A stretch of 64,000 nt of DNA from positions 434,001 through 498,000 of the forward strand of contig NZ_JAGPXE010000003.1 in the NCBI RefSeq assembly GCF_018070075.1, written 5' to 3'. This stretch comes from Saccharopolyspora endophytica. GTDB lineage: Bacteria > Actinomycetota > Actinomycetes > Mycobacteriales > Pseudonocardiaceae. The position numbers and the translations under genes are program-made. The notes below the pieces were generated by a model. It ran no database searches. It was not told the DNA's origin and saw nothing but the letters and a program-made list of their open reading frames with translations. Positions 1 to 64,000 of the stretch are shown here, one piece after another. The first letter of the stretch is position 1. Each line of letters starts with the position of its first letter.

Positions 1-1487
1 GCCTCCCGCAGCTACGCCGAGTTCGACGACCGGGTCACGCGGCTGGCCAACGCGCTGCGCGACCGCGGGCTGGGCGCGGGTGAGAGGTTCGCGGTCGCGA
101 CGCTCAACCACCTGGAGACCATCGAGGCGTTCGTGGCCGGTTCGCGCATCGGGGCGATCTGCGTACCGGTCAACTTCCGGCTGGTGGCCGGCGAGATCGC
201 CTACGCCCTCACCGACAGCGGCGCGAGCGCGGTGATCACCGACTCGTTCCTCGCCGAGACCGTGGCCGAGGCCCGCGAGCAGGCCCCCGGGACGCGGTTC
301 GCGCTGGTCATCGGCGGCGGCGACGCGGGTGCGGAGTCGGCGGGCTTCGAGCGAGCGCTGGCCGCGGCCTCGCCCGAGCACGACGAGCTCGCCGTGGACC
401 TGCACTCCCCCGCGTTCATCATGTACACCTCCGGCACGACCGGACGCCCCAAGGGCGCGGTGCTGTCCCACTACAACCTGCTGATGCACACCTGCAGCCT
501 GCTGATCCACAACGGGGTCTCCGAGGACGACAGGGTGTACCTGGTCGGGGTTCCGCTGTTCCACATCGCCGGGGTGTCGGGGCTGATGGGTCCGCTGCTG
601 CGCGGCGGCCGGATCGTGCTGTCGTCCTCCGGGCGGTTCGATCCCCGCGAGACCGTGGAGATGCTGGCGCGGGAGCGGATCTCGGGCTGCTTCTTCGTGC
701 CCGCCCAGTGGCAGGCGATCTGCTCGCTGCCCGACATCGCCGAGCACGACCTCTCGGCGCTGCGGCGGATCAGCTGGGGCGCGGCACCGGCGTCGACGAC
801 GCTGCTGCGGCAGATCATGGCGACGTTCCCACAGGCGGAGCTGAGCACCGTGTTCGGGCAGACCGAGTGCAGCCCGGTGACCACGGCGCTGCGGGCCGAG
901 GACGCGTTGCGCAAGATCGGGTCGGTCGGAACGCCGCTGCTCAACGTCGAGGTGCGCATCGTCGACGACGAGATGAACGACGTCGCCACCGGCGAGGTCG
1001 GCGAGATCGTCTACAGGGGACCGACGGTGATGAGCGGATACTGGAACAAGCCGGACGAGACCGCGGAGGCCTTCCGCGGCGGCTGGTTCCACTCCGGTGA
1101 CCTGGTGCGCCAGGACGCCGACGGCTACATCTACGTGGTCGATCGCAAGAAGGACATGATCATCTCGGGTGGCGAGAACATCTACTGCGCCGAGGTCGAG
1201 GAAGCGCTGTCGGGACATCCCAAGGTCGGCGAGGTGGCGCTGATCGGCGTCCCGGACCAGCGGTGGGGCGAGTCCCCGCTGGCGGTGATCGCTCCGCGCG
1301 ATCCCGCCGATCCGCCGACCGACGAGGACATCGAGAGCTGGTGCCGCGCCCGCCTGGCGGGTTACAAGCGGCCCAGGCAGATCCGCGTCGTCGAGCAGCT
1401 GCCCCGCAACCCCAGCGGCAAGGTCCTCAAGACGACGCTGCGCAACCAGTACCGCGAGCAGTCCACCCCGCAGGGAGGCGGCACCCC

Positions 1488-1491
<4 letters not shown>
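1..1491 (+). CDS. Acyl-CoA synthetase / AMP-dependent ligase (5' end cut by window edge)
   Basis: The reading frame is open from the first base, so the N-terminus lies outside the window; 496 codons remain. It activates a carboxylic acid to an acyl-adenylate and then to an acyl-CoA. The adenylate-forming signature YTSGTTGRPKG (about 421-453), the FGQTECSP motif, the GWFHSGDL and DRKKDMIISGGENIY hinge region, and the C-terminal catalytic lysine in NPSGKVLK are all present in the usual order. The substrate cannot be read from the sequence; the family includes long-chain, medium-chain and aromatic acid ligases. It overlaps the next gene by four bases (GTGA), so the two are probably translationally coupled. 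Confidence 0.93.
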
Positions 1492-3385
<1,894 letters not shown>

Positions 3386-3399
3386 GAGGGAGGCTGCCG

Positions 3400-3942
3400 T
3401 TGTCTCTGGAGTACGCGATCCTGGTGTCGCTGCGGGAGCGCGCGGGCTCGGGCTACGAGCTGGCGCGGCGGTTCGACAAGTCGATCGGGTACTTCTGGGC
3501 GGCGAGTCATCAGCAGATCTACCGCAGCCTCAAGCGCATGGTCGAGCTCGGCTGGGTCGACCGCGACGAGGTCGCCCAGCAGAAGCGACCGGACAAGAAG
3601 GTCTACCGGGTCAGCGATTCCGGCGCCGAGGAACTCGCGCGCTGGATCGCCGAACCCGCCTCCACCCGCAACGACCTGACGGTCAAGCTGCGCGGCGCGT
3701 CCTTCGGCGACGTCGGGCGGGTGCGGGAGGAGATCGCGCGGCACCGCGACCAGCACGCCGCGCGGATCGCGATCTACCGCGAGATCGAGCGGCGCGACTT
3801 CCCCGGCACCGCGAAGCTGTCCGGCCAGGCGTTGCACCAGCACCTGGTGCTCAGCGGCGGGATCCGCACCGAGCAGGCGCTGCTGGAGTGGTGCGAGGAG
3901 ACGATCCGAGCACTCGACGACGACCAGGATCGAGGAACATGA
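3400..3942 (+). CDS. PadR family transcriptional regulator
   Basis: A 180-residue winged-helix regulator. The N-terminal half carries the PadR pattern (LEYAILVSL, then SGYELARRF, then HQQIYRSLKRMVELGWVD) and the C-terminal half is the helical dimerisation segment of the Vir-type subfamily. The start is a rare TTG preceded by GAGAGGGAGG, which decides it. Fourteen bases separate it from the upstream flavoenzyme, so they should share a transcript. The double ATGCAAC palindrome upstream of the operon is the likely binding site. PadR proteins usually repress and respond to aromatic acids; the ligand here is not known. Confidence 0.92.
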   Translation: MSLEYAILVSLRERAGSGYELARRFDKSIGYFWAASHQQIYRSLKRMVELGWVDRDEVAQQKRPDKKVYRVSDSGAEELARWIAEPASTRNDLTVKLRGASFGDVGRVREEIARHRDQHAARIAIYREIERRDFPGTAKLSGQALHQHLVLSGGIRTEQALLEWCEETIRALDDDQDRGT

Positions 3943-4355
3943 ACGCCGCAGAACGTTTTCGCGCAGCCATCGAAGCGGGCGACTTCGACGCAGCGGTCGA
4001 GGAGTTCACCGACGACATCCGCTTCTTCAGCCCGGTGAAGTTCACGCCGTTCGAGGGAATCGACACCGTGCGCGCGCTCTTCCGGGTGCTGCAGCGGACT
4101 TTCGAGGACTTCCGCTACGTCGGCGACTTCCCCGGCGAGGGGCAGACGCCCGACGGCGAGAACGCCCGGGCCCACGTCCTGCACTTCCGCACGGCCGTCG
4201 AGGGCAAGCAGGTCGAGGGCATCGACCTCATCCACCTCGACGCGCAGGACCGGATCACCACCTTCACGGTGATGATCCGGCCCATGTCCTCGCTCCAGGC
4301 CGTCAGCGAAGCCATCCACCGAGGCCTCGTCCAAGACGGAGTAGTCCCAAGCTGA
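3939..4355 (+). CDS. NTF2-like / SnoaL-like small protein
   Basis: A 138-residue protein with the cone-shaped NTF2-like pattern: an N-terminal helix (AAERFRAAIEAGDFDAAVEEF), the FFSP segment, and a C-terminal beta sheet ending in ITTFTVMIRPM. Such folds serve as small-molecule binding proteins, isomerases or hydrolases. The ATG overlaps the PadR stop (ATGA) and closes the operon. No catalytic motif that fixes a reaction is visible. Confidence 0.8.
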   Translation: MNAAERFRAAIEAGDFDAAVEEFTDDIRFFSPVKFTPFEGIDTVRALFRVLQRTFEDFRYVGDFPGEGQTPDGENARAHVLHFRTAVEGKQVEGIDLIHLDAQDRITTFTVMIRPMSSLQAVSEAIHRGLVQDGVVPS

Positions 4356-4429
4356 CCTGAGACATCAGCACCCGAGTGGTGCGCGTCAGGCAAGCGACGC
4401 AGTCGCTTTCTCAGTACCCCACCTGACCA

Positions 4430-4554
4430 ACCCGCACCGCCGGGGGTTCTCAGACGTCCTCTGGTGAGGACAGCCGCAGCGCCGCGTATTCGACATACTC
4501 AAGTCGCGGACCCCGGAGCCAGAGGACGTCTGAGGTTCCCCCACCCGCACCGCC
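4430..4554. repeat. Hairpin-ended element flanked by 12-bp direct repeats (MITE-like)
   Basis: Perfect 15-bp inverted repeats TCAGACGTCCTCTGG (4450-4464) and CCAGAGGACGTCTGA (4519-4533) extend outward, with small gaps, to GGGGG and CCCCC. Immediately outside lies an exact direct repeat ACCCGCACCGCC (4430-4441 and 4543-4554). The element proper is about 101 bp with no coding potential. Terminal inverted repeats plus flanking direct repeats look like a miniature transposable element with a target duplication; a bidirectional terminator between the convergent neighbours is the alternative. Confidence 0.55.
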
Positions 4555-4584
4555 CAGCAAATCAGCCGACGGATGAAGAAGAAG

Positions 4585-5373
4585 TCACCAGATCTCTTCG
4601 ACCCATTCCGGGTGGTCTACGAACGGGTTCCTGTTGTGCTGGATGTCGGTGAAGATGACCTCGTTGCGACGCTGCTCGAAGGCGTCCGGCGGGTCCTGCT
4701 CGTTCCACTGCTTGAGGACCGTGAGCTTGCCGATGTTGGGGGCGCTGCCGTTGCCGACCTGGTCGTTGACCTCGAGGTCGGCGAAGCCGTCGGTGCCCTC
4801 GTAGCGCACGGACATGTAGAAGATCATCCGGGCGACGTCGCCCTTGACGGCGTCGCGGGGTTCCCACGAGTCGTCGTCGGTGAAGTTACCGGGGGCTTCG
4901 GCGGACTCGGAGCCGCCCATGTCGAAGTCCTTGCTGCCGCGGTCGGAGTTGACCGTGACGTCGGTGGGCCGCAGGTGGTGGACGTCGGTGCCCGGCCCGG
5001 GCACGGTGTCGAAGTCACCGTGGGACTTGGCCCAGACGTGCTCGCGGTTCCACTGGTCGGCGTCGCCGCCGTTGGTGTCCTTGGCCTGGGAGCGGCCGGT
5101 GTAGAGCAGGACGACGTTGCCGGTGTTGTTGGGGTCCTCGTCGGTGACCTTGAGTGCTTCCCACACGTCGTCGTAGTTCAGGGTGGTGACGCCGTTGCTG
5201 ATGATGCCGTGCAGCGCGGCTTCCAGCTCGGGGCCGGTCTTGCCGATGGCGTCCTGGTAGTAGTCCTCGGCGGTGGGCTGGGCGGGCGAGGCCACCGCGA
5301 CGGCGGCGGTCGGCACGGCCACCAGGACCGCTCCGCACAGCAGCGATAAGGGCTTCCAGCGGGTGATCTTCAT
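4585..5373 (-). CDS. Secreted endonuclease I family nuclease
   Basis: A 262-residue protein with an N-terminal signal peptide (KITRW, then a hydrophobic stretch through about residue 28, with a plausible cleavage after AVAVAS). The mature part matches the bacterial endonuclease I family: NREHVWAKSHG at about 109-119 carries the catalytic His region, and HHLRPTD follows at 132-138. These enzymes are extracellular or periplasmic non-specific DNases. The start at 5373 is favoured because GGAGAGGG precedes it; a longer frame upstream has no ribosome site and would bury the signal peptide. Probably monocistronic. Confidence 0.9.
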   Translation of the reverse strand: MKITRWKPLSLLCGAVLVAVPTAAVAVASPAQPTAEDYYQDAIGKTGPELEAALHGIISNGVTTLNYDDVWEALKVTDEDPNNTGNVVLLYTGRSQAKDTNGGDADQWNREHVWAKSHGDFDTVPGPGTDVHHLRPTDVTVNSDRGSKDFDMGGSESAEAPGNFTDDDSWEPRDAVKGDVARMIFYMSVRYEGTDGFADLEVNDQVGNGSAPNIGKLTVLKQWNEQDPPDAFEQRRNEVIFTDIQHNRNPFVDHPEWVEEIW

Positions 5374-5507
5374 GATTCCCTCTCCCCGTGGTCGAGTCGG
5401 GGGAAGCGTGACACAGAAACGATCACCATTGGGTGACACAAATCTGGTGACGAGATGGCGTGAAATGGACGCTTCGGTGCCGGAAATCCGCAGCGAGCTG
5501 CGAAAAG

Positions 5508-6632
5508 TCAATCAGTGGCGCGGGGCGTCCGAGGCCACCAAATGGAAACAACGGGAATCATCAGTGCCAGCAGCAGGCCCGCGAGCCCGAATCCCAGCGC
5601 GGGGTCGCTGTAGTACAGGCCGGTGAACACCGCGGGTGCGGCCGACATCCCGAGGAAGCGCCAGGCGGTGACCACCGAGATGGCCCCGCCTCCGCCGCTG
5701 CCGCCGAGCACGGTGGAGTGCACGGCGACCAGGATCAGCTGTCCGCACACCCCGGCGGCGGCCCAGGCCAGCACGACCACGGGCAGCGAGTCCACCAGCC
5801 CGATCGCGGTGATGGCGACGGCCGCGGACAGGACCCCGGTGATCAGCATGGCTCTCACGCCGAAGCGGTCGACGGCGCTGCCGGTGAGACGGGCGCCGAG
5901 CACGCCGGCGATGCCGTAGGCGGTCAGCGCGAGGCCGCGCGCGCCGGGGCTCAGGGCGAAGGCGTCGTCGAGGCGGAAGGAGACCAGGAACGGCAGTCCG
6001 GCCGAGCACATCCAGGCGACGCCGGCGATCCCGCCGCTGAGCAGCACCACCGGTGTCCAGGCGTCGCGCAGCGCACCGGGGGCGCGCGTGCCCGCGGGTT
6101 CGGTGTCGGGTGGCAGCGGGCTGACTGCGAGCAGCGCGGCGACGATGGCGACGCCGACGAAGGCGAGCTGCCAGGCGCTCTCGGCGGCGAGCCCGCCGAC
6201 CAGCGGTGCGGTGGTCTGGCCGATGGCCTGCATCGCGCCGTAGGTGCCCATGGCCCGGCCGAGCCGTTCCCGGGGCGTCCCGGCGGCGATCTTGGAGAGC
6301 AGCAGCGGCGTGGTGAAGGCGTTGGCCACGCCTTGCAGCGCGCGCGTGACCTGGAACAGCCAGAACCAGGGTGCGATCGCTCCGAGCACCGCGACCACGG
6401 CGTACCCGATGTAGGCGATGCGGATGGTGCGGCTGCTCCCCCAGCGTTCGCCCAGACTGCCGGACACGAGCATGACCAGGGCGAACGGCAGCAGGTAGGT
6501 GGTGGTGGTCGTGGCGGCGAGGCTCGGTGTCACGGAGAAGTCGGCGCTGAGCTCGGGCAGCATCGCGGCGACGATGCCGCCGCCGAAGGGTCCGAGGAGC
6601 CCTCCGATGTACAGCGCGACCCGGGAGTTCAC
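5508..6632 (-). CDS. MFS transporter
   Basis: A 374-residue integral membrane protein with about 12 hydrophobic segments. The loop between helices 2 and 3 reads GSLGERWGSSRTIRI, the MFS signature position, and it repeats in weaker form after helix 8 (GSAVDRFGVRAM). The overall pattern matches drug/metabolite exporters of the DHA or arabinose-efflux type. The GTG at 6632 has GGAGG eight bases upstream. Substrate unknown; the neighbouring genes are not obviously related. Confidence 0.88.
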   Translation of the reverse strand: MNSRVALYIGGLLGPFGGGIVAAMLPELSADFSVTPSLAATTTTTYLLPFALVMLVSGSLGERWGSSRTIRIAYIGYAVVAVLGAIAPWFWLFQVTRALQGVANAFTTPLLLSKIAAGTPRERLGRAMGTYGAMQAIGQTTAPLVGGLAAESAWQLAFVGVAIVAALLAVSPLPPDTEPAGTRAPGALRDAWTPVVLLSGGIAGVAWMCSAGLPFLVSFRLDDAFALSPGARGLALTAYGIAGVLGARLTGSAVDRFGVRAMLITGVLSAAVAITAIGLVDSLPVVVLAWAAAGVCGQLILVAVHSTVLGGSGGGGAISVVTAWRFLGMSAAPAVFTGLYYSDPALGFGLAGLLLALMIPVVSIWWPRTPRATD

Positions 6633-6816
6633 CGCGCCACCTCCACACCGCGACGATCGTTAGCCGCGCGAACGGTAACACCGCGAACGCGACCGCGACG
6701 TCCACTGTGGCCGAGATCCCGGCAGCGGGCGGTTTCGGTCCGACCTGATCGGGGCTCAACGGGCATCGATCACGGGCGTCTCGGACCCGACCCGGCGACA
6801 TCGTGAAGCCCGGACG

Positions 6817-7599
6817 TCAGACGGTGATGATGGTGACCCCGGTGAGGCAGCGGAACGGAGCCAGGTCGGTCTCGTCCGCGTTGGTGTCGGTGACCAGCGT
6901 CCACGTCGCCGGGAGCGGCGCCCAGGCGTTGAAGGGCTTGGCGCCGAGCTTGCTGCTGTCGGCGAGGATGAAGACCTCGCGGGACTGGGCGATCATCTGC
7001 TCCTTGAGGCGGGTCTGCAGCAGGCTCGCCTCGCAGATGCCGTGACGGGAGTCGAGGCCGTCGGCGCCGAGGAACGCCTTGTCCGCGGTCACCCGGGACA
7101 GCGTCAGCTCCGCCAGCGGACCGACGAAGCCCTGGCTGATGTGCCGCAGCTCGCCGGCCAGCGACACCACCTGCACCGGGTCGGCGTCGACCAGCTCGGT
7201 CAACGCCATGACGCTGTTGGTGATCACCGTCAGACCGGAGCGGTCGCGCAGCCGGTGCGCCAGCTTCCCGGTCGTGGTCCCGGCGTCGAGGATCAGCGTG
7301 TCGCCGATGGAGACCTGCTCGGCCGCCCACGCGGCGATGCGGTCCTTCTCCGCCGAGGCCAGCGCCGTGCGCTGGCCCAGCGAGGGTTCCGCGCTGGAGG
7401 CTGGCATCGCACCGCCGTAGGTGCGGGCGAGCTTGCCCTGGTCGGTCAGCAGTTGCAGGTCGCGCCGGATCGTCGACGGCGTGACCGCTAGCGACGCGGC
7501 CAGCTCCTCGACCTGCACCGCGCCCTGCTCGGTCACCAACCGCTCTATCAACGCCCGGCGCTGCCCCGCCGAGAGGCGTCCTTCGACTTCCGCGCTCAC
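6817..7599 (-). CDS. DeoR family transcriptional regulator
   Basis: A 260-residue regulator with an N-terminal DeoR helix-turn-helix (VQVEELAASLAVTPSTIRRD) and a C-terminal sugar-phosphate sensing domain (ILDAGTTTGKLAHRL, VITNS, LGADG, ILADSSKLG). It is the last gene of the acid-sugar operon and probably represses it, with a phosphorylated intermediate as inducer. The GTG at 7599 has GGGAGG at good spacing. An ATG at 7626 would overlap the upstream stop (ATGA) but has a poor ribosome site. Palindromes near 9884 and 9924 are candidate operators. Confidence 0.9.
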   Translation of the reverse strand: MSAEVEGRLSAGQRRALIERLVTEQGAVQVEELAASLAVTPSTIRRDLQLLTDQGKLARTYGGAMPASSAEPSLGQRTALASAEKDRIAAWAAEQVSIGDTLILDAGTTTGKLAHRLRDRSGLTVITNSVMALTELVDADPVQVVSLAGELRHISQGFVGPLAELTLSRVTADKAFLGADGLDSRHGICEASLLQTRLKEQMIAQSREVFILADSSKLGAKPFNAWAPLPATWTLVTDTNADETDLAPFRCLTGVTIITV

Positions 7600-7622
7600 G
7601 CCGCGATCCTCCCAGAAGCGGA

Positions 7623-8615
7623 TCATGGTCTTCCGGCCAGTGCCGCCGCTTGGCGCAGTGCCTCCACCATGCTTCCCGCTTCGGCCGTGCCGGTGCCCGC
7701 GATGTCGAAGGCCGTCCCGTGATCCACCGAGGTCCGGATGACCGGGAGCCCCACGGTGATGTTCACCCCTGCTTCCAGGCCGAGGATCTTCACCGGCCCG
7801 TGCCCCTGGTCGTGGTACATCGCCACGACCAGGTCGAAATCTCCGCGTCCGGCGCGGAAGAACACCGTGTCGGCCGGCAAGGGGCCCTGCGCGTCGATGC
7901 CGTCGGCCCGGCAGACCTCCAGCGCCGGCTCGATCTTGGCCTCCTCCTCGCCGTGCCCGAACAGGCCGTTCTCCCCCGCGTGCGGGTTGATCCCGCACAC
8001 CGCGATGCGGGGAGCGGCCACTCCGGAGTCGACCAGCGTGCGGTGCCCGCGCCGCACGGTGCGCTCGACGAGTCCGGGTTCGATCCGCTCGATGGCGTCG
8101 ATGAGCCCGATGTGCGTGGTCACGTGGATGACCCGCACCGTCCCGGTGGACAGCATCATCGACACCTCCGGCACACCGCACAGCTCGGCGAGCAGTTCGG
8201 TGTGCCCGGGGTAGCGGTGCCCGGCGGAATGCAGCGCGGCCTTGTTCAGCGGCGCGGTGCAGATCGCATGCACCTGCCCCGCCATCGCCAGTTCGGCGGC
8301 CTTGGCGACGTAGCGGTAGGCGCCTTCACCGGCCACTGCGGAGAGCTCCCCGAAGGGCAGGTCCGCCGGGATGCCACCGAGGTCGAGCACCTCGATGGTC
8401 TCCGGGTCCTCGGTGGCCTCGGCCGGTCCGGAGACCGGTTTGACGCGCACGTCGATCCCGCAGATCTCGGCGGCCCTGGTCAACCGGGCGGCGTCGCCGA
8501 TCACCACCGGGCGGGCCAGGCCCCGCAGCTCCGGTTCGGCGAGCGCGCGCACGACCACTTCGGGTCCGACTCCGGCGGCGTCGCCCATGGTGACGGCGAT
8601 GGCAGGCAAGGTCAC
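7623..8615 (-). CDS. pdxA2: PdxA2-like 4-phospho-threonate/erythronate dehydrogenase
   Basis: A 330-residue member of the PdxA family. Seen: an N-terminal VTMGDAAGVGPE, the metal-binding region TAPLNKAAL, HTELLAELCG, GINPHAGENG and MYHDQGHGPVK. PdxA proper makes pyridoxal phosphate, but the PdxA2 branch oxidises 4-phospho-D-threonate or -erythronate in catabolic operons (published for DUF1537-linked genes). Its four-base overlap with a DUF1537 kinase and a downstream DeoR gene makes the catabolic role much more likely than vitamin B6 synthesis. Confidence 0.88.
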   Translation of the reverse strand: MTLPAIAVTMGDAAGVGPEVVVRALAEPELRGLARPVVIGDAARLTRAAEICGIDVRVKPVSGPAEATEDPETIEVLDLGGIPADLPFGELSAVAGEGAYRYVAKAAELAMAGQVHAICTAPLNKAALHSAGHRYPGHTELLAELCGVPEVSMMLSTGTVRVIHVTTHIGLIDAIERIEPGLVERTVRRGHRTLVDSGVAAPRIAVCGINPHAGENGLFGHGEEEAKIEPALEVCRADGIDAQGPLPADTVFFRAGRGDFDLVVAMYHDQGHGPVKILGLEAGVNITVGLPVIRTSVDHGTAFDIAGTGTAEAGSMVEALRQAAALAGRP

Positions 8616-9808
8616 GCGACGGCCCTTCCGCAGCGCACCGCGGACACCGCGCGGTGCAGGGTGTCCGGCGCGCCGAACGCGCCGGCCTTGGTGATGACGT
8701 AGCCGGGTTCCTTCTCGATGGTCCGGCCCAGCACCACACCTGGTTCCAGCTCGTTGAGCAGCCGCAACCCGCTGACCCCGCGTCTGCCGAGGACGGCGCG
8801 GGCGGTCTCGCCACCGGTGAGCACCAGCAGTCCGGCACGTTCGGTGGCCGGTGCGCACACCTCCGCGAGCGCGGCGGTGAGTTCGCGCGACAGGCCGGCT
8901 TCCACCGGCCCTTCCACGGTGACCAGCACGTCACCGGTGCACAGCGCGTCGTGGAGCTGCTCGCCGATGCGCGCGAGCGCGCCGGGCTCGGCGTCGACGA
9001 GGGCGCGCGCCGACAGCCGCCGGGTGTGGCCGAAGCGTTCGGCCAGGTAGTCGGCTTGCTGGCGGGATACGCGGTGGGCGCTGCCGACCACGGCCAGCAC
9101 GGGCCCGTCGACCGGAGGTGGCGGTTCGATGTCGTAGCCGGGACGCAGCAGTTCGGCCAGCGCGTCGGCCAGGCCGGCGGCGCCCACCCAGTGCGGCGGT
9201 GTGGGAGCGGCGGAGCCCGCGGTGGCCACTGCGCGCAGGTCGCTCTCCGACACCGCGTCGCAGATGACGACTTCGGCTTCGGTGAGCAGCTGCGCGACTC
9301 GTTCGCGCAGCTGCGCGGGCTTGCCGCGCACCGAGGCCAGGGCGACGTGGCGGACTTTCAGCCCGTCCAGGGCGGAAGCGATGTCCACCGGCGGGTCGTC
9401 GGGTTCGGCGTTCCAGGAATCGGTGTGGTGCAGCGGAATTCCGTTGATGTGCACGACTCCGCCGAGCACGGTGCGGCCGGTGGCCGGCGAGGCCGGGCAC
9501 AGCAGCACCCCCGCTCCGTCTGCGTGCTCGACGATCGCACCGACTTCGGCGGCCACGTTGCCGCGAAGCGTGGAATCGATCTTCTTGAAAACGACGCGGC
9601 CTTGCGCGTGCCCGTCCAGTGCCTCGTGCACGCGCTTGGCGGCGAGATCGGGTTCGATGTGCCTGCTGTCGGTGTCGGCCACGAACACCTCGGCGTCCCC
9701 GGTGTCGTCCAACGCCAGCAGAGTGCGCATTTCGCGCAGCGCGAAGGGGACTCCGGAATCACCGGCACCGCTGAGGTCATCGGCCACGACCAGGACTCGC
9801 GATCCCAT
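8612..9808 (-). CDS. Four-carbon acid-sugar kinase (DUF1537 family)
   Basis: A 398-residue two-domain kinase. The N-terminal domain begins VLVVADDLSGAGDSG, the substrate-binding signature of the family. The C-terminal domain carries the nucleotide site (VLTGGETARAVL and ELEPGVVLGR). Known members (OtnK, DtnK, DenK) phosphorylate 3-oxo-tetronates, D-threonate or D-erythronate. With a PdxA2-like dehydrogenase next in the operon, D-threonate or D-erythronate kinase is the best guess. No aldolase or first-step dehydrogenase of the pathway is in the window. The ATG at 9808 has an AGGTG site upstream; longer frames do not. Confidence 0.87.
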   Translation of the reverse strand: MGSRVLVVADDLSGAGDSGVPFALREMRTLLALDDTGDAEVFVADTDSRHIEPDLAAKRVHEALDGHAQGRVVFKKIDSTLRGNVAAEVGAIVEHADGAGVLLCPASPATGRTVLGGVVHINGIPLHHTDSWNAEPDDPPVDIASALDGLKVRHVALASVRGKPAQLRERVAQLLTEAEVVICDAVSESDLRAVATAGSAAPTPPHWVGAAGLADALAELLRPGYDIEPPPPVDGPVLAVVGSAHRVSRQQADYLAERFGHTRRLSARALVDAEPGALARIGEQLHDALCTGDVLVTVEGPVEAGLSRELTAALAEVCAPATERAGLLVLTGGETARAVLGRRGVSGLRLLNELEPGVVLGRTIEKEPGYVITKAGAFGAPDTLHRAVSAVRCGRAVA

Positions 9809-9883
9809 GATCACCTGCTCTTCTGCTCGCCGAAAAACCCAACGAGCACCCCCCGTCGGGCTTGGTCTAACCATAGAGATCGC

Positions 9884-9942
9884 TGCGCGAATCGCGCAAT
9901 AGTCCTATCCAGCGAGTGCACAGTGCGCAACGTTGTGCGCGA
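9884..9942. promoter_or_regulatory. Candidate DeoR operators upstream of the acid-sugar operon
   Basis: TGCGCGA-A-TCGCGCA at 9884-9898 is a perfect 15-bp inverted repeat. TGCGCAACGTTGTGCGCGA at 9924-9942 carries the same half-site with an imperfect arm. They lie 75-135 bp upstream of the kinase start, in the only non-coding gap before the operon. Assignment to the DeoR protein rests on position alone. Confidence 0.45.
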
Positions 9943-9959
9943 AGTGGGGGCAGCGGGCG

Positions 9960-13073
<3,114 letters not shown>

Positions 13074-13098
13074 CGACACCTCCCCCGACTTCGGCGCC

Positions 13099-13755
13099 TC
13101 AGTGCTTGTTGCGGGAATCGCGGTCCAGCCGCAGTTCGGTGGCCAGCACCGCGGCCTCGCTGCGGTGCCGCATCGCCAGCTTGGCCAGCATCTGCGACAC
13201 GTAGTTCTTGATGGTCTTCTCGGCCAGCACCATCCGCTCGGCGATCTCGCGGTTGGTCATGCCCTCGCCGATGAGCTCCAGCACCTGCCGCTCGCGGGCG
13301 GTGAGCTCCCGCAGCGGGTCGGCCTTCTCCTGCTCCTTGCGCAGCCAGTTGAGCATGGCCTCGGTCCGCTGCTGGCTCAGCAGGGACTTGCCCGCGCCGA
13401 CCGTGCGCAGCGCGCTGACCAGCTCCTGGCTGACCACGCCCTTGAGCACGAACCCGCTGGCCCCGGCCATGATCGCGTCCATGAGGGCTTCGTGATCGTC
13501 GAACGAGGTCAGGATCAGGCAGCGCAGCTCCGGCATCTGGGAGCGCAGTTCGCGGCACAGCTCGACGCCGTTGCCGTCGGGCAGGCGCACGTCGAGCACC
13601 GCCACCTGGGGGTTGCGCTTCGGCACCCAGGCCAGCGCTTCGGCGACGCTGCCCGCCTCTCCCACCAGTTCCAGGTCTTGCTCGGCATCCACCAGCGCGG
13701 CGATGCCGCGCCTGATCACGTCGTGGTCGTCGACCACGAACACCCTTGTGGTCAT
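13099..13755 (-). CDS. NarL/LuxR-type response regulator, DevR-like
   Basis: A 218-residue two-domain regulator. The receiver starts VFVVDDHDVIRRG and has its phospho-Asp in VAVLDVRLPDG. The C-terminal helix-turn-helix reads LTARERQVLELIGEGMTNRE followed by IAERMVLAEKTIKNYVSQML, close to the mycobacterial dormancy regulator DevR/DosR as I recall it. It lies one base after the stop of an Hrp1-like gene and 25 bases before a hybrid kinase, so the three form one operon. A hypoxia or redox role is inferred from this company. Confidence 0.9.
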   Translation of the reverse strand: MTTRVFVVDDHDVIRRGIAALVDAEQDLELVGEAGSVAEALAWVPKRNPQVAVLDVRLPDGNGVELCRELRSQMPELRCLILTSFDDHEALMDAIMAGASGFVLKGVVSQELVSALRTVGAGKSLLSQQRTEAMLNWLRKEQEKADPLRELTARERQVLELIGEGMTNREIAERMVLAEKTIKNYVSQMLAKLAMRHRSEAAVLATELRLDRDSRNKH

Positions 13756-13756
13756 C

Positions 13757-14176
13757 TCACTTCCCGGCGCAAATGGTCTCCACGAAGTGCGCGAGCTGGT
13801 CATCGCCGATGTGCTGGGCGAGGTCGGCCTGACTGATCATGCCGACCAACCGGTGGTCGGATATCACCGGAATCCGGCGGATCTTGTGCTCCTCCATCAT
13901 CGTCAGCACCTGGTCGACGTCCGAACGCGCATCGATCCAGTGTGGCGCTCCCTGCGCCAACTCGCCCGCTTTGACCTGAGAGGGGTCCCGACCCTCGGCG
14001 CAGCAGCGGAGCACGATGTCGCGGTCGGTGATGATGCCGTGCAGCCGGTCGTCCTGCCCGCAGATCGGCAGCGAACCGACGTCGAGATCGCGCATCATCT
14101 GCGCGGCCTTGAAGAGGGTCTCGTTCTCGCCGATGCACTCCGCACCGGGATGCATGATGTCTCGTGCCGTGGTCAT
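13757..14176 (-). CDS. hrp1: CBS-domain protein, Hrp1-like
   Basis: A 139-residue protein made of two CBS domains. The opening MTTARDIMHPGAECIGENET and later LPICGQDDRLHGIITDRDIV and RRIPVISDHRLVGMISQADL closely resemble hypoxic response protein 1 of Mycobacterium tuberculosis (Rv2626c), a member of the DosR regulon. CBS pairs bind adenine nucleotides. The start has GAGGAGG upstream. Its position directly before a DevR-like regulator supports a shared dormancy/hypoxia theme. Confidence 0.85.
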   Translation of the reverse strand: MTTARDIMHPGAECIGENETLFKAAQMMRDLDVGSLPICGQDDRLHGIITDRDIVLRCCAEGRDPSQVKAGELAQGAPHWIDARSDVDQVLTMMEEHKIRRIPVISDHRLVGMISQADLAQHIGDDQLAHFVETICAGK

Positions 14177-14247
14177 GATGCGGCCTCCTCTTCGTTGTGG
14201 GGACGCTCCCGCACTACCCGAGGCCCCTGTGACCGAAACCCGCGTGA

Positions 14248-14264
14248 TCGGATACAGAATCCGA
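14248..14264. promoter_or_regulatory. Inverted repeat upstream of the hrp1-devR operon
   Basis: TCGGAT-acaga-ATCCGA, 6-bp arms around a 5-base spacer, about 70 bp upstream of the Hrp1-like start. It does not match the mycobacterial DosR box (TTSGGGACT-type half sites), so it may serve another regulator or be chance. Confidence 0.25.
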
Positions 14265-14310
14265 AACCGGCGCCGAGCCCACGACCGCGTCGACGCCGGG
14301 CGCGCCGGAC

Positions 14311-14547
14311 TCAGTACTCGTGCATCAGGCGGTCGAACGCGGAATTGGCCGCGGCCCACTCCAGCGTGAGCACCTCCGCCGGAACCTCCGAACGCGGCTC
14401 GGCGTCCACGGTGACGACGAAGCCCCGGTCGCCGCGCCGGCGACGCAGCTGCACCAGCCGCCCACCCGCCGACCTGCCGATGCGCTCGCCCTGGTCGTTT
14501 GACTCGATCTGCCCTGGTTGCAGGGTTGCTGTGGTGAATTCCGCCAT
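14311..14547 (-). CDS. Hypothetical small protein
   Basis: A 78-residue protein starting MAEFTTATLQPGQ, with a run of basic residues in the middle (LVQLRRRRGDRGF) and an acidic/aromatic C-terminus ending FDRLMHEY. No membrane segment or known motif. The start is supported by a GGGGG run upstream. It lies between the copper operon and the hypoxia-type operon, on the same strand, but a strong terminator separates it from copA. I do not recognise the family. Confidence 0.6.
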   Translation of the reverse strand: MAEFTTATLQPGQIESNDQGERIGRSAGGRLVQLRRRRGDRGFVVTVDAEPRSEVPAEVLTLEWAAANSAFDRLMHEY

Positions 14548-14581
14548 GCCCCCATTGCACCCCACCCGGTCAAGCCCGGCA

Positions 14582-14626
14582 CGCGCGAACGCCCACCCGA
14601 TCAAGGACCGGGTGGGCGTTCGCGCG
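14582..14626 (-). terminator. Strong hairpin at the end of the copper operon
   Basis: Perfect 18-bp arms (14582-14599 and 14609-14626) starting CGCGCGAACG around a 9-base loop ATCAAGGAC, 11 bases after the copA stop. There is no U-run, which is common for actinobacterial terminators. It would isolate copA from the small gene downstream. Confidence 0.75.
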
Positions 14627-14637
14627 GCGAGTGCCGG

Positions 14638-16866
14638 TTATCGCGCCGTGGTGCGGAAGCGACGCAGGCGCAGGCTGTTGCCGACGACGAACAACGAGCT
14701 GAACGCCATCGCCGCGCCGGCGATCATCGGGTTGAGCAGCCCGGCCGCCGCCAGCGGCAGCGCCGCCACGTTGTAGGCCAACGCCCAGAACATGTTGCCC
14801 CGGATGGTCGTCAGCGTGCGCCGCGACAGCCGGATCGCGTCCACCGCAGCGCGCAGGTCACCGCGCACCAGCGTCAGGTCACCGGCCTCGATGGCGATGT
14901 CGGTGCCGGTGCCCATCGACAGGCCGAGATCGGCCTGGGCCAGGGCCGCGGCGTCGTTGACGCCGTCGCCGACCATCGCCACCGCCTTGCCCTCGCCCTG
15001 CAGGCGCTTGACGACCTCGACCTTGTCGGCCGGCATGACCTCGGCGATGACCTCGTCGATGCCGACCTGCGCGGCGACCGCGGCGGCCACCGCCGCGTTG
15101 TCTCCGGTGAGCAGGACCGGCGTCAGGCCGAGCTCGCGCAGCTGCGAGATCGCTTGCTGCGACGTCGGTTTCACCGTGTCGGCCACGATCAAAACCGCGC
15201 GCACCGCGCCGTCCCAGGCCACCACGATCGCGGTCTTGCCCTCGGACTCGGCCGCGGCCTTGGACTCCGCGAGCGGTCCGTCGAGGTGCAGGCCCCACTG
15301 CTCCAGCAGCGCCGCGCGGCCGGCCAGCACCGCACGCCCCTCGACGACGCCCTGGACGCCGAGCCCTTCCAGGTTCGCGAACTCCACGACCTCCGGGAGC
15401 TCACCGACCTCGTGGCGCGCGCCGGTGGTGATGGCGCGGGCGATGGGGTGCTCGGAGGCGTTCTCCACGGCTCCGGCCACCCGCAGCGCCTCGGCGCGGC
15501 CGGTGCCCTCGGCGGTGCGCACGTCGAGCAGCTGCATCTTCCCGGTGGTCACGGTTCCGGTCTTGTCCAGCACGACCGTGTCGATCCGCCGGGTGGACTC
15601 CAGGACCTGCGGGCCCTTGATGAGCACGCCCAGCTGCGCGCCGCGACCGGTTCCCACCAGCAGCGCGGTCGGCGTGGCCAGGCCCATCGCGCACGGGCAG
15701 GCGATGATCAGCACGGCCACCGCGGCGGTGAACGCCGCGGTCACCGGCTGTCCGGCCACCAGCCAGCCCAGCAGGGTCAGCAGCGCCAGGCCGATCACGA
15801 TCGGCACGAACACCGCCGACACGCGGTCGGCGAGCCGCTGGATCTGCGCCTTGCCGGTCTGGGCCTCCTCGACCATCCGCGCCATCTGCGACAGCTGCGT
15901 GTCGGACCCGATCTGGGTGGCGCGCACGACCAGCCGGCCACCGGCGTTGACGGTCGCGCCCACGACCGCGTCCCCCGGGCCGACCTCGACCGGAACGGAT
16001 TCACCGGTGAGCATCGAGGCGTCGACGGCCGAACCGCCCTCCTCCACCACGCCATCGGTGGCGATCTTCTCGCCGGGACGGACCACGAAGCGATCGCCGA
16101 CGGCCAGCTGCGCCGTGGGCACCCGGACCTCTTCGCCGTCGCGCAGCACGGCCACGTCCTTGGCGCCCAGCTCCAGCAGCGCCCGCAGCGCGGCTCCGGC
16201 ACGCCGCTTGGCGCGCGCCTCGAAGTAGCGCCCGGCCAGCACGAACGTGGTGACCGCTGCGGCGACCTCCAGGTAGATCGAGCTCGTGGCATCGCCGCGT
16301 TCGATGGTCAGCGCGAACGGGTGGGTCATGCCCGGCATGCCCGCGTGCCCGAACAGCAGCGCGTAGAGCGACCAGAAGAACGCCGCGAGCGTGCCCATCG
16401 ACACCAGGGTGTCCATGGTCGCCGCGCCGTGCCGCAGGTTCAGCCACGCCGCGCGGTGCAGCGGCCAGCCACCCCAGACCACCACCGGCGCGGCCAGCAC
16501 CAGCGAGATCCACTGCCAGTAGGTGAACTGCAAGGCGGGCACCATCGCCAGCACCACGACCGGCACCGACAGGGCCAGCGAACCGAGCAGCCGCTGCCGC
16601 AACGCGTCGGCCGGCTCCTCCTGCTCGGGCTCCGCGGTGGGCAGCGCGGCACCGTAACCGGCCGCTTCGACGACCTCGACCAACCGCTGCGGGTCGAGCC
16701 CCTCGGGCGCGCTGACCTGCGCCTTCTCCGTGGCGTAGTTGACGCTGGCGGCCACACCGTCGAGCTTGTTGAGCTTGCGCTCGATCCGGTTGGCGCACGA
16801 AGCGCAGGTCATGCCGGTGATCGCCAGCTCGACGGTCCGGTCTGCGGAGTGCTCTACCGTGGTCAT
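14638..16866 (-). CDS. copA: Copper-exporting P-type ATPase CopA
   Basis: A 742-residue P1B-type ATPase. It has one N-terminal metal-binding domain with GMTCASC (about residues 17-23), a TGES actuator motif, the transmembrane CPC in [11 protein letters not shown], the phosphorylation site DKTGT, and GDGVND in the hinge. CPC plus the CxxC domain marks the Cu(I)-export subclass. It sits 28 bases after a CopZ-like chaperone gene behind a promoter with CsoR-type operators, so copper-induced expression is expected. Length and motif set are complete. Confidence 0.95.
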
Positions 16867-16894
16867 GCCATTTCCCTTCGCGCCGTCCGGTCCG

Positions 16895-17095
16895 TCATGA
16901 GGCCAGCTCGTAGCCAGCCTCTTCGACAGCCGCGCGCACCGCGGCCTCCTGCGCGCTGCCGACGACGGTGACCGCGCCGCTGGGCAGGTCGACCTTCACG
17001 TCGGTCACACCGTCGATGGCGCCGACCTCCTCGGTCACCGAAGCCACGCAGTGCTGGCAGGTCATTCCGGTCACGTGGTAGGTCGTCTCGCTCAT
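16895..17095 (-). CDS. copZ: Copper chaperone, heavy-metal-associated domain
   Basis: A 66-residue single HMA domain with the metal-binding GMTCQHC near residues 9-15 and the usual beta-alpha-beta pattern ([20 protein letters not shown]). It would carry Cu(I) to the CopA pump encoded immediately downstream. First gene of the operon. Confidence 0.94.
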
Positions 17096-17154
17096 CGGTC
17101 CATCCCTCTCGGTTCGCGGGTTGCACGCCGACGCCTCGCGCCGACACCCTCGAA

Positions 17155-17182
17155 TCTATACCCCCTGGGGGTACCCTTTCAA
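17155..17182 (-). promoter_or_regulatory. copZ-copA promoter with CsoR-type operator in the spacer
   Basis: On the minus strand TTGAAA (-35, 17182-17177) and TATAGA (-10, 17160-17155) are 16 bases apart. The spacer is almost filled by the palindrome TACCCCCAGGGGGTA (17159-17173), the form expected of a CsoR copper-sensor site. Binding would block RNA polymerase until copper releases the repressor. Confidence 0.75.
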
Positions 17183-17206
17183 GCGAGGTCCGATGTCAAT
17201 TCAGAA

Positions 17207-17221
17207 TACCCCTCAGGGGTA
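17207..17221. promoter_or_regulatory. Second CsoR-type operator
   Basis: TACCCC-TCA-GGGGTA, a perfect 6-bp-arm palindrome 48 bp upstream of the first CsoR-type site. It could strengthen repression of the copper operon. A TTGACA (minus strand, about 17192-17197) lies between the two sites and may belong to a second start point. Confidence 0.6.
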
Positions 17222-17274
17222 GGGCCACCTGGGGTGGAGCCGGGCGTCGAGGAGACCCGGCTCCACCGGTGGAC

Positions 17275-17703
17275 TCAGGCGGTGACGATCTGGTCGCCCT
17301 CCACCCGGACCGGGATCGAGGCCAGCGGGCGATCCGCCGGGCCCTTCTTCACCGAGCCCGACAGGGCGTCGAAGACCGAACCGTGGCAAGGGCACTTCAG
17401 CTCCGCGCCCTCGGGCTTGACCGGGCAGCCCTTGTGCGTGCAGGCGGCGTCGAAAGCCACCACCGCGGACTCGTCCGGCCTGGCCACTATGGCCTGCCTG
17501 CCGTCGGGCGCCTGCACCGGGACCGCACCCCCGACCGGCACCGCGGCCAACGGGGTCAGCGACCGACCCGACGGCGCGGGCGGCTGGTTCGGAGCGGGCT
17601 GCTGCGGTGCGGGCTCGGCACCGCAGGCGGACAGGGCGGCGACACCGGCGACGGCGCCACCGGCGGCGAGAACGGAACGGCGGGAGCGTGTGTCATCAGT
17701 CAT
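17275..17703 (-). CDS. Rieske 2Fe-2S protein with twin-arginine lipoprotein signal
   Basis: A 142-residue exported protein. The N-terminus carries RSRRSVLAAGG followed by a hydrophobic stretch and LSAC, a twin-arginine signal ending in a lipobox. A Pro/Gln-rich linker follows. The C-terminal domain has the Rieske cluster ligands CTHKGC and CPCHG, and ends in a beta strand with IPVRVEGDQIV. It would be a membrane-anchored electron carrier outside the cytoplasm; the partner oxidase or reductase is not nearby. No strong ribosome site precedes the start. Confidence 0.9.
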   Translation of the reverse strand: MTDDTRSRRSVLAAGGAVAGVAALSACGAEPAPQQPAPNQPPAPSGRSLTPLAAVPVGGAVPVQAPDGRQAIVARPDESAVVAFDAACTHKGCPVKPEGAELKCPCHGSVFDALSGSVKKGPADRPLASIPVRVEGDQIVTA

Positions 17704-17728
17704 GCGCTCGAACACGAGAGCCCGGCGG

Positions 17729-17762
17729 GTTCGGTTCAATTCCCTTCGACATTGAACCGAAC
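17729..17762. promoter_or_regulatory. Perfect 12-bp inverted repeat between divergent genes
   Basis: GTTCGGTTCAAT (17729-17740) and ATTGAACCGAAC (17751-17762) around a 10-base spacer. It lies between the Rieske gene (minus) and the membrane protein-sigma-anti-sigma operon (plus), 60 bp upstream of the latter. Its perfection and position make it a good operator candidate; the cognate regulator is unknown. Confidence 0.5.
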
Positions 17763-17823
17763 GCACCGACTCCGCGTGTTCACTCGCGTGCACAGATGTT
17801 CCGGCGGCTCTAGGAGCGCGGCG

Positions 17824-18198
17824 ATGGTCGGTTGGATACTGCGAGCACTGGTGGCGCTGGGCCTGCTCGGCTCGGCGTGGGTGCACTGGGTGGTGTGGCA
17901 GGACTGGGCCAAGGACATGGCCGTCGTCGGCCCGTCCTTCCTGGTCAACGTCGCGGCCGGGGTGGTGATCGCGATCGCCGTGCTCGTCTGGCGCTCACCG
18001 CTTCCCGCGATCGCCGCCATCGCCTTCGGCCTGGCCACCCTCGCCGCCTACGCCCTGTCGCTGACGGTCGGGTTCTTCGGCGTCCAGGAGCAGTTCGCCA
18101 CCGGCGAGGAGGTCTGGGGCGTGATCACCGAACTCGGCTGCGTGGTGTTCGGCACCGCGCTGCTGCTCACCCGCGACCGCACCCGGGCCGCGATGTGA
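17824..18198 (+). CDS. Small four-helix membrane protein of a sigma-factor operon
   Basis: A 124-residue protein that is almost all membrane: four hydrophobic segments (about 3-24, 34-55, 60-85, 98-115), a short acidic loop (QFATGEEVWG) and a basic C-terminus. AGGAG precedes the ATG. Its stop overlaps the sigma gene start (GTGA), so it is co-transcribed with the sigma/anti-sigma pair. Similar small membrane proteins sit beside actinobacterial ECF sigma genes; the function is unknown. Confidence 0.75.
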   Translation: MVGWILRALVALGLLGSAWVHWVVWQDWAKDMAVVGPSFLVNVAAGVVIAIAVLVWRSPLPAIAAIAFGLATLAAYALSLTVGFFGVQEQFATGEEVWGVITELGCVVFGTALLLTRDRTRAAM

Positions 18199-18707
18199 CC
18201 GACGGCCCCGAGGCGCAGCTGATGCGCGTGCTGCACGACCAGCACGCGGCTGCGCTGCGGTCCTACGCGCTGGAGCTCACCAACGGCGACCGGGCCCACG
18301 CCGAGGACGTCGTGCAGGAGACCCTGCTGCGCGCCTGGCGCCACCCGAAGGTCCTCGACCAGTCCGAGCGCTCCGCCCGCTCGTGGCTGCTGACCGTGGC
18401 CCGGCGGATCGCCATAGACGTGTGGCGCTCCGGCACCTCGCGCGCGGAGATCATGACCGACGCTCCCCCGGAGCAGGTCAACGACGACGACACCGAGCGC
18501 GCCGTGCAGGGCTGGCTGGTCGCCGACGCGATCGCCGAGCTCAGCACCCGCCACCGCGAGGTCCTGGCGCTGTGCTTCTACCAGGGCATGTCGGTGGCCG
18601 ACGCCGCCGCACGGCTCGGCGTCCCGGAGGGGACGATCAAGTCCCGCACGCACTACGCGTTGCGCGCGCTGCGCCTGGCGCTGGAGGAGAGAGGGGTGAC
18701 GCGGTGA
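18195..18707 (+). CDS. ECF sigma factor, SigL-like
   Basis: A 170-residue group 4 sigma factor with region 2 (ALRSYALELTNGDRAHAEDV, QETLLRAWRHP, then RSWLLTVARRIAIDVWR) and region 4 (ELSTRHREVLALCFYQGMSV and LGVPEGTIKSRTHYALRALR). The wording resembles M. tuberculosis SigL. The GTG start overlaps the upstream stop; its own stop overlaps the next start (GTGA). The downstream gene encodes a zinc-binding anti-sigma factor, the usual partner. Confidence 0.9.
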   Translation: MTDGPEAQLMRVLHDQHAAALRSYALELTNGDRAHAEDVVQETLLRAWRHPKVLDQSERSARSWLLTVARRIAIDVWRSGTSRAEIMTDAPPEQVNDDDTERAVQGWLVADAIAELSTRHREVLALCFYQGMSVADAAARLGVPEGTIKSRTHYALRALRLALEERGVTR

Positions 18708-19354
18708 GCCGGCGACGAGACCCGCAGGGCGATCCGTTCGCCCACTTCGACGCCGCCTACGTGCTCGGCGCCCTGTCGCCGGAGGACCGGGCCGCGTTCG
18801 AGCGGCACCTCGGTCACTGCGAGAGCTGCGCGGCCGCCGTCGGCGAGCTCGCCGGCCTGCCCGGACTCCTCGCGCGGGCCGCCCCGGCCCCGGTCGACGC
18901 CGGGACCGAACCCGCAGATCCACTGCCCGAGCTGCTCGCCGAGGTCCGCCGGAGCAGGACGCGGCGCCTGGCCGGGACGGTCTCGGCAGCCGCGGTGGCG
19001 GTGGCCGCGTGCGCGGCTCTGGTGCTGTCCACCGAGCTCGCCGAGACCGGGCCGGGCACCGAGATGACCGCTCTGGGCGCCTACCCGGTCACGGCCAGCG
19101 TCAACCTCCGCGACCTGCCCTCGGGGACCCGGGTCGACGTGGACTGCGAGTACGAGGGCGGGCGCGGCGGCGACTACGTGCTGGTCGTGGTCCGCCGGGA
19201 CGGCACCAGCGAGGTGCTGGCGCGGTGGTTCGCGATGCCCGACAACAACGCCGTGCTCAAGGTGACGACACCGGTGCGCCGCAGCGACATCCGGTCGCTG
19301 GAGCTGCGCACGCCCAACGGCCCGGCGATGCTGACGCTGCCCGTCACGCGGTGA
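18704..19354 (+). CDS. Membrane-anchored zinc-binding anti-sigma factor (RslA-like)
   Basis: A 216-residue protein. The cytoplasmic N-terminus has the zinc-binding anti-sigma motif HLGHCESC near residues 34-41, preceded by FDAAYVLGALSPEDR. One transmembrane helix follows (about 87-106) and an extracytoplasmic beta-rich domain forms the rest, as in RslA/RskA proteins. Redox release of zinc or regulated proteolysis would free the sigma factor. It overlaps the sigma gene by four bases. Its last 11 bases overlap the convergent lipoate-ligase-like gene. Confidence 0.9.
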   Translation: MSRRRDPQGDPFAHFDAAYVLGALSPEDRAAFERHLGHCESCAAAVGELAGLPGLLARAAPAPVDAGTEPADPLPELLAEVRRSRTRRLAGTVSAAAVAVAACAALVLSTELAETGPGTEMTALGAYPVTASVNLRDLPSGTRVDVDCEYEGGRGGDYVLVVVRRDGTSEVLARWFAMPDNNAVLKVTTPVRRSDIRSLELRTPNGPAMLTLPVTR

Positions 19355-20096
19355 TGCGGTGGTCCTCGGCCAGCGCCTTGGCACGGGTCAGCAGCTCCTC
19401 CGGCAGCGCCGCCGGGTCGAGCCCGTAGCGCTGGTCGTAGGCGGCGATGACGGAGTCCTCGAACCCGTCCAGCGAACGGCCGGGGGCCTCATCGGCGAGG
19501 GAGCCGACGGAGTCGTCGTCGAAGGGCAGGTCCAGGGCTCGGTAGATCTCGGTGAGCAGCGGTCGCAGCACGTCCGCGTCATCGAGGATCGCCACCGCGC
19601 TGAACAGCCACGCGCCGCGCACCATCCGCTGCGCCGTCCCGACGAGCTTCACGCGTCCCCGGGCGTTGACGCTGTGCGCGCCGGGGCAGTACTCCCCCGG
19701 CACCGCCCCGACCTGCGCGTCGATGCCGTGCTGGGCGAGGACCTCGGACCACAGCTCGGCGTAGCCGACGAACCGCTCCTCTAAGCCCGCCAGCCGTCCC
19801 GGATCGGGCCCGGCGTGGTCGACGACCAGCGAGTTCTCGGTGTAGGCGACGGCCCGACCCCCGGGCGCCCGCAGCACCGGCGTGAACCCGGCGTCGCGCG
19901 CGGCGGCGACGGCATCGGGGAATCCCGGAAGCAGGCTGTCCCGGCGGCCGAAGGCCACCACCCGCGCCTCGGGCCGGTAGACCCGCAGCGCCGCTCCGCT
20001 CTCGCCGGCGCTGATTCGCCGCAACATCGCGTGCGCCGTGGCCACCTCCAGCGCTTGATCCCCGCCCACGCCCAACGCCCCGCGCAACAACTCCAC
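19344..20096 (-). CDS. Lipoate-protein ligase / octanoyltransferase family protein
   Basis: A 250-residue protein of the biotin/lipoate ligase fold. Seen: LRVYRPEARVVAFGRRDSL near residue 36, RAPGGRAVAYTENSLVVDH near 79 (the substrate loop), and VNARGRVKLVGTAQRMVRGA with the candidate catalytic lysine. It could attach lipoyl or octanoyl groups, or be a divergent paralogue. The GTG at 20096 gives the shortest complete fold. It has no linked lipoyl-dependent enzyme. Confidence 0.8.
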   Translation of the reverse strand: MELLRGALGVGGDQALEVATAHAMLRRISAGESGAALRVYRPEARVVAFGRRDSLLPGFPDAVAAARDAGFTPVLRAPGGRAVAYTENSLVVDHAGPDPGRLAGLEERFVGYAELWSEVLAQHGIDAQVGAVPGEYCPGAHSVNARGRVKLVGTAQRMVRGAWLFSAVAILDDADVLRPLLTEIYRALDLPFDDDSVGSLADEAPGRSLDGFEDSVIAAYDQRYGLDPAALPEELLTRAKALAEDHRITA

Positions 20097-20176
20097 GGCG
20101 ACAGTCTACGCAGCGCACGACTCCGCGATCGCAGCGGAAACCGGGCGGCCGACCTCCGCTCGACGCGGCGCAACCA

Positions 20177-20695
20177 TCAGTCCAGCAACGGGGTTCCGTT
20201 GAACACCGCGAGCTCCTCGCGGTAGAACTCCAGGCCGATCCCGTTGGGGTCGCGGATGTAGAGGCTGTCGTCGATGCCCCGGTCCGGGCCGACGTAGCCG
20301 ATGCCGGCCTCGTCGAGCCGCTCGCGGGCGGCGGCGAAGTTCTCGGCGTCGGTGGACAGCGCGATGTGCTGCACCGCGCCGATCGTCTCCTCGAACGGCG
20401 GGTGGTCGTGGCCGGGGAAGTCGAAGAACCCCAGCAGGTTGCGGTTGCCGACGTCGAAGAAGAAGTGGCTGGAACCGGCGTAGTCGCGGTTCTCCACCAG
20501 CTCGACCAGCGGGAAGCCCAGCAGCTCCTGGTAGAAGCGGATGGTCTCCTCGACGTCCTTGCAGATCAGCGCGACGTGGTGGAAGCCCTTGACGGTCGGC
20601 GCCGGGCGCTTCCCGCTCGGCATCAGGTACTGGTCGCGGAGCTCGTCGCGACGGGCCCGGATGGCGTCCAGCTCGGCCCCTTGCGGCTGCGGCAT
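20177..20695 (-). CDS. VOC-family (glyoxalase/dioxygenase fold) protein
   Basis: A 172-residue protein with two beta-alpha-beta-beta-beta modules. Candidate metal ligands are the His in GFHHVALICKD, the His in VQHIALSTD, and the Glu in GIGLEFYREE. The pattern FYQELLGFPLVELVE and IRDPNGIGLEFY is that of ring-cleavage dioxygenases and glyoxalase-like proteins. AAAGGAG precedes the ATG. It appears to be a single gene; the substrate cannot be read. Confidence 0.87.
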   Translation of the reverse strand: MPQPQGAELDAIRARRDELRDQYLMPSGKRPAPTVKGFHHVALICKDVEETIRFYQELLGFPLVELVENRDYAGSSHFFFDVGNRNLLGFFDFPGHDHPPFEETIGAVQHIALSTDAENFAAARERLDEAGIGYVGPDRGIDDSLYIRDPNGIGLEFYREELAVFNGTPLLD

Positions 20696-20818
20696 GGTCA
20701 AACTCCTTTCGCTTTCAACCAATCTTAGGCCAACCCGGCGACCTCGCGATCAGCCGAACTCCGGCGAGCCGCCCGTCACGACGCGCTGACCTGCGCTCGC
20801 CCGTGTCAGGCTGAACCC

Positions 20819-22381
20819 GTGAACGAAGGCCGGCTGGCGACCTACCGGCGGATGCGCGATTTCGAGCGCACCGCCGAGCCCCGCGGCGACGGCACCACCG
20901 GGACCGGCGACCGCTTCGTCGTGCAGCGCCACCGCGCCCGCCGCAGGCACTACGACCTGCGCCTGGAGTTCGACGGTGCGCTCCTGAGCTGGGCGGTGCC
21001 CAAGGGGCCGACGCTGGACCCGGCGGTGCGCCGGATGGCCGTGCAGGTCGAGGACCACCCGCTCGAGTACGCCGACTTCGAAGGCACCATCCCGGCGGGT
21101 GAGTACGGCGGCGGCGACGTCATCGTCTGGGACCGCGGAACCTGGACGCCGGGCGAGGACGACACGGCCGCCGCCCTCGAAGCCGGCACCCTGCACTTCG
21201 AGCTGCGCGGCGAGAAGCTGCGCGGGCGGTTCGTGCTGGTCCGGCGCGGCGAGAAGCAGTGGCTGCTGCTGCACAAGCGCGACGAGCACGCCGAGGACGG
21301 CTGGGATCCCGAGCAGCACCCGAGGTCGGTCAAGAGCGGCCGCACCAACGAGGAGGTCGCCGCCGACCCGGAGGCCATGTGGCGCGGGGACCTGCCCGCC
21401 GACCAGGCCGAGATCCGGCTGCGCCCGAGCTGGGAACCCCCGAGCGATTCCGAGCTCGCCGAGCTGGAAGGGCTCAAGTCCAAGGGGACCTGGAACCTGC
21501 AGGGCCATCGGATCTCCCTGACCAACCTCGACAAGGTCCTCTTCCCGGGCCGCGACGGCGAGGAGCCGATCACCAAGCGCGAGCTGGTCGCCTACCACGC
21601 GCGGATCGCGCCGGTGATGCTTCCGTACCTGGCGGGCCGGGCGCTCAACAGCCACCGCTTCCCCAACGGCGTGGACTCCCCCGGCTTCTGGCACAAGCAG
21701 GCGCCCAGCCACGCCCCGGACTGGCTGTCGACCTGGGAGTACCCGGGCGCCGATGCCGACGACGTGCAGCGCTACATCGTCCCGGACAGCCCCGCCGCGC
21801 TCGCCTGGCTGGCCAACTACGCCGCGCTCGAACTGCACCCGTGGACCTCGCCGACCAGCGACGTGGAACACCCGAGCTGGGCGCTGTTCGACATCGACCC
21901 CGGCGAGCGGACGAGCTTCGACGAGGTGCTGACGCTGGCGAGGCTGCACCGGGCGGCGATGGATCACCTGGGCGTCGTCGCGAAACCGAAGGTGACCGGC
22001 CAGCGCGGCATCCAGATCTGGGTCCCGATCGAGCCGCGCTACACCTACGCCGAGACCCGGGCGTGGGTGGAGAAGGTGTCGCGCGCGGTCGGCAACACCG
22101 TCCCGGAACTCGTCAGCTGGGCGTGGACGAAGACCGAGCGGCACGGCCTGGCGCGGCTGGACTACACGCAGAACGTCCTCAACAAGACGCTGGTCGCCCC
22201 CTACAGCGCCCGCCCCCGGCCCGGCGCCCCGGTCTCGGTCCCCCTCGAATGGGACGAGCTCGACGACCCCGACCTCACACCGGACCGCTGGACCATCCGC
22301 ACGGTCCTCGACCGCGTCACCACCACCGGCGACCCCTTCGCCGACCTCCTCAACCACCCCCAACCCCTCCCCCCGATCTAA
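20819..22381 (+). CDS. LigD-like phosphoesterase-polymerase protein without a ligase domain
   Basis: A 520-residue protein. Residues about 20-170 match the LigD 3'-phosphoesterase domain (FVVQRHRARRRHYDLRLEF, EDHPLEYADFEGTIPAGEYG). Residues about 225-510 match the primase-like polymerase domain (LTNLDKVLFPG, ALFDIDPGE with the metal-binding Asp pair, TGQRGIQIWVPI, NVLNKTLVAPYSAR). The central ATP-dependent ligase domain with its KxDG lysine is absent. It would end-process and fill in during non-homologous end joining, relying on a separate ligase. Start GTG; no strong ribosome site. No ku gene is nearby. Confidence 0.87.
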   Translation: MNEGRLATYRRMRDFERTAEPRGDGTTGTGDRFVVQRHRARRRHYDLRLEFDGALLSWAVPKGPTLDPAVRRMAVQVEDHPLEYADFEGTIPAGEYGGGDVIVWDRGTWTPGEDDTAAALEAGTLHFELRGEKLRGRFVLVRRGEKQWLLLHKRDEHAEDGWDPEQHPRSVKSGRTNEEVAADPEAMWRGDLPADQAEIRLRPSWEPPSDSELAELEGLKSKGTWNLQGHRISLTNLDKVLFPGRDGEEPITKRELVAYHARIAPVMLPYLAGRALNSHRFPNGVDSPGFWHKQAPSHAPDWLSTWEYPGADADDVQRYIVPDSPAALAWLANYAALELHPWTSPTSDVEHPSWALFDIDPGERTSFDEVLTLARLHRAAMDHLGVVAKPKVTGQRGIQIWVPIEPRYTYAETRAWVEKVSRAVGNTVPELVSWAWTKTERHGLARLDYTQNVLNKTLVAPYSARPRPGAPVSVPLEWDELDDPDLTPDRWTIRTVLDRVTTTGDPFADLLNHPQPLPPI

Positions 22382-22513
22382 CTCCCACCCCCAACTCCAA
22401 CCCCGGACCCAATTCCCGCCCAACATCCCGACCCCCTCGCCCTCGCCCTGAACGATTGAATTCAGTTAACACTGAACCCATCGTCACTACCGACTCAACT
22501 TCGCTGGCCGGAT

Positions 22514-22633
22514 TTCCACTGAAATCGGGGTCCGAAGTTCCACTGAAATCGGGGTCCGGAATTCCATGGAAGTCCGGACCCAGGTGCCCACTGAGTTCCC
22601 AGGCCGGAGTTCCACTGAAATGTGGTCAGTGGG
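22514..22633. repeat. Five tandem copies of a 24-bp repeat
   Basis: Units begin at 22514, 22538, 22562, 22586 and 22610. The first two share TTCCACTGAAATCGGGGTCC exactly; the third and fourth are diverged but stay in register; the fifth returns to TTCCACTGAAAT. A length divisible by three gives an eight-residue periodicity in one plus-strand frame, but that frame has no credible start or ribosome site. The array fills the gap after the LigD-like gene and runs into the 3' end of the DUF59 gene. Confidence 0.8.
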
Positions 22634-23300
22634 GGTAGCGGGTGTGGAGCAGGCCTTGGCACCAGGTCCTGTTGGCTTCGATGCTGATGCGGGTGGTGCG
22701 GGCGATCCTCAGGTGGAGCGGGAGGTCGGCCTGGGTGAGCGGGGTGCCGGTGTCGTCGGTGAGCAGCGGCGCCCGGTCGTCGTCGCGGAGGCCGAGACGT
22801 CGCCGGAGGCGGCGGAGCGCCGTGGTGTCCGGGAGGTCGGCGAGGATGAGATCGGTCAGGTCTTCGTGGGTGCGACCGGATTTGAGCAGGATTCCGGCGA
22901 GGCGCTCCTGCTCGGCGGCGTGGGCCTTGCGCAGGAACACCGCGCGGAGCTCGTCGAGCTCACCGGCGGCGAGGCCGGGGAACGCCGAGTCGAAGCCCTC
23001 CCCCGCCGCGACGCCGGCGTTGATCTCCTCGGCCGCGAAGTGGTCGAGCAGGCGGACCGTCACACGGCCGACCCCCGGCAACGAGCTCAGCGCGCCGTGG
23101 GCGTCGGCGACCATCAGGTAGGCGAAGTTCGGCGCGCAGAAGTAGGTCGGCAGCCGCAGGTCGACCTCCACCCCGTCGCCGACCACCTCGCACCGGGCGA
23201 CGAACCCGAGCTCGGTGATCGGCCGGTCCAGCTCCGGATCGACCACCGAGCCCAGGGCGCGCACCACGACCTCGGTGTCCACAGTAGATATCGCGGTCAT
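22626..23300 (-). CDS. DUF59/MIP18-type protein of a propane-monooxygenase-like accessory cluster
   Basis: A 224-residue protein. The N-terminal about 100 residues form an iron-sulfur-assembly (MIP18/DUF59) domain: VRALGSVVDPELDRPITELG, then LRLPTYFCAPNFAYLMV with its conserved Cys. The C-terminal half is helical and basic and unfamiliar. The ATG overlaps the upstream amidohydrolase stop (ATGA). Genes of this kind accompany propane-type di-iron monooxygenases and may help assemble them. Its 3' end touches the 24-bp repeat array. Confidence 0.8.
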   Translation of the reverse strand: MTAISTVDTEVVVRALGSVVDPELDRPITELGFVARCEVVGDGVEVDLRLPTYFCAPNFAYLMVADAHGALSSLPGVGRVTVRLLDHFAAEEINAGVAAGEGFDSAFPGLAAGELDELRAVFLRKAHAAEQERLAGILLKSGRTHEDLTDLILADLPDTTALRRLRRRLGLRDDDRAPLLTDDTGTPLTQADLPLHLRIARTTRISIEANRTWCQGLLHTRYPH

Positions 23301-24301
23301 CGGGCCACCGCCTCCCGCGCGGACGGGATCTGCACCGGCACCTCGATGTCGTAGAGCTTGGCCATGTTCAGGCCCAGGACCTTGCGCTTGATGTCCGGGG
23401 TGAGCACGCCGTACTCGGACTGCATGTCCTCCGGGATCTGGAAGTCCACGAACTTCTCGATCAGCCACTTCGGCGTCCAGATCGCGTAGTCGCTGGCGAA
23501 GGTCAGCCGGTTCTCATCCAGCCAGTACAGCAGCTCACCGATGATCTGGGCGAAGTAGCGCGGCCGGGAGTGGATGAAGGGCATCGCCACCGCCAGACCG
23601 CCGTAGACGTTGGGCTCCTGCGTGGCGATCCAGCAGAAGTCCTCCAGCCGCGGCAGGCCGCAGTGCTCGACGATGAAGTTCAGCTCCGGGAACTCGGTGG
23701 CCGCGTCGTCGACGTCGGCGACGTCGAAGGCGTCCCGGTTGAGCGGGTAGATCGTCGGCCCCTTGTGCACGTGGATGTTGCGGATTCCCAGCTCCTGGCA
23801 CTTGTCCAGGTACCGGTAGGACCACGGGTCGGAGAGCTTCCAGCCCTTGGAGGCGCCCTTCCACTCGGCGGTGTAGAGCTTCACGCCACGCAGGTTCCAG
23901 CGCTCCGCCTGCCGCTCCAGCGCGGTCAGCCCCTCGTCCTCGTCACGCGGGTCCCAGCTGCCGTTGACGATGAAGCGCTCCGGGTACTTCTCGGCGAGCG
24001 TCCCGTCCCGCTCGGTGGTGTTGAAGCCGTTGACGAAGAAGTCGGTGAGGTAGGTCGGCTGGAAGATGGCCTTGTCGACGTAGCCGACCTCGAACAGGTC
24101 GTGCAGCACGTCTTGCTCGCTCTGCAGCTGGAAGTGCTCCAGCGACCACTTGTGCTCCTCCGGGCTGAGGTTGGAGTGGTAGTCGTAGAAGCAGTTGAGG
24201 AACCCGGTGCCGTAGCGGTTGGCCTGGTTGGCGGGCGTGCCATCCCAGAAGTGGATGTGCCCGTCCACGATGAAGTACTGCTCGTCGCCCTTGACGTACA
24301 T
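23297..24301 (-). CDS. Amidohydrolase family protein (monooxygenase-associated type)
   Basis: A 334-residue TIM-barrel metal hydrolase of the amidohydrolase_2 kind. The metal-binding DGHIHFWDG is near residue 14, HVHKGPT and VEHCGLPRL supply further ligands, and FASDYAIW holds the catalytic Asp. The protein is unusually rich in aromatic residues. Versions with this wording occur next to propane/phenol-type monooxygenases in Rhodococcus and mycobacteria (from memory). It lies 13 bases after the alcohol dehydrogenase and overlaps the DUF59 gene. True substrate unknown. Confidence 0.85.
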   Translation of the reverse strand: MYVKGDEQYFIVDGHIHFWDGTPANQANRYGTGFLNCFYDYHSNLSPEEHKWSLEHFQLQSEQDVLHDLFEVGYVDKAIFQPTYLTDFFVNGFNTTERDGTLAEKYPERFIVNGSWDPRDEDEGLTALERQAERWNLRGVKLYTAEWKGASKGWKLSDPWSYRYLDKCQELGIRNIHVHKGPTIYPLNRDAFDVADVDDAATEFPELNFIVEHCGLPRLEDFCWIATQEPNVYGGLAVAMPFIHSRPRYFAQIIGELLYWLDENRLTFASDYAIWTPKWLIEKFVDFQIPEDMQSEYGVLTPDIKRKVLGLNMAKLYDIEVPVQIPSAREAVAR

Positions 24302-24314
24302 GTCCGCGTCCTTC

Positions 24315-25343
24315 CTATGGCACCAGAATTGCTCGACCGCCGGGAATGCGGCCGGCGTCGAGATCGGCGAGCGCGTCCAGCGCCTCGTCCAGCCCGTACT
24401 TGCGCGTGCGCAGCGAGACCTGGCCCCGCGCGGTCAGCGCCATCAGCTCGTCGAGGTCGTTGTAGGAGCCGACGAGGTTGCCGATCACGTTGATCTCGCG
24501 GGAGATCACGTCGATGGTCGGGATGTCGACCTTCCCGCCGTAGCCGATGACGAAGTACGAGCCCGCCTGCCTGGTCAGCGCCACGCCCTCGGCCTCGGTA
24601 CCGCCCTCCCCGACGAAGTCGAGCACCACGTGGGCGCCCTGACCTGCGGTGATCTCCAGCGCGGTGTCGACCTGCGAGCCGTCGGCGAGCACGGCGTGGT
24701 GGGCCCCGAGCTGCGTCGCGAGGTCCAGCGCCTCCTGCGATCGGTCGATGACGGTGATCTCGGCGGGCGTCATGGCCAGCAACGACTGCAGACCGATGTG
24801 GCCGAGCCCGCCCGCGCCGATGACGATCACGTGGGTGCCCGCGTGCAGCAGCGGCACGGCCTTGCGCACCGCGTGGTAGGCCGTGAGCCCCGCATCGGCC
24901 AGGGCGGCGACGTCGGCGGGTTCCAGACCGTCGTCGAGGCGGACCACCGAGCGGGCGTTGGTCAGCATCAGCTCGGCCATGCCGCCGTCGGCGTTGATGC
25001 CGGGGAAGCGGGAGTTCTCGCAGTGCACGTCGTCGCCGGAGCGGCAGGCCCGGCAGAGCCCGCAGGTCACCAGCGGGTGCAGGATGACGCGGTCACCGGG
25101 AGCGGTGTTGCTGACCGCCGAGCCGACCTCGCGGACCGTTCCGGCGTTCTCGTGGCCGATGACGTAGGGCAGCGCGACGCCGCTCTTGTCCTTCCACTGG
25201 CCTTCGATGATGTGCAGGTCGGTCCGGCAGACACCGGCGGCGTTGATCTCCACCAGCACGTCCCAGGGGCCGGTGACCTCGGGATCCGGGACCGATTCGA
25301 CGACAGGCTTCTGCTCGTACTCGTGCACGCGTACCGCTCGCAC
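24315..25343 (-). CDS. Zinc-dependent alcohol dehydrogenase, PrmE-like
   Basis: A 342-residue medium-chain dehydrogenase. Catalytic zinc ligands are visible in GVCRTDLHI and GHENAG, structural zinc cysteines in CGLCRACRSGDDVHC, and the NAD site in VIGAGGLGHIG. The sequence resembles the alcohol dehydrogenase encoded with Rhodococcus propane monooxygenase, which oxidises propanol. The GTG at 25343 has GGAGG upstream; a longer frame adds a low-complexity leader without a ribosome site. It is the first gene of a three-gene operon, but no monooxygenase gene is in the window. Confidence 0.9.
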   Translation of the reverse strand: MRAVRVHEYEQKPVVESVPDPEVTGPWDVLVEINAAGVCRTDLHIIEGQWKDKSGVALPYVIGHENAGTVREVGSAVSNTAPGDRVILHPLVTCGLCRACRSGDDVHCENSRFPGINADGGMAELMLTNARSVVRLDDGLEPADVAALADAGLTAYHAVRKAVPLLHAGTHVIVIGAGGLGHIGLQSLLAMTPAEITVIDRSQEALDLATQLGAHHAVLADGSQVDTALEITAGQGAHVVLDFVGEGGTEAEGVALTRQAGSYFVIGYGGKVDIPTIDVISREINVIGNLVGSYNDLDELMALTARGQVSLRTRKYGLDEALDALADLDAGRIPGGRAILVP

Positions 25344-25492
25344 CGCCGACCACCTCCGGCTCGACCAGGACGGGTCCGTCCCAGGTTGCGCCGAAGCGGC
25401 CATGACCGCCCGTCGGGCCGGGCCGTCTGACTCGGTCAAGTCGGGCGATCAGCGATGCCGCCCGGGCGGATGCGCTTGCCGCGCAGAGCGGT

Positions 25493-25882
25493 TCAGGCGT
25501 CGACCCAGCCGTGGCGGACAGCGATCTGGGTGAGCTTCTGGCGAACCTGCAGGATCTGCTCGGCGGTCATCGTCGGCGCGGAGGTCAGCAGCGCTTCGGT
25601 GACGGTCTCGTGGAACTCCTTCGCCGAGAGCACGTCGAAGAGCTCCTCCTCCGGCGGCTGCTCGCCGGGCGCGGCGGACTGGCGCAGGATCTGGACGTTG
25701 GAGGCCTTGGGGCCGCGGTCGCTGTCCTCGGGGTCGAACTCGACGACCACACCGGGGGCGACCAGCCGCTTGTCGAAGGTCAGGTCGTTGACGTGGATGA
25801 AGACGTCCTCGCCACCCCCGTCGGGCGCCACGAACCCGTACCCGCGCACCTCGTCGAACCGGACGACCTTGCCCGTGACCAT
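25493..25882 (-). CDS. Cold-shock-domain protein with C-terminal extension
   Basis: A 129-residue protein. Residues 1-65 form a cold-shock domain (TGKVVRFDEVRGYGFVAPDG, then EDVFIHVNDL) with both RNA-binding motifs. A helical extension follows (AKEFHETVTEALL, AEQILQVRQKLTQIAV), about twice the length of ordinary CspA proteins; this longer form is common in actinobacteria. I chose the ATG at 25882 because the domain starts there; a GTG at 25891 is possible. Probably an RNA chaperone. Single gene. Confidence 0.9.
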   Translation of the reverse strand: MVTGKVVRFDEVRGYGFVAPDGGGEDVFIHVNDLTFDKRLVAPGVVVEFDPEDSDRGPKASNVQILRQSAAPGEQPPEEELFDVLSAKEFHETVTEALLTSAPTMTAEQILQVRQKLTQIAVRHGWVDA

Positions 25883-25982
25883 CTTCGGCACCCCACCTTC
25901 ACCCCGTACCCGCACCGCAGGTCAGGCACTCTACCTGCGGTCACATCGGCGGGGCGAACCCAGTGCCGGTGCGGTCCGCGGA

Positions 25983-26183
25983 CTACCGGCGCGGCATCGG
26001 GATGTCGGTGTCGGGGCGGCTGCGCTCCTTGGGTCCGTGCTCGATGAAATCCGCGGCGAACTTGATCCCGGCCTGGTAGGCCTCCACCCGGGCACGGCCG
26101 ATCTCGGCCTCGATCGTCTCCGGGTGCAGCTCCTCAGCCAGCGAGCGCATCTCCGCCAAGCGACTGCGGGTCTCCTCATCCAT
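25983..26183 (-). CDS. Hypothetical small charged protein
   Basis: A 66-residue, mostly helical acidic protein (MDEETRSRLAEMRSLAEELH, then AGIKFAADFIEHGPKERS). No membrane segment or known motif. GGAAGG lies 11-12 bases upstream of the chosen ATG; an ATG at 26210 would give 75 residues. Family not recognised. It stands alone between the cold-shock gene and the divergent enoyl-CoA hydratase. Confidence 0.55.
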   Translation of the reverse strand: MDEETRSRLAEMRSLAEELHPETIEAEIGRARVEAYQAGIKFAADFIEHGPKERSRPDTDIPMPRR

Positions 26184-26331
26184 GTGTGCGCCATCCTTCC
26201 GCGTGAACATCTCCGGAGATCCTCACTGGTTTTCACGTTCTTCGCACGGCCGACGGACAGGCTAGTCGCGAACCCCGACCGATCCCGATCAGGTGAAGAC
26301 CGCCCCGCCGTTAGCCCCGCCACGACCCGGG

Positions 26332-26343
26332 GTCACCGGTGAC
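26332..26343. promoter_or_regulatory. 12-bp palindrome upstream of the enoyl-CoA hydratase
   Basis: GTCACCGGTGAC, a perfect palindrome 53 bp upstream of the start and just before a possible -10 (TACGAT, about 26354-26359). A short GC-rich palindrome can arise by chance, so this is weak. Confidence 0.25.
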
Positions 26344-26395
26344 GATCAGCGGATACGATCCGCCGGGCAGCGGGAGGCAACGGCGCGGAGGTGGC

Positions 26396-27151
26396 ATGAG
26401 CAGCGGGGAACTGCGACTGGAAGTCGATCAGAACGTGGCCCGGATCACGATCGACAACGCCGGCAAGCGCAACGCGATGAACGCCGCCATGTGGCGACGG
26501 CTGCCCGAACTGCTCGCCGAGGCCACCGCCGACCCCGAGATCCGGGTCGTGGTGCTCACCGGTGCCGGTGACGCGTTCTGCGCCGGCGCCGACATCTCCG
26601 AGCTGCACGAGATCGAGAGCCCCGAGGGCAGCGCCACCGAACCGGCGGAGCGGGCGCTGCTGGAGTGCCCGCTGCCGACGATCGCGCTGATCAACGGCCT
26701 GTGCATCGGCGGTGGCTGCCAGCTGGCGGCGGCCTGCGATCTGCGCATCGCCGCCGAGTCCGCCGTCTTCGGCATCACCCCGGCCAAGCTCGGCGTGGTG
26801 TACCCGCCTTCGAGCATCGCGCGGCTGACCGAGCTGGTCGGACCGTCGGCGGCGAAGTTGCTGCTGTTCTCCGCGGACTTCTTCAACGCGCCGCGCGCCC
26901 TGGCCATGCGACTGGTCGACGAGGTCGTGGCCGACCCGGCGGAGCGGGTGGCCGAGCTGGCCGGGACCATCGCGGGACGGTCCCAGCTGAGCGTGCGCGC
27001 GGCCAAGGAGCTGGTGGACCTGGCCGGGCGCAGCGAGCCGCTGGCCGAGCGGGCCGAGCACTGGCACGACGTCGCGGTCAAGACGGGCGAGACCGCCGAG
27101 GGCGTCGGCGCGTTCCTCGAACGCCGTTTGCCGGTTTTCCCGTTCGCCTAG
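26396..27151 (+). CDS. Enoyl-CoA hydratase/isomerase family protein
   Basis: A 251-residue crotonase-fold protein. The oxyanion-hole segments FCAGADISEL and LCIGGGCQLAAACDLRIA are present, as is the trimerisation helix region FFNAPRALAMRLVDEVV. It could hydrate or isomerise an acyl-CoA. The second catalytic Glu of classical hydratases is replaced in the TPAKLGVVYPP region, so an isomerase or other crotonase activity is also possible. GGAGG precedes the ATG at 26396. Single gene. Confidence 0.9.
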   Translation: MSSGELRLEVDQNVARITIDNAGKRNAMNAAMWRRLPELLAEATADPEIRVVVLTGAGDAFCAGADISELHEIESPEGSATEPAERALLECPLPTIALINGLCIGGGCQLAAACDLRIAAESAVFGITPAKLGVVYPPSSIARLTELVGPSAAKLLLFSADFFNAPRALAMRLVDEVVADPAERVAELAGTIAGRSQLSVRAAKELVDLAGRSEPLAERAEHWHDVAVKTGETAEGVGAFLERRLPVFPFA

Positions 27152-27333
27152 CGGCACTTCGCGTCCGAGCACGTCATCCCGCAGTTCACTCCTCTGTGGA
27201 CGGTGAAGCGGAACCGCCGTTACCGCGCGCTACACGCACTGTTCATCCTTTTCGCGATGATCAGTCCACGCGCGCCGATCTACCGTCGCGGTACCCGAGC
27301 ACATGAACTCCCACCGCGCACCGGAGGAAAACC

Positions 27334-28476
27334 GTGGAACGTCGCACCTTCCTGCGCGCCGCCGTCACCGGCGGTGCCGCTGTCGCGTTCGGCTTCAGCG
27401 TGACCCGCGAGGCCATCGCCTACCCGGCGCAGACCGGGCCCAGCCCGTACGGCCCGCTGCAGGCCGCCGACGCCAACGGCCTCGAACTGCCCGCGAACTT
27501 CACCAGCCGGGTGCTCGCCCACACCGGCGAGACCGTCGCCGGGACCGGCCACACCTGGCACGGTGCGCCGGACGGCGGTGCTTGCTTCGCCGACGGCGAC
27601 GGCTGGATCTACGTGTCCAACTCCGAGCTCCCGCTGGGCACCGGCGGCGTCAGCGCGCTGCGCTTCGACGCCACGGCCACCATCACCGGCGCCTACCCGA
27701 TCCTGACCGGCACCACGCAGAACTGCTCGGGCGGCGCGACTCCGTGGAACACCTGGCTGTCCTGCGAGGAGACCGACCGCGGCTACGTCTTCGAGACCGA
27801 CCCGTGGGGCGGTGAGGCGGTCCGCCGCGACGCGATGGGCCGGTTCAAGCACGAGGCCGCTGCCGCCGACCCGGACCGCAAGGTCGTCTACCTGACCGAG
27901 GACGAGTCCGACGGCAACTTCTACCGCTTCGTGCCGACCACCTGGGGCGACATGTCGGCCGGCACGCTGCAGGTCCTCGCCGGGGCCGATGACGCGCTGA
28001 CCTGGGTCGACGTTCCGGACCCGACGGGCGCCACGATCCGCACCCGCCACCAGGTCGACACCGCGCGCGTCTTCGACGGCGGCGAGGGCGCCTACTACCG
28101 CAACGGCACCTGCTTCTTCACCACCAAGGGCGACAACCGCGTCTGGGCCTACGACGCGGTGGCCAACGCGCTCCACGTCGCCTACGACGACGACCTCACC
28201 CAGGACGGTCCGCTGAGCGGCGTCGACAACATCACCGGCACCGCGACCGGAGACCTCTACGTCGCCGAGGACGGCGGCAACATGGAGATCTGCATCATCA
28301 CGCCCGACGACGTGGTGGCGCCGTTCCTGCGGGTGGTCGGCCAGGACGAGTCCGAGCTGTGCGGCGTGGCGTTCAACCCGGCGGGCGACCGGCTGTACTT
28401 CTCCTCGCAGCGCGGACCGGCCGGCAGCAGCTCCGACGGTTACACCTACGAGATCACCGGCCCGTTCCGGAAGTGA
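27334..28476 (+). CDS. PhoX-like exported protein (DUF839 family)
   Basis: A 380-residue protein with a twin-arginine signal (ERRTFLRAAVTGG followed by a hydrophobic stretch). The mature part matches the PhoX/DUF839 family: LSCEETDRGYVFE, GRFKHEAAA, YLTEDESDGNFYRF, NITGTATGDLYVAEDGG and LCGVAFNPAGDRLYFSSQRG, all propeller-strand motifs with metal-binding acidic residues. Members are calcium/iron-dependent phosphatases; this one is shorter than classical PhoX (over 500 residues), so the activity is uncertain. The GTG has CGGAGG upstream. Confidence 0.86.
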   Translation: MERRTFLRAAVTGGAAVAFGFSVTREAIAYPAQTGPSPYGPLQAADANGLELPANFTSRVLAHTGETVAGTGHTWHGAPDGGACFADGDGWIYVSNSELPLGTGGVSALRFDATATITGAYPILTGTTQNCSGGATPWNTWLSCEETDRGYVFETDPWGGEAVRRDAMGRFKHEAAAADPDRKVVYLTEDESDGNFYRFVPTTWGDMSAGTLQVLAGADDALTWVDVPDPTGATIRTRHQVDTARVFDGGEGAYYRNGTCFFTTKGDNRVWAYDAVANALHVAYDDDLTQDGPLSGVDNITGTATGDLYVAEDGGNMEICIITPDDVVAPFLRVVGQDESELCGVAFNPAGDRLYFSSQRGPAGSSSDGYTYEITGPFRK

Positions 28477-28479
28477 TCG

Positions 28480-28941
28480 TCACCTGGCGTCCAGGGCGCG
28501 GCGGCTGGCCGAGATGACCTTGGTCAGGGCCCCGTGGAGCTCTTCGAGCTCGGAGAGCTCCACGCCCAGGGTCTCGACGATCTGGTAAGGGATCTTCTCG
28601 GCTTCGGCGCGCAGCCGCGCGCCCTCCTCGGTCAGCGCAACCTCCAGCCTGCGCTCGTCGCTGCGGCTGCGGGTGCGCAGCACGTAGCCCACCGATTCCA
28701 GGCGCTTGAGCAGCGGCGACAGCGTGGCCGCGTCGGCGTGCAGCACGTCGCAGAGGTCGGTGACCGAGCGCGGCGAGCGTTCCCAGAGCGCGAGCATCAC
28801 CAGGTACTGCGGGTGCGTGAGGTTCATCGGCGCCAGCAGCGGCCGGTACAGCGAGATGACGTTGCGGGAGGCGACCGACAGCGCGAAGCACACCTGGCGG
28901 TCGAGGGCGAGCGGGTCCTCGCCCAGGTCGGGAGTCTGCAC
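28480..28941 (-). CDS. MarR family regulator, OhrR-like
   Basis: A 153-residue winged-helix protein. The N-terminal RQVCFALSVASRNVISLYRP has a Cys at residue 18 in the place of the redox-active Cys of OhrR, and LTHPQYLVMLALWE follows. The DNA-binding helix region reads DAATLSPLLKRLESVGYVLR and the wing SRSDERRLEVALT. OhrR senses organic peroxides, but no ohr gene is next door. It is transcribed divergently from a DUF5313 gene; a CTAA-TAG-TTAG palindrome lies between. It converges with PhoX. Confidence 0.88.
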   Translation of the reverse strand: MQTPDLGEDPLALDRQVCFALSVASRNVISLYRPLLAPMNLTHPQYLVMLALWERSPRSVTDLCDVLHADAATLSPLLKRLESVGYVLRTRSRSDERRLEVALTEEGARLRAEAEKIPYQIVETLGVELSELEELHGALTKVISASRRALDAR

Positions 28942-28968
28942 GGGGTCAGCTTACTCACCTTCCACTAC

Positions 28969-28987
28969 GCGCTAATAGTTAGTGTGC
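28969..28987. promoter_or_regulatory. MarR-type operator candidate between divergent genes
   Basis: GCGCTAA-TAG-TTAGTGTGC, an imperfect inverted repeat with a perfect CTAA-TAG-TTAG core. It lies 28 bp upstream of the MarR start and 14 bp upstream of the DUF5313 start. TAAATA at 28988-28993 ends seven bases before the GTG at 29001, the spacing expected of a -10 box for a leaderless transcript. Confidence 0.45.
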
Positions 28988-29000
28988 TAAATATCGGGGT

Positions 29001-29408
29001 GTGAGCCAACACCCCGACGCCCGCCTCGTGCGACCGAATCCGCTGCTGTGGATCTGGTACGCCTTCGGCGGCCGCCTGCCCGCACGGCACCGCGAGTGGG
29101 TGCTCCACGACGTCACCTGCCGGACCTGGGTGCTGCGGCACACCGCGCGCAGCCTCGTCCAGATCTCACCCGGGCTGCTGTTCCTGCTGCTCCCGGGCCC
29201 GCTGTGGATCCGAGTGATGTCGGTGCTCGGCGGTGTCATCCTCGCGCTGTGGTACTCGCTGTCCTACATGGAGCACACCTGCGAGTACCGGCTGCACAAG
29301 CACGGCTTCCCCATCGGCACCGGCCGGTCCACGCGCGAAGCCGCCCACACCGAGGCTCGTGCCAAGCGCGCCTCCCGCTACGACGAGATCTACCGCAACA
29401 ACGGCTGA
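29001..29408 (+). CDS. DUF5313 family membrane protein
   Basis: A 135-residue protein recognised by RPNPLLWIWYAFGGRLPARH and the tail EYRLHKHGFP. Two hydrophobic segments (about 52-66 and 71-88) suggest a hairpin in the membrane, with both ends basic and cytoplasmic. The family is actinobacterial and uncharacterised. There is no ribosome site; a -10-like TAAATA seven bases upstream suggests leaderless translation from GTG. Divergent from the OhrR-like regulator, so peroxide or redox control is possible. Confidence 0.75.
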   Translation: MSQHPDARLVRPNPLLWIWYAFGGRLPARHREWVLHDVTCRTWVLRHTARSLVQISPGLLFLLLPGPLWIRVMSVLGGVILALWYSLSYMEHTCEYRLHKHGFPIGTGRSTREAAHTEARAKRASRYDEIYRNNG

Positions 29409-29433
29409 GCGCTCGTGCGCCCAGGTGAGCCCG

Positions 29434-29461
29434 GTGGCAATCCCGGTTGCCACGGTGGCAA
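29434..29461. promoter_or_regulatory. Three alternating GTGGCAA half-sites upstream of the XRE-cupin gene
   Basis: GTGGCAA (29434-29440), TTGCCAC (29447-29453) and GTGGCAA (29455-29461) form two overlapping perfect inverted repeats with spacers of six and one bases. The last ends nine bases before the GTG start. Autoregulation by the encoded HTH protein is the likely meaning. Confidence 0.6.
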
Positions 29462-29470
29462 GGTGGGTGG

Positions 29471-30073
29471 GTGGACGCGGAATTCGGGCAAGCACTGGAC
29501 GCCGTCGGGCCAAGGTTGCGGGCGCTGAGACGGCAGCGGGAAACGACCCTCGCGGACCTCTCGAAGGCCACCGGGATCTCGGTGAGCACCCTGTCGAGGT
29601 TGGAGTCCGGCTCGCGCAAACCGACCCTCGAACTGCTGCTGCCGCTGGCCAAGGCGCACGGGGTCACGCTCGACGAGCTCGTCGACGCCCCGCCCACCGG
29701 CGACCCGCGGGTGCACCTGCGGCCGGTCAAGCGGGGCGGCCTGACGATGCTGCCGCTGACCCGGCGCGCGGGTGGCATCCAGGCGTACAAGCTGATCCTC
29801 CCGGCGGGGAGCCGCCGCAACGAGCCCGATCCGCAGACCCACGAGGGATACGAGTGGCTCTACGTCCTCAACGGCCGGCTGCGCATGGTGCTCGGCGAGC
29901 ACGACGTGGTGCTCTCCCCCGGCGAGGCCGCCGAGTTCGACACCCGGGTCCCGCACTGGTTCGGCGCCGCCGACGACGAGGCCGTGGAGTTCCTGAGCCT
30001 GTTCGGCAAGCAGGGCGAACGAGCCCACCTCCGCGCCCGCCCGAAGCAGGCTCCCGACGGCCAGGGGTCGTGA
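29471..30073 (+). CDS. XRE-cupin transcriptional regulator
   Basis: A 200-residue protein. The N-terminal helix-turn-helix reads LRALRRQRETTLADLSKATG and SVSTLSRLESGSRKPTLELL. The C-terminal cupin has THEGYEWLYVLNGRLRMVLG and LSPGEAAEFDTRVPHWFGA, with His/Glu residues that could hold a metal or small ligand. Start GTG at 29471; an upstream in-frame TTG would sit inside the operator block. Such proteins control amino acid, polyamine or antibiotic genes; the target besides itself is unknown. Confidence 0.9.
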   Translation: MDAEFGQALDAVGPRLRALRRQRETTLADLSKATGISVSTLSRLESGSRKPTLELLLPLAKAHGVTLDELVDAPPTGDPRVHLRPVKRGGLTMLPLTRRAGGIQAYKLILPAGSRRNEPDPQTHEGYEWLYVLNGRLRMVLGEHDVVLSPGEAAEFDTRVPHWFGAADDEAVEFLSLFGKQGERAHLRARPKQAPDGQGS

Positions 30074-30154
30074 TCTCCCCACCTGCGCCCTCACCCGATC
30101 TTCCTCGGCGAGTTAGGTTGAGCGCCGACGGCTGAGGTTCGAGGAGGAGTATCG

Positions 30155-30895
30155 ATGGGCAAGCCAACGCCGGTGGCGGTGGTCACCGGGGCCAGCAGCG
30201 GGATCGGCGCCGCCAGCGCCAAGGCCCTGGCCGAGGCGGGCTTCGAGGTGGTGCTCGGTGCGCGCCGGCTGGACCGGTTGCAGGAGATCGCCGACCCCAT
30301 CGGGGGCCGGGCGCTGGAGCTCGACGTCACCGACCAGTCCTCGGTCGACGCGTTCACCGACGCCGTCGAGCGCTGCGACCTGCTGGTGAACAACGCGGGC
30401 GGCGCGGTCGGCTCCGAGACCATCCTGGACGCCAAGGACGAGGACTGGCAGTGGATGTACGAGACCAACGTGATGGGCACCCTGCGGGTGACCCGCGCGC
30501 TGCTGCCCAAGCTGCTGGAGTCCGGTGACGGGCAGGTCATCAACATCGGTTCGGTCGCGGGCCGCGAGCCCTACGCCACCGGCGGCGGCTACAACGCGGC
30601 CAAGCACGCGGTCGCGGCGCTGACGCGCGTGCTGCGGCTGGAGATGTTCGGCCAGCCGATCCGGGTGTGCGAGATCGACCCCGGCCTGGTCCAGACGGAG
30701 TTCAGCCTGGTCCGCTTCCGCGGCGACCAGGAGAAGGCCGACGCCGTCTACCAGGACACCAACCCGCTCACCGCGGAGGACGTCGCCGAGACCGTCTCCT
30801 GGGTGGCGACCCGTCCCCCGCACGTCAACGTCGACCAGATCCTGCTGCTGGCACGCGACCAGACCTCGGCGCGCGTGATCCACCGCTCGGAGTGA
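30155..30895 (+). CDS. Short-chain dehydrogenase (YdfG-like)
   Basis: A 246-residue SDR. Seen: TGASSGIGAASA at the N-terminus, LVNNAGGAVG, the catalytic Ser in NIGSVAG and YNAAK. The C-terminal ENTEF-like EIDPGLVQTEFSLVRFRGD and the VSWVATRPPHVNVDQILLLA tail match the YdfG/serine-3-dehydrogenase group, which oxidises 3-hydroxy acids such as L-serine or L-allo-threonine. The neighbour, convergent at its end, is a threonine dehydratase-like gene. GGAGGAG precedes the ATG. Confidence 0.9.
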   Translation: MGKPTPVAVVTGASSGIGAASAKALAEAGFEVVLGARRLDRLQEIADPIGGRALELDVTDQSSVDAFTDAVERCDLLVNNAGGAVGSETILDAKDEDWQWMYETNVMGTLRVTRALLPKLLESGDGQVINIGSVAGREPYATGGGYNAAKHAVAALTRVLRLEMFGQPIRVCEIDPGLVQTEFSLVRFRGDQEKADAVYQDTNPLTAEDVAETVSWVATRPPHVNVDQILLLARDQTSARVIHRSE

Positions 30896-30922
30896 CCGGC
30901 GCCGGGGCTGGGCGCCGCGCGT

Positions 30923-31876
30923 TCAGCCCCGGAAGCGGTCGGCCCAGGCCATGACGTCGGCCGGGGTGGCGTTGCCGCCGCAGACGACGAGTCCGAGCTT
31001 GACGTCCTCGCGCTCGGCGATGATCCGGCGGGCGGCCGGGAGCAGGCAGCCGGCGGCCGGTTCGGCCCACAGCTTCGCGTGCCCGGCGAGGTCCAGAACG
31101 CCCTGCACCGCTTCGGAATCGGGCACCACCAGCACGTCTTCGACCCTCTCGCGCACGTGCCGGTAGGTCAGTTCGGAGACGGCCGGGGCGCTGAGGGTCG
31201 ACACGATCGAGGACAGCTCGACGGCCACCGGGCCGCCCGCCGCCAGCGCCGCTGACATCGCCTCGGCGCCTTCGGTTTCCACGCCCCAGATCCGCACGCC
31301 GGGGCGCTTCGCGCGCAGCGCGGTGGCCACGCCCGAGATGAGACCGCCGCCGCCGATGCTGACCAGCACGTCGGTGAGTTCGCCCGCGTCCTCGGCGAAT
31401 TCGAGGCCGACCGTGCCCTGCGCGGCGATCACCGCGGGGTCGTCGAAGGGGTGCACCAGGGTGCTGCCCTCGGCCCGGAGCCGGTCGGTGAGCGCGAACG
31501 CCCCGGCCATGTCGTCGGCCAGGCGGACGGTCGCCCCGGCGGACTCGGCCACCTCCACGGCCCGCTCCGGCGCGGAGCGCGGCATCACGACGGTCGCCTT
31601 GACGTGCAGGGCACCGGCCATCACCGCCAGGCCGATGCCGTGGTTGCCGCCGCTGACCGCGACCACACCGGCCGCGCGCTCGGCCTCGGTCAACGACAGC
31701 AGCTTGGCCACCGCGCCGCGAGCCTTGAACGACCCGGTGCGCTGCAACAGCTCCAGCTTCACCGTCACCGGTGCGCCGAGCAGCTCGGACAGCCCCGGAC
31801 TGGTCACCGTCGGCGTGCGCACCACGTGCCCTTCGATGGCCTTCGCAGCGGCTTCGACGTCCTCGATCCCGATCAC
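30923..31876 (-). CDS. Threonine/serine dehydratase-like PLP enzyme
   Basis: A 317-residue fold-type II PLP enzyme. The Schiff-base lysine is in GSFKARGA near residue 50, the cofactor ring contact in SGGNHGIGLA, and the phosphate loop in SIGGGGLISG. It would deaminate L-threonine or L-serine to a keto acid. There is no C-terminal regulatory (ACT) domain, so it is the short catabolic type. The GTG at 31876 is chosen since GGGGAGG lies six bases before it. Confidence 0.88.
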   Translation of the reverse strand: MIGIEDVEAAAKAIEGHVVRTPTVTSPGLSELLGAPVTVKLELLQRTGSFKARGAVAKLLSLTEAERAAGVVAVSGGNHGIGLAVMAGALHVKATVVMPRSAPERAVEVAESAGATVRLADDMAGAFALTDRLRAEGSTLVHPFDDPAVIAAQGTVGLEFAEDAGELTDVLVSIGGGGLISGVATALRAKRPGVRIWGVETEGAEAMSAALAAGGPVAVELSSIVSTLSAPAVSELTYRHVRERVEDVLVVPDSEAVQGVLDLAGHAKLWAEPAAGCLLPAARRIIAEREDVKLGLVVCGGNATPADVMAWADRFRG

Positions 31877-32015
31877 AACGCGCCTCCCCAGCACTCCTAC
31901 CTCCGCACGGTAGTCGCCCGCGCGCGACGACCCGAGATCGGGCCGGGAGCATCCATTGTGGACGTCGGTGCGTCGCGGCGGACTCGCCGTCGTGCGTTCA
32001 CCTGCGACCGCGATC

Positions 32016-32408
32016 TCACGCCGGGCGGAAGTACGGGATGACCTCGTGGTCCGGTTCCGGGCCCGAGGGCTCGAAGGCGACCCGGACCCGCAGGTCGCTG
32101 AGGTCGGCGTCGGGGTCGACCTCGGCCAGCCGGGTCCACCACCAGGGCCCTTCGTCGAGTTCGACGATGCCGACGACGAGCCGGAACGCGCCGCCGTCGG
32201 GAAGCTTGTGGTGCACCGCGCTCCAGGACACCACCCGGCCGGTTCCGCTCGCGGCGACCTGCTCGACGTCGTCGTCCGGAGCGATCGGGGTGTGCGGGCT
32301 CAGGTACTCGCCGGTGTCGCGGCGGCGGGGAAGGCGGAGTTCGCCGAGGCGGGTGCCGTCGAAGAACTCCGCGCTGGCGTGGTCTCGGGCGACCGGGATG
32401 AGGGCCAT
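32016..32408 (-). CDS. DUF35 OB-fold protein paired with a thiolase
   Basis: A 130-residue protein with the OB-fold part of DUF35 (GRVVSWSAVHHKLPDGGAF, then GIVELDEGPWWWTRL). The N-terminal zinc-ribbon cysteines seen in many DUF35 proteins are missing; the same region reads FFDGTRLGELRLPRRRDTGE. DUF35 proteins partner SCP2-type thiolases or aldolases on CoA esters. It starts ten bases after the thiolase stop, which supports a complex. Confidence 0.82.
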   Translation of the reverse strand: MALIPVARDHASAEFFDGTRLGELRLPRRRDTGEYLSPHTPIAPDDDVEQVAASGTGRVVSWSAVHHKLPDGGAFRLVVGIVELDEGPWWWTRLAEVDPDADLSDLRVRVAFEPSGPEPDHEVIPYFRPA

Positions 32409-32418
32409 GGAACCTCTT

Positions 32419-33597
32419 TCAGGCGGACAGCACCAGGGTGCTGTGGTGGGAGAAGATGCCGCCGTTGCCCGACACCAGCACCAGCTCGTGATCGGGGACC
32501 TGGCGGGTGCCCGCCTGACCGCGGGCCTGGATGATCGCCTCCGACAGCGGCGTCATGCCCCACATGTAGTAGGAGGACAGCTGCCCGCCGCCGGTGTTGA
32601 CCGGCAGCGACCCGCCGGGACCGAGCACGCCGGGGGTGGAGACGAACTCGCCGCCCTCGCCCTTGGCGCAGAATCCGTAGTCCTCCAGGGTCAGCAGCAC
32701 CGTGAAGGTGTAGCAGTCGTAGAGCTGGGCGATGTCGATGTCGGCCAGCGACACCCCGGCCATCTGCAGCGCCTGCGGACCGGCTTGGGCCGCCCCGCTG
32801 ACCAGCCCCAGGTCGTCGTCGCGGCGCAGCGAGCCGCCGGGGTGGGCCTGGGCCCAGCCCAGCACCGACACCGGCGGCTGGGCCAGCGAGGCGGCGCGGT
32901 CGCCGCGGGTGACGACGACGGCGATGCCGCCGTTGGACACCAGGCAGCAGTCCAGCAGGTGGAACGGCTCGGCGACCATCCGGGACTCCTGGTGGTCGGC
33001 GATGTCCATCGGATCGCGGAACCGGGCCAGCGGGTTCATCGCCGCCCACTTTCGCTGCGCCACGGCGATCTCGCCGAGCTGCTTGCTGGTGGTGCCGTAG
33101 GCCTGCATGTGCCGTCGAGCGGCCAGCGCGTAGAACGAGTTGGGGCCGGTGAAGCCGCTGCTGGCGACCATCCCGCCCCAGCCCTTCGGCGAGTACCGGT
33201 CGGCCGCGTACGCCGCGCCGGTCGAGGTCCCCTCGCGCAGCGGGGCGTCGGCGAACACGCAGACCACGGCGTCGGCCATGCCCGCCTCGACGGCCATCGC
33301 CGCGTGCTGGACCATCGCTCCGGCGGTGGAGCCGAACGACTGCATCTGGCTGAGCAGCCGCAGGCCCTCCAGCCCCAGGTCGCCCTGCAGGCTCAGGTCG
33401 ACACCGCCCGCCAGACCCGCCGAGACCAGCAGGCCGTCGACGTCGCCGAGCCGCAGCCCCGCATCGGCCACGGCCCGGCGAACCGCCTCGGCGGCGAACT
33501 GCTGCGCGGTGCGGCCGTAGACCTTGCCCATCTCGGTCATGCCGAGACCGGCGATCGCGGCCCTCCGCTGCGCAGGCAGGTCACTGCGACTGCTCAT
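32419..33597 (-). CDS. SCP2-type thiolase / acyl-CoA lyase
   Basis: A 392-residue thiolase-fold protein. Seen: AIAGLGMTEMGK at the N-terminus, DVDGLLVSAG, MQSFGSTAGAMVQHAAMAVE where the nucleophile Cys of classical thiolases would sit (no Cys is present), and VNTGGGQLSS. The missing Cys and the adjoining DUF35 gene resemble steroid side-chain aldolases such as Ltp2 rather than a degradative thiolase; this is inference. AAGGGGG precedes the ATG. Confidence 0.85.
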   Translation of the reverse strand: MSSRSDLPAQRRAAIAGLGMTEMGKVYGRTAQQFAAEAVRRAVADAGLRLGDVDGLLVSAGLAGGVDLSLQGDLGLEGLRLLSQMQSFGSTAGAMVQHAAMAVEAGMADAVVCVFADAPLREGTSTGAAYAADRYSPKGWGGMVASSGFTGPNSFYALAARRHMQAYGTTSKQLGEIAVAQRKWAAMNPLARFRDPMDIADHQESRMVAEPFHLLDCCLVSNGGIAVVVTRGDRAASLAQPPVSVLGWAQAHPGGSLRRDDDLGLVSGAAQAGPQALQMAGVSLADIDIAQLYDCYTFTVLLTLEDYGFCAKGEGGEFVSTPGVLGPGGSLPVNTGGGQLSSYYMWGMTPLSEAIIQARGQAGTRQVPDHELVLVSGNGGIFSHHSTLVLSA

Positions 33598-33611
33598 CTG
33601 CCCCCCTTGCG

Positions 33612-33657
33612 GAACTAGTTCGATCCGAAACTAAGTCAGGGCATGCAGTTTTGTAAA
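33612..33657 (-). promoter_or_regulatory. Thiolase promoter with palindrome
   Basis: On the minus strand TTTACA (about 33657-33652) and TAGTTT 18 bases later resemble -35 and -10 boxes. The perfect 10-bp palindrome GAACTAGTTC (33612-33621) sits right after, in the operator position, 15 bp upstream of the thiolase start. Confidence 0.4.
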
Positions 33658-33668
33658 CGCCTGCGGGC

Positions 33669-34619
33669 TCAGCTGAAGTAGCGGCGCGGGTTGTCCACCA
33701 GCATCGTCGTCAGCTGCTCCTCGGTGACGCCCGCTTCGCGCAGCGCCGGGAGCACCACGTCGTGGATGTGCGTGTAGTTCCAGTTCGGCATGGCCTGCTC
33801 GGCCACCCCCGACGGGAACCAGTCGATGTGGCAGGACGCGTCGTGGGCCAGCACCATCCGGTCCGCCAGTCCGCCGCCCGCGAGCGCGGCGATGGTGGCC
33901 ACCCGCTCGTCGGTGGGCAGCAGGACGTCCATCCCGAAGCGGTCCATGCCGATGTAGGAACCGTTGTCGATGAGCTCCCGCAGGTAGTCGGTGTCGGTGG
34001 TGTCGCCGCTGTGCCCGATCACGACCCGGCCGAGGTCGACTCCGCTGCGCCGCAACACCTCCTGGGCGACGAGACCGGTGCGGTGGCCCGGGCTGGTGTG
34101 CACGGTGATCGGGACACCGGTCTGCAGGTGCGCCTCGGCGACGGCGTGGAGCACGCGCTCCACGCCCGGGGTGAGCTCCACCTCGATGGCGCACTTGAGG
34201 AACGCGGCCTTGATACCGGTGCCCGCGATCCCCTCGGTGATGTCCTTGACGAACATCCGCACCATCATCTCGTCGCCGCCGAGCGGGGTTCCGGGCCCGT
34301 GCAGGCGGAAGAAGAACGGCACCGAGTCGTAGGTGTAGAGGCCGGTGGCGGTGATGATGTTGAGGTCGACCTCGGCGTTGATGCGCGCGACGCGCTCGAC
34401 GTCGCGCCCGAGCCCGATCACCGTCGGGTCGACGATGGTGTCGACACCGCGCGAGGCCAGCTCGCGCAGGCGCTCGATCGCGTCGGCGACCCGCGCCTCC
34501 TCGTCCCAGAACTCGGGGTAGTTGCGGCGGATCTCCTCGTTGAGCACGAAGACGTGCTCGTGCATGAGCACCGTGCCCAGCTGATCGACCGGAACCTGTC
34601 CGCGCACTGTCTCGACCAT
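33669..34619 (-). CDS. Phosphotriesterase family metal hydrolase
   Basis: A 316-residue binuclear-metal hydrolase. Metal ligands are visible in MHEHVFV, the bridging lysine in KAAFLKCAIE, HTSPGHRTG, VIGHSGD and the C-terminal LAHDASCH. The family includes lactonases and phosphotriesterase homology proteins; substrate not evident. The ATG has GGAGGACG upstream. Its start is only 26 bp from the left end of the 263-bp duplicated segment, so it once stood divergently next to the YGSN-motif gene now at 44762. Confidence 0.9.
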   Translation of the reverse strand: MVETVRGQVPVDQLGTVLMHEHVFVLNEEIRRNYPEFWDEEARVADAIERLRELASRGVDTIVDPTVIGLGRDVERVARINAEVDLNIITATGLYTYDSVPFFFRLHGPGTPLGGDEMMVRMFVKDITEGIAGTGIKAAFLKCAIEVELTPGVERVLHAVAEAHLQTGVPITVHTSPGHRTGLVAQEVLRRSGVDLGRVVIGHSGDTTDTDYLRELIDNGSYIGMDRFGMDVLLPTDERVATIAALAGGGLADRMVLAHDASCHIDWFPSGVAEQAMPNWNYTHIHDVVLPALREAGVTEEQLTTMLVDNPRRYFS

Positions 34620-34644
34620 CTTCGTCCTCCTCGACGAACGGCGG

Positions 34645-34907
34645 CGTGCCCGGCACCCTAGACGCCCGATCAGGTTGCCCGGACCCGTCCGCGGTGGGCA
34701 TGTTGGAGCGATGACCGTGCTCAACACCCTGGGCGCCGCGACCTTCCGCGACGAGGAATTCCCCGCCGATCCCTACCCCGGTGCGCGTCCCGCCCACTCC
34801 TACCTGCACCTCGATGGAACCGGGTGGCGCCTGACCCCCGACGCCTCGCTGCCCTCGGGCAGGCGGGTGGGCACGGGATGCCTGGACGACTTCCTGACCG
34901 GAGCAGG
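34645..34907 (+). repeat. 263-bp direct repeat, left copy
   Basis: Matches 44696-44958 at an offset of 10,051 bp, with five differences noted by eye (near 34678, 34711, 34724, 34744 and 34905). It begins CGTGCCCGGCACC and ends in the middle of a coding sequence. It marks the left boundary of an approximately 10-kb insertion. Confidence 0.93.
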
Positions 34908-34995
34908 AGGACGAGCTCCTTCTCGACGACGAAGTTCTCCTGCCGCCGATTACGTTTCGGCTCCTCAGCCGATCACCGGAGCGGTCAGCCGGTGA
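34711..34995 (+). pseudogene. Truncated 5' copy of the YGSN-motif gene
   Basis: The first about 65 codons are nearly identical to the intact gene at 44762-45511 (VLNTLGAATFRDEEFPADPY onward). At 34908 the match stops and the frame runs on for about 29 unrelated codons (RRRSSPAADYVSAPQ) to a stop. The start codon is ATG here but GTG in the intact copy. It lacks the YGSN motif and most of the fold, so it should be non-functional. Confidence 0.88.
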
Positions 34996-35450
34996 ACGAA
35001 TCCGCGTCGGCCTTGGCCCAATCCTCCTGCCAGCTCGGCGGCGCGTGTTCGAGCAGTTCACCCGGAGCCAGCCACTCGTAGAGCTCCGAGTCGGGGCGCG
35101 CGGTGTTGTCGTCCACCCGGCGACGCAGCATGTCGGTGCGCAGGTCCGCCGGGCCCCGCGCGCCCATGGACGCCACCAGCTCGAGCGCCGAGGTGACCGT
35201 GGACTTTGTGGAACCGGTAGACCCGTGCGGTCTTGTCCGCGACGTCGATGGCTCTCGCCTGACCCGGATCCTGGGTGGCGACACCCACGGGACACGCGTT
35301 GGTGTGACATGCCTGGGCTTGAATGCAGCCCACGGCGAACATCATCGCGCGTGCCGAGTTGGTGCAGTCGGCGCCCTGGATCAGGCGCTTGACGATGTCG
35401 GCACCGGTCGCCACCTTCCCGCTGGCGCCGATCTTCACCCGGCCCCGCAC
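34985..35450 (-). pseudogene. Glutamate synthase (FMN-binding) 3' remnant, frameshifted
   Basis: Two frames together spell the C-terminal end of an FMN-binding glutamate synthase-like protein. The upstream part reads RVKIGASGKVATGADIVKRL, then CIQAQACHTNACPVGVATQD and KTARVYRF with the cluster cysteines. Near 35210 the frame shifts and continues as TSALELVASMGARGPADLR and ELYEWLAPGELLEHAP to a stop at 34985. The N-terminal two thirds are missing. A decayed fragment at the left edge of the insertion. Confidence 0.85.
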
Positions 35451-36423
35451 ACCCACGCCGGTCCGCGCGGCCGCGGCAGCCCTCGCTTCGCTCCGCAGGA
35501 CACCAAGTCGGAGCTGCCCGCTCCACATTCGCCCCGAAGGAGCACGTGGGCCTCTCCTGCCTGAGCGACGCGAGAACCGTACCCCCACAGCCGCGCCCTC
35601 GACCCGCCCGAGCGGCGTTCGGCTATCGCGGGCGTGGCCGCCGGTTCAACCCGGGCGGATCTGTGACCAGGGCACCTTGCCCTTCGTGAACCGAAGGAGA
35701 AGCGTTCCCTTTTGGTTGTTTCTGTTGGCTCATGTTGAAGCATTTTGACATCCCGTCAGCAAAAACCAAAGGCCATCCATGTGACTCATGCCACTTCACG
35801 CAGGCCGCGAGACATGACTCCACCTCGCAAAAAACCGTCAAACAGCCCTATATCAGGCTGCACAAACACACCGAAAGCACCGGGCCCGGTAGAGGAAACA
35901 TGGTAGAGACGCCCTCCATTTGAGGCTCTTGACACTCATCAACGGCCAGTTCACATTGGCGTTTAGGTCTGAACGTGTTTGGTTTTGATTGGTTTGGGAG
36001 GCCAACGTGAGCACTCAGGCGCCCCGCGGTGAACAGCGGCATGCGATCTCCGCCACCCGGATTGCGGTGAGGCGCTGAACGGAGTGCGCGGCGAAGTTCC
36101 AGTTGTCGTAGGACATCTCGCCGACTCAGCTGAAACCGCATCCCACCTCGCAGTCGCACGGTTCGACGAGCTGGGCGTGGACTCCCCCTGCTGCGCGACC
36201 CCGCGCGGTCATGCCCGGACCGGCGGGCAGAACGGTCGAGGAGCCCGCGTCGATCCGCGAGGAGAGCCGGTCGAGGGCCGGCAAGTCCGACCGGGTGTTC
36301 ATCCCGACCGAAACCACCCATACCCACCACTCCCGTCCGGCCCATCGTCACCTGAACAGCGCGACGCCGGTGCGGGCCGGAGCGGCGCCCGCTCCTTTTC
36401 GAACACCGAACACCGCACACCAC
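35451..36423. other. Gene-poor, locally AT-richer stretch
   Basis: No convincing gene. From about 35690 to 36005 the base composition is clearly lower in GC than the rest of the window, with runs such as GGTTTTGATTGGTTT. A short frame at 36007-36078 (GTG after GGGAGG, 23 codons) and others on the minus strand at 35623-35841, 36015-36116 and 36126-36317 are open but unrecognised. A TTGACA at 35929-35934 could be a -35 box. The stretch may hold the ruins of a regulator gene. Confidence 0.6.
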
Positions 36424-36435
36424 ATCAACGTTGAT
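36424..36435. promoter_or_regulatory. LacI-type operator upstream of the sugar ABC operon
   Basis: ATCAACGTTGAT, a perfect 12-bp palindrome with the central CG typical of LacI-family sites, 12 bp before the binding-protein start. No LacI gene is found inside the insertion. Confidence 0.6.
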
Positions 36436-36447
36436 GGGAACAGCTGG

Positions 36448-37794
36448 ATGCAATCACTCACGAGAAGACGGCTTCTGATGCTGGGAGCGGGCGCGCTCTC
36501 CGCCGCTGTGGCCGGGTGCGCGAGTCCTGGGGGCGTCCCGGTGAACAGAGCGCCGGTCATTGCCGCTGCCGCACCGGGCGAAACGGTCACACTGACCTAC
36601 TGGTCGTGGGTCAAAGACCTGCAAAAGGTCCTCGACATCTGGAACGCCAAAAACCCGCACATCCAGGTGAACGCCACCTGGATCCCCAGCGGGAAGGAAG
36701 GCGGCTACCAGAAGCTCCACTCCGCGCTCGCGGCCGGCGGCGGGCCCGACATCGCGCAGGTCGAAATGCAGTCGGTACCGGAGTTCCTGCTGCAGAACGG
36801 ACTCGTCGACCTCTCCAGGTACGGCGCCGACAGCATCGCGCACCACTACGACGAGGCGTTGTGGAAGCAGGTCTCCTTCAACGGTGGTGTCTACGGCATT
36901 CCCCAGGACTCGGGCCCCATGGGCTTCTTCTACCAGCCAGCTGTTCTCGATCGAGTCGGCGGACTTCCACCGAGAACGTGGGACGAATGGGCTGCTCTTG
37001 CCGCTGAGGTTCGCAGGCTCGGCCCGCAGCACTACCTCGACACGTTCCCGATCAGCGACGGGTCGTTCTTCGCCAGCTACGCCGCGCAGGCGGGAGCCGT
37101 GTGGTTCAGGACCGCAGGAGACGAGTGGGTCGTCGACCTGACCGACGACAGGACCCTGCTGGTCGCCCGCTTCTTCGACAAGGCCATCGACGACGACATC
37201 GTCAACGTTGCCAGCGAGGCGTTCTCCCCAGCTTGGTACGCGGCCGCCGCCCAAGGGCAGATCGCGGGTGTCACGAGCGGCTCCTGGGGTGATGCGATGG
37301 TGCAGGAGGTCTCCGACGGAGCCGGGAAGTGGCGCGTAGCCCCGATGCCGACCTGGAACGGCACGGGTTTCGGCTCCACCCACCACGGCGGGTCCACCGC
37401 CGCAGTGCTCGCCCACTGCGCGCACCCGGCCGAGGCGCTGACCTTCATCCAATGGCTGACCAGCGCCCCCGAGGGCATCGACGCGGAGATCGAGCACCTG
37501 GGAATCGGGTGGTCGCCGTCGCGCCACTACATCGGTGAACAGCGCCAGAAGCCCAGCGAGTGGTTCAGCGGGCAGAACTACAACCAGGAGGTCTTCGCAC
37601 CCGCGGTCGCGCAGACCAACCCGGACTGGACATGGTCACCCCTGACCAAACTCACCAACGACGCGTTGGCCAACGGTTTCCGGAAGAAGCAGACCAGCGG
37701 GCAGTCGATCGTCGACTCGGTCGCGCAGACGCAGGCAGAAGTCGTTCGGACGTTCAAGGACAAGGGGTTGCGCGTCAGGGAGGCCGGGAAGTGA
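36448..37794 (+). CDS. Sugar ABC transporter substrate-binding lipoprotein
   Basis: A 448-residue family 1 (MalE-like) binding protein. The N-terminus is a lipoprotein signal with twin arginines (SLTRRRLLMLGAGALS) and a lipobox ending AGC at about residue 27. The mature part has VTLTYWSWVKDLQKVLDIWN, GGGPDIAQVEMQSVPEFL and GVYGIPQDSGPMGFFY. Its stop overlaps the first permease start (GTGA). The linked beta-galactosidase suggests lactose or another beta-galactoside as the ligand. No clear ribosome site precedes the ATG. Confidence 0.92.
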   Translation: MQSLTRRRLLMLGAGALSAAVAGCASPGGVPVNRAPVIAAAAPGETVTLTYWSWVKDLQKVLDIWNAKNPHIQVNATWIPSGKEGGYQKLHSALAAGGGPDIAQVEMQSVPEFLLQNGLVDLSRYGADSIAHHYDEALWKQVSFNGGVYGIPQDSGPMGFFYQPAVLDRVGGLPPRTWDEWAALAAEVRRLGPQHYLDTFPISDGSFFASYAAQAGAVWFRTAGDEWVVDLTDDRTLLVARFFDKAIDDDIVNVASEAFSPAWYAAAAQGQIAGVTSGSWGDAMVQEVSDGAGKWRVAPMPTWNGTGFGSTHHGGSTAAVLAHCAHPAEALTFIQWLTSAPEGIDAEIEHLGIGWSPSRHYIGEQRQKPSEWFSGQNYNQEVFAPAVAQTNPDWTWSPLTKLTNDALANGFRKKQTSGQSIVDSVAQTQAEVVRTFKDKGLRVREAGK

Positions 37795-38771
37795 GCACGA
37801 CGACGAGCACGACGCCTGCGAACATCGACGGGAGCGCGTCGACCCGAGACAGGAGCCGTGGCCGATTGCGGCCGAGGAGCTCGCACACCGGAGCCGCGTG
37901 GACCTTGCTGGCGCCGTTCCTGGCGGTGTTCGTGTTCACCTTCGTCCTTCCCATCGGAGCGGCTATCGGGCAGAGCTTCACCACCACGACGCGGGAAGGG
38001 CTGTTCGGGGAAGACGGCGTCCGGTCGACGTTCGCCGGCTGGGACAACTACGCGCAGGCGCTGACCAACGACGGGTTCGTCGCGAGCTTCGCGCGCGTGT
38101 TGCTGTTCGGCATCGTCCAGGTGCCCACCATGATCTTCCTCTGCACGGTTCTCGCACTCCTCCTCGAGTCGGCGAGCGCGCAGTGGCCTCAGTTCTTCCG
38201 CGCGGCCTACTTCCTGCCCTACGGGGTTCCCGGCGTGATCGCGACGATCTTGTGGAGCTTCCTCTACGTCCCCGGACTCAGTCCGCTGATCGATGCGGCG
38301 GGGCTGCTCGGAATACCGCTGGACTTCCTGAGCTCCGGTTCTGTGCTCTGGTCCATCGCGAACATCGTCACCTGGACCTACACCGGCTACAACATGCTCA
38401 TCGTCATCGCACAGCTCAAGGCCGTTCCTGGAGAGATCTACGAGGCAGCGCGGGTCGACGGGGCGGGGGCCCTGAGGGTCGCCTGGTCGGTCCAACTACC
38501 TCTGATCCGCCCGGCGGTGAACCTGGCGACGGTCTTCTCGATCATCGGAACGCTGCAGCTCTTCGCCGAACCTCTGGTCCTCACCGCGTCCTCCCCGGCG
38601 ATCGACACCGAGTACACACCGAACCTCTCCGCCTACACCAACGCCTTCGCCTACAACGAGTACGGGCTCGCCTCTGCGCAAGCCGTGCTCATCGCACTGG
38701 TGGCCTTCGCGCTGTCATCAGCGTTCATGCTGGTCACCCGTCGCCGGTCCGAGAGGAAGGCCCGCAAGTGA
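37791..38771 (+). CDS. Sugar ABC transporter permease (MalF type)
   Basis: A 326-residue protein with six hydrophobic segments after a basic N-terminus. The ATPase-contact loop reads EIYEAARVDGAGALRVAWSV, the EAA motif of permeases. GTG start overlapping the binding-protein stop, with GGGAGG upstream. It pairs with the next gene to form the membrane channel. Confidence 0.92.
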   Translation: MSTTTSTTPANIDGSASTRDRSRGRLRPRSSHTGAAWTLLAPFLAVFVFTFVLPIGAAIGQSFTTTTREGLFGEDGVRSTFAGWDNYAQALTNDGFVASFARVLLFGIVQVPTMIFLCTVLALLLESASAQWPQFFRAAYFLPYGVPGVIATILWSFLYVPGLSPLIDAAGLLGIPLDFLSSGSVLWSIANIVTWTYTGYNMLIVIAQLKAVPGEIYEAARVDGAGALRVAWSVQLPLIRPAVNLATVFSIIGTLQLFAEPLVLTASSPAIDTEYTPNLSAYTNAFAYNEYGLASAQAVLIALVAFALSSAFMLVTRRRSERKARK

Positions 38772-39652
38772 CGACCACCGAGACCCGTTCGCCATCCGAG
38801 GGCCGGGGACGGCGCAAGCCGAGGAGCACGATCATCGTCACCTCGATCCTCGTGATCGTCGCGCTCTACTTCCTCGTACCGATCTACTACATCGTCATCG
38901 CCGCGACCAAGACCACATCAGACCTGTTCGCCACCAACGGTTTCGCTCTGGCGCCCACCTTCGCGCTCTGGGACAACCTGGCACTGGTGTTCACCTACAA
39001 CGGCGGCATCTTCGTGCGGTGGTTGCTCAACTCGGTTCTCTACGCCGGCGTGGGCGCCGCACTCGCGACGTACTTCGCGGCAGTCGGGGGGTACGCGCTG
39101 GCCAAGTACGAATTCCGCGGCAAGAACCTCGTCTTCGGAACCGTTCTGGGCGGCGTGCTCGTTCCGGGAACAGCTCTAGCGCTGCCGATGTTCCTGCTGT
39201 TCAGCTCTCTCGGGCTGGCCAACACCTACCTGAGCGTCCTGATCCCCTCCCTGGTGTCACCCTTCGGGCTGCTGCTGTGCCGGATCTACGCCGAAGCGTC
39301 TGTGGACACCTCGATCGTCGAAGCCGGCCGCATCGACGGCGCTGGAGAGCTGCGCATCTTCCACAAGCTGGGTCTGCGCACCATGACTCCCGCACTGGTG
39401 ACGGTCTTCCTGTTCCAGCTGGTCTTCATCTGGAACAACTTCTTCTTGCCCCTCGTCATGCTCGCCGACGAATCGCTGTACCCGGTCACTCTCGGGCTGC
39501 ACAACTGGAGCAGCCAGGTCGACCGCCTGCCGGAGTTCTACCAGCTCACCACCGGAGGGGCGCTCGTCTCGATCATCCCGCTGATCTGCGCGATGGTCGT
39601 CCTGCAGAAGTACTGGCGAGGAGGTCTCTCCGAGGGGGCGGTCAAGGGCTGA
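38768..39652 (+). CDS. Sugar ABC transporter permease (MalG type)
   Basis: A 294-residue protein with six hydrophobic segments. The EAA loop is SIVEAGRIDGAGELRIFHKL. It overlaps the first permease gene by four bases. No ATP-binding subunit follows; in streptomycetes and relatives such operons rely on a shared ATPase (MsiK) encoded elsewhere. Confidence 0.92.
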   Translation: MTTTETRSPSEGRGRRKPRSTIIVTSILVIVALYFLVPIYYIVIAATKTTSDLFATNGFALAPTFALWDNLALVFTYNGGIFVRWLLNSVLYAGVGAALATYFAAVGGYALAKYEFRGKNLVFGTVLGGVLVPGTALALPMFLLFSSLGLANTYLSVLIPSLVSPFGLLLCRIYAEASVDTSIVEAGRIDGAGELRIFHKLGLRTMTPALVTVFLFQLVFIWNNFFLPLVMLADESLYPVTLGLHNWSSQVDRLPEFYQLTTGGALVSIIPLICAMVVLQKYWRGGLSEGAVKG

Positions 39653-39781
39653 CCGCGAGCCCGGCCGACTGGCGCGACCACCCACCACCACGTCTCCCCT
39701 CTAGCGACGTCGGCGAGCGCCCGGCAGCCCTGCTGCAGCACTCGGGCGGTGTGGCTTTCACGAAAGGACTGCACGGCCATC

Positions 39782-42700
39782 ATGACCTTCTACGAAGACT
39801 TCGAACCCGGGGCAGGAGCACGCGTTCCCGCCCGCTCTTCGCTGCGCTCCGACGCCCCGGCCGTGAGCCTCAACGGCAACTGGCGCTTCCGGTACTCGGA
39901 CACGACGCTGGGCCTCGACGAGGCGATCGTCGATCCGGACTTCGACGACGCGTCGTGGGATTCGATCCCGGTCCCGGCGCATTGGGTCCTGCACGGTGAC
40001 GGTGCCTACGGAAGGCCCATCTACACCAACGTGCAATACCCCTTCCCGATCGATGCCCCCAGGGTTCCCGACGAGAATCCCACCGGGGACTACCGCCGCA
40101 GCTTCGACCTTCCCGCGGGCTGGGACGCGGAGAGAACTCTCCTCCGATTCGATGGTGTGGAGTCGGTCTACCGCGTCTGGCTCAACGGTTCCGAGGTGGG
40201 CGCGGGCAAAGGCTCTCGCCTCGTCCAGGAGTTCGACGTGACGGACCTGGTGCGCCCTGCGGGGAACGTGCTCGTGGTCCGCGTGCACCAGTGGTCGATC
40301 GGGAGCTACCTGGAAGACCAGGACCAGTGGTGGCTGCCCGGCATCTTCCGGGACGTGACCGTACTCGGTCGACCAGCCGGCGGCATCGACGACGTGTGGC
40401 TCAACGCCGACTACGACCACACCACCGGTTCAGGTCGGCTGGCGGTGGAAGTGGTCGCCGATCCGACCTCCTTCCCGGTCACGCTGTGCGTGCCCGAACT
40501 CGGCCTCGAAGTGGTCTGGGAGAGCCCGGGAAGCGTCGCCGCGATCCCGATCGAGGCCGTCGACCCGTGGAGCGCGGAATCCCCCCGTCTGTACGACGCC
40601 ACGGTCTCCTCGCGAAGCGAGACGATCTCGCAACGCATCGGGTTCCGCACGGTCCGCGTGGTCGGTGACGCTTTCACCGTGAACGGACGCCGCGTCGTGT
40701 TCCGCGGGGTGAACCGGCACGAGACCCATCCCGAACGTGGCCGGGTGTTCGACGAACGACATGCGCGCGCCGACCTGGAGTTGATGAAGCAGCACAACGT
40801 CAACGCCATCAGGACCAGCCACTACCCTCCGCACCCCCGGCTGCTGGACCTCGCCGACGAGTACGGGTTCTGGGTGATCGACGAGTGCGATCTCGAAACG
40901 CACGGCTACGTCTCCCTCGGCTGGGCCGGCAATCCCAGTGACGACGCGCGGTTCGAGGCCCAGTACCTCGACCGGATCGAGCGCACGGTGGAACGGGACA
41001 AGAACCACCCCTCGATCGTGATGTGGTCCTTGGGCAACGAATCCGGAACCGGCCGCAATCTCGCCGCCATGTCGCGGTGGGTACACCAACGCGATCCGCG
41101 TCGACCGGTGCACTACGAAGGGGACTACACGGGCCAGTACACCGACGTGTACTCGCGGATGTACCCGAACTTGCAGGAGACCGAATCGATCGCCGCCGAC
41201 GCGGTTCCCGGGCAACTCCTCGGCTGCAACCCGGCAGAGGCCGCGAGGCAGCGCTCGAAACCGTTCCTGCTGTGCGAGTACGGCCACGCGATGGGAAACG
41301 GGCCTGGTGCGCTCGCGGAGTACGACGCGCTGTTCGACGCCTATCCAAGACTCCACGGCGGATTCATCTGGGAGTGGCGAGACCACGGCCTCCTGACCCG
41401 CACGCCAGAAGACCACACGCCGTTCTACGGTTACGGCGGTGATTTCGGCGAAGCCGTCCACGACGGGAACTTCGTGATGGACGGCCTCGTGCTCTCCGAC
41501 GGCACCCCCACTCCGGGCCTTGCCGAATTCAAAGCCGTGAGCGCGCCGGTGCTGTTCACCTTCGACGGCCGGACAGTAGCGGTGCGAAACCGGTACCACG
41601 CGATATCCACCCAGCACTTGGTGTTCGAGTGGTCGCTCGAGAAGGCCGGGCACCGGGTCGTGGCCGGTCGGCTCTCGATCCCACCGGTGCCCGCAGGAAG
41701 CAGCGCCACCATTGCCCTTCCGGACGAGGCGTTCCCAGCCTCGAGCGCTGATCCTGCGACCGAGTGCTGGCTCACCGTCCGCGCCGTGCTCGCCGACCAC
41801 ACTCCTTGGGCACCGGCCGGATATGTCGTCGCTGCTGCGCAGAGCGACGTGACGCCGGCCTCCGGATTTCCGCCGAGCAGCCCGGACCAATCCGGTCGTG
41901 GTGCTGCCCTCGGCCCGGCGTCCGCTGTTCCCGCCGGAGACCACGACAATGGGCCGGTCCCGGAAGAACCTCAGCGCACGGTGACCCACGGAATCGCGGA
42001 ATTCGACCGGCTCACCGGCCAACTCGTGCGCCTGGGCGACCTGCTCGTCGGGGGGCCCTGGCTGGAGCTGTGGCGCGCCCCCACCGACAACGACCGCGGA
42101 AGCGGGTTTCCGTCCTACGTTCGCGCCGATCCCCGACTCACCTTTGGCCACGGCGAGCCAGGGCCGAGTTCTGCCGAACGGTGGCTCCAGGAGGGCCTCG
42201 ATCGCCTCGTTCACCGGATCGACCAGGTCGAGGTCAGCACCGGCAGCCTGCGCACGCGGGTGCGCGTGAGCGCCGCGAACAGCGGGGAGAGCGTCGAGCT
42301 GACCTCCCGGTGGACGCCGACCGACACCGGAATCCGGCTCAGGGTCGACGTCGTGCCGAGCCCCGGGTGGAGGACCACGTGGCCTCGCACGGGCATCCGC
42401 TTCGCCCTGCCGGCCGAGGTCTCCCACGCCTCCTGGTTCGGCACCGGCCCAGCGGAGTCGTACCCGGACAGCTGCGCGGCGGCCCTCGTCGGTCGATTCC
42501 ACGCTGCCGTCGACGACCTCGCGGTGCGGTACGCGCGCCCGCAGGAGACCGGGCACCGCAGCGGTCTCCGCGAACTCGTCCTCACCGACCTCCACGACCG
42601 CGGCCTCACGCTCCGAACGCACCCCGACGTCAGCGGCTCCCGGCCCGGCTTCACGCTCAGCCGCTGGACCCCGCAGCAGATGGCCGCCGCCGCCCACCAC

Positions 42701-42847
42701 CACGAGCTGCCACCATCAGATCGCCTGCACCTGTTCATCGACGCCGCCCAGCACGGCCTCGGTTCACGAGCCTGCGGCCTCGACGTCCTCCCGCACCACG
42801 CGAACTGGCCGGCGGCACGAACCCTGGAGCTCCACTTCGGGGTGTGA
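39782..42847 (+). CDS. lacZ: GH2 beta-galactosidase
   Basis: A 1021-residue glycoside hydrolase family 2 enzyme, close in length to E. coli LacZ. Order: sugar-binding domain (NGNWRFRYSD near 30), immunoglobulin-like domain, TIM barrel with the acid/base in GNESGTG (Glu about 420) and the nucleophile in LLCEYGHAMGN (Glu about 499), and a C-terminal beta-sandwich with ELWRAPTDNDRG and WFGTGPAESYPDS. A Pro/Ser-rich insert lies near 705-735. The ATG at 39782 starts where homology does. It lies about 130 bp after the permease genes and would cleave imported galactosides; no signal peptide is seen. Confidence 0.94.
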   Translation: MTFYEDFEPGAGARVPARSSLRSDAPAVSLNGNWRFRYSDTTLGLDEAIVDPDFDDASWDSIPVPAHWVLHGDGAYGRPIYTNVQYPFPIDAPRVPDENPTGDYRRSFDLPAGWDAERTLLRFDGVESVYRVWLNGSEVGAGKGSRLVQEFDVTDLVRPAGNVLVVRVHQWSIGSYLEDQDQWWLPGIFRDVTVLGRPAGGIDDVWLNADYDHTTGSGRLAVEVVADPTSFPVTLCVPELGLEVVWESPGSVAAIPIEAVDPWSAESPRLYDATVSSRSETISQRIGFRTVRVVGDAFTVNGRRVVFRGVNRHETHPERGRVFDERHARADLELMKQHNVNAIRTSHYPPHPRLLDLADEYGFWVIDECDLETHGYVSLGWAGNPSDDARFEAQYLDRIERTVERDKNHPSIVMWSLGNESGTGRNLAAMSRWVHQRDPRRPVHYEGDYTGQYTDVYSRMYPNLQETESIAADAVPGQLLGCNPAEAARQRSKPFLLCEYGHAMGNGPGALAEYDALFDAYPRLHGGFIWEWRDHGLLTRTPEDHTPFYGYGGDFGEAVHDGNFVMDGLVLSDGTPTPGLAEFKAVSAPVLFTFDGRTVAVRNRYHAISTQHLVFEWSLEKAGHRVVAGRLSIPPVPAGSSATIALPDEAFPASSADPATECWLTVRAVLADHTPWAPAGYVVAAAQSDVTPASGFPPSSPDQSGRGAALGPASAVPAGDHDNGPVPEEPQRTVTHGIAEFDRLTGQLVRLGDLLVGGPWLELWRAPTDNDRGSGFPSYVRADPRLTFGHGEPGPSSAERWLQEGLDRLVHRIDQVEVSTGSLRTRVRVSAANSGESVELTSRWTPTDTGIRLRVDVVPSPGWRTTWPRTGIRFALPAEVSHASWFGTGPAESYPDSCAAALVGRFHAAVDDLAVRYARPQETGHRSGLRELVLTDLHDRGLTLRTHPDVSGSRPGFTLSRWTPQQMAAAAHHHELPPSDRLHLFIDAAQHGLGSRACGLDVLPHHANWPAARTLELHFGV

Positions 42848-43026
42848 ACCGCCGCTTCACGACGGCCCCAGACCAGCCCTGCGGCGCGCGGATGCCGGCG
42901 GGGCCGGGGCTCGACCGTGAGACCGCCGTTCTCGACCCGAAATCAGGGCCGCTGCGGTGCGGTCGAGGGCTCGACCGCTGACAGGCTCTCGACGTTCCGG
43001 TGAACCGTCGGCTTCCGCGCGCCGCA

Positions 43027-44415
43027 CTAGTCGAGGCTGTCGAAGAGCAGGTTGAGCCCTTCGCCCATGGTGGGGTGGGTGAGGACCGCATCTCGGACCT
43101 GCTGGTACGGGAGTCCTCCGAGCATGGCCATCTGGACCGCGGAGATGACCTCTCCGGCGTTGTTCCCCAGGAGAGCGGCGCCGAGGATCTGGTCCGTCGC
43201 GGCATCCACGACGGCCTTCCACACCCCCACCGAGTCGTGGGAGGTCTTGGCCCGCGGGATCGCCGTGACCGGGAGTCGGGCCACCCTGACGTCGTGGCCC
43301 TGGGCGCGCGCCTCGGTCTCGGTGAGACCGACGCGCGCGAGCTCGGGGGTGGTGAACACGGTGTGCGGCACGAGCCGGCCTGCGGTGACGGCATCCCGAC
43401 CTGCGAGGTTCGCCCGCAGCACGCGGAAGTCGTTCCACGAGGCGTGCGTGAACTGCGGGCTGCCCGCGACGTCGCCGGCAGCCCAGACGTGGTCGGCCGT
43501 GGTGCGCAGGTGGTCGTCAACGGCGATGAACCCCCGGCGGGTGAGCTCGACCCCCGCCGCGCCCAGGCCGAGGTCGGCCGTCACAGGAGCGCGTCCGGTG
43601 GCAACGAGCAACTCCTGGGCGCGAACCTCGGCACCGTCCACGAGGGTGGCCACGACGTCGCCGTGGCCGGGTTCGCGGCGCACGGCGCTCACCCGAGCTC
43701 CGAGGCGGACGTCGACGCCCTGGTCGACGAGGACGTCGGCGACCAAGGCGGCGACATCGGGATCCTCTCCGGGCAGCAGCTGATCGCGGCCGTGCAGCAG
43801 CGTGACGCGGGTGCCGAAGACGGCGAGCATCGAGGCGAACTCGCACCCGACGTAACCGCCTCCGAGGATCAGCAGCCTGTCAGGGAGGCGCTCCAGGTGC
43901 AGGATCGTCTCGGAGTTCCACACCTTCGCCTCGCTGATGCCGGGCAGGTCGGGCATGACCGGGGTGGTGCCGGTGTTGACCACGACGTCCCTGCCGCGGA
44001 CCAGACGGTTGCGACCGTCGTCGGTGCGGATCTCCGCGGTGCGCTCGCCCACGAAGCGCGCTGTCCCCAGGATGAAGTCCATGCCCGAGTCGGCGAACAA
44101 CTTGACGTGGGCGTTGACCATCGCACCGACGACGCCGTCCTTGTGCGCGCGGAGCCGGGCCAGATCGATCGCGGGTTCACCGTCGATCTCGACGCCCCGC
44201 TCGGCGGCGTGGTGCGCGGCGAGGAGGTTCCGGGCCGAGCCGACGAGCGTCTTCGTGGGGATGCACGCGACATTGATGCAGGTGCCACCGATCTTGTCCC
44301 GCTCGACCATGACCACCTGCCAGCCGGCCTTCGCCCTGTCCATCGCCAGGGACTTGCCGGCTTTCCCGCCACCGACCACCAGCAGGTCAACGTCCTCGAT
44401 GTCGTGCTCGCTCAT
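43027..44415 (-). CDS. FAD-dependent disulfide oxidoreductase (dihydrolipoamide dehydrogenase family)
   Basis: A 462-residue flavoprotein of the class I pyridine nucleotide-disulfide group. Seen: FAD site VVGGGKAGKSLA, redox-active disulfide in GGTCINVACIPTKT, NAD(P) site LILGGGYVGCEFAS, second FAD contact in VWAAGDVAGS, and the C-terminal HPTMGEGL with its conserved His. It is close to mercuric reductase-like and soluble lipoamide dehydrogenase-like proteins but has no extra Cys pair or metal domain. It lies inside the insertion, convergent with lacZ, and is apparently monocistronic. Confidence 0.9.
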   Translation of the reverse strand: MSEHDIEDVDLLVVGGGKAGKSLAMDRAKAGWQVVMVERDKIGGTCINVACIPTKTLVGSARNLLAAHHAAERGVEIDGEPAIDLARLRAHKDGVVGAMVNAHVKLFADSGMDFILGTARFVGERTAEIRTDDGRNRLVRGRDVVVNTGTTPVMPDLPGISEAKVWNSETILHLERLPDRLLILGGGYVGCEFASMLAVFGTRVTLLHGRDQLLPGEDPDVAALVADVLVDQGVDVRLGARVSAVRREPGHGDVVATLVDGAEVRAQELLVATGRAPVTADLGLGAAGVELTRRGFIAVDDHLRTTADHVWAAGDVAGSPQFTHASWNDFRVLRANLAGRDAVTAGRLVPHTVFTTPELARVGLTETEARAQGHDVRVARLPVTAIPRAKTSHDSVGVWKAVVDAATDQILGAALLGNNAGEVISAVQMAMLGGLPYQQVRDAVLTHPTMGEGLNLLFDSLD

Positions 44416-44695
44416 CTGGTCTCTCCCCAGTCCCTTCGACTACCACGGACCTCGACCACACCGCGCCCGATCCCACGTGGCGCCCTCCTCGCTGAGGACG
44501 GCGAGGGCGGTGCTCTGCGGGTGTGGTGTCCGCGCCGCCTCCGACGGCGAGAAGGGTCCACGATCTCTCGCTCCCCGCGGCTCAGCGACTTCTAGCGCGG
44601 GAGCACTCGTACGAGACGGTCCGGGACACGGCGGGAGTTCGCGGCGGCGCTGTTCATCGACGAGCCCTCGGAGGAGATCGGCGCCGTTGGGGTTT
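44416..44695. other. Non-coding right edge of the insertion
   Basis: No recognisable gene. A plus-strand frame ending at the TAG near 44710 (REFAAALFIDEPSEEIGAV) looks protein-like and may be the tail of a broken gene whose stop was supplied by the duplicated segment. I cannot name it. Confidence 0.45.
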
Positions 44696-44958
44696 CGTGC
44701 CCGGCACCCTAGACGCCCGATCAGGTTGCGCGGACCCGTCCGCGGTGGGCATGTTGGAGCGGTGACCGTGCTCAACACCTTGGGCGCCGCGACGTTCCGC
44801 GACGAGGAATTCCCCGCCGATCCCTACCCCGGTGCGCGTCCCGCCCACTCCTACCTGCACCTCGATGGAACCGGGTGGCGCCTGACCCCCGACGCCTCGC
44901 TGCCCTCGGGCAGGCGGGTGGGCACGGGATGCCTGGACGACTTCCTGACCGGAGCGGG
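44696..44958 (+). repeat. 263-bp direct repeat, right copy
   Basis: Counterpart of 34645-34907. Here it runs on into the complete gene, so this is the copy attached to the original downstream sequence. It defines the right boundary of the insertion. Confidence 0.93.
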
Positions 44959-45511
44959 CGCCGAGCCGCTGTCGGCCCGGTGGCCGGTGCTGGCCTACGG
45001 TTCCAACGCCTGCCCGAGCAAGATCACCTGGCTGCGGTCCGAGCTCGGCCTCCGCGGCCCGGTGGTGGTGCTGCGCGCGACCTGCACCGGTCTGTCCGCG
45101 GTGTGGGCCTCCGGGGTGCGCGCTCGCGACGGTCAGCGGCCGGCCGTGCTGGTCTCGGCTCCCGGCGTCGTCGAGCACCACGCGGTGTGGCTGGCCACCG
45201 CCGAGCAGCGGCGCGTCCTCGACGAGTGCGAGGGCCGCGGCGAGCGCTACCGGCTGGTGCGGTTGCACGGTCCCGAGCGCGTCGAGCTCGACACCGGTCC
45301 CGTCGCGAACGTGCTGGCCTACAGCGCGCTCGGCGCGATCCGCCGCCCGCTGCTGGTGGACGGGCGGTTCGTGCCCTGCAGCGCCCTCGGCCAGCACGAG
45401 GCGCGCGAGATCACCGGCACTCCGGCCGCCTCCGACGGGCTGACCTGCACCGAGATCGTCGGCGAACCCGCTCCCCCGGCCGCACCGCTCGGCGCCGACG
45501 AGCCCCGGTAG
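44762..45511 (+). CDS. Gamma-glutamylcyclotransferase-like (YGSN-motif) protein
   Basis: A 249-residue protein with an N-terminal 70-residue stretch of unknown type, then WPVLAYGSNACPSKI, the YGSN signature of the gamma-glutamylcyclotransferase/AIG2-like fold, and a later acidic LDECEGRGERYRL where the catalytic Glu is expected. Function in this branch is unknown. The GTG at 44762 is only two bases from GGAG; a GTG at 44768 would have better spacing. Its upstream region and first about 65 codons are duplicated at 34645-34907. Confidence 0.8.
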   Translation: MTVLNTLGAATFRDEEFPADPYPGARPAHSYLHLDGTGWRLTPDASLPSGRRVGTGCLDDFLTGAGAEPLSARWPVLAYGSNACPSKITWLRSELGLRGPVVVLRATCTGLSAVWASGVRARDGQRPAVLVSAPGVVEHHAVWLATAEQRRVLDECEGRGERYRLVRLHGPERVELDTGPVANVLAYSALGAIRRPLLVDGRFVPCSALGQHEAREITGTPAASDGLTCTEIVGEPAPPAAPLGADEPR

Positions 45512-45534
45512 GTTTGTTCCGGGGAGGAATTCAC

Positions 45535-46494
45535 ATGTTGCCGACTGCGGAACTGCACATTCACATCGAGGGGACGCTCGAACCGGAGATGCTGGTCGAG
45601 CTGGCCCAGCGCAACGGGCTCGCGCTGCCGACCAGCGATCTCGACGAGCTCCGGGCGAAGTACGACTTCAGCGATCTGCAGTCGTTCCTGGACCTGTACT
45701 ACGCGAACCTGCCGGTGCTGCGCACCGACCAGGACTTCTACGACCTGACCAGCGCCTACCTGGCGCGGGCTGACCGCGCCGGGGTGCGGCGGGCGGAGAT
45801 CTTCTTCGACCCGCAGGTGCACCTGGGCAACGACGTGCCGATCGGCGCGGTGTTCGAGGGCATCACCGGAGCGCTGCGCGACTCCCCGGTGTCCACCGAC
45901 CTCATCCTGTGCTTCCTGCGCGACCTGGGACCCGAGGCGGCGGCCGAGACGCTGCGGCTGGCGCTGCCCTACCGGGAGCGCTTCATCGGCGTGGGCCTGG
46001 ACTCCGCCGAGGTCGGGCACCCGCCGGCACCGTTCGCCGAGGTCTACCAGCGCGCGGCGGCCGAAGGCCTGCACCGCGTCGCCCACGCGGGCGAGGAGGG
46101 CGGACCGGACTACGTGCGCGACGCCCTGGACGTCCTCGGCGTCGAGCGCATCGACCACGGCATCCGCGCGATGGAGGACCCGGAGCTGGTGGCGCGGCTG
46201 CGCGACGAGCAGATCCCGCTGACGGTCTGCCCGCTGTCCAATGTGGCCTTGCGGACCGTCGACAAGCTCTCCGACCACGTGCTTCCGGCGATGCTCGACG
46301 CCGGCCTGCTGGCCTGCGTCAACAGCGACGACCCGGCGTACTTCGGCGGCTACGTCGACGACAACTTCGCGGCCCTGCGCAGCGAGCTGGGCCTCACCGA
46401 CGAGCAGCTGAAGACGCTGGCACGCAACTCGTTCGACGCCTGCTTCGCCACGGACGAGCAGAAGGCGGCGTGGAAGGCCGAGGTCGCCGACTGA
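45535..46494 (+). CDS. Adenine/adenosine deaminase
   Basis: A 319-residue metal-dependent deaminase. Zinc ligands are in ELHIHIEGTLEP near the N-terminus, HAGEEGGPDYV holds the next His and catalytic Glu, and SDDPAYFGGY holds the Asp ligand. GLDSAEVGHPP in the middle and the DDPAYFGGY form lean towards the adenine deaminase branch rather than classical adenosine deaminase. GGGGAGG precedes the ATG. It follows the YGSN gene by 23 bases and may share its transcript. Purine salvage. Confidence 0.92.
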   Translation: MLPTAELHIHIEGTLEPEMLVELAQRNGLALPTSDLDELRAKYDFSDLQSFLDLYYANLPVLRTDQDFYDLTSAYLARADRAGVRRAEIFFDPQVHLGNDVPIGAVFEGITGALRDSPVSTDLILCFLRDLGPEAAAETLRLALPYRERFIGVGLDSAEVGHPPAPFAEVYQRAAAEGLHRVAHAGEEGGPDYVRDALDVLGVERIDHGIRAMEDPELVARLRDEQIPLTVCPLSNVALRTVDKLSDHVLPAMLDAGLLACVNSDDPAYFGGYVDDNFAALRSELGLTDEQLKTLARNSFDACFATDEQKAAWKAEVAD

Positions 46495-46514
46495 CGCCGT
46501 CCTCTGTGGAGGCG

Positions 46515-46559
46515 TTTGGGACACCTCCGCTCGCGGGTACCTCACCGAGCGGTACCCGT
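46515..46559 (+). promoter_or_regulatory. SigB-type stress promoter with overlapping inverted repeat
   Basis: GTTTGG (46515-46520), a 15-base spacer, and GGGTAC (46536-46541) fit the actinobacterial SigB/SigF consensus GTTT-N14-16-GGGTAT. The -10 lies within a perfect inverted repeat, CGGGTACC (46535-46542) and GGTACCCG (46552-46559), which could be an operator or a weak terminator for the gene upstream. Confidence 0.5.
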
Positions 46560-46575
46560 GAACGGAGGTTCAACC

Positions 46576-47121
46576 ATGGCTGACGAACTCAGCGGCCGCA
46601 AGGTCGCCATCCTGGCCACCGACGGCGTGGAGCAGGTCGAGCTGGAAGGCCCGCGCGAGGCGATCCAACACGCGGGCGGGCAGGTCGAGGTGGTGTCCCC
46701 GCACGCCGGGGAGATCCAGGCGATGAACGGCGACATCGACAAGGGCGACCGCTTCCCGGTCGACCGCGAGGTCGCCCGGGTCTCGGTGACCGACTACGAC
46801 GCGCTCGTGCTGCCGGGCGGCACGATCAACCCCGATCAGCTGCGCCGCGACGGGACCGCGGTGTCGTTCGTGCGCGACTTCGTCAACGCGGGCAAACCCG
46901 TGGGCGCCATCTGCCACGGCCCGTGGACGCTGGTCGAGGCCGATGTGGTGAAGGGACGGCAGCTGACGTCGTTCCCCAGCATCCGCACCGACATCCGCAA
47001 CGCCGGAGGCGAGGTCACCGACCAGCAGGTCGTCGTCGACGGCAACCTGATCACCAGCCGCAATCCCGATGATCTGCCCGCCTTCCAGGACGCGGTGATC
47101 AAGGCGATCGCGTCGAGCTGA
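46576..47121 (+). CDS. DJ-1/PfpI family stress protein
   Basis: A 181-residue protein of the YhbO/PfpI type. The nucleophilic Cys and neighbouring His are in GAICHGPWTLVEAD, and the fold pattern KVAILATDGVEQVELEGPRE and ALVLPGGTINPDQLR is complete. Members act as glyoxalase/deglycase-type or chaperone stress proteins. ACGGAGG precedes the ATG. A SigB-like promoter upstream fits stress induction. It converges with a methyltransferase gene with one base between stops. Confidence 0.92.
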   Translation: MADELSGRKVAILATDGVEQVELEGPREAIQHAGGQVEVVSPHAGEIQAMNGDIDKGDRFPVDREVARVSVTDYDALVLPGGTINPDQLRRDGTAVSFVRDFVNAGKPVGAICHGPWTLVEADVVKGRQLTSFPSIRTDIRNAGGEVTDQQVVVDGNLITSRNPDDLPAFQDAVIKAIASS

Positions 47122-47122
47122 C

Positions 47123-47746
47123 TCAGGCGCGCTTGGCCGCGACGAGGCGTTCGATGATCCCGAGCTTGAACCGCTCGGCCTCCTGCACCTCGAAGCCCGC
47201 GGCGCGCAGGTGCTGCGAGGGGCGGCGGCGGAAGTGCTCGCCGCCCGTCGGCACCGTCACGACCTCGGCGGCGCGCTGGATGAGCCGGACCGGCCACGCG
47301 GTGCTCACCACGTGATCGGCCAGCAGCAGACGCCCGCCGGGCCGCAGGACCCGGTGCATCTCGGCGATCGCCTGCTCGTGGTCGGGGATGGCGCACAGCG
47401 AGAACGTGCACACCACGGTGTCGAACGCGCCGTCGGGGAACTGCAACGTGCGCGCGTCACCCTCCCGCAGCTCGACGTCGAGGCCGAGCGCGTCGCGGCG
47501 CTGCCGAGCCAGCCGCAGCATCGCGGGGCTCCACTCGATGCCGGTCAGGGGCGTGCCCGCCGGGTAGAGCGGCAGGTTCAGACCTGTCCCGATGGCGACT
47601 TCCAGCACCTCACCGCGAACCCGGGAGCAGACCCACTGCCTGCTGTCGCCCGCCAGGTGGCGGTCGAAGCGGGCCATGACGCCGTCGTAAGAGGGCGCGG
47701 ACTTGTCCCAGTGCCGCCGCAGCTTCTTCGCGCGATCGCCGTTCAC
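47123..47746 (-). CDS. Class I SAM-dependent methyltransferase (UbiE/phosphatidylethanolamine-methyltransferase type)
   Basis: A 207-residue methyltransferase. SAM-binding motif I is VLEVAIGTGLNL; DARTLQFPDGAFDTVVCTFSL and EMHRVLRPGGRLLLADHV follow as motifs II and III. The wording resembles small phospholipid or quinone methyltransferases, but the acceptor is unknown. Start GTG without a clear ribosome site. Expressed toward the DJ-1 gene. Confidence 0.85.
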   Translation of the reverse strand: MNGDRAKKLRRHWDKSAPSYDGVMARFDRHLAGDSRQWVCSRVRGEVLEVAIGTGLNLPLYPAGTPLTGIEWSPAMLRLARQRRDALGLDVELREGDARTLQFPDGAFDTVVCTFSLCAIPDHEQAIAEMHRVLRPGGRLLLADHVVSTAWPVRLIQRAAEVVTVPTGGEHFRRRPSQHLRAAGFEVQEAERFKLGIIERLVAAKRA

Positions 47747-47789
47747 GGTCGGTCACGCTACCGGACCGCGGGGTCGCGCATCGGCGGTT

Positions 47790-48800
47790 TCAGCGCCTCG
47801 GCGGACGGCGGCGTCCGGGGATCATCCGCTGCCGGGCCGGCCGGTTGTCCCCGACGTGCGCGGGGAAGGCACCGGTCTGGGCGGCGATCGGGGGCAGGTC
47901 GGTGCCCGAGCCGGTCGCCGGCGGCAGGTTCGTCCCGGTGCTCACCGGACGCATGTTCGTTCCCGTGGCCGTGACCGGGCGCATGTTCGTGCCGGTCGCG
48001 GTCATCGGACGCATGTTCGTCCCCGTCGCGGTCACCGGGTGCATGCTGGTGTCCGTGGCCGTCACCGGGCGCATGTTCGTCCCCGTCGCGGTCACCGGGT
48101 GCATGCTGGTGTCCGTGGCCGTCACCGGGCGCATGTTCGTGCCGGTGTTGCGGTTGATGTTGCGGATGCTGGAGGACACCATCACCAGGAACGCGAGCAC
48201 GCCCGCCTCGTCGTAGCCCGGCATCCCCGGAGCGGGCGGGTTGAACTGGGCGTTGAGCACGTCGTTGGGCGTGAGGTGATCGATGCCCCGCAGGGTGGCC
48301 TGAACCCGGTCCATGAAGGCGTCGACCTCGGCCTTGTCCAGCGCGGAGCTCTGCGAGGTCGCCGGCTGCAGACCGCGGAACTGCTCGGACGGCGTCGCCG
48401 CGGGAGCGACCTCGACTGCCGGGGCCGGTTCGCGCGCGGGGCGCTTGGGCAACTGCTCTTCAGCGGGCTTCTCGCGGCTCTCGGCGGGCTTGCGCGCGGG
48501 TACGGGTTCCTCCGCCGGGCGGGACGTGCGACGTTCGTCAGCGCGCACTTCGAGCTTCATCAGCGTCAGCGCGACCTTGTCCAGGAACTCGTCGACCTGG
48601 GCCTTCTTGTAGGCGCGACCGCCGCGCCGGCGCGGGCTGAACTTGGCGGTGAGCACGTCCCGAGCGGTCACCAGCTGCTTGCCGCGCAGCGTCGCCTCGA
48701 CCCGTCCGAGGAAGTGGTCGACCTCGGCCTCGTCGTATCCGCGTTCTTTGCGCCAAGCCCGGCCGAAGACGACATTCCGCACGTCATCAGGGGTGAGCAT
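47790..48800 (-). CDS. DivIVA-domain protein with decapeptide repeats
   Basis: A 336-residue protein. Residues 1-90 hold two DivIVA-type modules (MLTPDDVRNVVFGRAW, GYDEAEVDHFLGRVEATLRG; then LVTARDVLTAKFS, YKKAQVDEFLDKVALTLM). A Pro/Glu/Lys-rich linker follows, then a third region (ALDKAEVDAFMDRVQATLRG, LTPNDVLNAQFNPP). Residues about 217-286 are seven copies of a ten-residue repeat, GTNMRPVTAT or DTSMHPVTAT. The tail is basic and Pro-rich. The ATG at 48800 has GGAGG eight bases upstream. DivIVA modules mark curved membrane at poles and septa; this multi-module form is unlike Wag31 in having no long coiled coil. Role unknown. Confidence 0.82.
   Translation of the reverse strand: MLTPDDVRNVVFGRAWRKERGYDEAEVDHFLGRVEATLRGKQLVTARDVLTAKFSPRRRGGRAYKKAQVDEFLDKVALTLMKLEVRADERRTSRPAEEPVPARKPAESREKPAEEQLPKRPAREPAPAVEVAPAATPSEQFRGLQPATSQSSALDKAEVDAFMDRVQATLRGIDHLTPNDVLNAQFNPPAPGMPGYDEAGVLAFLVMVSSSIRNINRNTGTNMRPVTATDTSMHPVTATGTNMRPVTATDTSMHPVTATGTNMRPMTATGTNMRPVTATGTNMRPVSTGTNLPPATGSGTDLPPIAAQTGAFPAHVGDNRPARQRMIPGRRRPPRR
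47941..48150. repeat. Seven 30-bp tandem repeats inside the DivIVA-domain gene
   Basis: Units of exactly 30 bp start at 47941 and each following 30 bases. Two forms alternate in the right half, so 48001-48060 and 48061-48120 form a 60-bp near-duplicate. The repeats are in frame and encode the decapeptides. Copy number is likely to vary between strains. Confidence 0.92.
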
Positions 48801-48954
48801 TTCTCGGGCCTCCACAGGGCGTCCGCATCATTCCTCTCGGACGCATACCCGGCGTGTCCCGCCAGGCCCCCGACCGCCCGTTGTGCGGGCTCAAGCTTGC
48901 CCAAACCCGGCCGCCAGATCAAGGCCCGAGCCAGCCCATTCCCGTTGAGCCGAC

Positions 48955-49042
48955 CGCGGTAACCGCGCGACCCGGGCTTCGTCCATTTCTTTCCAACCGC
49001 ACCATCCCTCCCCCGCCGACTGATGTGGTGATCGCGATCACC
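48955..49042. promoter_or_regulatory. Two palindromes in the divergent DivIVA/NAGPA intergenic region
   Basis: GGTGATCGCGATCACC (49027-49042) is a perfect 16-bp palindrome 16 bp before the start of the secreted glycosidase-like gene, a good operator position. CGCGGT-A-ACCGCG (48955-48967) is a second, shorter one. The remaining 257-bp gap shows nothing else. Confidence 0.4.
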
Positions 49043-49057
49043 GGTGGAAGGAGTCGG

Positions 49058-50266
49058 ATGGTGGCGAATAGGTCGGTGCGCCTTCGGGCGCTGGGGGTCG
49101 TGTGCGGGTTGGCGGTGCTGGTCTCGCCGGTGCCCTCGGCCACCGCGCAGGACGGGGACATCGCGGTCGCTCCCGGGGTGAGCTACCGGCCGCTGGCACT
49201 GTCCACTTCGCACGGTCCCGTGGTGGGGCACCTGGTGACGGTGGATCTGACCGATCCCAGGGCGGATCTCGGTCTGCTGCAACCGGGTTCGGTGGCGGCG
49301 AAGGACGAGATCGCCGATCAGGCCAACGGCGCCGGTGCCGTGGCGGGGATCAACGGCGACTTCTTCAACATCAGCGAGGAGCACCCCGGCGTGGTGCCGA
49401 CGAGTGCGTCGGTGGGCCCCGAGATCGGTGGTGGTGAGGCGCTGAAGGGAGCGGTCCCGCACGGTCAGCGTTTCGGTCCCGCGCTTCCGGAGGGAGCTTC
49501 CCACGAGGACGTCTTCGCGCTGGGATTCGACCGCCGGGCTCGCATCTCGCGCCTGGCCGTGGCGGGCGCGGTGCTCGGGCCGACGGGTGTCGTGGACGTC
49601 GCCGGGCTCAACCAGTACGCGCTGCCGGTCGGCGGCGTCGGCGCCTACACCGGCGACTGGGGCGAGGTGTCCCGGGCCCGGGCGGTGTGCGGCACCGACG
49701 AGAACCGATCGGCGCCGTGCAGCACCGCCACCGAGGAGATCGTGATCACCGACGGGGTGGTCCGGTCCGAAGCCGACGTGCCCGGAACCGGTCCGATCCC
49801 GCCTCGCACGGTCGTCCTCGTCGGGCGCGAGGACGGCGCGGCTCAGCTGGAAGCGCTCGATCCCGGCGATCCGGTCGTCGTGCGCACCACCCTGCTCCCG
49901 GCCGACGGCGTGCCGCTGACCTTCGCCGTCGGCGCGATGCCGATCATGCGCGAGGGCGTCCCCCTCCCCGGCCTCGACACCGCAGAACTGGCACCCCGCA
50001 CCGCCGCCGGGATCAGCCCTGACGGCCGGCGCGTCCACCTGCTGGTGGCCGACGGCCGCTCCCCCGTCAGCACCGGCCTCAACCTCCAGGAGACCGCCGA
50101 CCTCATGGCCTCCTTGGGCGCCGCCGACGCGGTGAACCTCGACGGCGGCGGATCCACCACCATGGCCGTCAGAACCCCCGACACCCCGCACGCCACCGTC
50201 AGAAACGCGCCGTCCGACGGCGAACAGCGCCAGGTGCCCAACGGGATCGGCGTCTTCACCCGCTAG
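49058..50266 (+). CDS. Secreted NAGPA-family (phosphodiester glycosidase) protein
   Basis: A 402-residue exported protein with a signal peptide (VRLRALGVVCGLAVLVSPVP, cleavage likely after ATA). The mature part has the phosphodiester glycosidase/NAGPA fold: AVAGINGDFFNISEE, then VGAMPIMREGV, AAGISPDGRRVHLLVADGR, and NLDGGGSTTMAV. The family cleaves sugar phosphodiesters, possibly teichoic-acid-like or cell-surface glycans. GGAAGGAG precedes the ATG. A perfect palindrome lies just upstream. Confidence 0.88.
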   Translation: MVANRSVRLRALGVVCGLAVLVSPVPSATAQDGDIAVAPGVSYRPLALSTSHGPVVGHLVTVDLTDPRADLGLLQPGSVAAKDEIADQANGAGAVAGINGDFFNISEEHPGVVPTSASVGPEIGGGEALKGAVPHGQRFGPALPEGASHEDVFALGFDRRARISRLAVAGAVLGPTGVVDVAGLNQYALPVGGVGAYTGDWGEVSRARAVCGTDENRSAPCSTATEEIVITDGVVRSEADVPGTGPIPPRTVVLVGREDGAAQLEALDPGDPVVVRTTLLPADGVPLTFAVGAMPIMREGVPLPGLDTAELAPRTAAGISPDGRRVHLLVADGRSPVSTGLNLQETADLMASLGAADAVNLDGGGSTTMAVRTPDTPHATVRNAPSDGEQRQVPNGIGVFTR

Positions 50267-50277
50267 CCGCACCCGGT

Positions 50278-50313
50278 CCCGGGGGTGGCGCTCCGCCGAA
50301 CGCCACCCCCGGG
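50278..50313. terminator. Bidirectional terminator hairpin
   Basis: Perfect 13-bp arms CCCGGGGGTGGCG (50278-50290) and its complement (50301-50313) around a 10-base loop, between the convergent NAGPA and transporter genes. Confidence 0.8.
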
Positions 50314-50322
50314 GCGGTCCGG

Positions 50323-51621
50323 TCAGGAAGCCGCTTCGATGAGGGACTTCCGGTGGGTTTCCGGCGCCGTTCTCATCGCGACCGCCGCGATGAGCGCCCC
50401 GGCCGCGACCAGGACGGCCACGCTCCAGGACTGCCCGCCGGACCAGAGGATGAGGCTGGTGGCCAGCAGCGGCGTGAAGCCGCCCAGCAGGACGCTGCCC
50501 ATCTGGTAGCCGATCGACAGCCCGCTGTAGCGCAGCTGCGGTTCGAACAGCTCGACGTAGAACGCCGCGATCGGGGCGAACACCGCGGCGTGCGGTACGG
50601 CCAGGGCGATCACCAGGGCCACCGCGATCAGCACCGGCGAGCGGGTGTCGACCAGCCAGAAGAACGGCCACGCGTACAGCGCCATGAACACCGCTCCGGC
50701 GATGAACACCGGCTTTCGGCCGATCCGGTCCGACAGCGCGCCCCACAGCGGCAGGGCGACGATGTTGATCGCCGCGGCCAGCATCACCCCGGTCAGGCCC
50801 GCCTGCTTGGGCAACCCCAGGTGCTCGGTGATGTAGGTCAGGATGAACACCGTGAACACGTAGTAGTTGCCGCCTTCGGCGAACCGCACGCCCACCGCGA
50901 TCAAGATCTCGCGGGGATGGGTGCGCAGCACCTCCACCAGCGGCCGCTTCGCGGGACGGCTCTCGGTGAAGGACTCGGGTTCGCTGATGCGGAACCGGAT
51001 GTAGAGCCCGACCAGCGCCAGCACGACGCTCAGCAGGAACGGGATCCGCCATCCCCACGCGGTCAGCTGCTGCTCGGGCAGCATCGAGACGATGCTGAAC
51101 GCCCCGGTGCCCAGCAGCAGACCCGCCGAGACGCCGGTCTGCGGCCAGGCTCCGTAGGCGCCGCGGCGACCGTCCGGGGCGTGCTCGACGGCCATCAGCA
51201 CCGCGCCGCCCCACTCGCCGCCGACGGCGAACCCCTGCACCAGCCGCAGCAGCACCAGCAACGCCGGCGCCGCGATGCCGATCTGCTGGTAGGTGGGCAG
51301 CAGACCGATGAGGGACGTGGCACCGCCCATGAGCGTCAGCGTCATCACCAGCGTCGCCTTGCGGCCGAGCTTGTCGCCGTAGTGGCCCGCGACGAAGCCG
51401 CCCAGGGGCCGGGCGATGAAACCCGCGGCGAAGGTGCCGAAGGCCGCCAACGTCCCGGCCGCCGGGGAGAGCTCGGTGAAGAAGAGCCGGTTGAAGATCA
51501 GCGCCGCAGCGGTGCCGTAGATGGTGAAGTCGTACCACTCGATGATGCTGCCGATGGTGCTGGAGACGAGCGTGCGCGACGCGGACGGGCTCGAGGCACG
51601 CGTCGTTGCGTTGACCGACAT
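50323..51621 (-). CDS. MHS-family MFS symporter
   Basis: A 432-residue membrane protein with 12 hydrophobic segments. STIGSIIEWYDFTIYG at the N-terminus and GHYGDKLGRKATLV plus RLVQGFAVGGEWGGAVLM are characteristic of the metabolite:H+ symporter family (ShiA, ProP, KgtP), which imports organic acids and zwitterions. It lies 26 bases after the HisD-family gene, so the two form an operon under the LacI-type regulator. The substrate is probably what the dehydrogenase oxidises. Confidence 0.9.
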   Translation of the reverse strand: MSVNATTRASSPSASRTLVSSTIGSIIEWYDFTIYGTAAALIFNRLFFTELSPAAGTLAAFGTFAAGFIARPLGGFVAGHYGDKLGRKATLVMTLTLMGGATSLIGLLPTYQQIGIAAPALLVLLRLVQGFAVGGEWGGAVLMAVEHAPDGRRGAYGAWPQTGVSAGLLLGTGAFSIVSMLPEQQLTAWGWRIPFLLSVVLALVGLYIRFRISEPESFTESRPAKRPLVEVLRTHPREILIAVGVRFAEGGNYYVFTVFILTYITEHLGLPKQAGLTGVMLAAAINIVALPLWGALSDRIGRKPVFIAGAVFMALYAWPFFWLVDTRSPVLIAVALVIALAVPHAAVFAPIAAFYVELFEPQLRYSGLSIGYQMGSVLLGGFTPLLATSLILWSGGQSWSVAVLVAAGALIAAVAMRTAPETHRKSLIEAAS

Positions 51622-51647
51622 CGTCGGTGTGCCTTTCGGTTTCGCGT

Positions 51648-52967
51648 TCAGGGACGGGCAAGGGCGTTCGGCGCCCAGGGGAGGTCGGCCGTTCCGTGCT
51701 TGGCGGCTCGGACGTCTCCGGACCGGGCGTGGCCCTCGAAGAGCTCGACCCGCGCCGCCCGGCCGCAGACCTCGCCGAGGTGCGCGCTGGCCGCCGGGTC
51801 GGTGACCTCCTGGTAGGTGACGGTCTTGAGGTACTTGCCGACCCACAGACCACCGGTGTACCGGGCGGCGCCGCGCGTCGGGAGCACGTGGTTGGTGCCG
51901 ATCACCTTGTCGCCGTAGGACACGCAGGTCCCCTCCCCCAGGAACAGCGCGCCGTAGTTGCGCATCTTCTCCAGGGCTTCGCGGGGCTGTTCGGTGAGGA
52001 TCTGCACGTGCTCGCTGGCGTAGGTGTCGGCCAGCCGGTAGGCCTCGTCGAGGTCGGCGACGACGTGCACCTCTCCGTGGTCGCGCCAGGCCGGTTCGGC
52101 GTTGTCGCGGGTGGGCATCTCCGGCAGCAGCGCGTCGATGTGCTCGATGACCTTGCGCCCCAGCGCTTCCGAGGTGGTGATCAGCACCGCGGGCGAGTCG
52201 GGTCCGTGCTCGGCCTGGCTGAGTAGGTCGACGGCGACGACGAACGGGTCGGCGCTGTCATCGGCGACGACGAGCACCTCCGTCGGACCGGCGAACAGGT
52301 CGATGCCGATCTCGCCGTAGAGCTGCCGCTTGGCCTCGGCGACGAAGGCGTTGCCCGGTCCGGCGAGCATGTCGACCGGCTCGATCGTCTCGGTGCCCAG
52401 CGCCATGCTGACCACGGCCTGCACCCCGCCGAGCAGGTAGATCTCGTCGGCGCCGGCCAGGTGCATCGCGGCGACCGTCGCGTCGGGGACCTCGCCGCGG
52501 ATCGGCGGCGTGCAGGCGATGACCCGCGGCACCCCGGCGGCCTTGGCGGTCAGGATGGTCATGTGCGCCGAGGCCAGCAGCGGGTAGCGCCCGCCCGGCA
52601 CGTAGGCGCCGGCGGCGGCGACCGGGATGTGCTTGTGCCCCAGGTGCACGCCCGGCAGCGTCTCGACCTCGATCTCCCGCATCGATTCCAGCTGCTTCTG
52701 GGCGAAACCGCGCACCTGCTCCTGGACGAACTCGATGTCGGCGATCACCTGCTCGGGCACCCTGGCCATGATCTCGCCGATCTGCGCGCGGGAGAGCCGG
52801 AAGGACTCCGGCTCCCACTTGTCGAAGCGGGCCGAGTGCTCCCGCACGGCCTCGTCACCGCGCGTGCGGATGTCGGCGATGATCGCGGCGACCTTCTCCT
52901 GCACGTCGGGCAGCGAGGTCGTGGTGGCGGCCGAGGTCTGCTCGGCCCGCTTCAGCGCGAACGTCAT
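51648..52967 (-). CDS. HisD-family dehydrogenase, sulfopropanediol dehydrogenase (HpsN)-like
   Basis: A 439-residue member of the histidinol dehydrogenase family. Zinc and catalytic residues are conserved (LLSQAEHGPDSP, YASEHVQI, GTNHVLPTRG, FEGHARSG). Context is not histidine synthesis: it shares an operon with an MHS importer and faces a LacI gene. Catabolic HisD paralogues include HpsN, which oxidises (R)-2,3-dihydroxypropane-1-sulfonate; GHKHIPVAAAGAYVPGGRYP and MTILTAKAAGVPRVIACTPP resemble that branch as I remember it. GGGAGG precedes the ATG. Other pathway genes are absent. Confidence 0.85.
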   Translation of the reverse strand: MTFALKRAEQTSAATTTSLPDVQEKVAAIIADIRTRGDEAVREHSARFDKWEPESFRLSRAQIGEIMARVPEQVIADIEFVQEQVRGFAQKQLESMREIEVETLPGVHLGHKHIPVAAAGAYVPGGRYPLLASAHMTILTAKAAGVPRVIACTPPIRGEVPDATVAAMHLAGADEIYLLGGVQAVVSMALGTETIEPVDMLAGPGNAFVAEAKRQLYGEIGIDLFAGPTEVLVVADDSADPFVVAVDLLSQAEHGPDSPAVLITTSEALGRKVIEHIDALLPEMPTRDNAEPAWRDHGEVHVVADLDEAYRLADTYASEHVQILTEQPREALEKMRNYGALFLGEGTCVSYGDKVIGTNHVLPTRGAARYTGGLWVGKYLKTVTYQEVTDPAASAHLGEVCGRAARVELFEGHARSGDVRAAKHGTADLPWAPNALARP

Positions 52968-52983
52968 GAATCCCTCCCAGGAT

Positions 52984-53029
52984 GTTTACGTACACACAGA
53001 CACTAGAGGGCGCGGATGTTTACGTAAAC
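52984..53029. promoter_or_regulatory. Paired LacI-type operators in the divergent promoter
   Basis: GTTTACGTAAAC (53018-53029) is a perfect 12-bp palindrome. GTTTACGTACAC (52984-52995) is the same site with one mismatch. Centres are 34 bp apart, a little over three helical turns, suiting cooperative binding. They lie between the dehydrogenase (minus) and the LacI gene (plus), so both directions could be repressed. Confidence 0.8.
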
Positions 53030-53075
53030 CCCGTAGGATGGCCTTCCTCGATGCAGAATGCGAAGGAGGTGCCCG

Positions 53076-54077
53076 GTGGTCACCAGCCGGGACGTGGCAC
53101 GGCTGGCAGGCGTGTCCCAGATGACCGTGTCCCGCGTCCTGCAGGACAACGGCAAGGTCGCCCCGCAGACCCGCGAACGCGTGCTGGCGGCGATGCGGGA
53201 GGCCGGCTACCGGCCGCACGCCGCCGCGCGCACGATGCGCACCCGACGCACCGCGACGGTCGGCGTCGTCGTCGCCGACATCACCAACCCCTTCTACCCG
53301 CAGCTGCTGGAAGCCGTCGCCGAGGCCCTCGACGCGGCCGGTCAGCGCATGGTGCTGTGGAACGGCCCGGACGGTTCGGGCGCCCTGGAGTCCCTCGACG
53401 AGGGAACGGTGGACGGGCTGATCTTCACCACCGTCACCGAGGCGACGCCGCAGCTGAGCGACGCGGTCGCTCGCGCCGAGCCGATCGTGCTGCTGCACCG
53501 CGGGCTCGACGAGCTCGACTGCGACCAGGTCACCACCGACAACGCCGCGGGCGGACGCGCCGTCGCCGACTACCTGGTGGCCACCGGCCACACCCGCATC
53601 GGCTTCCTGCGCGGCCCCGAGCTGCCGAGCACCGCCCGGCACCGCGAGCACGGGTTCCGCGAACGCCTCGCCGAGCTCGGCAACCCGTTGTCCGAAGACC
53701 TCAGCGCACCAGGCGGTTTCGCGCACGACGTCGCCCGCTCGGCGATGCGCGACCTGCTGGACCGGGCCGACCCGCCGACGGCGGTGTTCTGCGCAAACGA
53801 CCTGACCGCTCTGGGAGCCGTGGACGGCGCGGTGTCGCTGGGCCGGCGGGTCCCGGAGGACGTGTGGGTGATCGGCTACGACGACATCGCGCTGACCGCC
53901 TGGGACTCCTACGACATCACCACGGTCCGCCAGCCGATCGCGGAGATGGCGCGCGCGGCGGTCGCGCGGCTGCTGGAGCGCATCGGCGACCGCGACCTGC
54001 CGACCCGCAGGGATTGCTTCCCCAGCGAGCTGCTCGTGCGCGGCTCGACCGCGCACACCGCACGTCCGGCGCACTAG
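53076..54077 (+). CDS. LacI family transcriptional regulator
   Basis: A 333-residue repressor. The DNA-binding headpiece is [20 protein letters not shown] and the hinge [14 protein letters not shown]. The periplasmic-binding-like domain follows ([59 protein letters not shown]). Start GTG with a near-perfect AAGGAGGT five bases away. It is divergent from the HisD-like/MHS operon with two palindromes between, so it should control that operon and itself; the inducer is likely the imported compound. Confidence 0.94.
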
Positions 54078-54131
54078 CCGGGCCTCTGCCAGACTCGGAT
54101 TCGTGGTTCGGCAATCGTCGAGGGGCGGGCG

Positions 54132-55115
54132 ATGACTTCCTTTCCGACGGCGCTGGGCTTGTCGGCCGAGCAGTCCCGGGACGTGATCGGCTGCGCCGGG
54201 CGCGCTCCGTCGCTGCACAACCGGCAGCCGTGGCGGTTCCGGCTCTCCGAACAGGTCATCGAGGTCCACGCCGACCCGCAGCGACGGCTGCCCGCCACCG
54301 ATCCCGACGACCGCGAGCTGCGCCTGGCCTGCGGCGCCGCTCTGCTGAACCTGCGGCTGGCGCTCGAGAGCGCGGGGATCCGCCCGGTGATCGACCCGCC
54401 TTCCCCGCTGGCACCACCGACCGCGCTGGCCGAGGTCCGCAGCGGTGGTCGCACCACCCAGAACCCCGCCGAACGCGCGCTGCACGAGGCGATTCCGCGG
54501 CGGCGCAACAACCGCCGACCGTTCCAGGAGACCCCCGTCCCGACCGCGGACCGCCACGCGCTGGTCAGCGCCGCCCAGCGGGAGCAGGGCCGGCTGCACG
54601 TGCTCACCCGGACCGAGCTCGACCCCTTCGCCGAACTGGTGCACCGAGCGCACCGCGCGCAGATGGAGGACGAGCGCTTCCGCGCCGAGATGGACCACTG
54701 GACGGGCCGCGAGCGCGACGCCAGCGAGGGAGTCCCGGCCGCCGCCTCCGGGCCGTTGCCGGAGCCCCAGGACCTGTGGGTGGTGCGGGACTTCTCAGCC
54801 GGGCGGGCTCCCACCCGGGTTGCCGGCAAGGACTTCGAGCGCGAGCCGTTGCTGACCGTGCTGTGCTCGCAGCACGACAGCCGCACCGACGACGTGCGGG
54901 CCGGTCAGGCACTGCAACGGGTGCTGCTGACCGCGTGCGCCCACGGCTTGTCCTCCTCGGTGCTCTCGCAGGTCCCGGAAGTCGCTGAGACCCGCGAAGA
55001 ACTGCGCCGCATGCTCGGCGGTTCGCTGCGTCCGCAGGCGGTGCTGCGCTTCGGCTACGGCTCCCCCACTCCGGAGACGCGTCGCCGGGAACCCGAGGAC
55101 CTGCTGCTGGATTAG
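54132..55115 (+). CDS. Acg-like nitroreductase family protein
   Basis: A 327-residue protein resembling the mycobacterial Acg family (Rv2032), in the DosR regulon. Seen: CAGRAPSLHNRQPWRFRLSE near the N-terminus (the FMN-phosphate region), RRNNRRPFQETPVP in the middle and LRPQAVLRFGYGSPTPETRR at the end. The fold is a fused pair of nitroreductase halves, and the typical function may be flavin sequestration rather than catalysis. Possible link to the Hrp1/DevR-like genes at 13-14 kb, though far apart. Single gene. Confidence 0.85.
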   Translation: MTSFPTALGLSAEQSRDVIGCAGRAPSLHNRQPWRFRLSEQVIEVHADPQRRLPATDPDDRELRLACGAALLNLRLALESAGIRPVIDPPSPLAPPTALAEVRSGGRTTQNPAERALHEAIPRRRNNRRPFQETPVPTADRHALVSAAQREQGRLHVLTRTELDPFAELVHRAHRAQMEDERFRAEMDHWTGRERDASEGVPAAASGPLPEPQDLWVVRDFSAGRAPTRVAGKDFEREPLLTVLCSQHDSRTDDVRAGQALQRVLLTACAHGLSSSVLSQVPEVAETREELRRMLGGSLRPQAVLRFGYGSPTPETRRREPEDLLLD

Positions 55116-55190
55116 ATCAACTCGGGCGTCGGTGCACATCGGCTCCGATTTCGGGCACGATGGGCCTCCGGGCTGCACGAGGAGGTGCGC

Positions 55191-55760
55191 ATGGCGAAGC
55201 TGATCTACTCCGCGATCGGTTCGCTCGACGGCTACCTGAACGACGCCGAGGGGCGCTACGACTGGGCCGTTCCCAGCGACGAGGTGTTCGCGTTCATCAA
55301 CGACCGGGAACGCGACGCGGGCACCTACCTCTACGGGCGACGCATGTACGAGGAGATGATCGCTTGGGAGACAGGCGATTTCACCGCCGAGGGACCGCTG
55401 ATGGAGGACTTCGCGCACCTGTGGCGCAAGGCGGAGAAGGTCGTCTTCTCGCGCACCCTGGCCGGTGTCTCGACAACGCGAACCCGGTTGATGCGGGAGT
55501 TCGACCCGGATTCGGTCCGGCGGCTCAAGGAGTCCTGCGCGGAGGACCTGCTGATCGGTGGCGCGGTGCTGGGCGGCCAAGCGCTGGACGCCGGCCTGGT
55601 GGACGAGGTCCAGATCTACACCGCGCCGGTGCTCGTGGGCGGCGGCACCCGGATCTTCCCGTCGAAGACCCGGGTGCCGCTGAACCTCGTGGAGCACAGG
55701 CGTTTTGACGGAGGCATGACCTTCCACCGCTACGCCTGCGCGCGACACGGCCAGCCGTGA
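55191..55760 (+). CDS. Dihydrofolate reductase-like (RibD C-terminal domain) protein
   Basis: A 189-residue protein of the RibD_C/DHFR-like superfamily (IYSAIGSLDGYLNDAEGRYD, TYLYGRRMYEEMIAWE, LLIGGAVLGGQALDAGLVDE, RIFPSKTRVPLNLVEHRRFD). Such small reductases bind NADPH; substrates are seldom known. GAGGAGG precedes the ATG. Its stop codon lies inside a strong terminator hairpin. Confidence 0.88.
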   Translation: MAKLIYSAIGSLDGYLNDAEGRYDWAVPSDEVFAFINDRERDAGTYLYGRRMYEEMIAWETGDFTAEGPLMEDFAHLWRKAEKVVFSRTLAGVSTTRTRLMREFDPDSVRRLKESCAEDLLIGGAVLGGQALDAGLVDEVQIYTAPVLVGGGTRIFPSKTRVPLNLVEHRRFDGGMTFHRYACARHGQP

Positions 55761-55801
55761 GCCTCCCGGGAGTGGTGGGAGACCGGGAGACTCACGGCTG
55801 G
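55751..55801. terminator. Bidirectional terminator between the DHFR-like gene and sahH
   Basis: Arms 55751-55769 (CCAGCCGTGAGCCTCCCGG) and 55783-55801, 19 bp with one mismatch, around a 13-base loop. It covers the stop codon of the plus-strand gene and lies four bases after the sahH stop. Confidence 0.75.
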
Positions 55802-55805
55802 TTGC

Positions 55806-57263
55806 TCAGTAGCGGTAGTGCTCGGGCTTGTAGGGGCCCTCGACGTCGACGCCGATGTAGGCGGCCTGCTCCTTGGTCAGCTTGGTCAGCTTCACACCCA
55901 AGGCGTCCAGGTGCAGACGCGCGACCTTCTCATCCAGGTGCTTCGGCAGCACGTAGACGTCCTTGCCGTACTCACCGGGCTTGGTGAACAGCTCGATCTG
56001 CGCGATCGTCTGGTTCGTGAAGCTGTTCGACATCACAAACGACGGGTGGCCGGTGGCGTTACCCAGGTTCAGCAAACGACCCTCCGACAACACGATGATC
56101 GAGTGACCATCGTCGAAGGTGTACTCGTGCACCTGCGGCTTGATCTCCTGCTTGGTCACACCCGGCGTCTTCTCCAAACCGGCCATGTCGATCTCGTTGT
56201 CGAAGTGACCGATGTTGCCCACGATCGCCTGGTGCTTCATCTTGGCCATGTGCTCGGCCTTGATGATGTCGTAATTACCCGTCGTGGTGATGAAGATGTC
56301 CGCGTACTCCACGACATCCTCAAGCGTCTTGACCTCGTAACCCTCCATCGCCGCCTGCAGGGCGCAGATCGGGTCGATCTCGGTCACGATCACCCGGGCA
56401 CCCTGACCCCGCAGCGACTCCGCCGAACCCTTACCCACATCACCGAAACCACAGATCACCGCGACCTTGCCACCGATGAGCACATCCGTGGCGCGGTTGA
56501 TGCCATCCACCAACGAGTGCCGGCAGCCGTACTTGTTGTCGAACTTCGACTTCGTCACCGAGTCGTTGACGTTGATCGCCGGGAACAACAACCCATCGGA
56601 CTTCACCAGCTCGTAGAGCTTGTGAACACCCGTCGTGGTCTCCTCCGTGACACCCTTGATCTCCGCGGCCAGCTTCGTGAACCGCTGCTTGTCCGCCGCC
56701 ACCGACTTGCGCAGCGTCTCCAGAACGACCTTGAACTCCTCCGGGTCATCCGCGCTCGGCTGCGGCACAACACCCGCCGCCTCGAACTCCACACCCTTGT
56801 GGACCAGCAGCGTCGCGTCGCCACCATCGTCGAGGATCATGTTGGCGACCTTGCCGTCACCGAAGTCCCACAACTGGTCCGTGCACCACCAGTAGTCCTC
56901 CAGCGTCTCGCCCTTCCACGCGAACACCGGAACACCCGCCGGGGCTTCCGGGGTGCCCTTGCCCACCACGACCGCGGCAGCGGCCTCGTCCTGGGTGGAG
57001 AAAATGTTGCACGACACCCACCGCACCTCAGCACCCAGCGCGACCAGCGTCTCGATCAGCACCGCAGTCTGCACCGTCATGTGCAGCGAACCCGCGATAC
57101 GGGCGCCCTTGAGCGGCTGCGAAGCCGCGTATTCCTTCCGCGTGGCCATCAGACCCGGCATCTCGTGCTCGGCCAACCGAATCTGGTGCCGACCCGCCTC
57201 GGCCAACCCCAGATCCTTCACGGCGAACTCCAGGCCGTTGACCTTCTGCAACTTGACGCTCAT
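55806..57263 (-). CDS. sahH: S-adenosylhomocysteine hydrolase
   Basis: A 485-residue adenosylhomocysteinase, splitting S-adenosylhomocysteine into adenosine and homocysteine with bound NAD. Seen: [20 protein letters not shown] near 50-70, [15 protein letters not shown], the NAD-binding [20 protein letters not shown], and the C-terminal [20 protein letters not shown] ending YRY. The start follows GAGAGGAAG; the longer frame would translate the riboswitch leader. The third-position GC bias is very strong, as for a highly expressed gene. A probable SAH riboswitch lies 175-255 bp upstream. Confidence 0.97.
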
Positions 57264-57418
57264 GACTTCCTCTCGGGTGCAAAGATTCATCGACGATCGA
57301 GTCCGCATTGGACTGCTTCGGCGGAGGTGCCGGATGGCGATCGCACGGGGTCGGCGAAGATTCGGCTCAGCACGACCCGGCATCGTCGGCCGTCGGCCGT
57401 GATCCCTCTCGCGACATC

Positions 57419-57446
57419 AAAAAAGGCACCTCCGTCAGGAGGCGCC
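57419..57446 (-). terminator. Regulated intrinsic terminator in the sahH leader
   Basis: On the minus strand GGCGCCTCC (57446-57438), loop TGAC, GGAGGTGCC (57433-57425), then six T (57424-57419). A complete intrinsic terminator with U-run, 155 bases before the sahH start. Its 5' arm overlaps the riboswitch pseudoknot. Confidence 0.85.
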
Positions 57447-57518
57447 CTTACCGTGCTGTCCCTTTACCCCGCCGGCCGAGCGTGGCGGACGTGAAGTCCG
57501 TTGCAGCGCCTCTCAGCC
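57438..57518 (-). ncRNA. SAH riboswitch aptamer upstream of sahH
   Basis: On the minus strand: GGCTGAG (57518-57512) pairs with CTCGGCC (about 57480-57474) as P1; the conserved core GGCGCTGCAACGG follows; GGAC-TTCAC-GTCC forms P2; GCCACGCTCGG resembles the SAH-riboswitch CCAGGCUCG. After a variable part, TAAGGGCGCCTC lets GCGCCTC (57445-57439) pair with GAGGCGC (57512-57506) in the pseudoknot. This matches the known architecture as I recall it (GAGGAGCGCUGCAA ... CCAGGCUCG ... AACGGCGCUC). SAH binding would form the pseudoknot, break the terminator and raise sahH expression. Confidence 0.8.
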
Positions 57519-57630
57519 AGCGGTCGCACTCCTGATCGGAGCGCATCGAGTCGGTCGAACCCGGCGTGCCCAAAATTCTGGTGACGCCCGGGGACTTTGT
57601 CAAGCTGCCAGGTCGGAGCGCCCGCCTCCC

Positions 57631-57658
57631 CGAACATCACCGGAACAGGTGATGTTCG
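57631..57658. promoter_or_regulatory. Perfect 11-bp inverted repeat upstream of the galactan glycosyltransferase
   Basis: CGAACATCACC (57631-57641) and GGTGATGTTCG (57648-57658) around six bases. It lies between the divergent sahH leader and glycosyltransferase, about 100 bp before the latter. Operator is more likely than terminator, since it is between divergent genes. Confidence 0.45.
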
Positions 57659-57753
57659 TCGGACCGGCGGTCGCGCCTTCCTGCGCTGCGCGCGCGGGCG
57701 CGATAGACACGAGCGACAAACCGTTGAGATCAAAGCTAAAGAATGCGGCGCTC

Positions 57754-59670
57754 ATGACACTTGTTGGCGGCATCCGTGAAGTGGACGAGAACGAGACGCT
57801 CCAAGCCGAACGTCAGGACGAACCCCGGCGGGGAAATCCCGGCCCGGCCATGGCCATGCGGACGTTCTTCACACCTCCGTTCGCCAGCCTGCCCGTGGAT
57901 CTCTACGCCAAGATCGAGGACGGCGCCGCCACCCGGCACCGCAACGCGGTGACGGTCCACCCGCACAGCGCGGTGTCCACCTCGACCTACTTCGGGCGCT
58001 TCCCCGCCAGCTACTGGCAGCGCTGGACCTCCGCCGCCGAGGTGACCGTCCGCGCGAGCGTCAGCGGCGCCGGGATCGTGCGCGTGATGGCGTCGGACTC
58101 GCGAGGCGGAGCCCGCACGCTGCACACCGAACGGGTCGCGGGAAGGACCACCGAGTCCCAGGTGTGCTGGACCCTGGACATCGGCAAGTTCGTCGACGGC
58201 GGTGCGATCTGGCTCGAACTCATCACCGAGGCCGACTCGCTGCAGGTCGCCGACGTCGCGTGGTTCGTGCCGAACCCGCCGCGCAGCCGCCCCACCTCCG
58301 CGGTGCTGTGCACCCACAACCGCCCCGACGACTGCCTGAACACGCTGCGCGCGCTGGCGGCCGACCCCGCGGCGATGAGCGCGCTGTCGGCGGTCTACGT
58401 GGTCGACCAGGGTGACGACACCCTCGAGTCCCGCGAGTCGTTCGAGTCCGTCCGGGAGATGTTCGGCGGTCTGCTGCACTACCGGCGTCAGCGGAACCTC
58501 GGTGGCGCAGGCGGTTTCACCCGCGGGCTGCACGAGACGCTCGCCGACGACGAGAGCGCGGCCAACGCGCTGTTCATGGACGACGACATCCTCCTGGAAC
58601 CGGACACGGTCGTGCGGATGACGACGTTCGCCAACTCCGCCGTCGAACCGATCGTCGTCGGCTCGCAGATGCTGCAGCTGCTGCACCCGTACCGGATCCA
58701 CGTCTCCGCCGAGCACGCCCGCTTCACCACCATCGAACCCGGCCTGGCCGTCGACGGCGGTCTGGACCGCGCCGACCTCACCGAGGAGCTGCAGGAGCGG
58801 CGGGTCGACGCCGACTACAACGCCTGGTGGTGCTGCCTGCTGCCCTCGGAGATCGTGCGCGACGCCGGCTACCCCATCCCGATGTTCTTCCAGTGGGACG
58901 ACGTCGAGTTCGGCTACCGCATCCGCGGGCGCGGCCACGCGACGGTCACGCTGCCGGGGGCGGCGGTGTGGCACGCCGACTTCGACTGGAAGGACGAGGA
59001 CAGCTGGGTCCGATACTTCACCTTGCGGAACGCGCTGATCATCGACGCGCTGCACGGTGACTTCGACGGGACCGCCAGCGCGAAGGTCTTCCTCCGCTGG
59101 GCCGCCGAATGCCTGGTGTCGATGCGCTACGGCCAGGCCGAGGTGCTCCTCGCGGCGGTGGAGGACTTCCTCGCCGGTCCGGACGTGCTGCGCGACGGCG
59201 ACGCCTCGACGATCGCCCGGATCGCGAGGATCCGCGCCCCGCACGGCGAGACCGCGCGGCACAAGCCTTCGCAGGTACCCGGCCTGACCGGCGCGTCCCG
59301 GCCGATCGCCAAGGCAGGTCCGCACCCGGCCCGGCGCAGGCTCGTGCTGGCCAAGCGCCTGGTCTGGCACCTGCTCGGCAAGGTCGGCGGTTCGGCGTCC
59401 ATCTCGTCCGGCGACGCCCACTGGTGGCACGTCGGGCTCTTCGAGACCGCGGTGGTCACCGACGCCTCCCAGGAGTCGGTGTCGGTCCGCAGGGTCGATC
59501 GCGACGAGCTGCGCCGCATCGGCGCGAAGGTGCTGCGCACGGCGTTGCGGCTGCACCGCGAGGGGGATCGGGCGCGCGGTGCGTGGCGTGAAGGCCACCG
59601 CTCGCTCACCAGCAGGGAGAACTGGACACGCCTGTTCCAGCTCGACGAAACCAACGCTTCCAAGGAGTAG
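57754..59670 (+). CDS. glfT2: Galactofuranosyltransferase GlfT2-like
   Basis: A 638-residue glycosyltransferase, the same length as mycobacterial GlfT2 (637), which extends the cell-wall galactan from UDP-galactofuranose. Order: N-terminal beta-barrel (residues to about 185), then a GT-A domain with VLCTHNRPDDCLNTLRALA, the metal-binding FMDDDILLEP (Asp about 276-278), the catalytic-base region FQWDDVEFGYRI (about 380) and VWHADFDWKDE with its conserved His; the C-terminal part is helical. The start at 57754 is chosen by length; its ribosome site is weak. The methyltransferase gene follows after three bases. Confidence 0.92.
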   Translation: MTLVGGIREVDENETLQAERQDEPRRGNPGPAMAMRTFFTPPFASLPVDLYAKIEDGAATRHRNAVTVHPHSAVSTSTYFGRFPASYWQRWTSAAEVTVRASVSGAGIVRVMASDSRGGARTLHTERVAGRTTESQVCWTLDIGKFVDGGAIWLELITEADSLQVADVAWFVPNPPRSRPTSAVLCTHNRPDDCLNTLRALAADPAAMSALSAVYVVDQGDDTLESRESFESVREMFGGLLHYRRQRNLGGAGGFTRGLHETLADDESAANALFMDDDILLEPDTVVRMTTFANSAVEPIVVGSQMLQLLHPYRIHVSAEHARFTTIEPGLAVDGGLDRADLTEELQERRVDADYNAWWCCLLPSEIVRDAGYPIPMFFQWDDVEFGYRIRGRGHATVTLPGAAVWHADFDWKDEDSWVRYFTLRNALIIDALHGDFDGTASAKVFLRWAAECLVSMRYGQAEVLLAAVEDFLAGPDVLRDGDASTIARIARIRAPHGETARHKPSQVPGLTGASRPIAKAGPHPARRRLVLAKRLVWHLLGKVGGSASISSGDAHWWHVGLFETAVVTDASQESVSVRRVDRDELRRIGAKVLRTALRLHREGDRARGAWREGHRSLTSRENWTRLFQLDETNASKE

Positions 59671-59673
59671 ATC

Positions 59674-60516
59674 GTGAACATGCTGTCCCGCGTTCTCACC
59701 CCCGTGCGGGCCGCCGCACGGGAGAAGTTGCAGCGAGCGGTCTCCGAGGCCGTCGCGGGCGTGATCCGCCCCGAGATCGACCGCGCCGTCAACGCCACCC
59801 GCGACTTCGAGATGCGGTCCCGCCGCGACCTGTTCGCCGCCGGTGAGCGCGACGCCGCGGTCTCCACCGCGCGGCTCGTCCACCAGGAGATGGCCTCGGC
59901 GCGGATGCTGCCCAACCCCATCGCCACCCTCAACCACGCGCTGTCGCTGGCCCCGGCCGAGGGCATGGCGCTGGAGTTCGGCGTCTACTCCGGCAAGACG
60001 CTCACCGAGATCGCCCGCTCCCGCAAGGGCGTCGACGTCTACGGCTTCGACTCGTTCGAGGGCCTGCCGGAGCACTGGCGGGCCGGGTTCCCGGAGGGCA
60101 CCTTCGGCGGCGAGATGCTCCCCGACGGCCCGCCGGCGGTGGAGGGCGCGGAGCTGGTGGTCGGCTGGTTCGACGACACGCTGCCGAAGTTCCTGGAGAC
60201 CCATCCGGGCCCGGTGGCGTTCCTGCACGTCGACTGCGACATCTACTCCTCCACCAAGACCGTGCTGGAGCTCGTCGGCCCGCGTCTGCGGCCTGGCAGC
60301 ATCGTGGTGTTCGACGAGTTCTTCAACTACCCGGGCTGGCAGTTCGGCGAGTACCGCGCCTGGGGGGAGCACGTCGACGCGACCGGTTGGAAGTTCTCCT
60401 ACGAAGCCTTCACCATCGACAACGAACAGGTGGCCGTCCGGCTGACCGACGTCGGTTCTACCGTGGACATCGAGAGGTTCGCGCCGGCTCCCCGCGCCGC
60501 GGTTCAGCAGCGCTGA
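59674..60516 (+). CDS. TylF/macrocin-type SAM-dependent methyltransferase
   Basis: A 280-residue protein. About 90 N-terminal residues are helical and charged; the rest is a class I methyltransferase: LEFGVYSGKTLTEIAR (motif I), YGFDSFEGLPEHWR, LHVDCDIYSSTKT (metal-binding Asp region) and VFDEFFNYPGWQFGE. This wording is that of sugar O-methyltransferases of the TylF group. AAGGAG lies six bases before the GTG. Its tight link to a GlfT2-like gene suggests methylation of a galactan or related glycan, which is inference. Confidence 0.85.
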   Translation: MNMLSRVLTPVRAAAREKLQRAVSEAVAGVIRPEIDRAVNATRDFEMRSRRDLFAAGERDAAVSTARLVHQEMASARMLPNPIATLNHALSLAPAEGMALEFGVYSGKTLTEIARSRKGVDVYGFDSFEGLPEHWRAGFPEGTFGGEMLPDGPPAVEGAELVVGWFDDTLPKFLETHPGPVAFLHVDCDIYSSTKTVLELVGPRLRPGSIVVFDEFFNYPGWQFGEYRAWGEHVDATGWKFSYEAFTIDNEQVAVRLTDVGSTVDIERFAPAPRAAVQQR

Positions 60517-60527
60517 ACGCGTCGTCC

Positions 60528-60581
60528 CGCCCGCCCGGCACCGGGCGGGCGTCCGGGGGTCCGCCGGCACGGGGCCGGCGG
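60528..60581 (+). terminator. Two tandem terminator hairpins
   Basis: CGCCCGCCCGG (60528-60538), CA, then its complement (60541-60551); and CCGCCGGC (60561-60568), five bases, GCCGGCGG (60574-60581). They follow the methyltransferase stop by 12 bases and separate it from the GGDEF/EAL gene. Confidence 0.65.
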
Positions 60582-60619
60582 GGTGTGGTCGTCGGCGTCC
60601 GCCTCGGGAGCGGAGGGCC

Positions 60620-63388
60620 ATGACTGAGAGCGACCGGCTGGACGGGGCGTCCGGGCTGGACGAGGAGCTCCGCGACCTGGCCTGCGAGGTCAACCGGGCC
60701 GCCGCGTGGAGCTACCGGTTCTCCGACGGCGACCTGCGCTGGTCGGCGGGGATGGCGAGCCTGCTGCAGGTCGACGAGGGCGATCCTGATGAGCTCCCGC
60801 GCAGGCTGCGGGAGCTCATCGCGCCGCTGGTGCATTCCGCCGCGACCAGGCAGGCGGACGGTTCGCAGTCCGTCGAGGAGCCGTTCGAGACGCCGTCCGG
60901 CGAGCGGCGTGCGATCTTCCTGCGTTGCTGCACCACGCTGCACGGTCCCGAGCGGTGCCTGGTCGGGATCGCGGTGGACGTGGCGTACCCGCTGAGCGAG
61001 GAGAGCCACGACACCGACATCGCCGACCGCTACCGGCGGCTGATCGAGCTGAACCCGGACGCGGTGTGCGTGCACCAGGACGGCGTCACCGTCTACGTCA
61101 ACCCCGCCGGGGTGCGGATGATGAACGCCTCCTCCCCCGACGAGATCGTCGGGCACCCCATCACCGAGTTCGTCGCCGAGCACGCGCGAGCGGAGTTGTT
61201 CTCGCGGCTGTCGGTGGCCAACGACCCGGGCACGACCACGGAGCCCGCCGAGGCGGAGATGATCCGGGTCGACGGGTCTCGGATGCTGGTCGAGTCGATC
61301 GCGGTGCGCACCAGCTGGCACGGTCGCCCGGCGTTCCAGGTGATCCTGCGCGACGTCACCGCGCAGCGGGAGGCCGAGGCCGCGCTGCGCTACCAGGCGG
61401 CGCTGGTCGAGAACGTCAGCAACGCCATCATCGCCACCACCTGGAAGGGCGTGGTGACCAGCTGGAACCCGGCCGCCGAGACAATCTACGGCTACTCCTC
61501 GGCGCAGGCGCGCGGGCGAGAGGTCTCCGAGGTCGTGGGCGCCGCGATCGACCCGGCCGCGCTGCTGGCCGTGGGCGGCACCGTCGAGGCCAAGCACCGG
61601 CACGCCGACGGGTCGCCGGTGCAGGTGCGGATCTCGGCGGCGGAGATGAGCGACGGCTACGTGCTGGTGTGCACCGACGAGACGGCGCGGCGCCGGGCCG
61701 AGAAGCGCTACGCGACGGTGGTCAGCCTGCTCGACGAGGGCGTGCTGGTCATCGACGAGGGCGGCAAGGTCGTGATGGCCAACCCGGCGGCCACGTCCAT
61801 CCTCGGCGCCCAGGAGGAGGACATCGTGGGCACCCGCCCGGAGTCGTGGGTGACCTTCGACGAGGACGACAACCGGCTCCCGCAGGCGCCGTCCCTGCGC
61901 ACGCGGCTCACCGGTGAGCCGGAGAACCGGCGCGTGGCGCGCTTCGAGCGCTCCGACGGCAGCAGCGTGTGGCTGGCGATCTCGGCGCGGTCGCTGACCG
62001 CGGACGACTCGCCGCCGCACCGGACGCTGGTGTCGTTCACCGACATCACCGAGCCGCGCGCGTTCCGCAAGCGGCTGGAGCGGGAGGCCACCCACGACCC
62101 GCTGACCGGGCTGGCGAACCGGACGATGGTGCTGCGCAGGTTGCAGGCGGCGATGCGCAAGCCCGATCGCACGGTCACGACCGGTGTGATGTTCATCGAC
62201 CTGGACAAGTTCAAGATCATCAACGATTCGCTGGGCCACGTCGTCGGTGACGAGGTCCTGCGGGTGACCGGTGAGCGCCTCCGCACCGTGATGCACTCCG
62301 CCGAGCAGGTCGGCAGGCACGGCGGCGACGAGTTCGTGGTGCTGGTGCATGACGAGGACGGCGGTTCGTCCCTGGGCGCCCTGGCCGACGCGATCCGGCG
62401 GCGGCTCACCGAGCCGATCACCGTCGAGGGCAGGCAGCTGCACGTCGACGCCAGCATCGGGATCGTGCTCGTCCCGCCCGACGACCCGCGCACCGCCGAG
62501 GACGTGCTGCGCGATGCCGACGTGGCCATGTACGAGGCGAAGACGCGCGGCCGCGGGCGCGCGGCGTTCTTCGACGTCCAGCTGCGCGAGCGCCTGCAGC
62601 GCTACCTTGAGTTGGAGCAGGACCTGCGCTCGGCGGTCGACCGCGGCGAGCTCTGGCTGGCCTACCAGCCGATCGTGAACCTGCACGCCAACCGCGTCGG
62701 CGGCGTCGAAGCGCTGCTGCGCTGGACCCACCCGGTGCACGGGCCGGTCTCCCCTGAGGAGTTCATCTCGTTGGCCGAGGAGAGCGATCTGATCCACCAC
62801 ATCGGGTCCTGGGCGCTGTCCACCGCGATCGAGCAGATGGCCGATTTCCGGAATCGCTACGGCCTCGACCTACGGGTGAAGGCCAACCTGTCGGTGCGCC
62901 AGTTGGAGGACCCGGGTCTTCCGGAGACGGTGGACGAGGCGCTGCGCAAATCGGGGCTGTCCGCCAAGTCGTTGTCGCTGGAGATCACCGAGAGCGCGCT
63001 CATGCACGACCCGGTCACCGCCACCCGCATGCTGCAGGAGCTGCGCCGGTACGGGATCAGGCTGGCCATCGACGACTTCGGGACCGGCTACTCGTCTCTG
63101 GCGCAGCTGCTGCGGCTGCCGCTGGACTCGTTGAAGATCGACCGGTCGTTCATCGACGGCATCGCACGCTCCCACGACGCCGAGGCGCTGGTCAACAGCA
63201 TCATGGCGATGGCCCACGCGGTCGACCTCGCGGTGATCGCCGAGGGCGTGGAGACCGCCGAGCAGCTTGAGGTGCTGCGGCGGCTGGGCTGCGACCAGGC
63301 GCAGGGCTACTACCTGGGCCGACCGGCTCCGATCGAGGGCCTGGCCGCGACCATCGATCTCGCGGACCGGCGCACGAGGATCGAATGA
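60620..63388 (+). CDS. PAS-GGDEF-EAL cyclic-di-GMP signalling protein
   Basis: A 922-residue soluble protein. After a 130-residue N-terminal sensor-like region come three PAS-type domains (starting about 137, 255 and 361), a GGDEF domain (about 480-640) with an intact RHGGDEF near 566, and an EAL domain (about 660-915) with EALLR near 697, ITESAL, DDFGTGYSSL, KIDRSF and EGVE. Both active sites look complete; the inhibitory I-site before GGDEF is not (HSAE instead of RxxD). It could make and break cyclic di-GMP according to a PAS-sensed signal. GGAGG precedes the ATG. Confidence 0.94.
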   Translation: MTESDRLDGASGLDEELRDLACEVNRAAAWSYRFSDGDLRWSAGMASLLQVDEGDPDELPRRLRELIAPLVHSAATRQADGSQSVEEPFETPSGERRAIFLRCCTTLHGPERCLVGIAVDVAYPLSEESHDTDIADRYRRLIELNPDAVCVHQDGVTVYVNPAGVRMMNASSPDEIVGHPITEFVAEHARAELFSRLSVANDPGTTTEPAEAEMIRVDGSRMLVESIAVRTSWHGRPAFQVILRDVTAQREAEAALRYQAALVENVSNAIIATTWKGVVTSWNPAAETIYGYSSAQARGREVSEVVGAAIDPAALLAVGGTVEAKHRHADGSPVQVRISAAEMSDGYVLVCTDETARRRAEKRYATVVSLLDEGVLVIDEGGKVVMANPAATSILGAQEEDIVGTRPESWVTFDEDDNRLPQAPSLRTRLTGEPENRRVARFERSDGSSVWLAISARSLTADDSPPHRTLVSFTDITEPRAFRKRLEREATHDPLTGLANRTMVLRRLQAAMRKPDRTVTTGVMFIDLDKFKIINDSLGHVVGDEVLRVTGERLRTVMHSAEQVGRHGGDEFVVLVHDEDGGSSLGALADAIRRRLTEPITVEGRQLHVDASIGIVLVPPDDPRTAEDVLRDADVAMYEAKTRGRGRAAFFDVQLRERLQRYLELEQDLRSAVDRGELWLAYQPIVNLHANRVGGVEALLRWTHPVHGPVSPEEFISLAEESDLIHHIGSWALSTAIEQMADFRNRYGLDLRVKANLSVRQLEDPGLPETVDEALRKSGLSAKSLSLEITESALMHDPVTATRMLQELRRYGIRLAIDDFGTGYSSLAQLLRLPLDSLKIDRSFIDGIARSHDAEALVNSIMAMAHAVDLAVIAEGVETAEQLEVLRRLGCDQAQGYYLGRPAPIEGLAATIDLADRRTRIE

Positions 63389-63426
63389 GGCGGGTCGCGC
63401 GGCGCGGCCCGTATATCCTCGAACGC

Positions 63427-63921
63427 ATGCGGCGGACGTCCCTGGCTCACTGGCCCTGTTCGATCGCGCGCGCCTTGGACCTGCTGGGCGACCAGTGGAC
63501 GCCGCTGGTGCTGCGGGAGGCGTTCTACGGGGTCCGGCGCTTCGACGACTTCCAGTCCTCGCTGGGCATCGCCCGCAACACGCTGGCCGAACGCCTGCGC
63601 CGGCTCGTCGACGAAGGCCTGTTCGACAAGCGGGCCTACCAGGACGATCCGCCGCGCTACGACTACGTCCTCACCGACAAGGGCCGCGACTTCTACGGCG
63701 TCCTGGCGGCCATGGCGCGCTGGGGCGACCGCTGGCTGTCCGGTGAGGAGGGCGCGCCGGTGGTGCTGCACCACCGCACGTGCGACCACGACACCCACGC
63801 CGAGGTGGTCTGCGCGGCCTGCCGCGAGCCGCTGCGGGCCGAGGACACCACGTCCCACCTCGGCCCCGGCTATCCCTCCCGGCTGGCCGAGCGGCCCGAT
63901 GTGCGGGCCCGCTTCGGTTGA
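63427..63921 (+). CDS. HxlR family transcriptional regulator
   Basis: A 164-residue winged-helix regulator (HWPCSIARALDLLGDQWTPL, then RRFDDFQSSLGIARNTLAER, LRRLVDEGLFDKR). A Cys near the N-terminus (WPCSIARAL) is conserved in the family and can be redox- or aldehyde-sensing. The C-terminus adds a small Cys pair (CAACREPL) that may bind a metal. The ATG at 63427 is preferred; the ATG at 63385 overlaps the GGDEF/EAL stop. A TATATC ten bases upstream could be the -10 of a near-leaderless transcript. Confidence 0.88.
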   Translation: MRRTSLAHWPCSIARALDLLGDQWTPLVLREAFYGVRRFDDFQSSLGIARNTLAERLRRLVDEGLFDKRAYQDDPPRYDYVLTDKGRDFYGVLAAMARWGDRWLSGEEGAPVVLHHRTCDHDTHAEVVCAACREPLRAEDTTSHLGPGYPSRLAERPDVRARFG

Positions 63922-63925
63922 GCGG

Positions 63926-64000
63926 TCACAGATCCCGGACCAGGTCCAGGGCGCGTCCCAGGGTGGTGAGCCGTTCGTCCAGGGTGTCGCCCGCGGGGTA
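63926..64000 (-). CDS. Unidentified protein, C-terminal 24 residues (cut by window edge)
   Basis: An open minus-strand frame enters from beyond the window and ends at TGA (63928-63926), reading DTLDERLTTLGRALDLVRDL at its end, a helical tail. It converges with the HxlR gene with four bases between. Too short to identify. Confidence 0.5.
   Translation of the reverse strand, partial: YPAGDTLDERLTTLGRALDLVRDL

Follow-up and report, generated by a model that had tools for sequence, protein, structure and literature searches.

Can a single RNA strand in front of sahH, the gene for SAH hydrolase, serve both an SAH sensor and a transcription terminator? The question arises at a locus of Saccharopolyspora endophytica that lies within a stretch of 64,000 nucleotides of contig NZ_JAGPXE010000003.1, which is called the window here. 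A first-pass annotation of this DNA had claimed that the sahH leader folds as an SAH riboswitch and that the 3′ pseudoknot strand doubles as the 5′ arm of a six-U terminator. Every part that it named was present at 57520–57419 on the minus strand. We consider it likely that the element is an SAH riboswitch that turns sahH on at the level of transcription; SAH is the presumed ligand, and both cellular termination and the direction in which the gene responds are predicted from sequence. The features of the locus, in window coordinates, are as follows.

57575–57603, minus strand: promoter-like TTGACA, 17-base spacer, CAGAAT (scan: one found versus 0.0 expected)
57433–57520, minus strand: SAH riboswitch aptamer, a match to RF01057 below the gathering score
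57512–57518, minus strand: P1 5′ strand, pairing with 57474–57480 (helix 95.2% paired in 24 relatives)
57506–57511, minus strand: pseudoknot 5′ strand AGGCGC, 100% paired with 57440–57445 in 24 relatives, with both-sides changes at two pairs
57496–57500, minus strand: P2 5′ strand (P2 99.2% paired in 24 relatives)
57486–57490, minus strand: P2 3′ strand (P2 99.2% paired in 24 relatives)
57482, minus strand: C in CCACGC, compared with G in the Rfam consensus (CCAGGC); C in 24 of 24 aligned relatives
57474–57480, minus strand: P1 3′ strand, partner of 57512–57518 in the alignment of 24 relatives
57440–57445, minus strand: pseudoknot 3′ strand GCGCCU, which doubles as a portion of the terminator 5′ arm
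57419–57449, minus strand: intrinsic terminator with a 12-pair stem, loop UGAC and U tract (terminator scan)
57429–57433, minus strand: GGAGG in the terminator 3′ arm, Shine-Dalgarno-like and probably a relic, judged by comparison with relatives
57419–57424, minus strand: U6 tract, read from the sequence
57415–57417, minus strand: ATG 11 bases past GGAGG that begins a short frame lacking conservation and is probably a relic start
55806–57263, minus strand: sahH, SAH hydrolase, 485 codons from the likely ATG (PF05221, E 2.6e-147; PF00670, E 3e-83)

The sahH start was picked by the conserved MSVKLQ, which places it (57263) 155 bases downstream of the U run.

The aptamer in the sahH leader

In a permissive search of 57350–57650, RF01057 (the ahcY motif) aligned with all 78 of its positions to 57520–57433 on the minus strand, with 31.6 bits and an E-value of 2.5e-4. 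The alignment was full length, and one P2 pair was flagged as non-standard. The leader element ranked first in the whole-genome search (E 0.0014), followed by a runner-up with 19.2 bits and an E-value of 1. At an E limit of 10, RF01057 gave nine matches in the genome of the window (G000) and also matched 10 of the 14 control genomes, so that the top match alone was trusted. The covariance-model search, proposed with the first-pass annotation as a check on the riboswitch claim, gave a divided answer: the match is full length and the best in the genome, but its 31.6 bits fall under the gathering score of 37, and Rfam at its gathering threshold returned zero matches across the window. RF01727, the SAM/SAH riboswitch, was absent from the five matches obtained at E up to 10 in 57350–57650.

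Reading the minus strand from 57520, we found P1, the core AGGCGCUGCAA, P2, CCACG, a 28-base linker, GCGCCU, the remaining hairpin, and UUUUUU ending at 57419. Comparison with the conserved core GCGCUGCRA and CCAGGCUCG showed that GCGCUGCAA is present, and that the junction CCACGCUCG differs at one base, which does not vary across the 24 aligned relatives. The fold of the leader beat 200 of 200 dinucleotide shuffles (z = −3.9).

Covariation in relatives

At an E-value of 0.1 or less, RF01057 matched in 32 of 61 genomes, comprising that of the window and 60 relatives, with seven above the gathering score; none of the 14 controls was matched. We collected 30 leaders, from which six near-copies were removed, and aligned the remaining 24. 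Of the 432 cells that make up P1, P2 and the pseudoknot, 97.9% were paired versus 93.4% after shuffling. Both sides were changed at 8 of 18 pairs, and the covariation score was 0.231 versus 0.141. The observed value was reached by none of 500 shuffles on four of five measures and by 13 of 500 on further pair types. When the structure was slid along the alignment, pairing amounted to 42% at most. All cells of the pseudoknot were paired, and two of its six pairs had changed on both sides. The relatives support the aptamer, including the pseudoknot, by covariation. Conservation of the paired positions, the other check proposed beforehand, proved strong, and the claim that the sahH leader is an SAH riboswitch is supported by the RF01057 match below the gathering score, the covariation and the sahH context.

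The terminator and the shared strand

A scan found one terminator at the leader versus 0.3 expected from shuffles, consisting of a 12-pair stem and a loop of four followed directly by U6. We calculated −20.7 kcal/mol for the terminator hairpin, −4.0 kcal/mol for the same hairpin once GCGCCU was blocked, and about −10 kcal/mol for the pseudoknot helix alone; these are nearest-neighbour estimates that leave out tertiary and ligand energy. GCGCCU is common to both structures and its blocking weakens the hairpin to this extent, which confirms the claim that the 3′ pseudoknot strand is the 5′ arm of a six-U terminator. In the predicted pseudoknot-free fold, P1, P2 and the terminator coexist. The promoter-like sequence TTGACA-17-CARAAT occurs in 11 of the 12 Saccharopolyspora sahH-riboswitch leaders, at a distance (54–60 bases) similar to that in the window.

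The neighbourhood was also surveyed. Divergent from sahH, 57649–60516 on the plus strand encodes a GlfT2-like galactofuranosyltransferase and then a Methyltransf_24/TylF-like methyltransferase. Past the sahH 3′ end, 53058–55760 on the plus strand encodes a LacI-family regulator, a nitroreductase-family protein and a RibD_C-domain protein.

Proposed switching mechanism

In the absence of SAH, P1 and P2 would form and GCGCCU would be free for the GGAGGUGCC side of the hairpin. The ligand-free state would then hold P1, P2 and the terminator together, as in the pseudoknot-free fold, and RNA polymerase would halt at the U6 tract. In the SAH-bound state, GCGCCU would take AGGCGC as the aptamer pseudoknot, the terminator would be blocked and SAH hydrolase would be produced. 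SAH presumably keeps the pseudoknot in place before the 3′ arm of the hairpin is transcribed. Because the hairpin is stronger than the pseudoknot (−20.7 versus about −10 kcal/mol), switching would rely on ligand energy together with the order of cotranscriptional folding. The predicted direction, in which ligand on means gene on, is consistent with the sequence, with the covariation and with the position before sahH. Counting against this explanation are the score under 37, the G to C change off the consensus at 57482, the 6 of 22 congeners without the element, and the 2 of 12 sahH leaders without a U run of at least five.

An actinobacterial variant and the genes behind it

The window element is one case of an actinobacterial SAH-riboswitch variant. 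Relative to the Rfam consensus (GAGCGC/GCGCUC), the pseudoknot here (AGGCGC/GCGCCU) has two adjacent pairs swapped on both sides, and the exchange puts CCUCC, an anti-Shine-Dalgarno sequence, in the 3′ strand. A scan with the variant pattern matched at least 120 stretches, and 120 of the 120 matches listed were from Actinomycetota, representing about 40 genera whose orders range from Pseudonocardiales to Catenulisporales; the pattern was derived from actinobacterial elements and therefore maps the occurrence of the variant, not that of the class. Within the order, the model R2 found the element in 94 of 298 genomes, which represent 26 of 76 genera. On a draw from the phylum it matched 12 of 396 genomes, ten in the order and two probably false. 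The latter two (L249 and L250) both read as coding, L249 being weak at 33.7 bits, and were taken as false. Alignable elements that carry the signature of the window element do exceed the Rfam gathering threshold, in 7 of the 61 genomes above and at 5 of 18 named actinobacterial loci chosen for genus spread. The other 13 of these loci are missed, so that the class is probably under-counted in Actinomycetota.

Altogether, 198 distinct elements fit the pattern. By BLAST, their genes were assigned as metH (112), sahH (65), MOSC-domain (10), adenosine deaminase (2), MFS (2) and others (7), a tally that is a sample, with 31 of the 112 order-search matches outside it. The seven others comprise metK (L221, L222), methyltransferases (L022, L226, L227), an adenosine-deaminase-like gene that is cut off (L052) and a contig end (L150). 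Pfam confirmed metH at L009, adenosine deaminase at L038 and L232, MOSC at L035 and L186, metK at L221, methyltransferase at L226 and L022, and MFS at L103; L222, L227, L052 and L085 were assigned by similarity or by eye. Twelve loci outside the pattern, judged by eye, include metH, sahH and MOSC-like genes as well as L232.

Several of the less common settings were recorded individually. The variant stands before adenosine deaminase at L038, L066, L232 and L052. It lies upstream of MOSC-domain genes (L030, L034–L036, L045, L152, L186, L196, L197) in Saccharopolyspora, Micromonospora, Saccharothrix and others, of class I methyltransferase genes at L022 and L226 (both by Pfam) and L227, and of MFS transporter genes at L085 and L103, the transporter frame at L085 beginning about 250 bases downstream. 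Extra lower-scoring elements with altered core or pairing were observed at L198 (G005) and L199 (G006), of which L199 appears decayed.

Hairpins over ribosome sites and terminators

The first-pass annotation had regarded the overlap of pseudoknot and terminator as a very compact design in an actinobacterium. The overlap is there, but it is not special to this locus: 179 of the 198 actinobacterial elements have a hairpin further on that pairs at least four of the six bases of the pseudoknot strand (19 do not), and the hairpins that share pseudoknot bases are mostly without a U run. In many relatives the pseudoknot 3′ strand is positioned opposite a ribosome site, that of metH, sahH, MOSC, metK or other genes. 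Among the metH elements of our first set, 89 of 93 have an in-frame start codon at most 25 bases from the strand, so near that the 3′ arm of the hairpin is the ribosome site.

Some complementarity to the strand is expected, because CCUCC matches any GGAGG. Independent evidence comes from the position just inside the CCUCC core, which was paired in 85.6% of 146 hairpins versus 51.5% after shuffling (0 of 2000 as high), and C-G, G-C and U-A pairs were all common there. The second inner pair was formed in 62% of 109 hairpins versus 49% after shuffling, and pairing at the five outer hairpin pairs was not above shuffles. The stretch was more stable than its own shuffled mean in 191 of 197 cases, by single-base shuffles, which are a weak control.

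U runs were distributed unevenly. A run of at least five past the hairpin occurs in 18 of 65 sahH leaders versus 0 of 133 other elements. Among the 53 of the 65 sahH leaders that have a placeable frame (12 were left out), such runs occur in 0 of 13 with a near start codon versus 18 of 40 with a far one (p = 0.002, which is overstated, the rows being related). In the first set, the corresponding counts were 0 of 13 versus 16 of 32 with a T-run cut of five (p = 0.0014) and 0 versus 12 with a cut of six (p = 0.0096); with a cut of four (3 of 13 versus 17 of 32, p = 0.10) there was no significant separation. Three leaders (L023, L108, L156) have U4 plus a near start codon at the hairpin.

These hairpins allow a reading in which the aptamer is real and the hairpin works mainly on translation or mRNA stability, with the U run adding little termination. 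In many relatives a like hairpin, lacking a U run, lies at the true start codon. Moreover, the terminator 3′ arm contains GGAGG in 12 of 12 Saccharopolyspora leaders, with a start codon 8–12 bases on (ATG in ten and GTG in two, partly by eye), and where a U run exists in these leaders it occupies the spacer between GGAGG and the start. A script had called TTG as the start in 10 of the 12; a U run followed by G yields TTG by itself, and the ATG or GTG seen by eye was used instead. In the window, however, sahH starts 155 bases past the U run. The frames behind the hairpin are unconserved and range from 4 to 53 codons without a common sequence, by which a conserved leader peptide behind the terminator was also rejected, and U runs of at least five are confined to far-start leaders. 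We regard an effect mainly on translation or stability as improbable at this locus, and retain the transcriptional ON switch.

From the sequences, we read the series as a ribosome-site hairpin that turned into a terminator while the start moved downstream; the terminator in the window would thus derive from a hairpin that once masked a ribosome site. In a tree of SahH proteins (46 of the 65), the U-run label changes 10 times over all rows, and the starred branches force one change. A repeated origin of the U run is suggested by this 46-row tree.

The ligand

The altered junction base at 57482 might mean that the fold binds another ligand, such as SAM, adenosine or a relative. C is fixed here in the 24 aligned actinobacterial elements, the Rfam consensus being G, and two elements lie upstream of metK (L221, L222), a gene that, according to a passage in PMC4239095, is not controlled by SAH riboswitches in Proteobacteria. 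Against this, sahH or metH, the genes expected of an SAH sensor, are behind 177 of the 198 elements, and the core GCGCUGCAA is retained; we consider a change of ligand very improbable. An ordinary terminator with a chance likeness to the aptamer, for which one could cite the absent gathering-threshold match and the fact that 10 of 14 control genomes are also matched once E is allowed up to 10, is scarcely credible, being contradicted by conservation and covariation, by the location before sahH, and by the result at E 0.1 (0 of 14 controls versus 32 of 61 relatives, 7 above the gathering score).

The second sahH in Saccharopolyspora

The R2 element was detected in 16 of 22 Saccharopolyspora genomes, in 12 of those before sahH, and was not found in the other six. 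The U run of at least five is present in 10 of these 12 sahH leaders, the exceptions being L016 and L025. A SahH search revealed a second copy in several Saccharopolyspora genomes, and in the seven that were readable for both copies (G000, G001, G003, G005, G006, G016, G017) the element is on one copy only. The element-free copy has an upstream flank common to 17 loci in all and sits in the row PfkB kinase, metH, sahH, MTHFR_2 (in G000, Pfam identified the kinase and metH; in G003, MTHFR_2 was identified by Pfam and the other genes by similarity). The window sahH would be the additional copy, presumably SAH-sensing.

In all seven genomes the copy-to-copy match begins 0–14 bases before the start codon, and in the five without a contig-end cut the main matching stretch ends no more than about 25 bases away from the stop codon. 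Within a genome, the two copies share 92–100% identity across their first 876 bases; identity to the nearest counterpart in another genome is 86–94.5% and is the lower of the two in 7 of 7 genomes. Such a pattern would be the mark of gene conversion, with repeated recent duplication as the alternative; the second copy in G000 stops at a contig end, and the case is carried mostly by G001, G003, G005 and G006.

That second copy (G000:C9:3-878; L280, L282) is 97% identical to the window copy over 885 bases and has no riboswitch. At L258/L273 in G005, about 150 bases of the sahH 3′ end are repeated behind one copy with 97% identity. L252 (G009), whose upstream flank is that of the housekeeping copy and whose downstream flank is that of the riboswitch copy, was set aside as a probably collapsed assembly.

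Implications and comparison with known riboswitches

A wider account joins these observations, and on it we are evenly divided. In this actinomycete SAH-riboswitch variant, a compensated two-pair exchange would have written an anti-Shine-Dalgarno sequence into the pseudoknot, so that one strand would be sensor, anti-Shine-Dalgarno and, after a U run arose in the spacer between Shine-Dalgarno and start, terminator arm, turning a translational into a transcriptional switch in place. The second sahH of Saccharopolyspora would be SAH-inducible and kept alike to the housekeeping copy by gene conversion, and the regulon of the phylum would reach adenosine deaminase and metK.

The leaders form a natural series with one competing hairpin, which covers the ribosome site in certain species and is ended by a U tract in others, so that a comparison of extant species could be used to study the change from translational to transcriptional control. 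SAH regulation is predicted to extend to adenosine removal, through adenosine deaminase, and to SAM synthesis, through metK. Furthermore, the predicted SAH-sensing sahH beside a housekeeping copy is an example, open to testing, of an enzyme kept under two different controls.

Judging from the title of Wang 2008 as cited, the published SAH riboswitch class is said to activate genes. The statement in the first-pass annotation that SAH riboswitches are best documented in proteobacteria needs a qualification, since their occurrence in actinobacteria is not new as such: a passage in PMC3766115 reports that Mycobacteriaceae also have SAH riboswitches, which are of the same class and phylum as the window element. 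That passage gives neither platform nor targets. In our sampled loci the mycobacterial elements are mostly before metH and, unlike the window element, none has a U run of at least five behind the hairpin. Neither a terminator-type nor an actinobacterial SAH riboswitch appeared in the titles and abstract openings searched; Wang 2008 and Edwards 2010 were outside that search, and we therefore do not claim a first description. RF01727, the SAM/SAH riboswitch, is likewise a pseudoknot RNA and binds SAH and SAM, but it is a separate RNA family, described in the relevant part of PMC2864571 only in Rhodobacterales before metK.

The window element shares with RF01057 the helices P1 and P2, the pseudoknot, the core GCGCUGCAA, the place before sahH/ahcY and the predicted ON direction. 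It differs in the exchange of two pseudoknot pairs, in the junction (CCACGC in place of CCAGGC) and in a score below gathering. It differs also in that the 3′ pseudoknot strand of the variant carries CCUCC, which serves as a terminator arm here and as an arm of the ribosome-site hairpin in relatives. Structure and context place the element in the known class, of which it is a variant in its pseudoknot, platform and targets.
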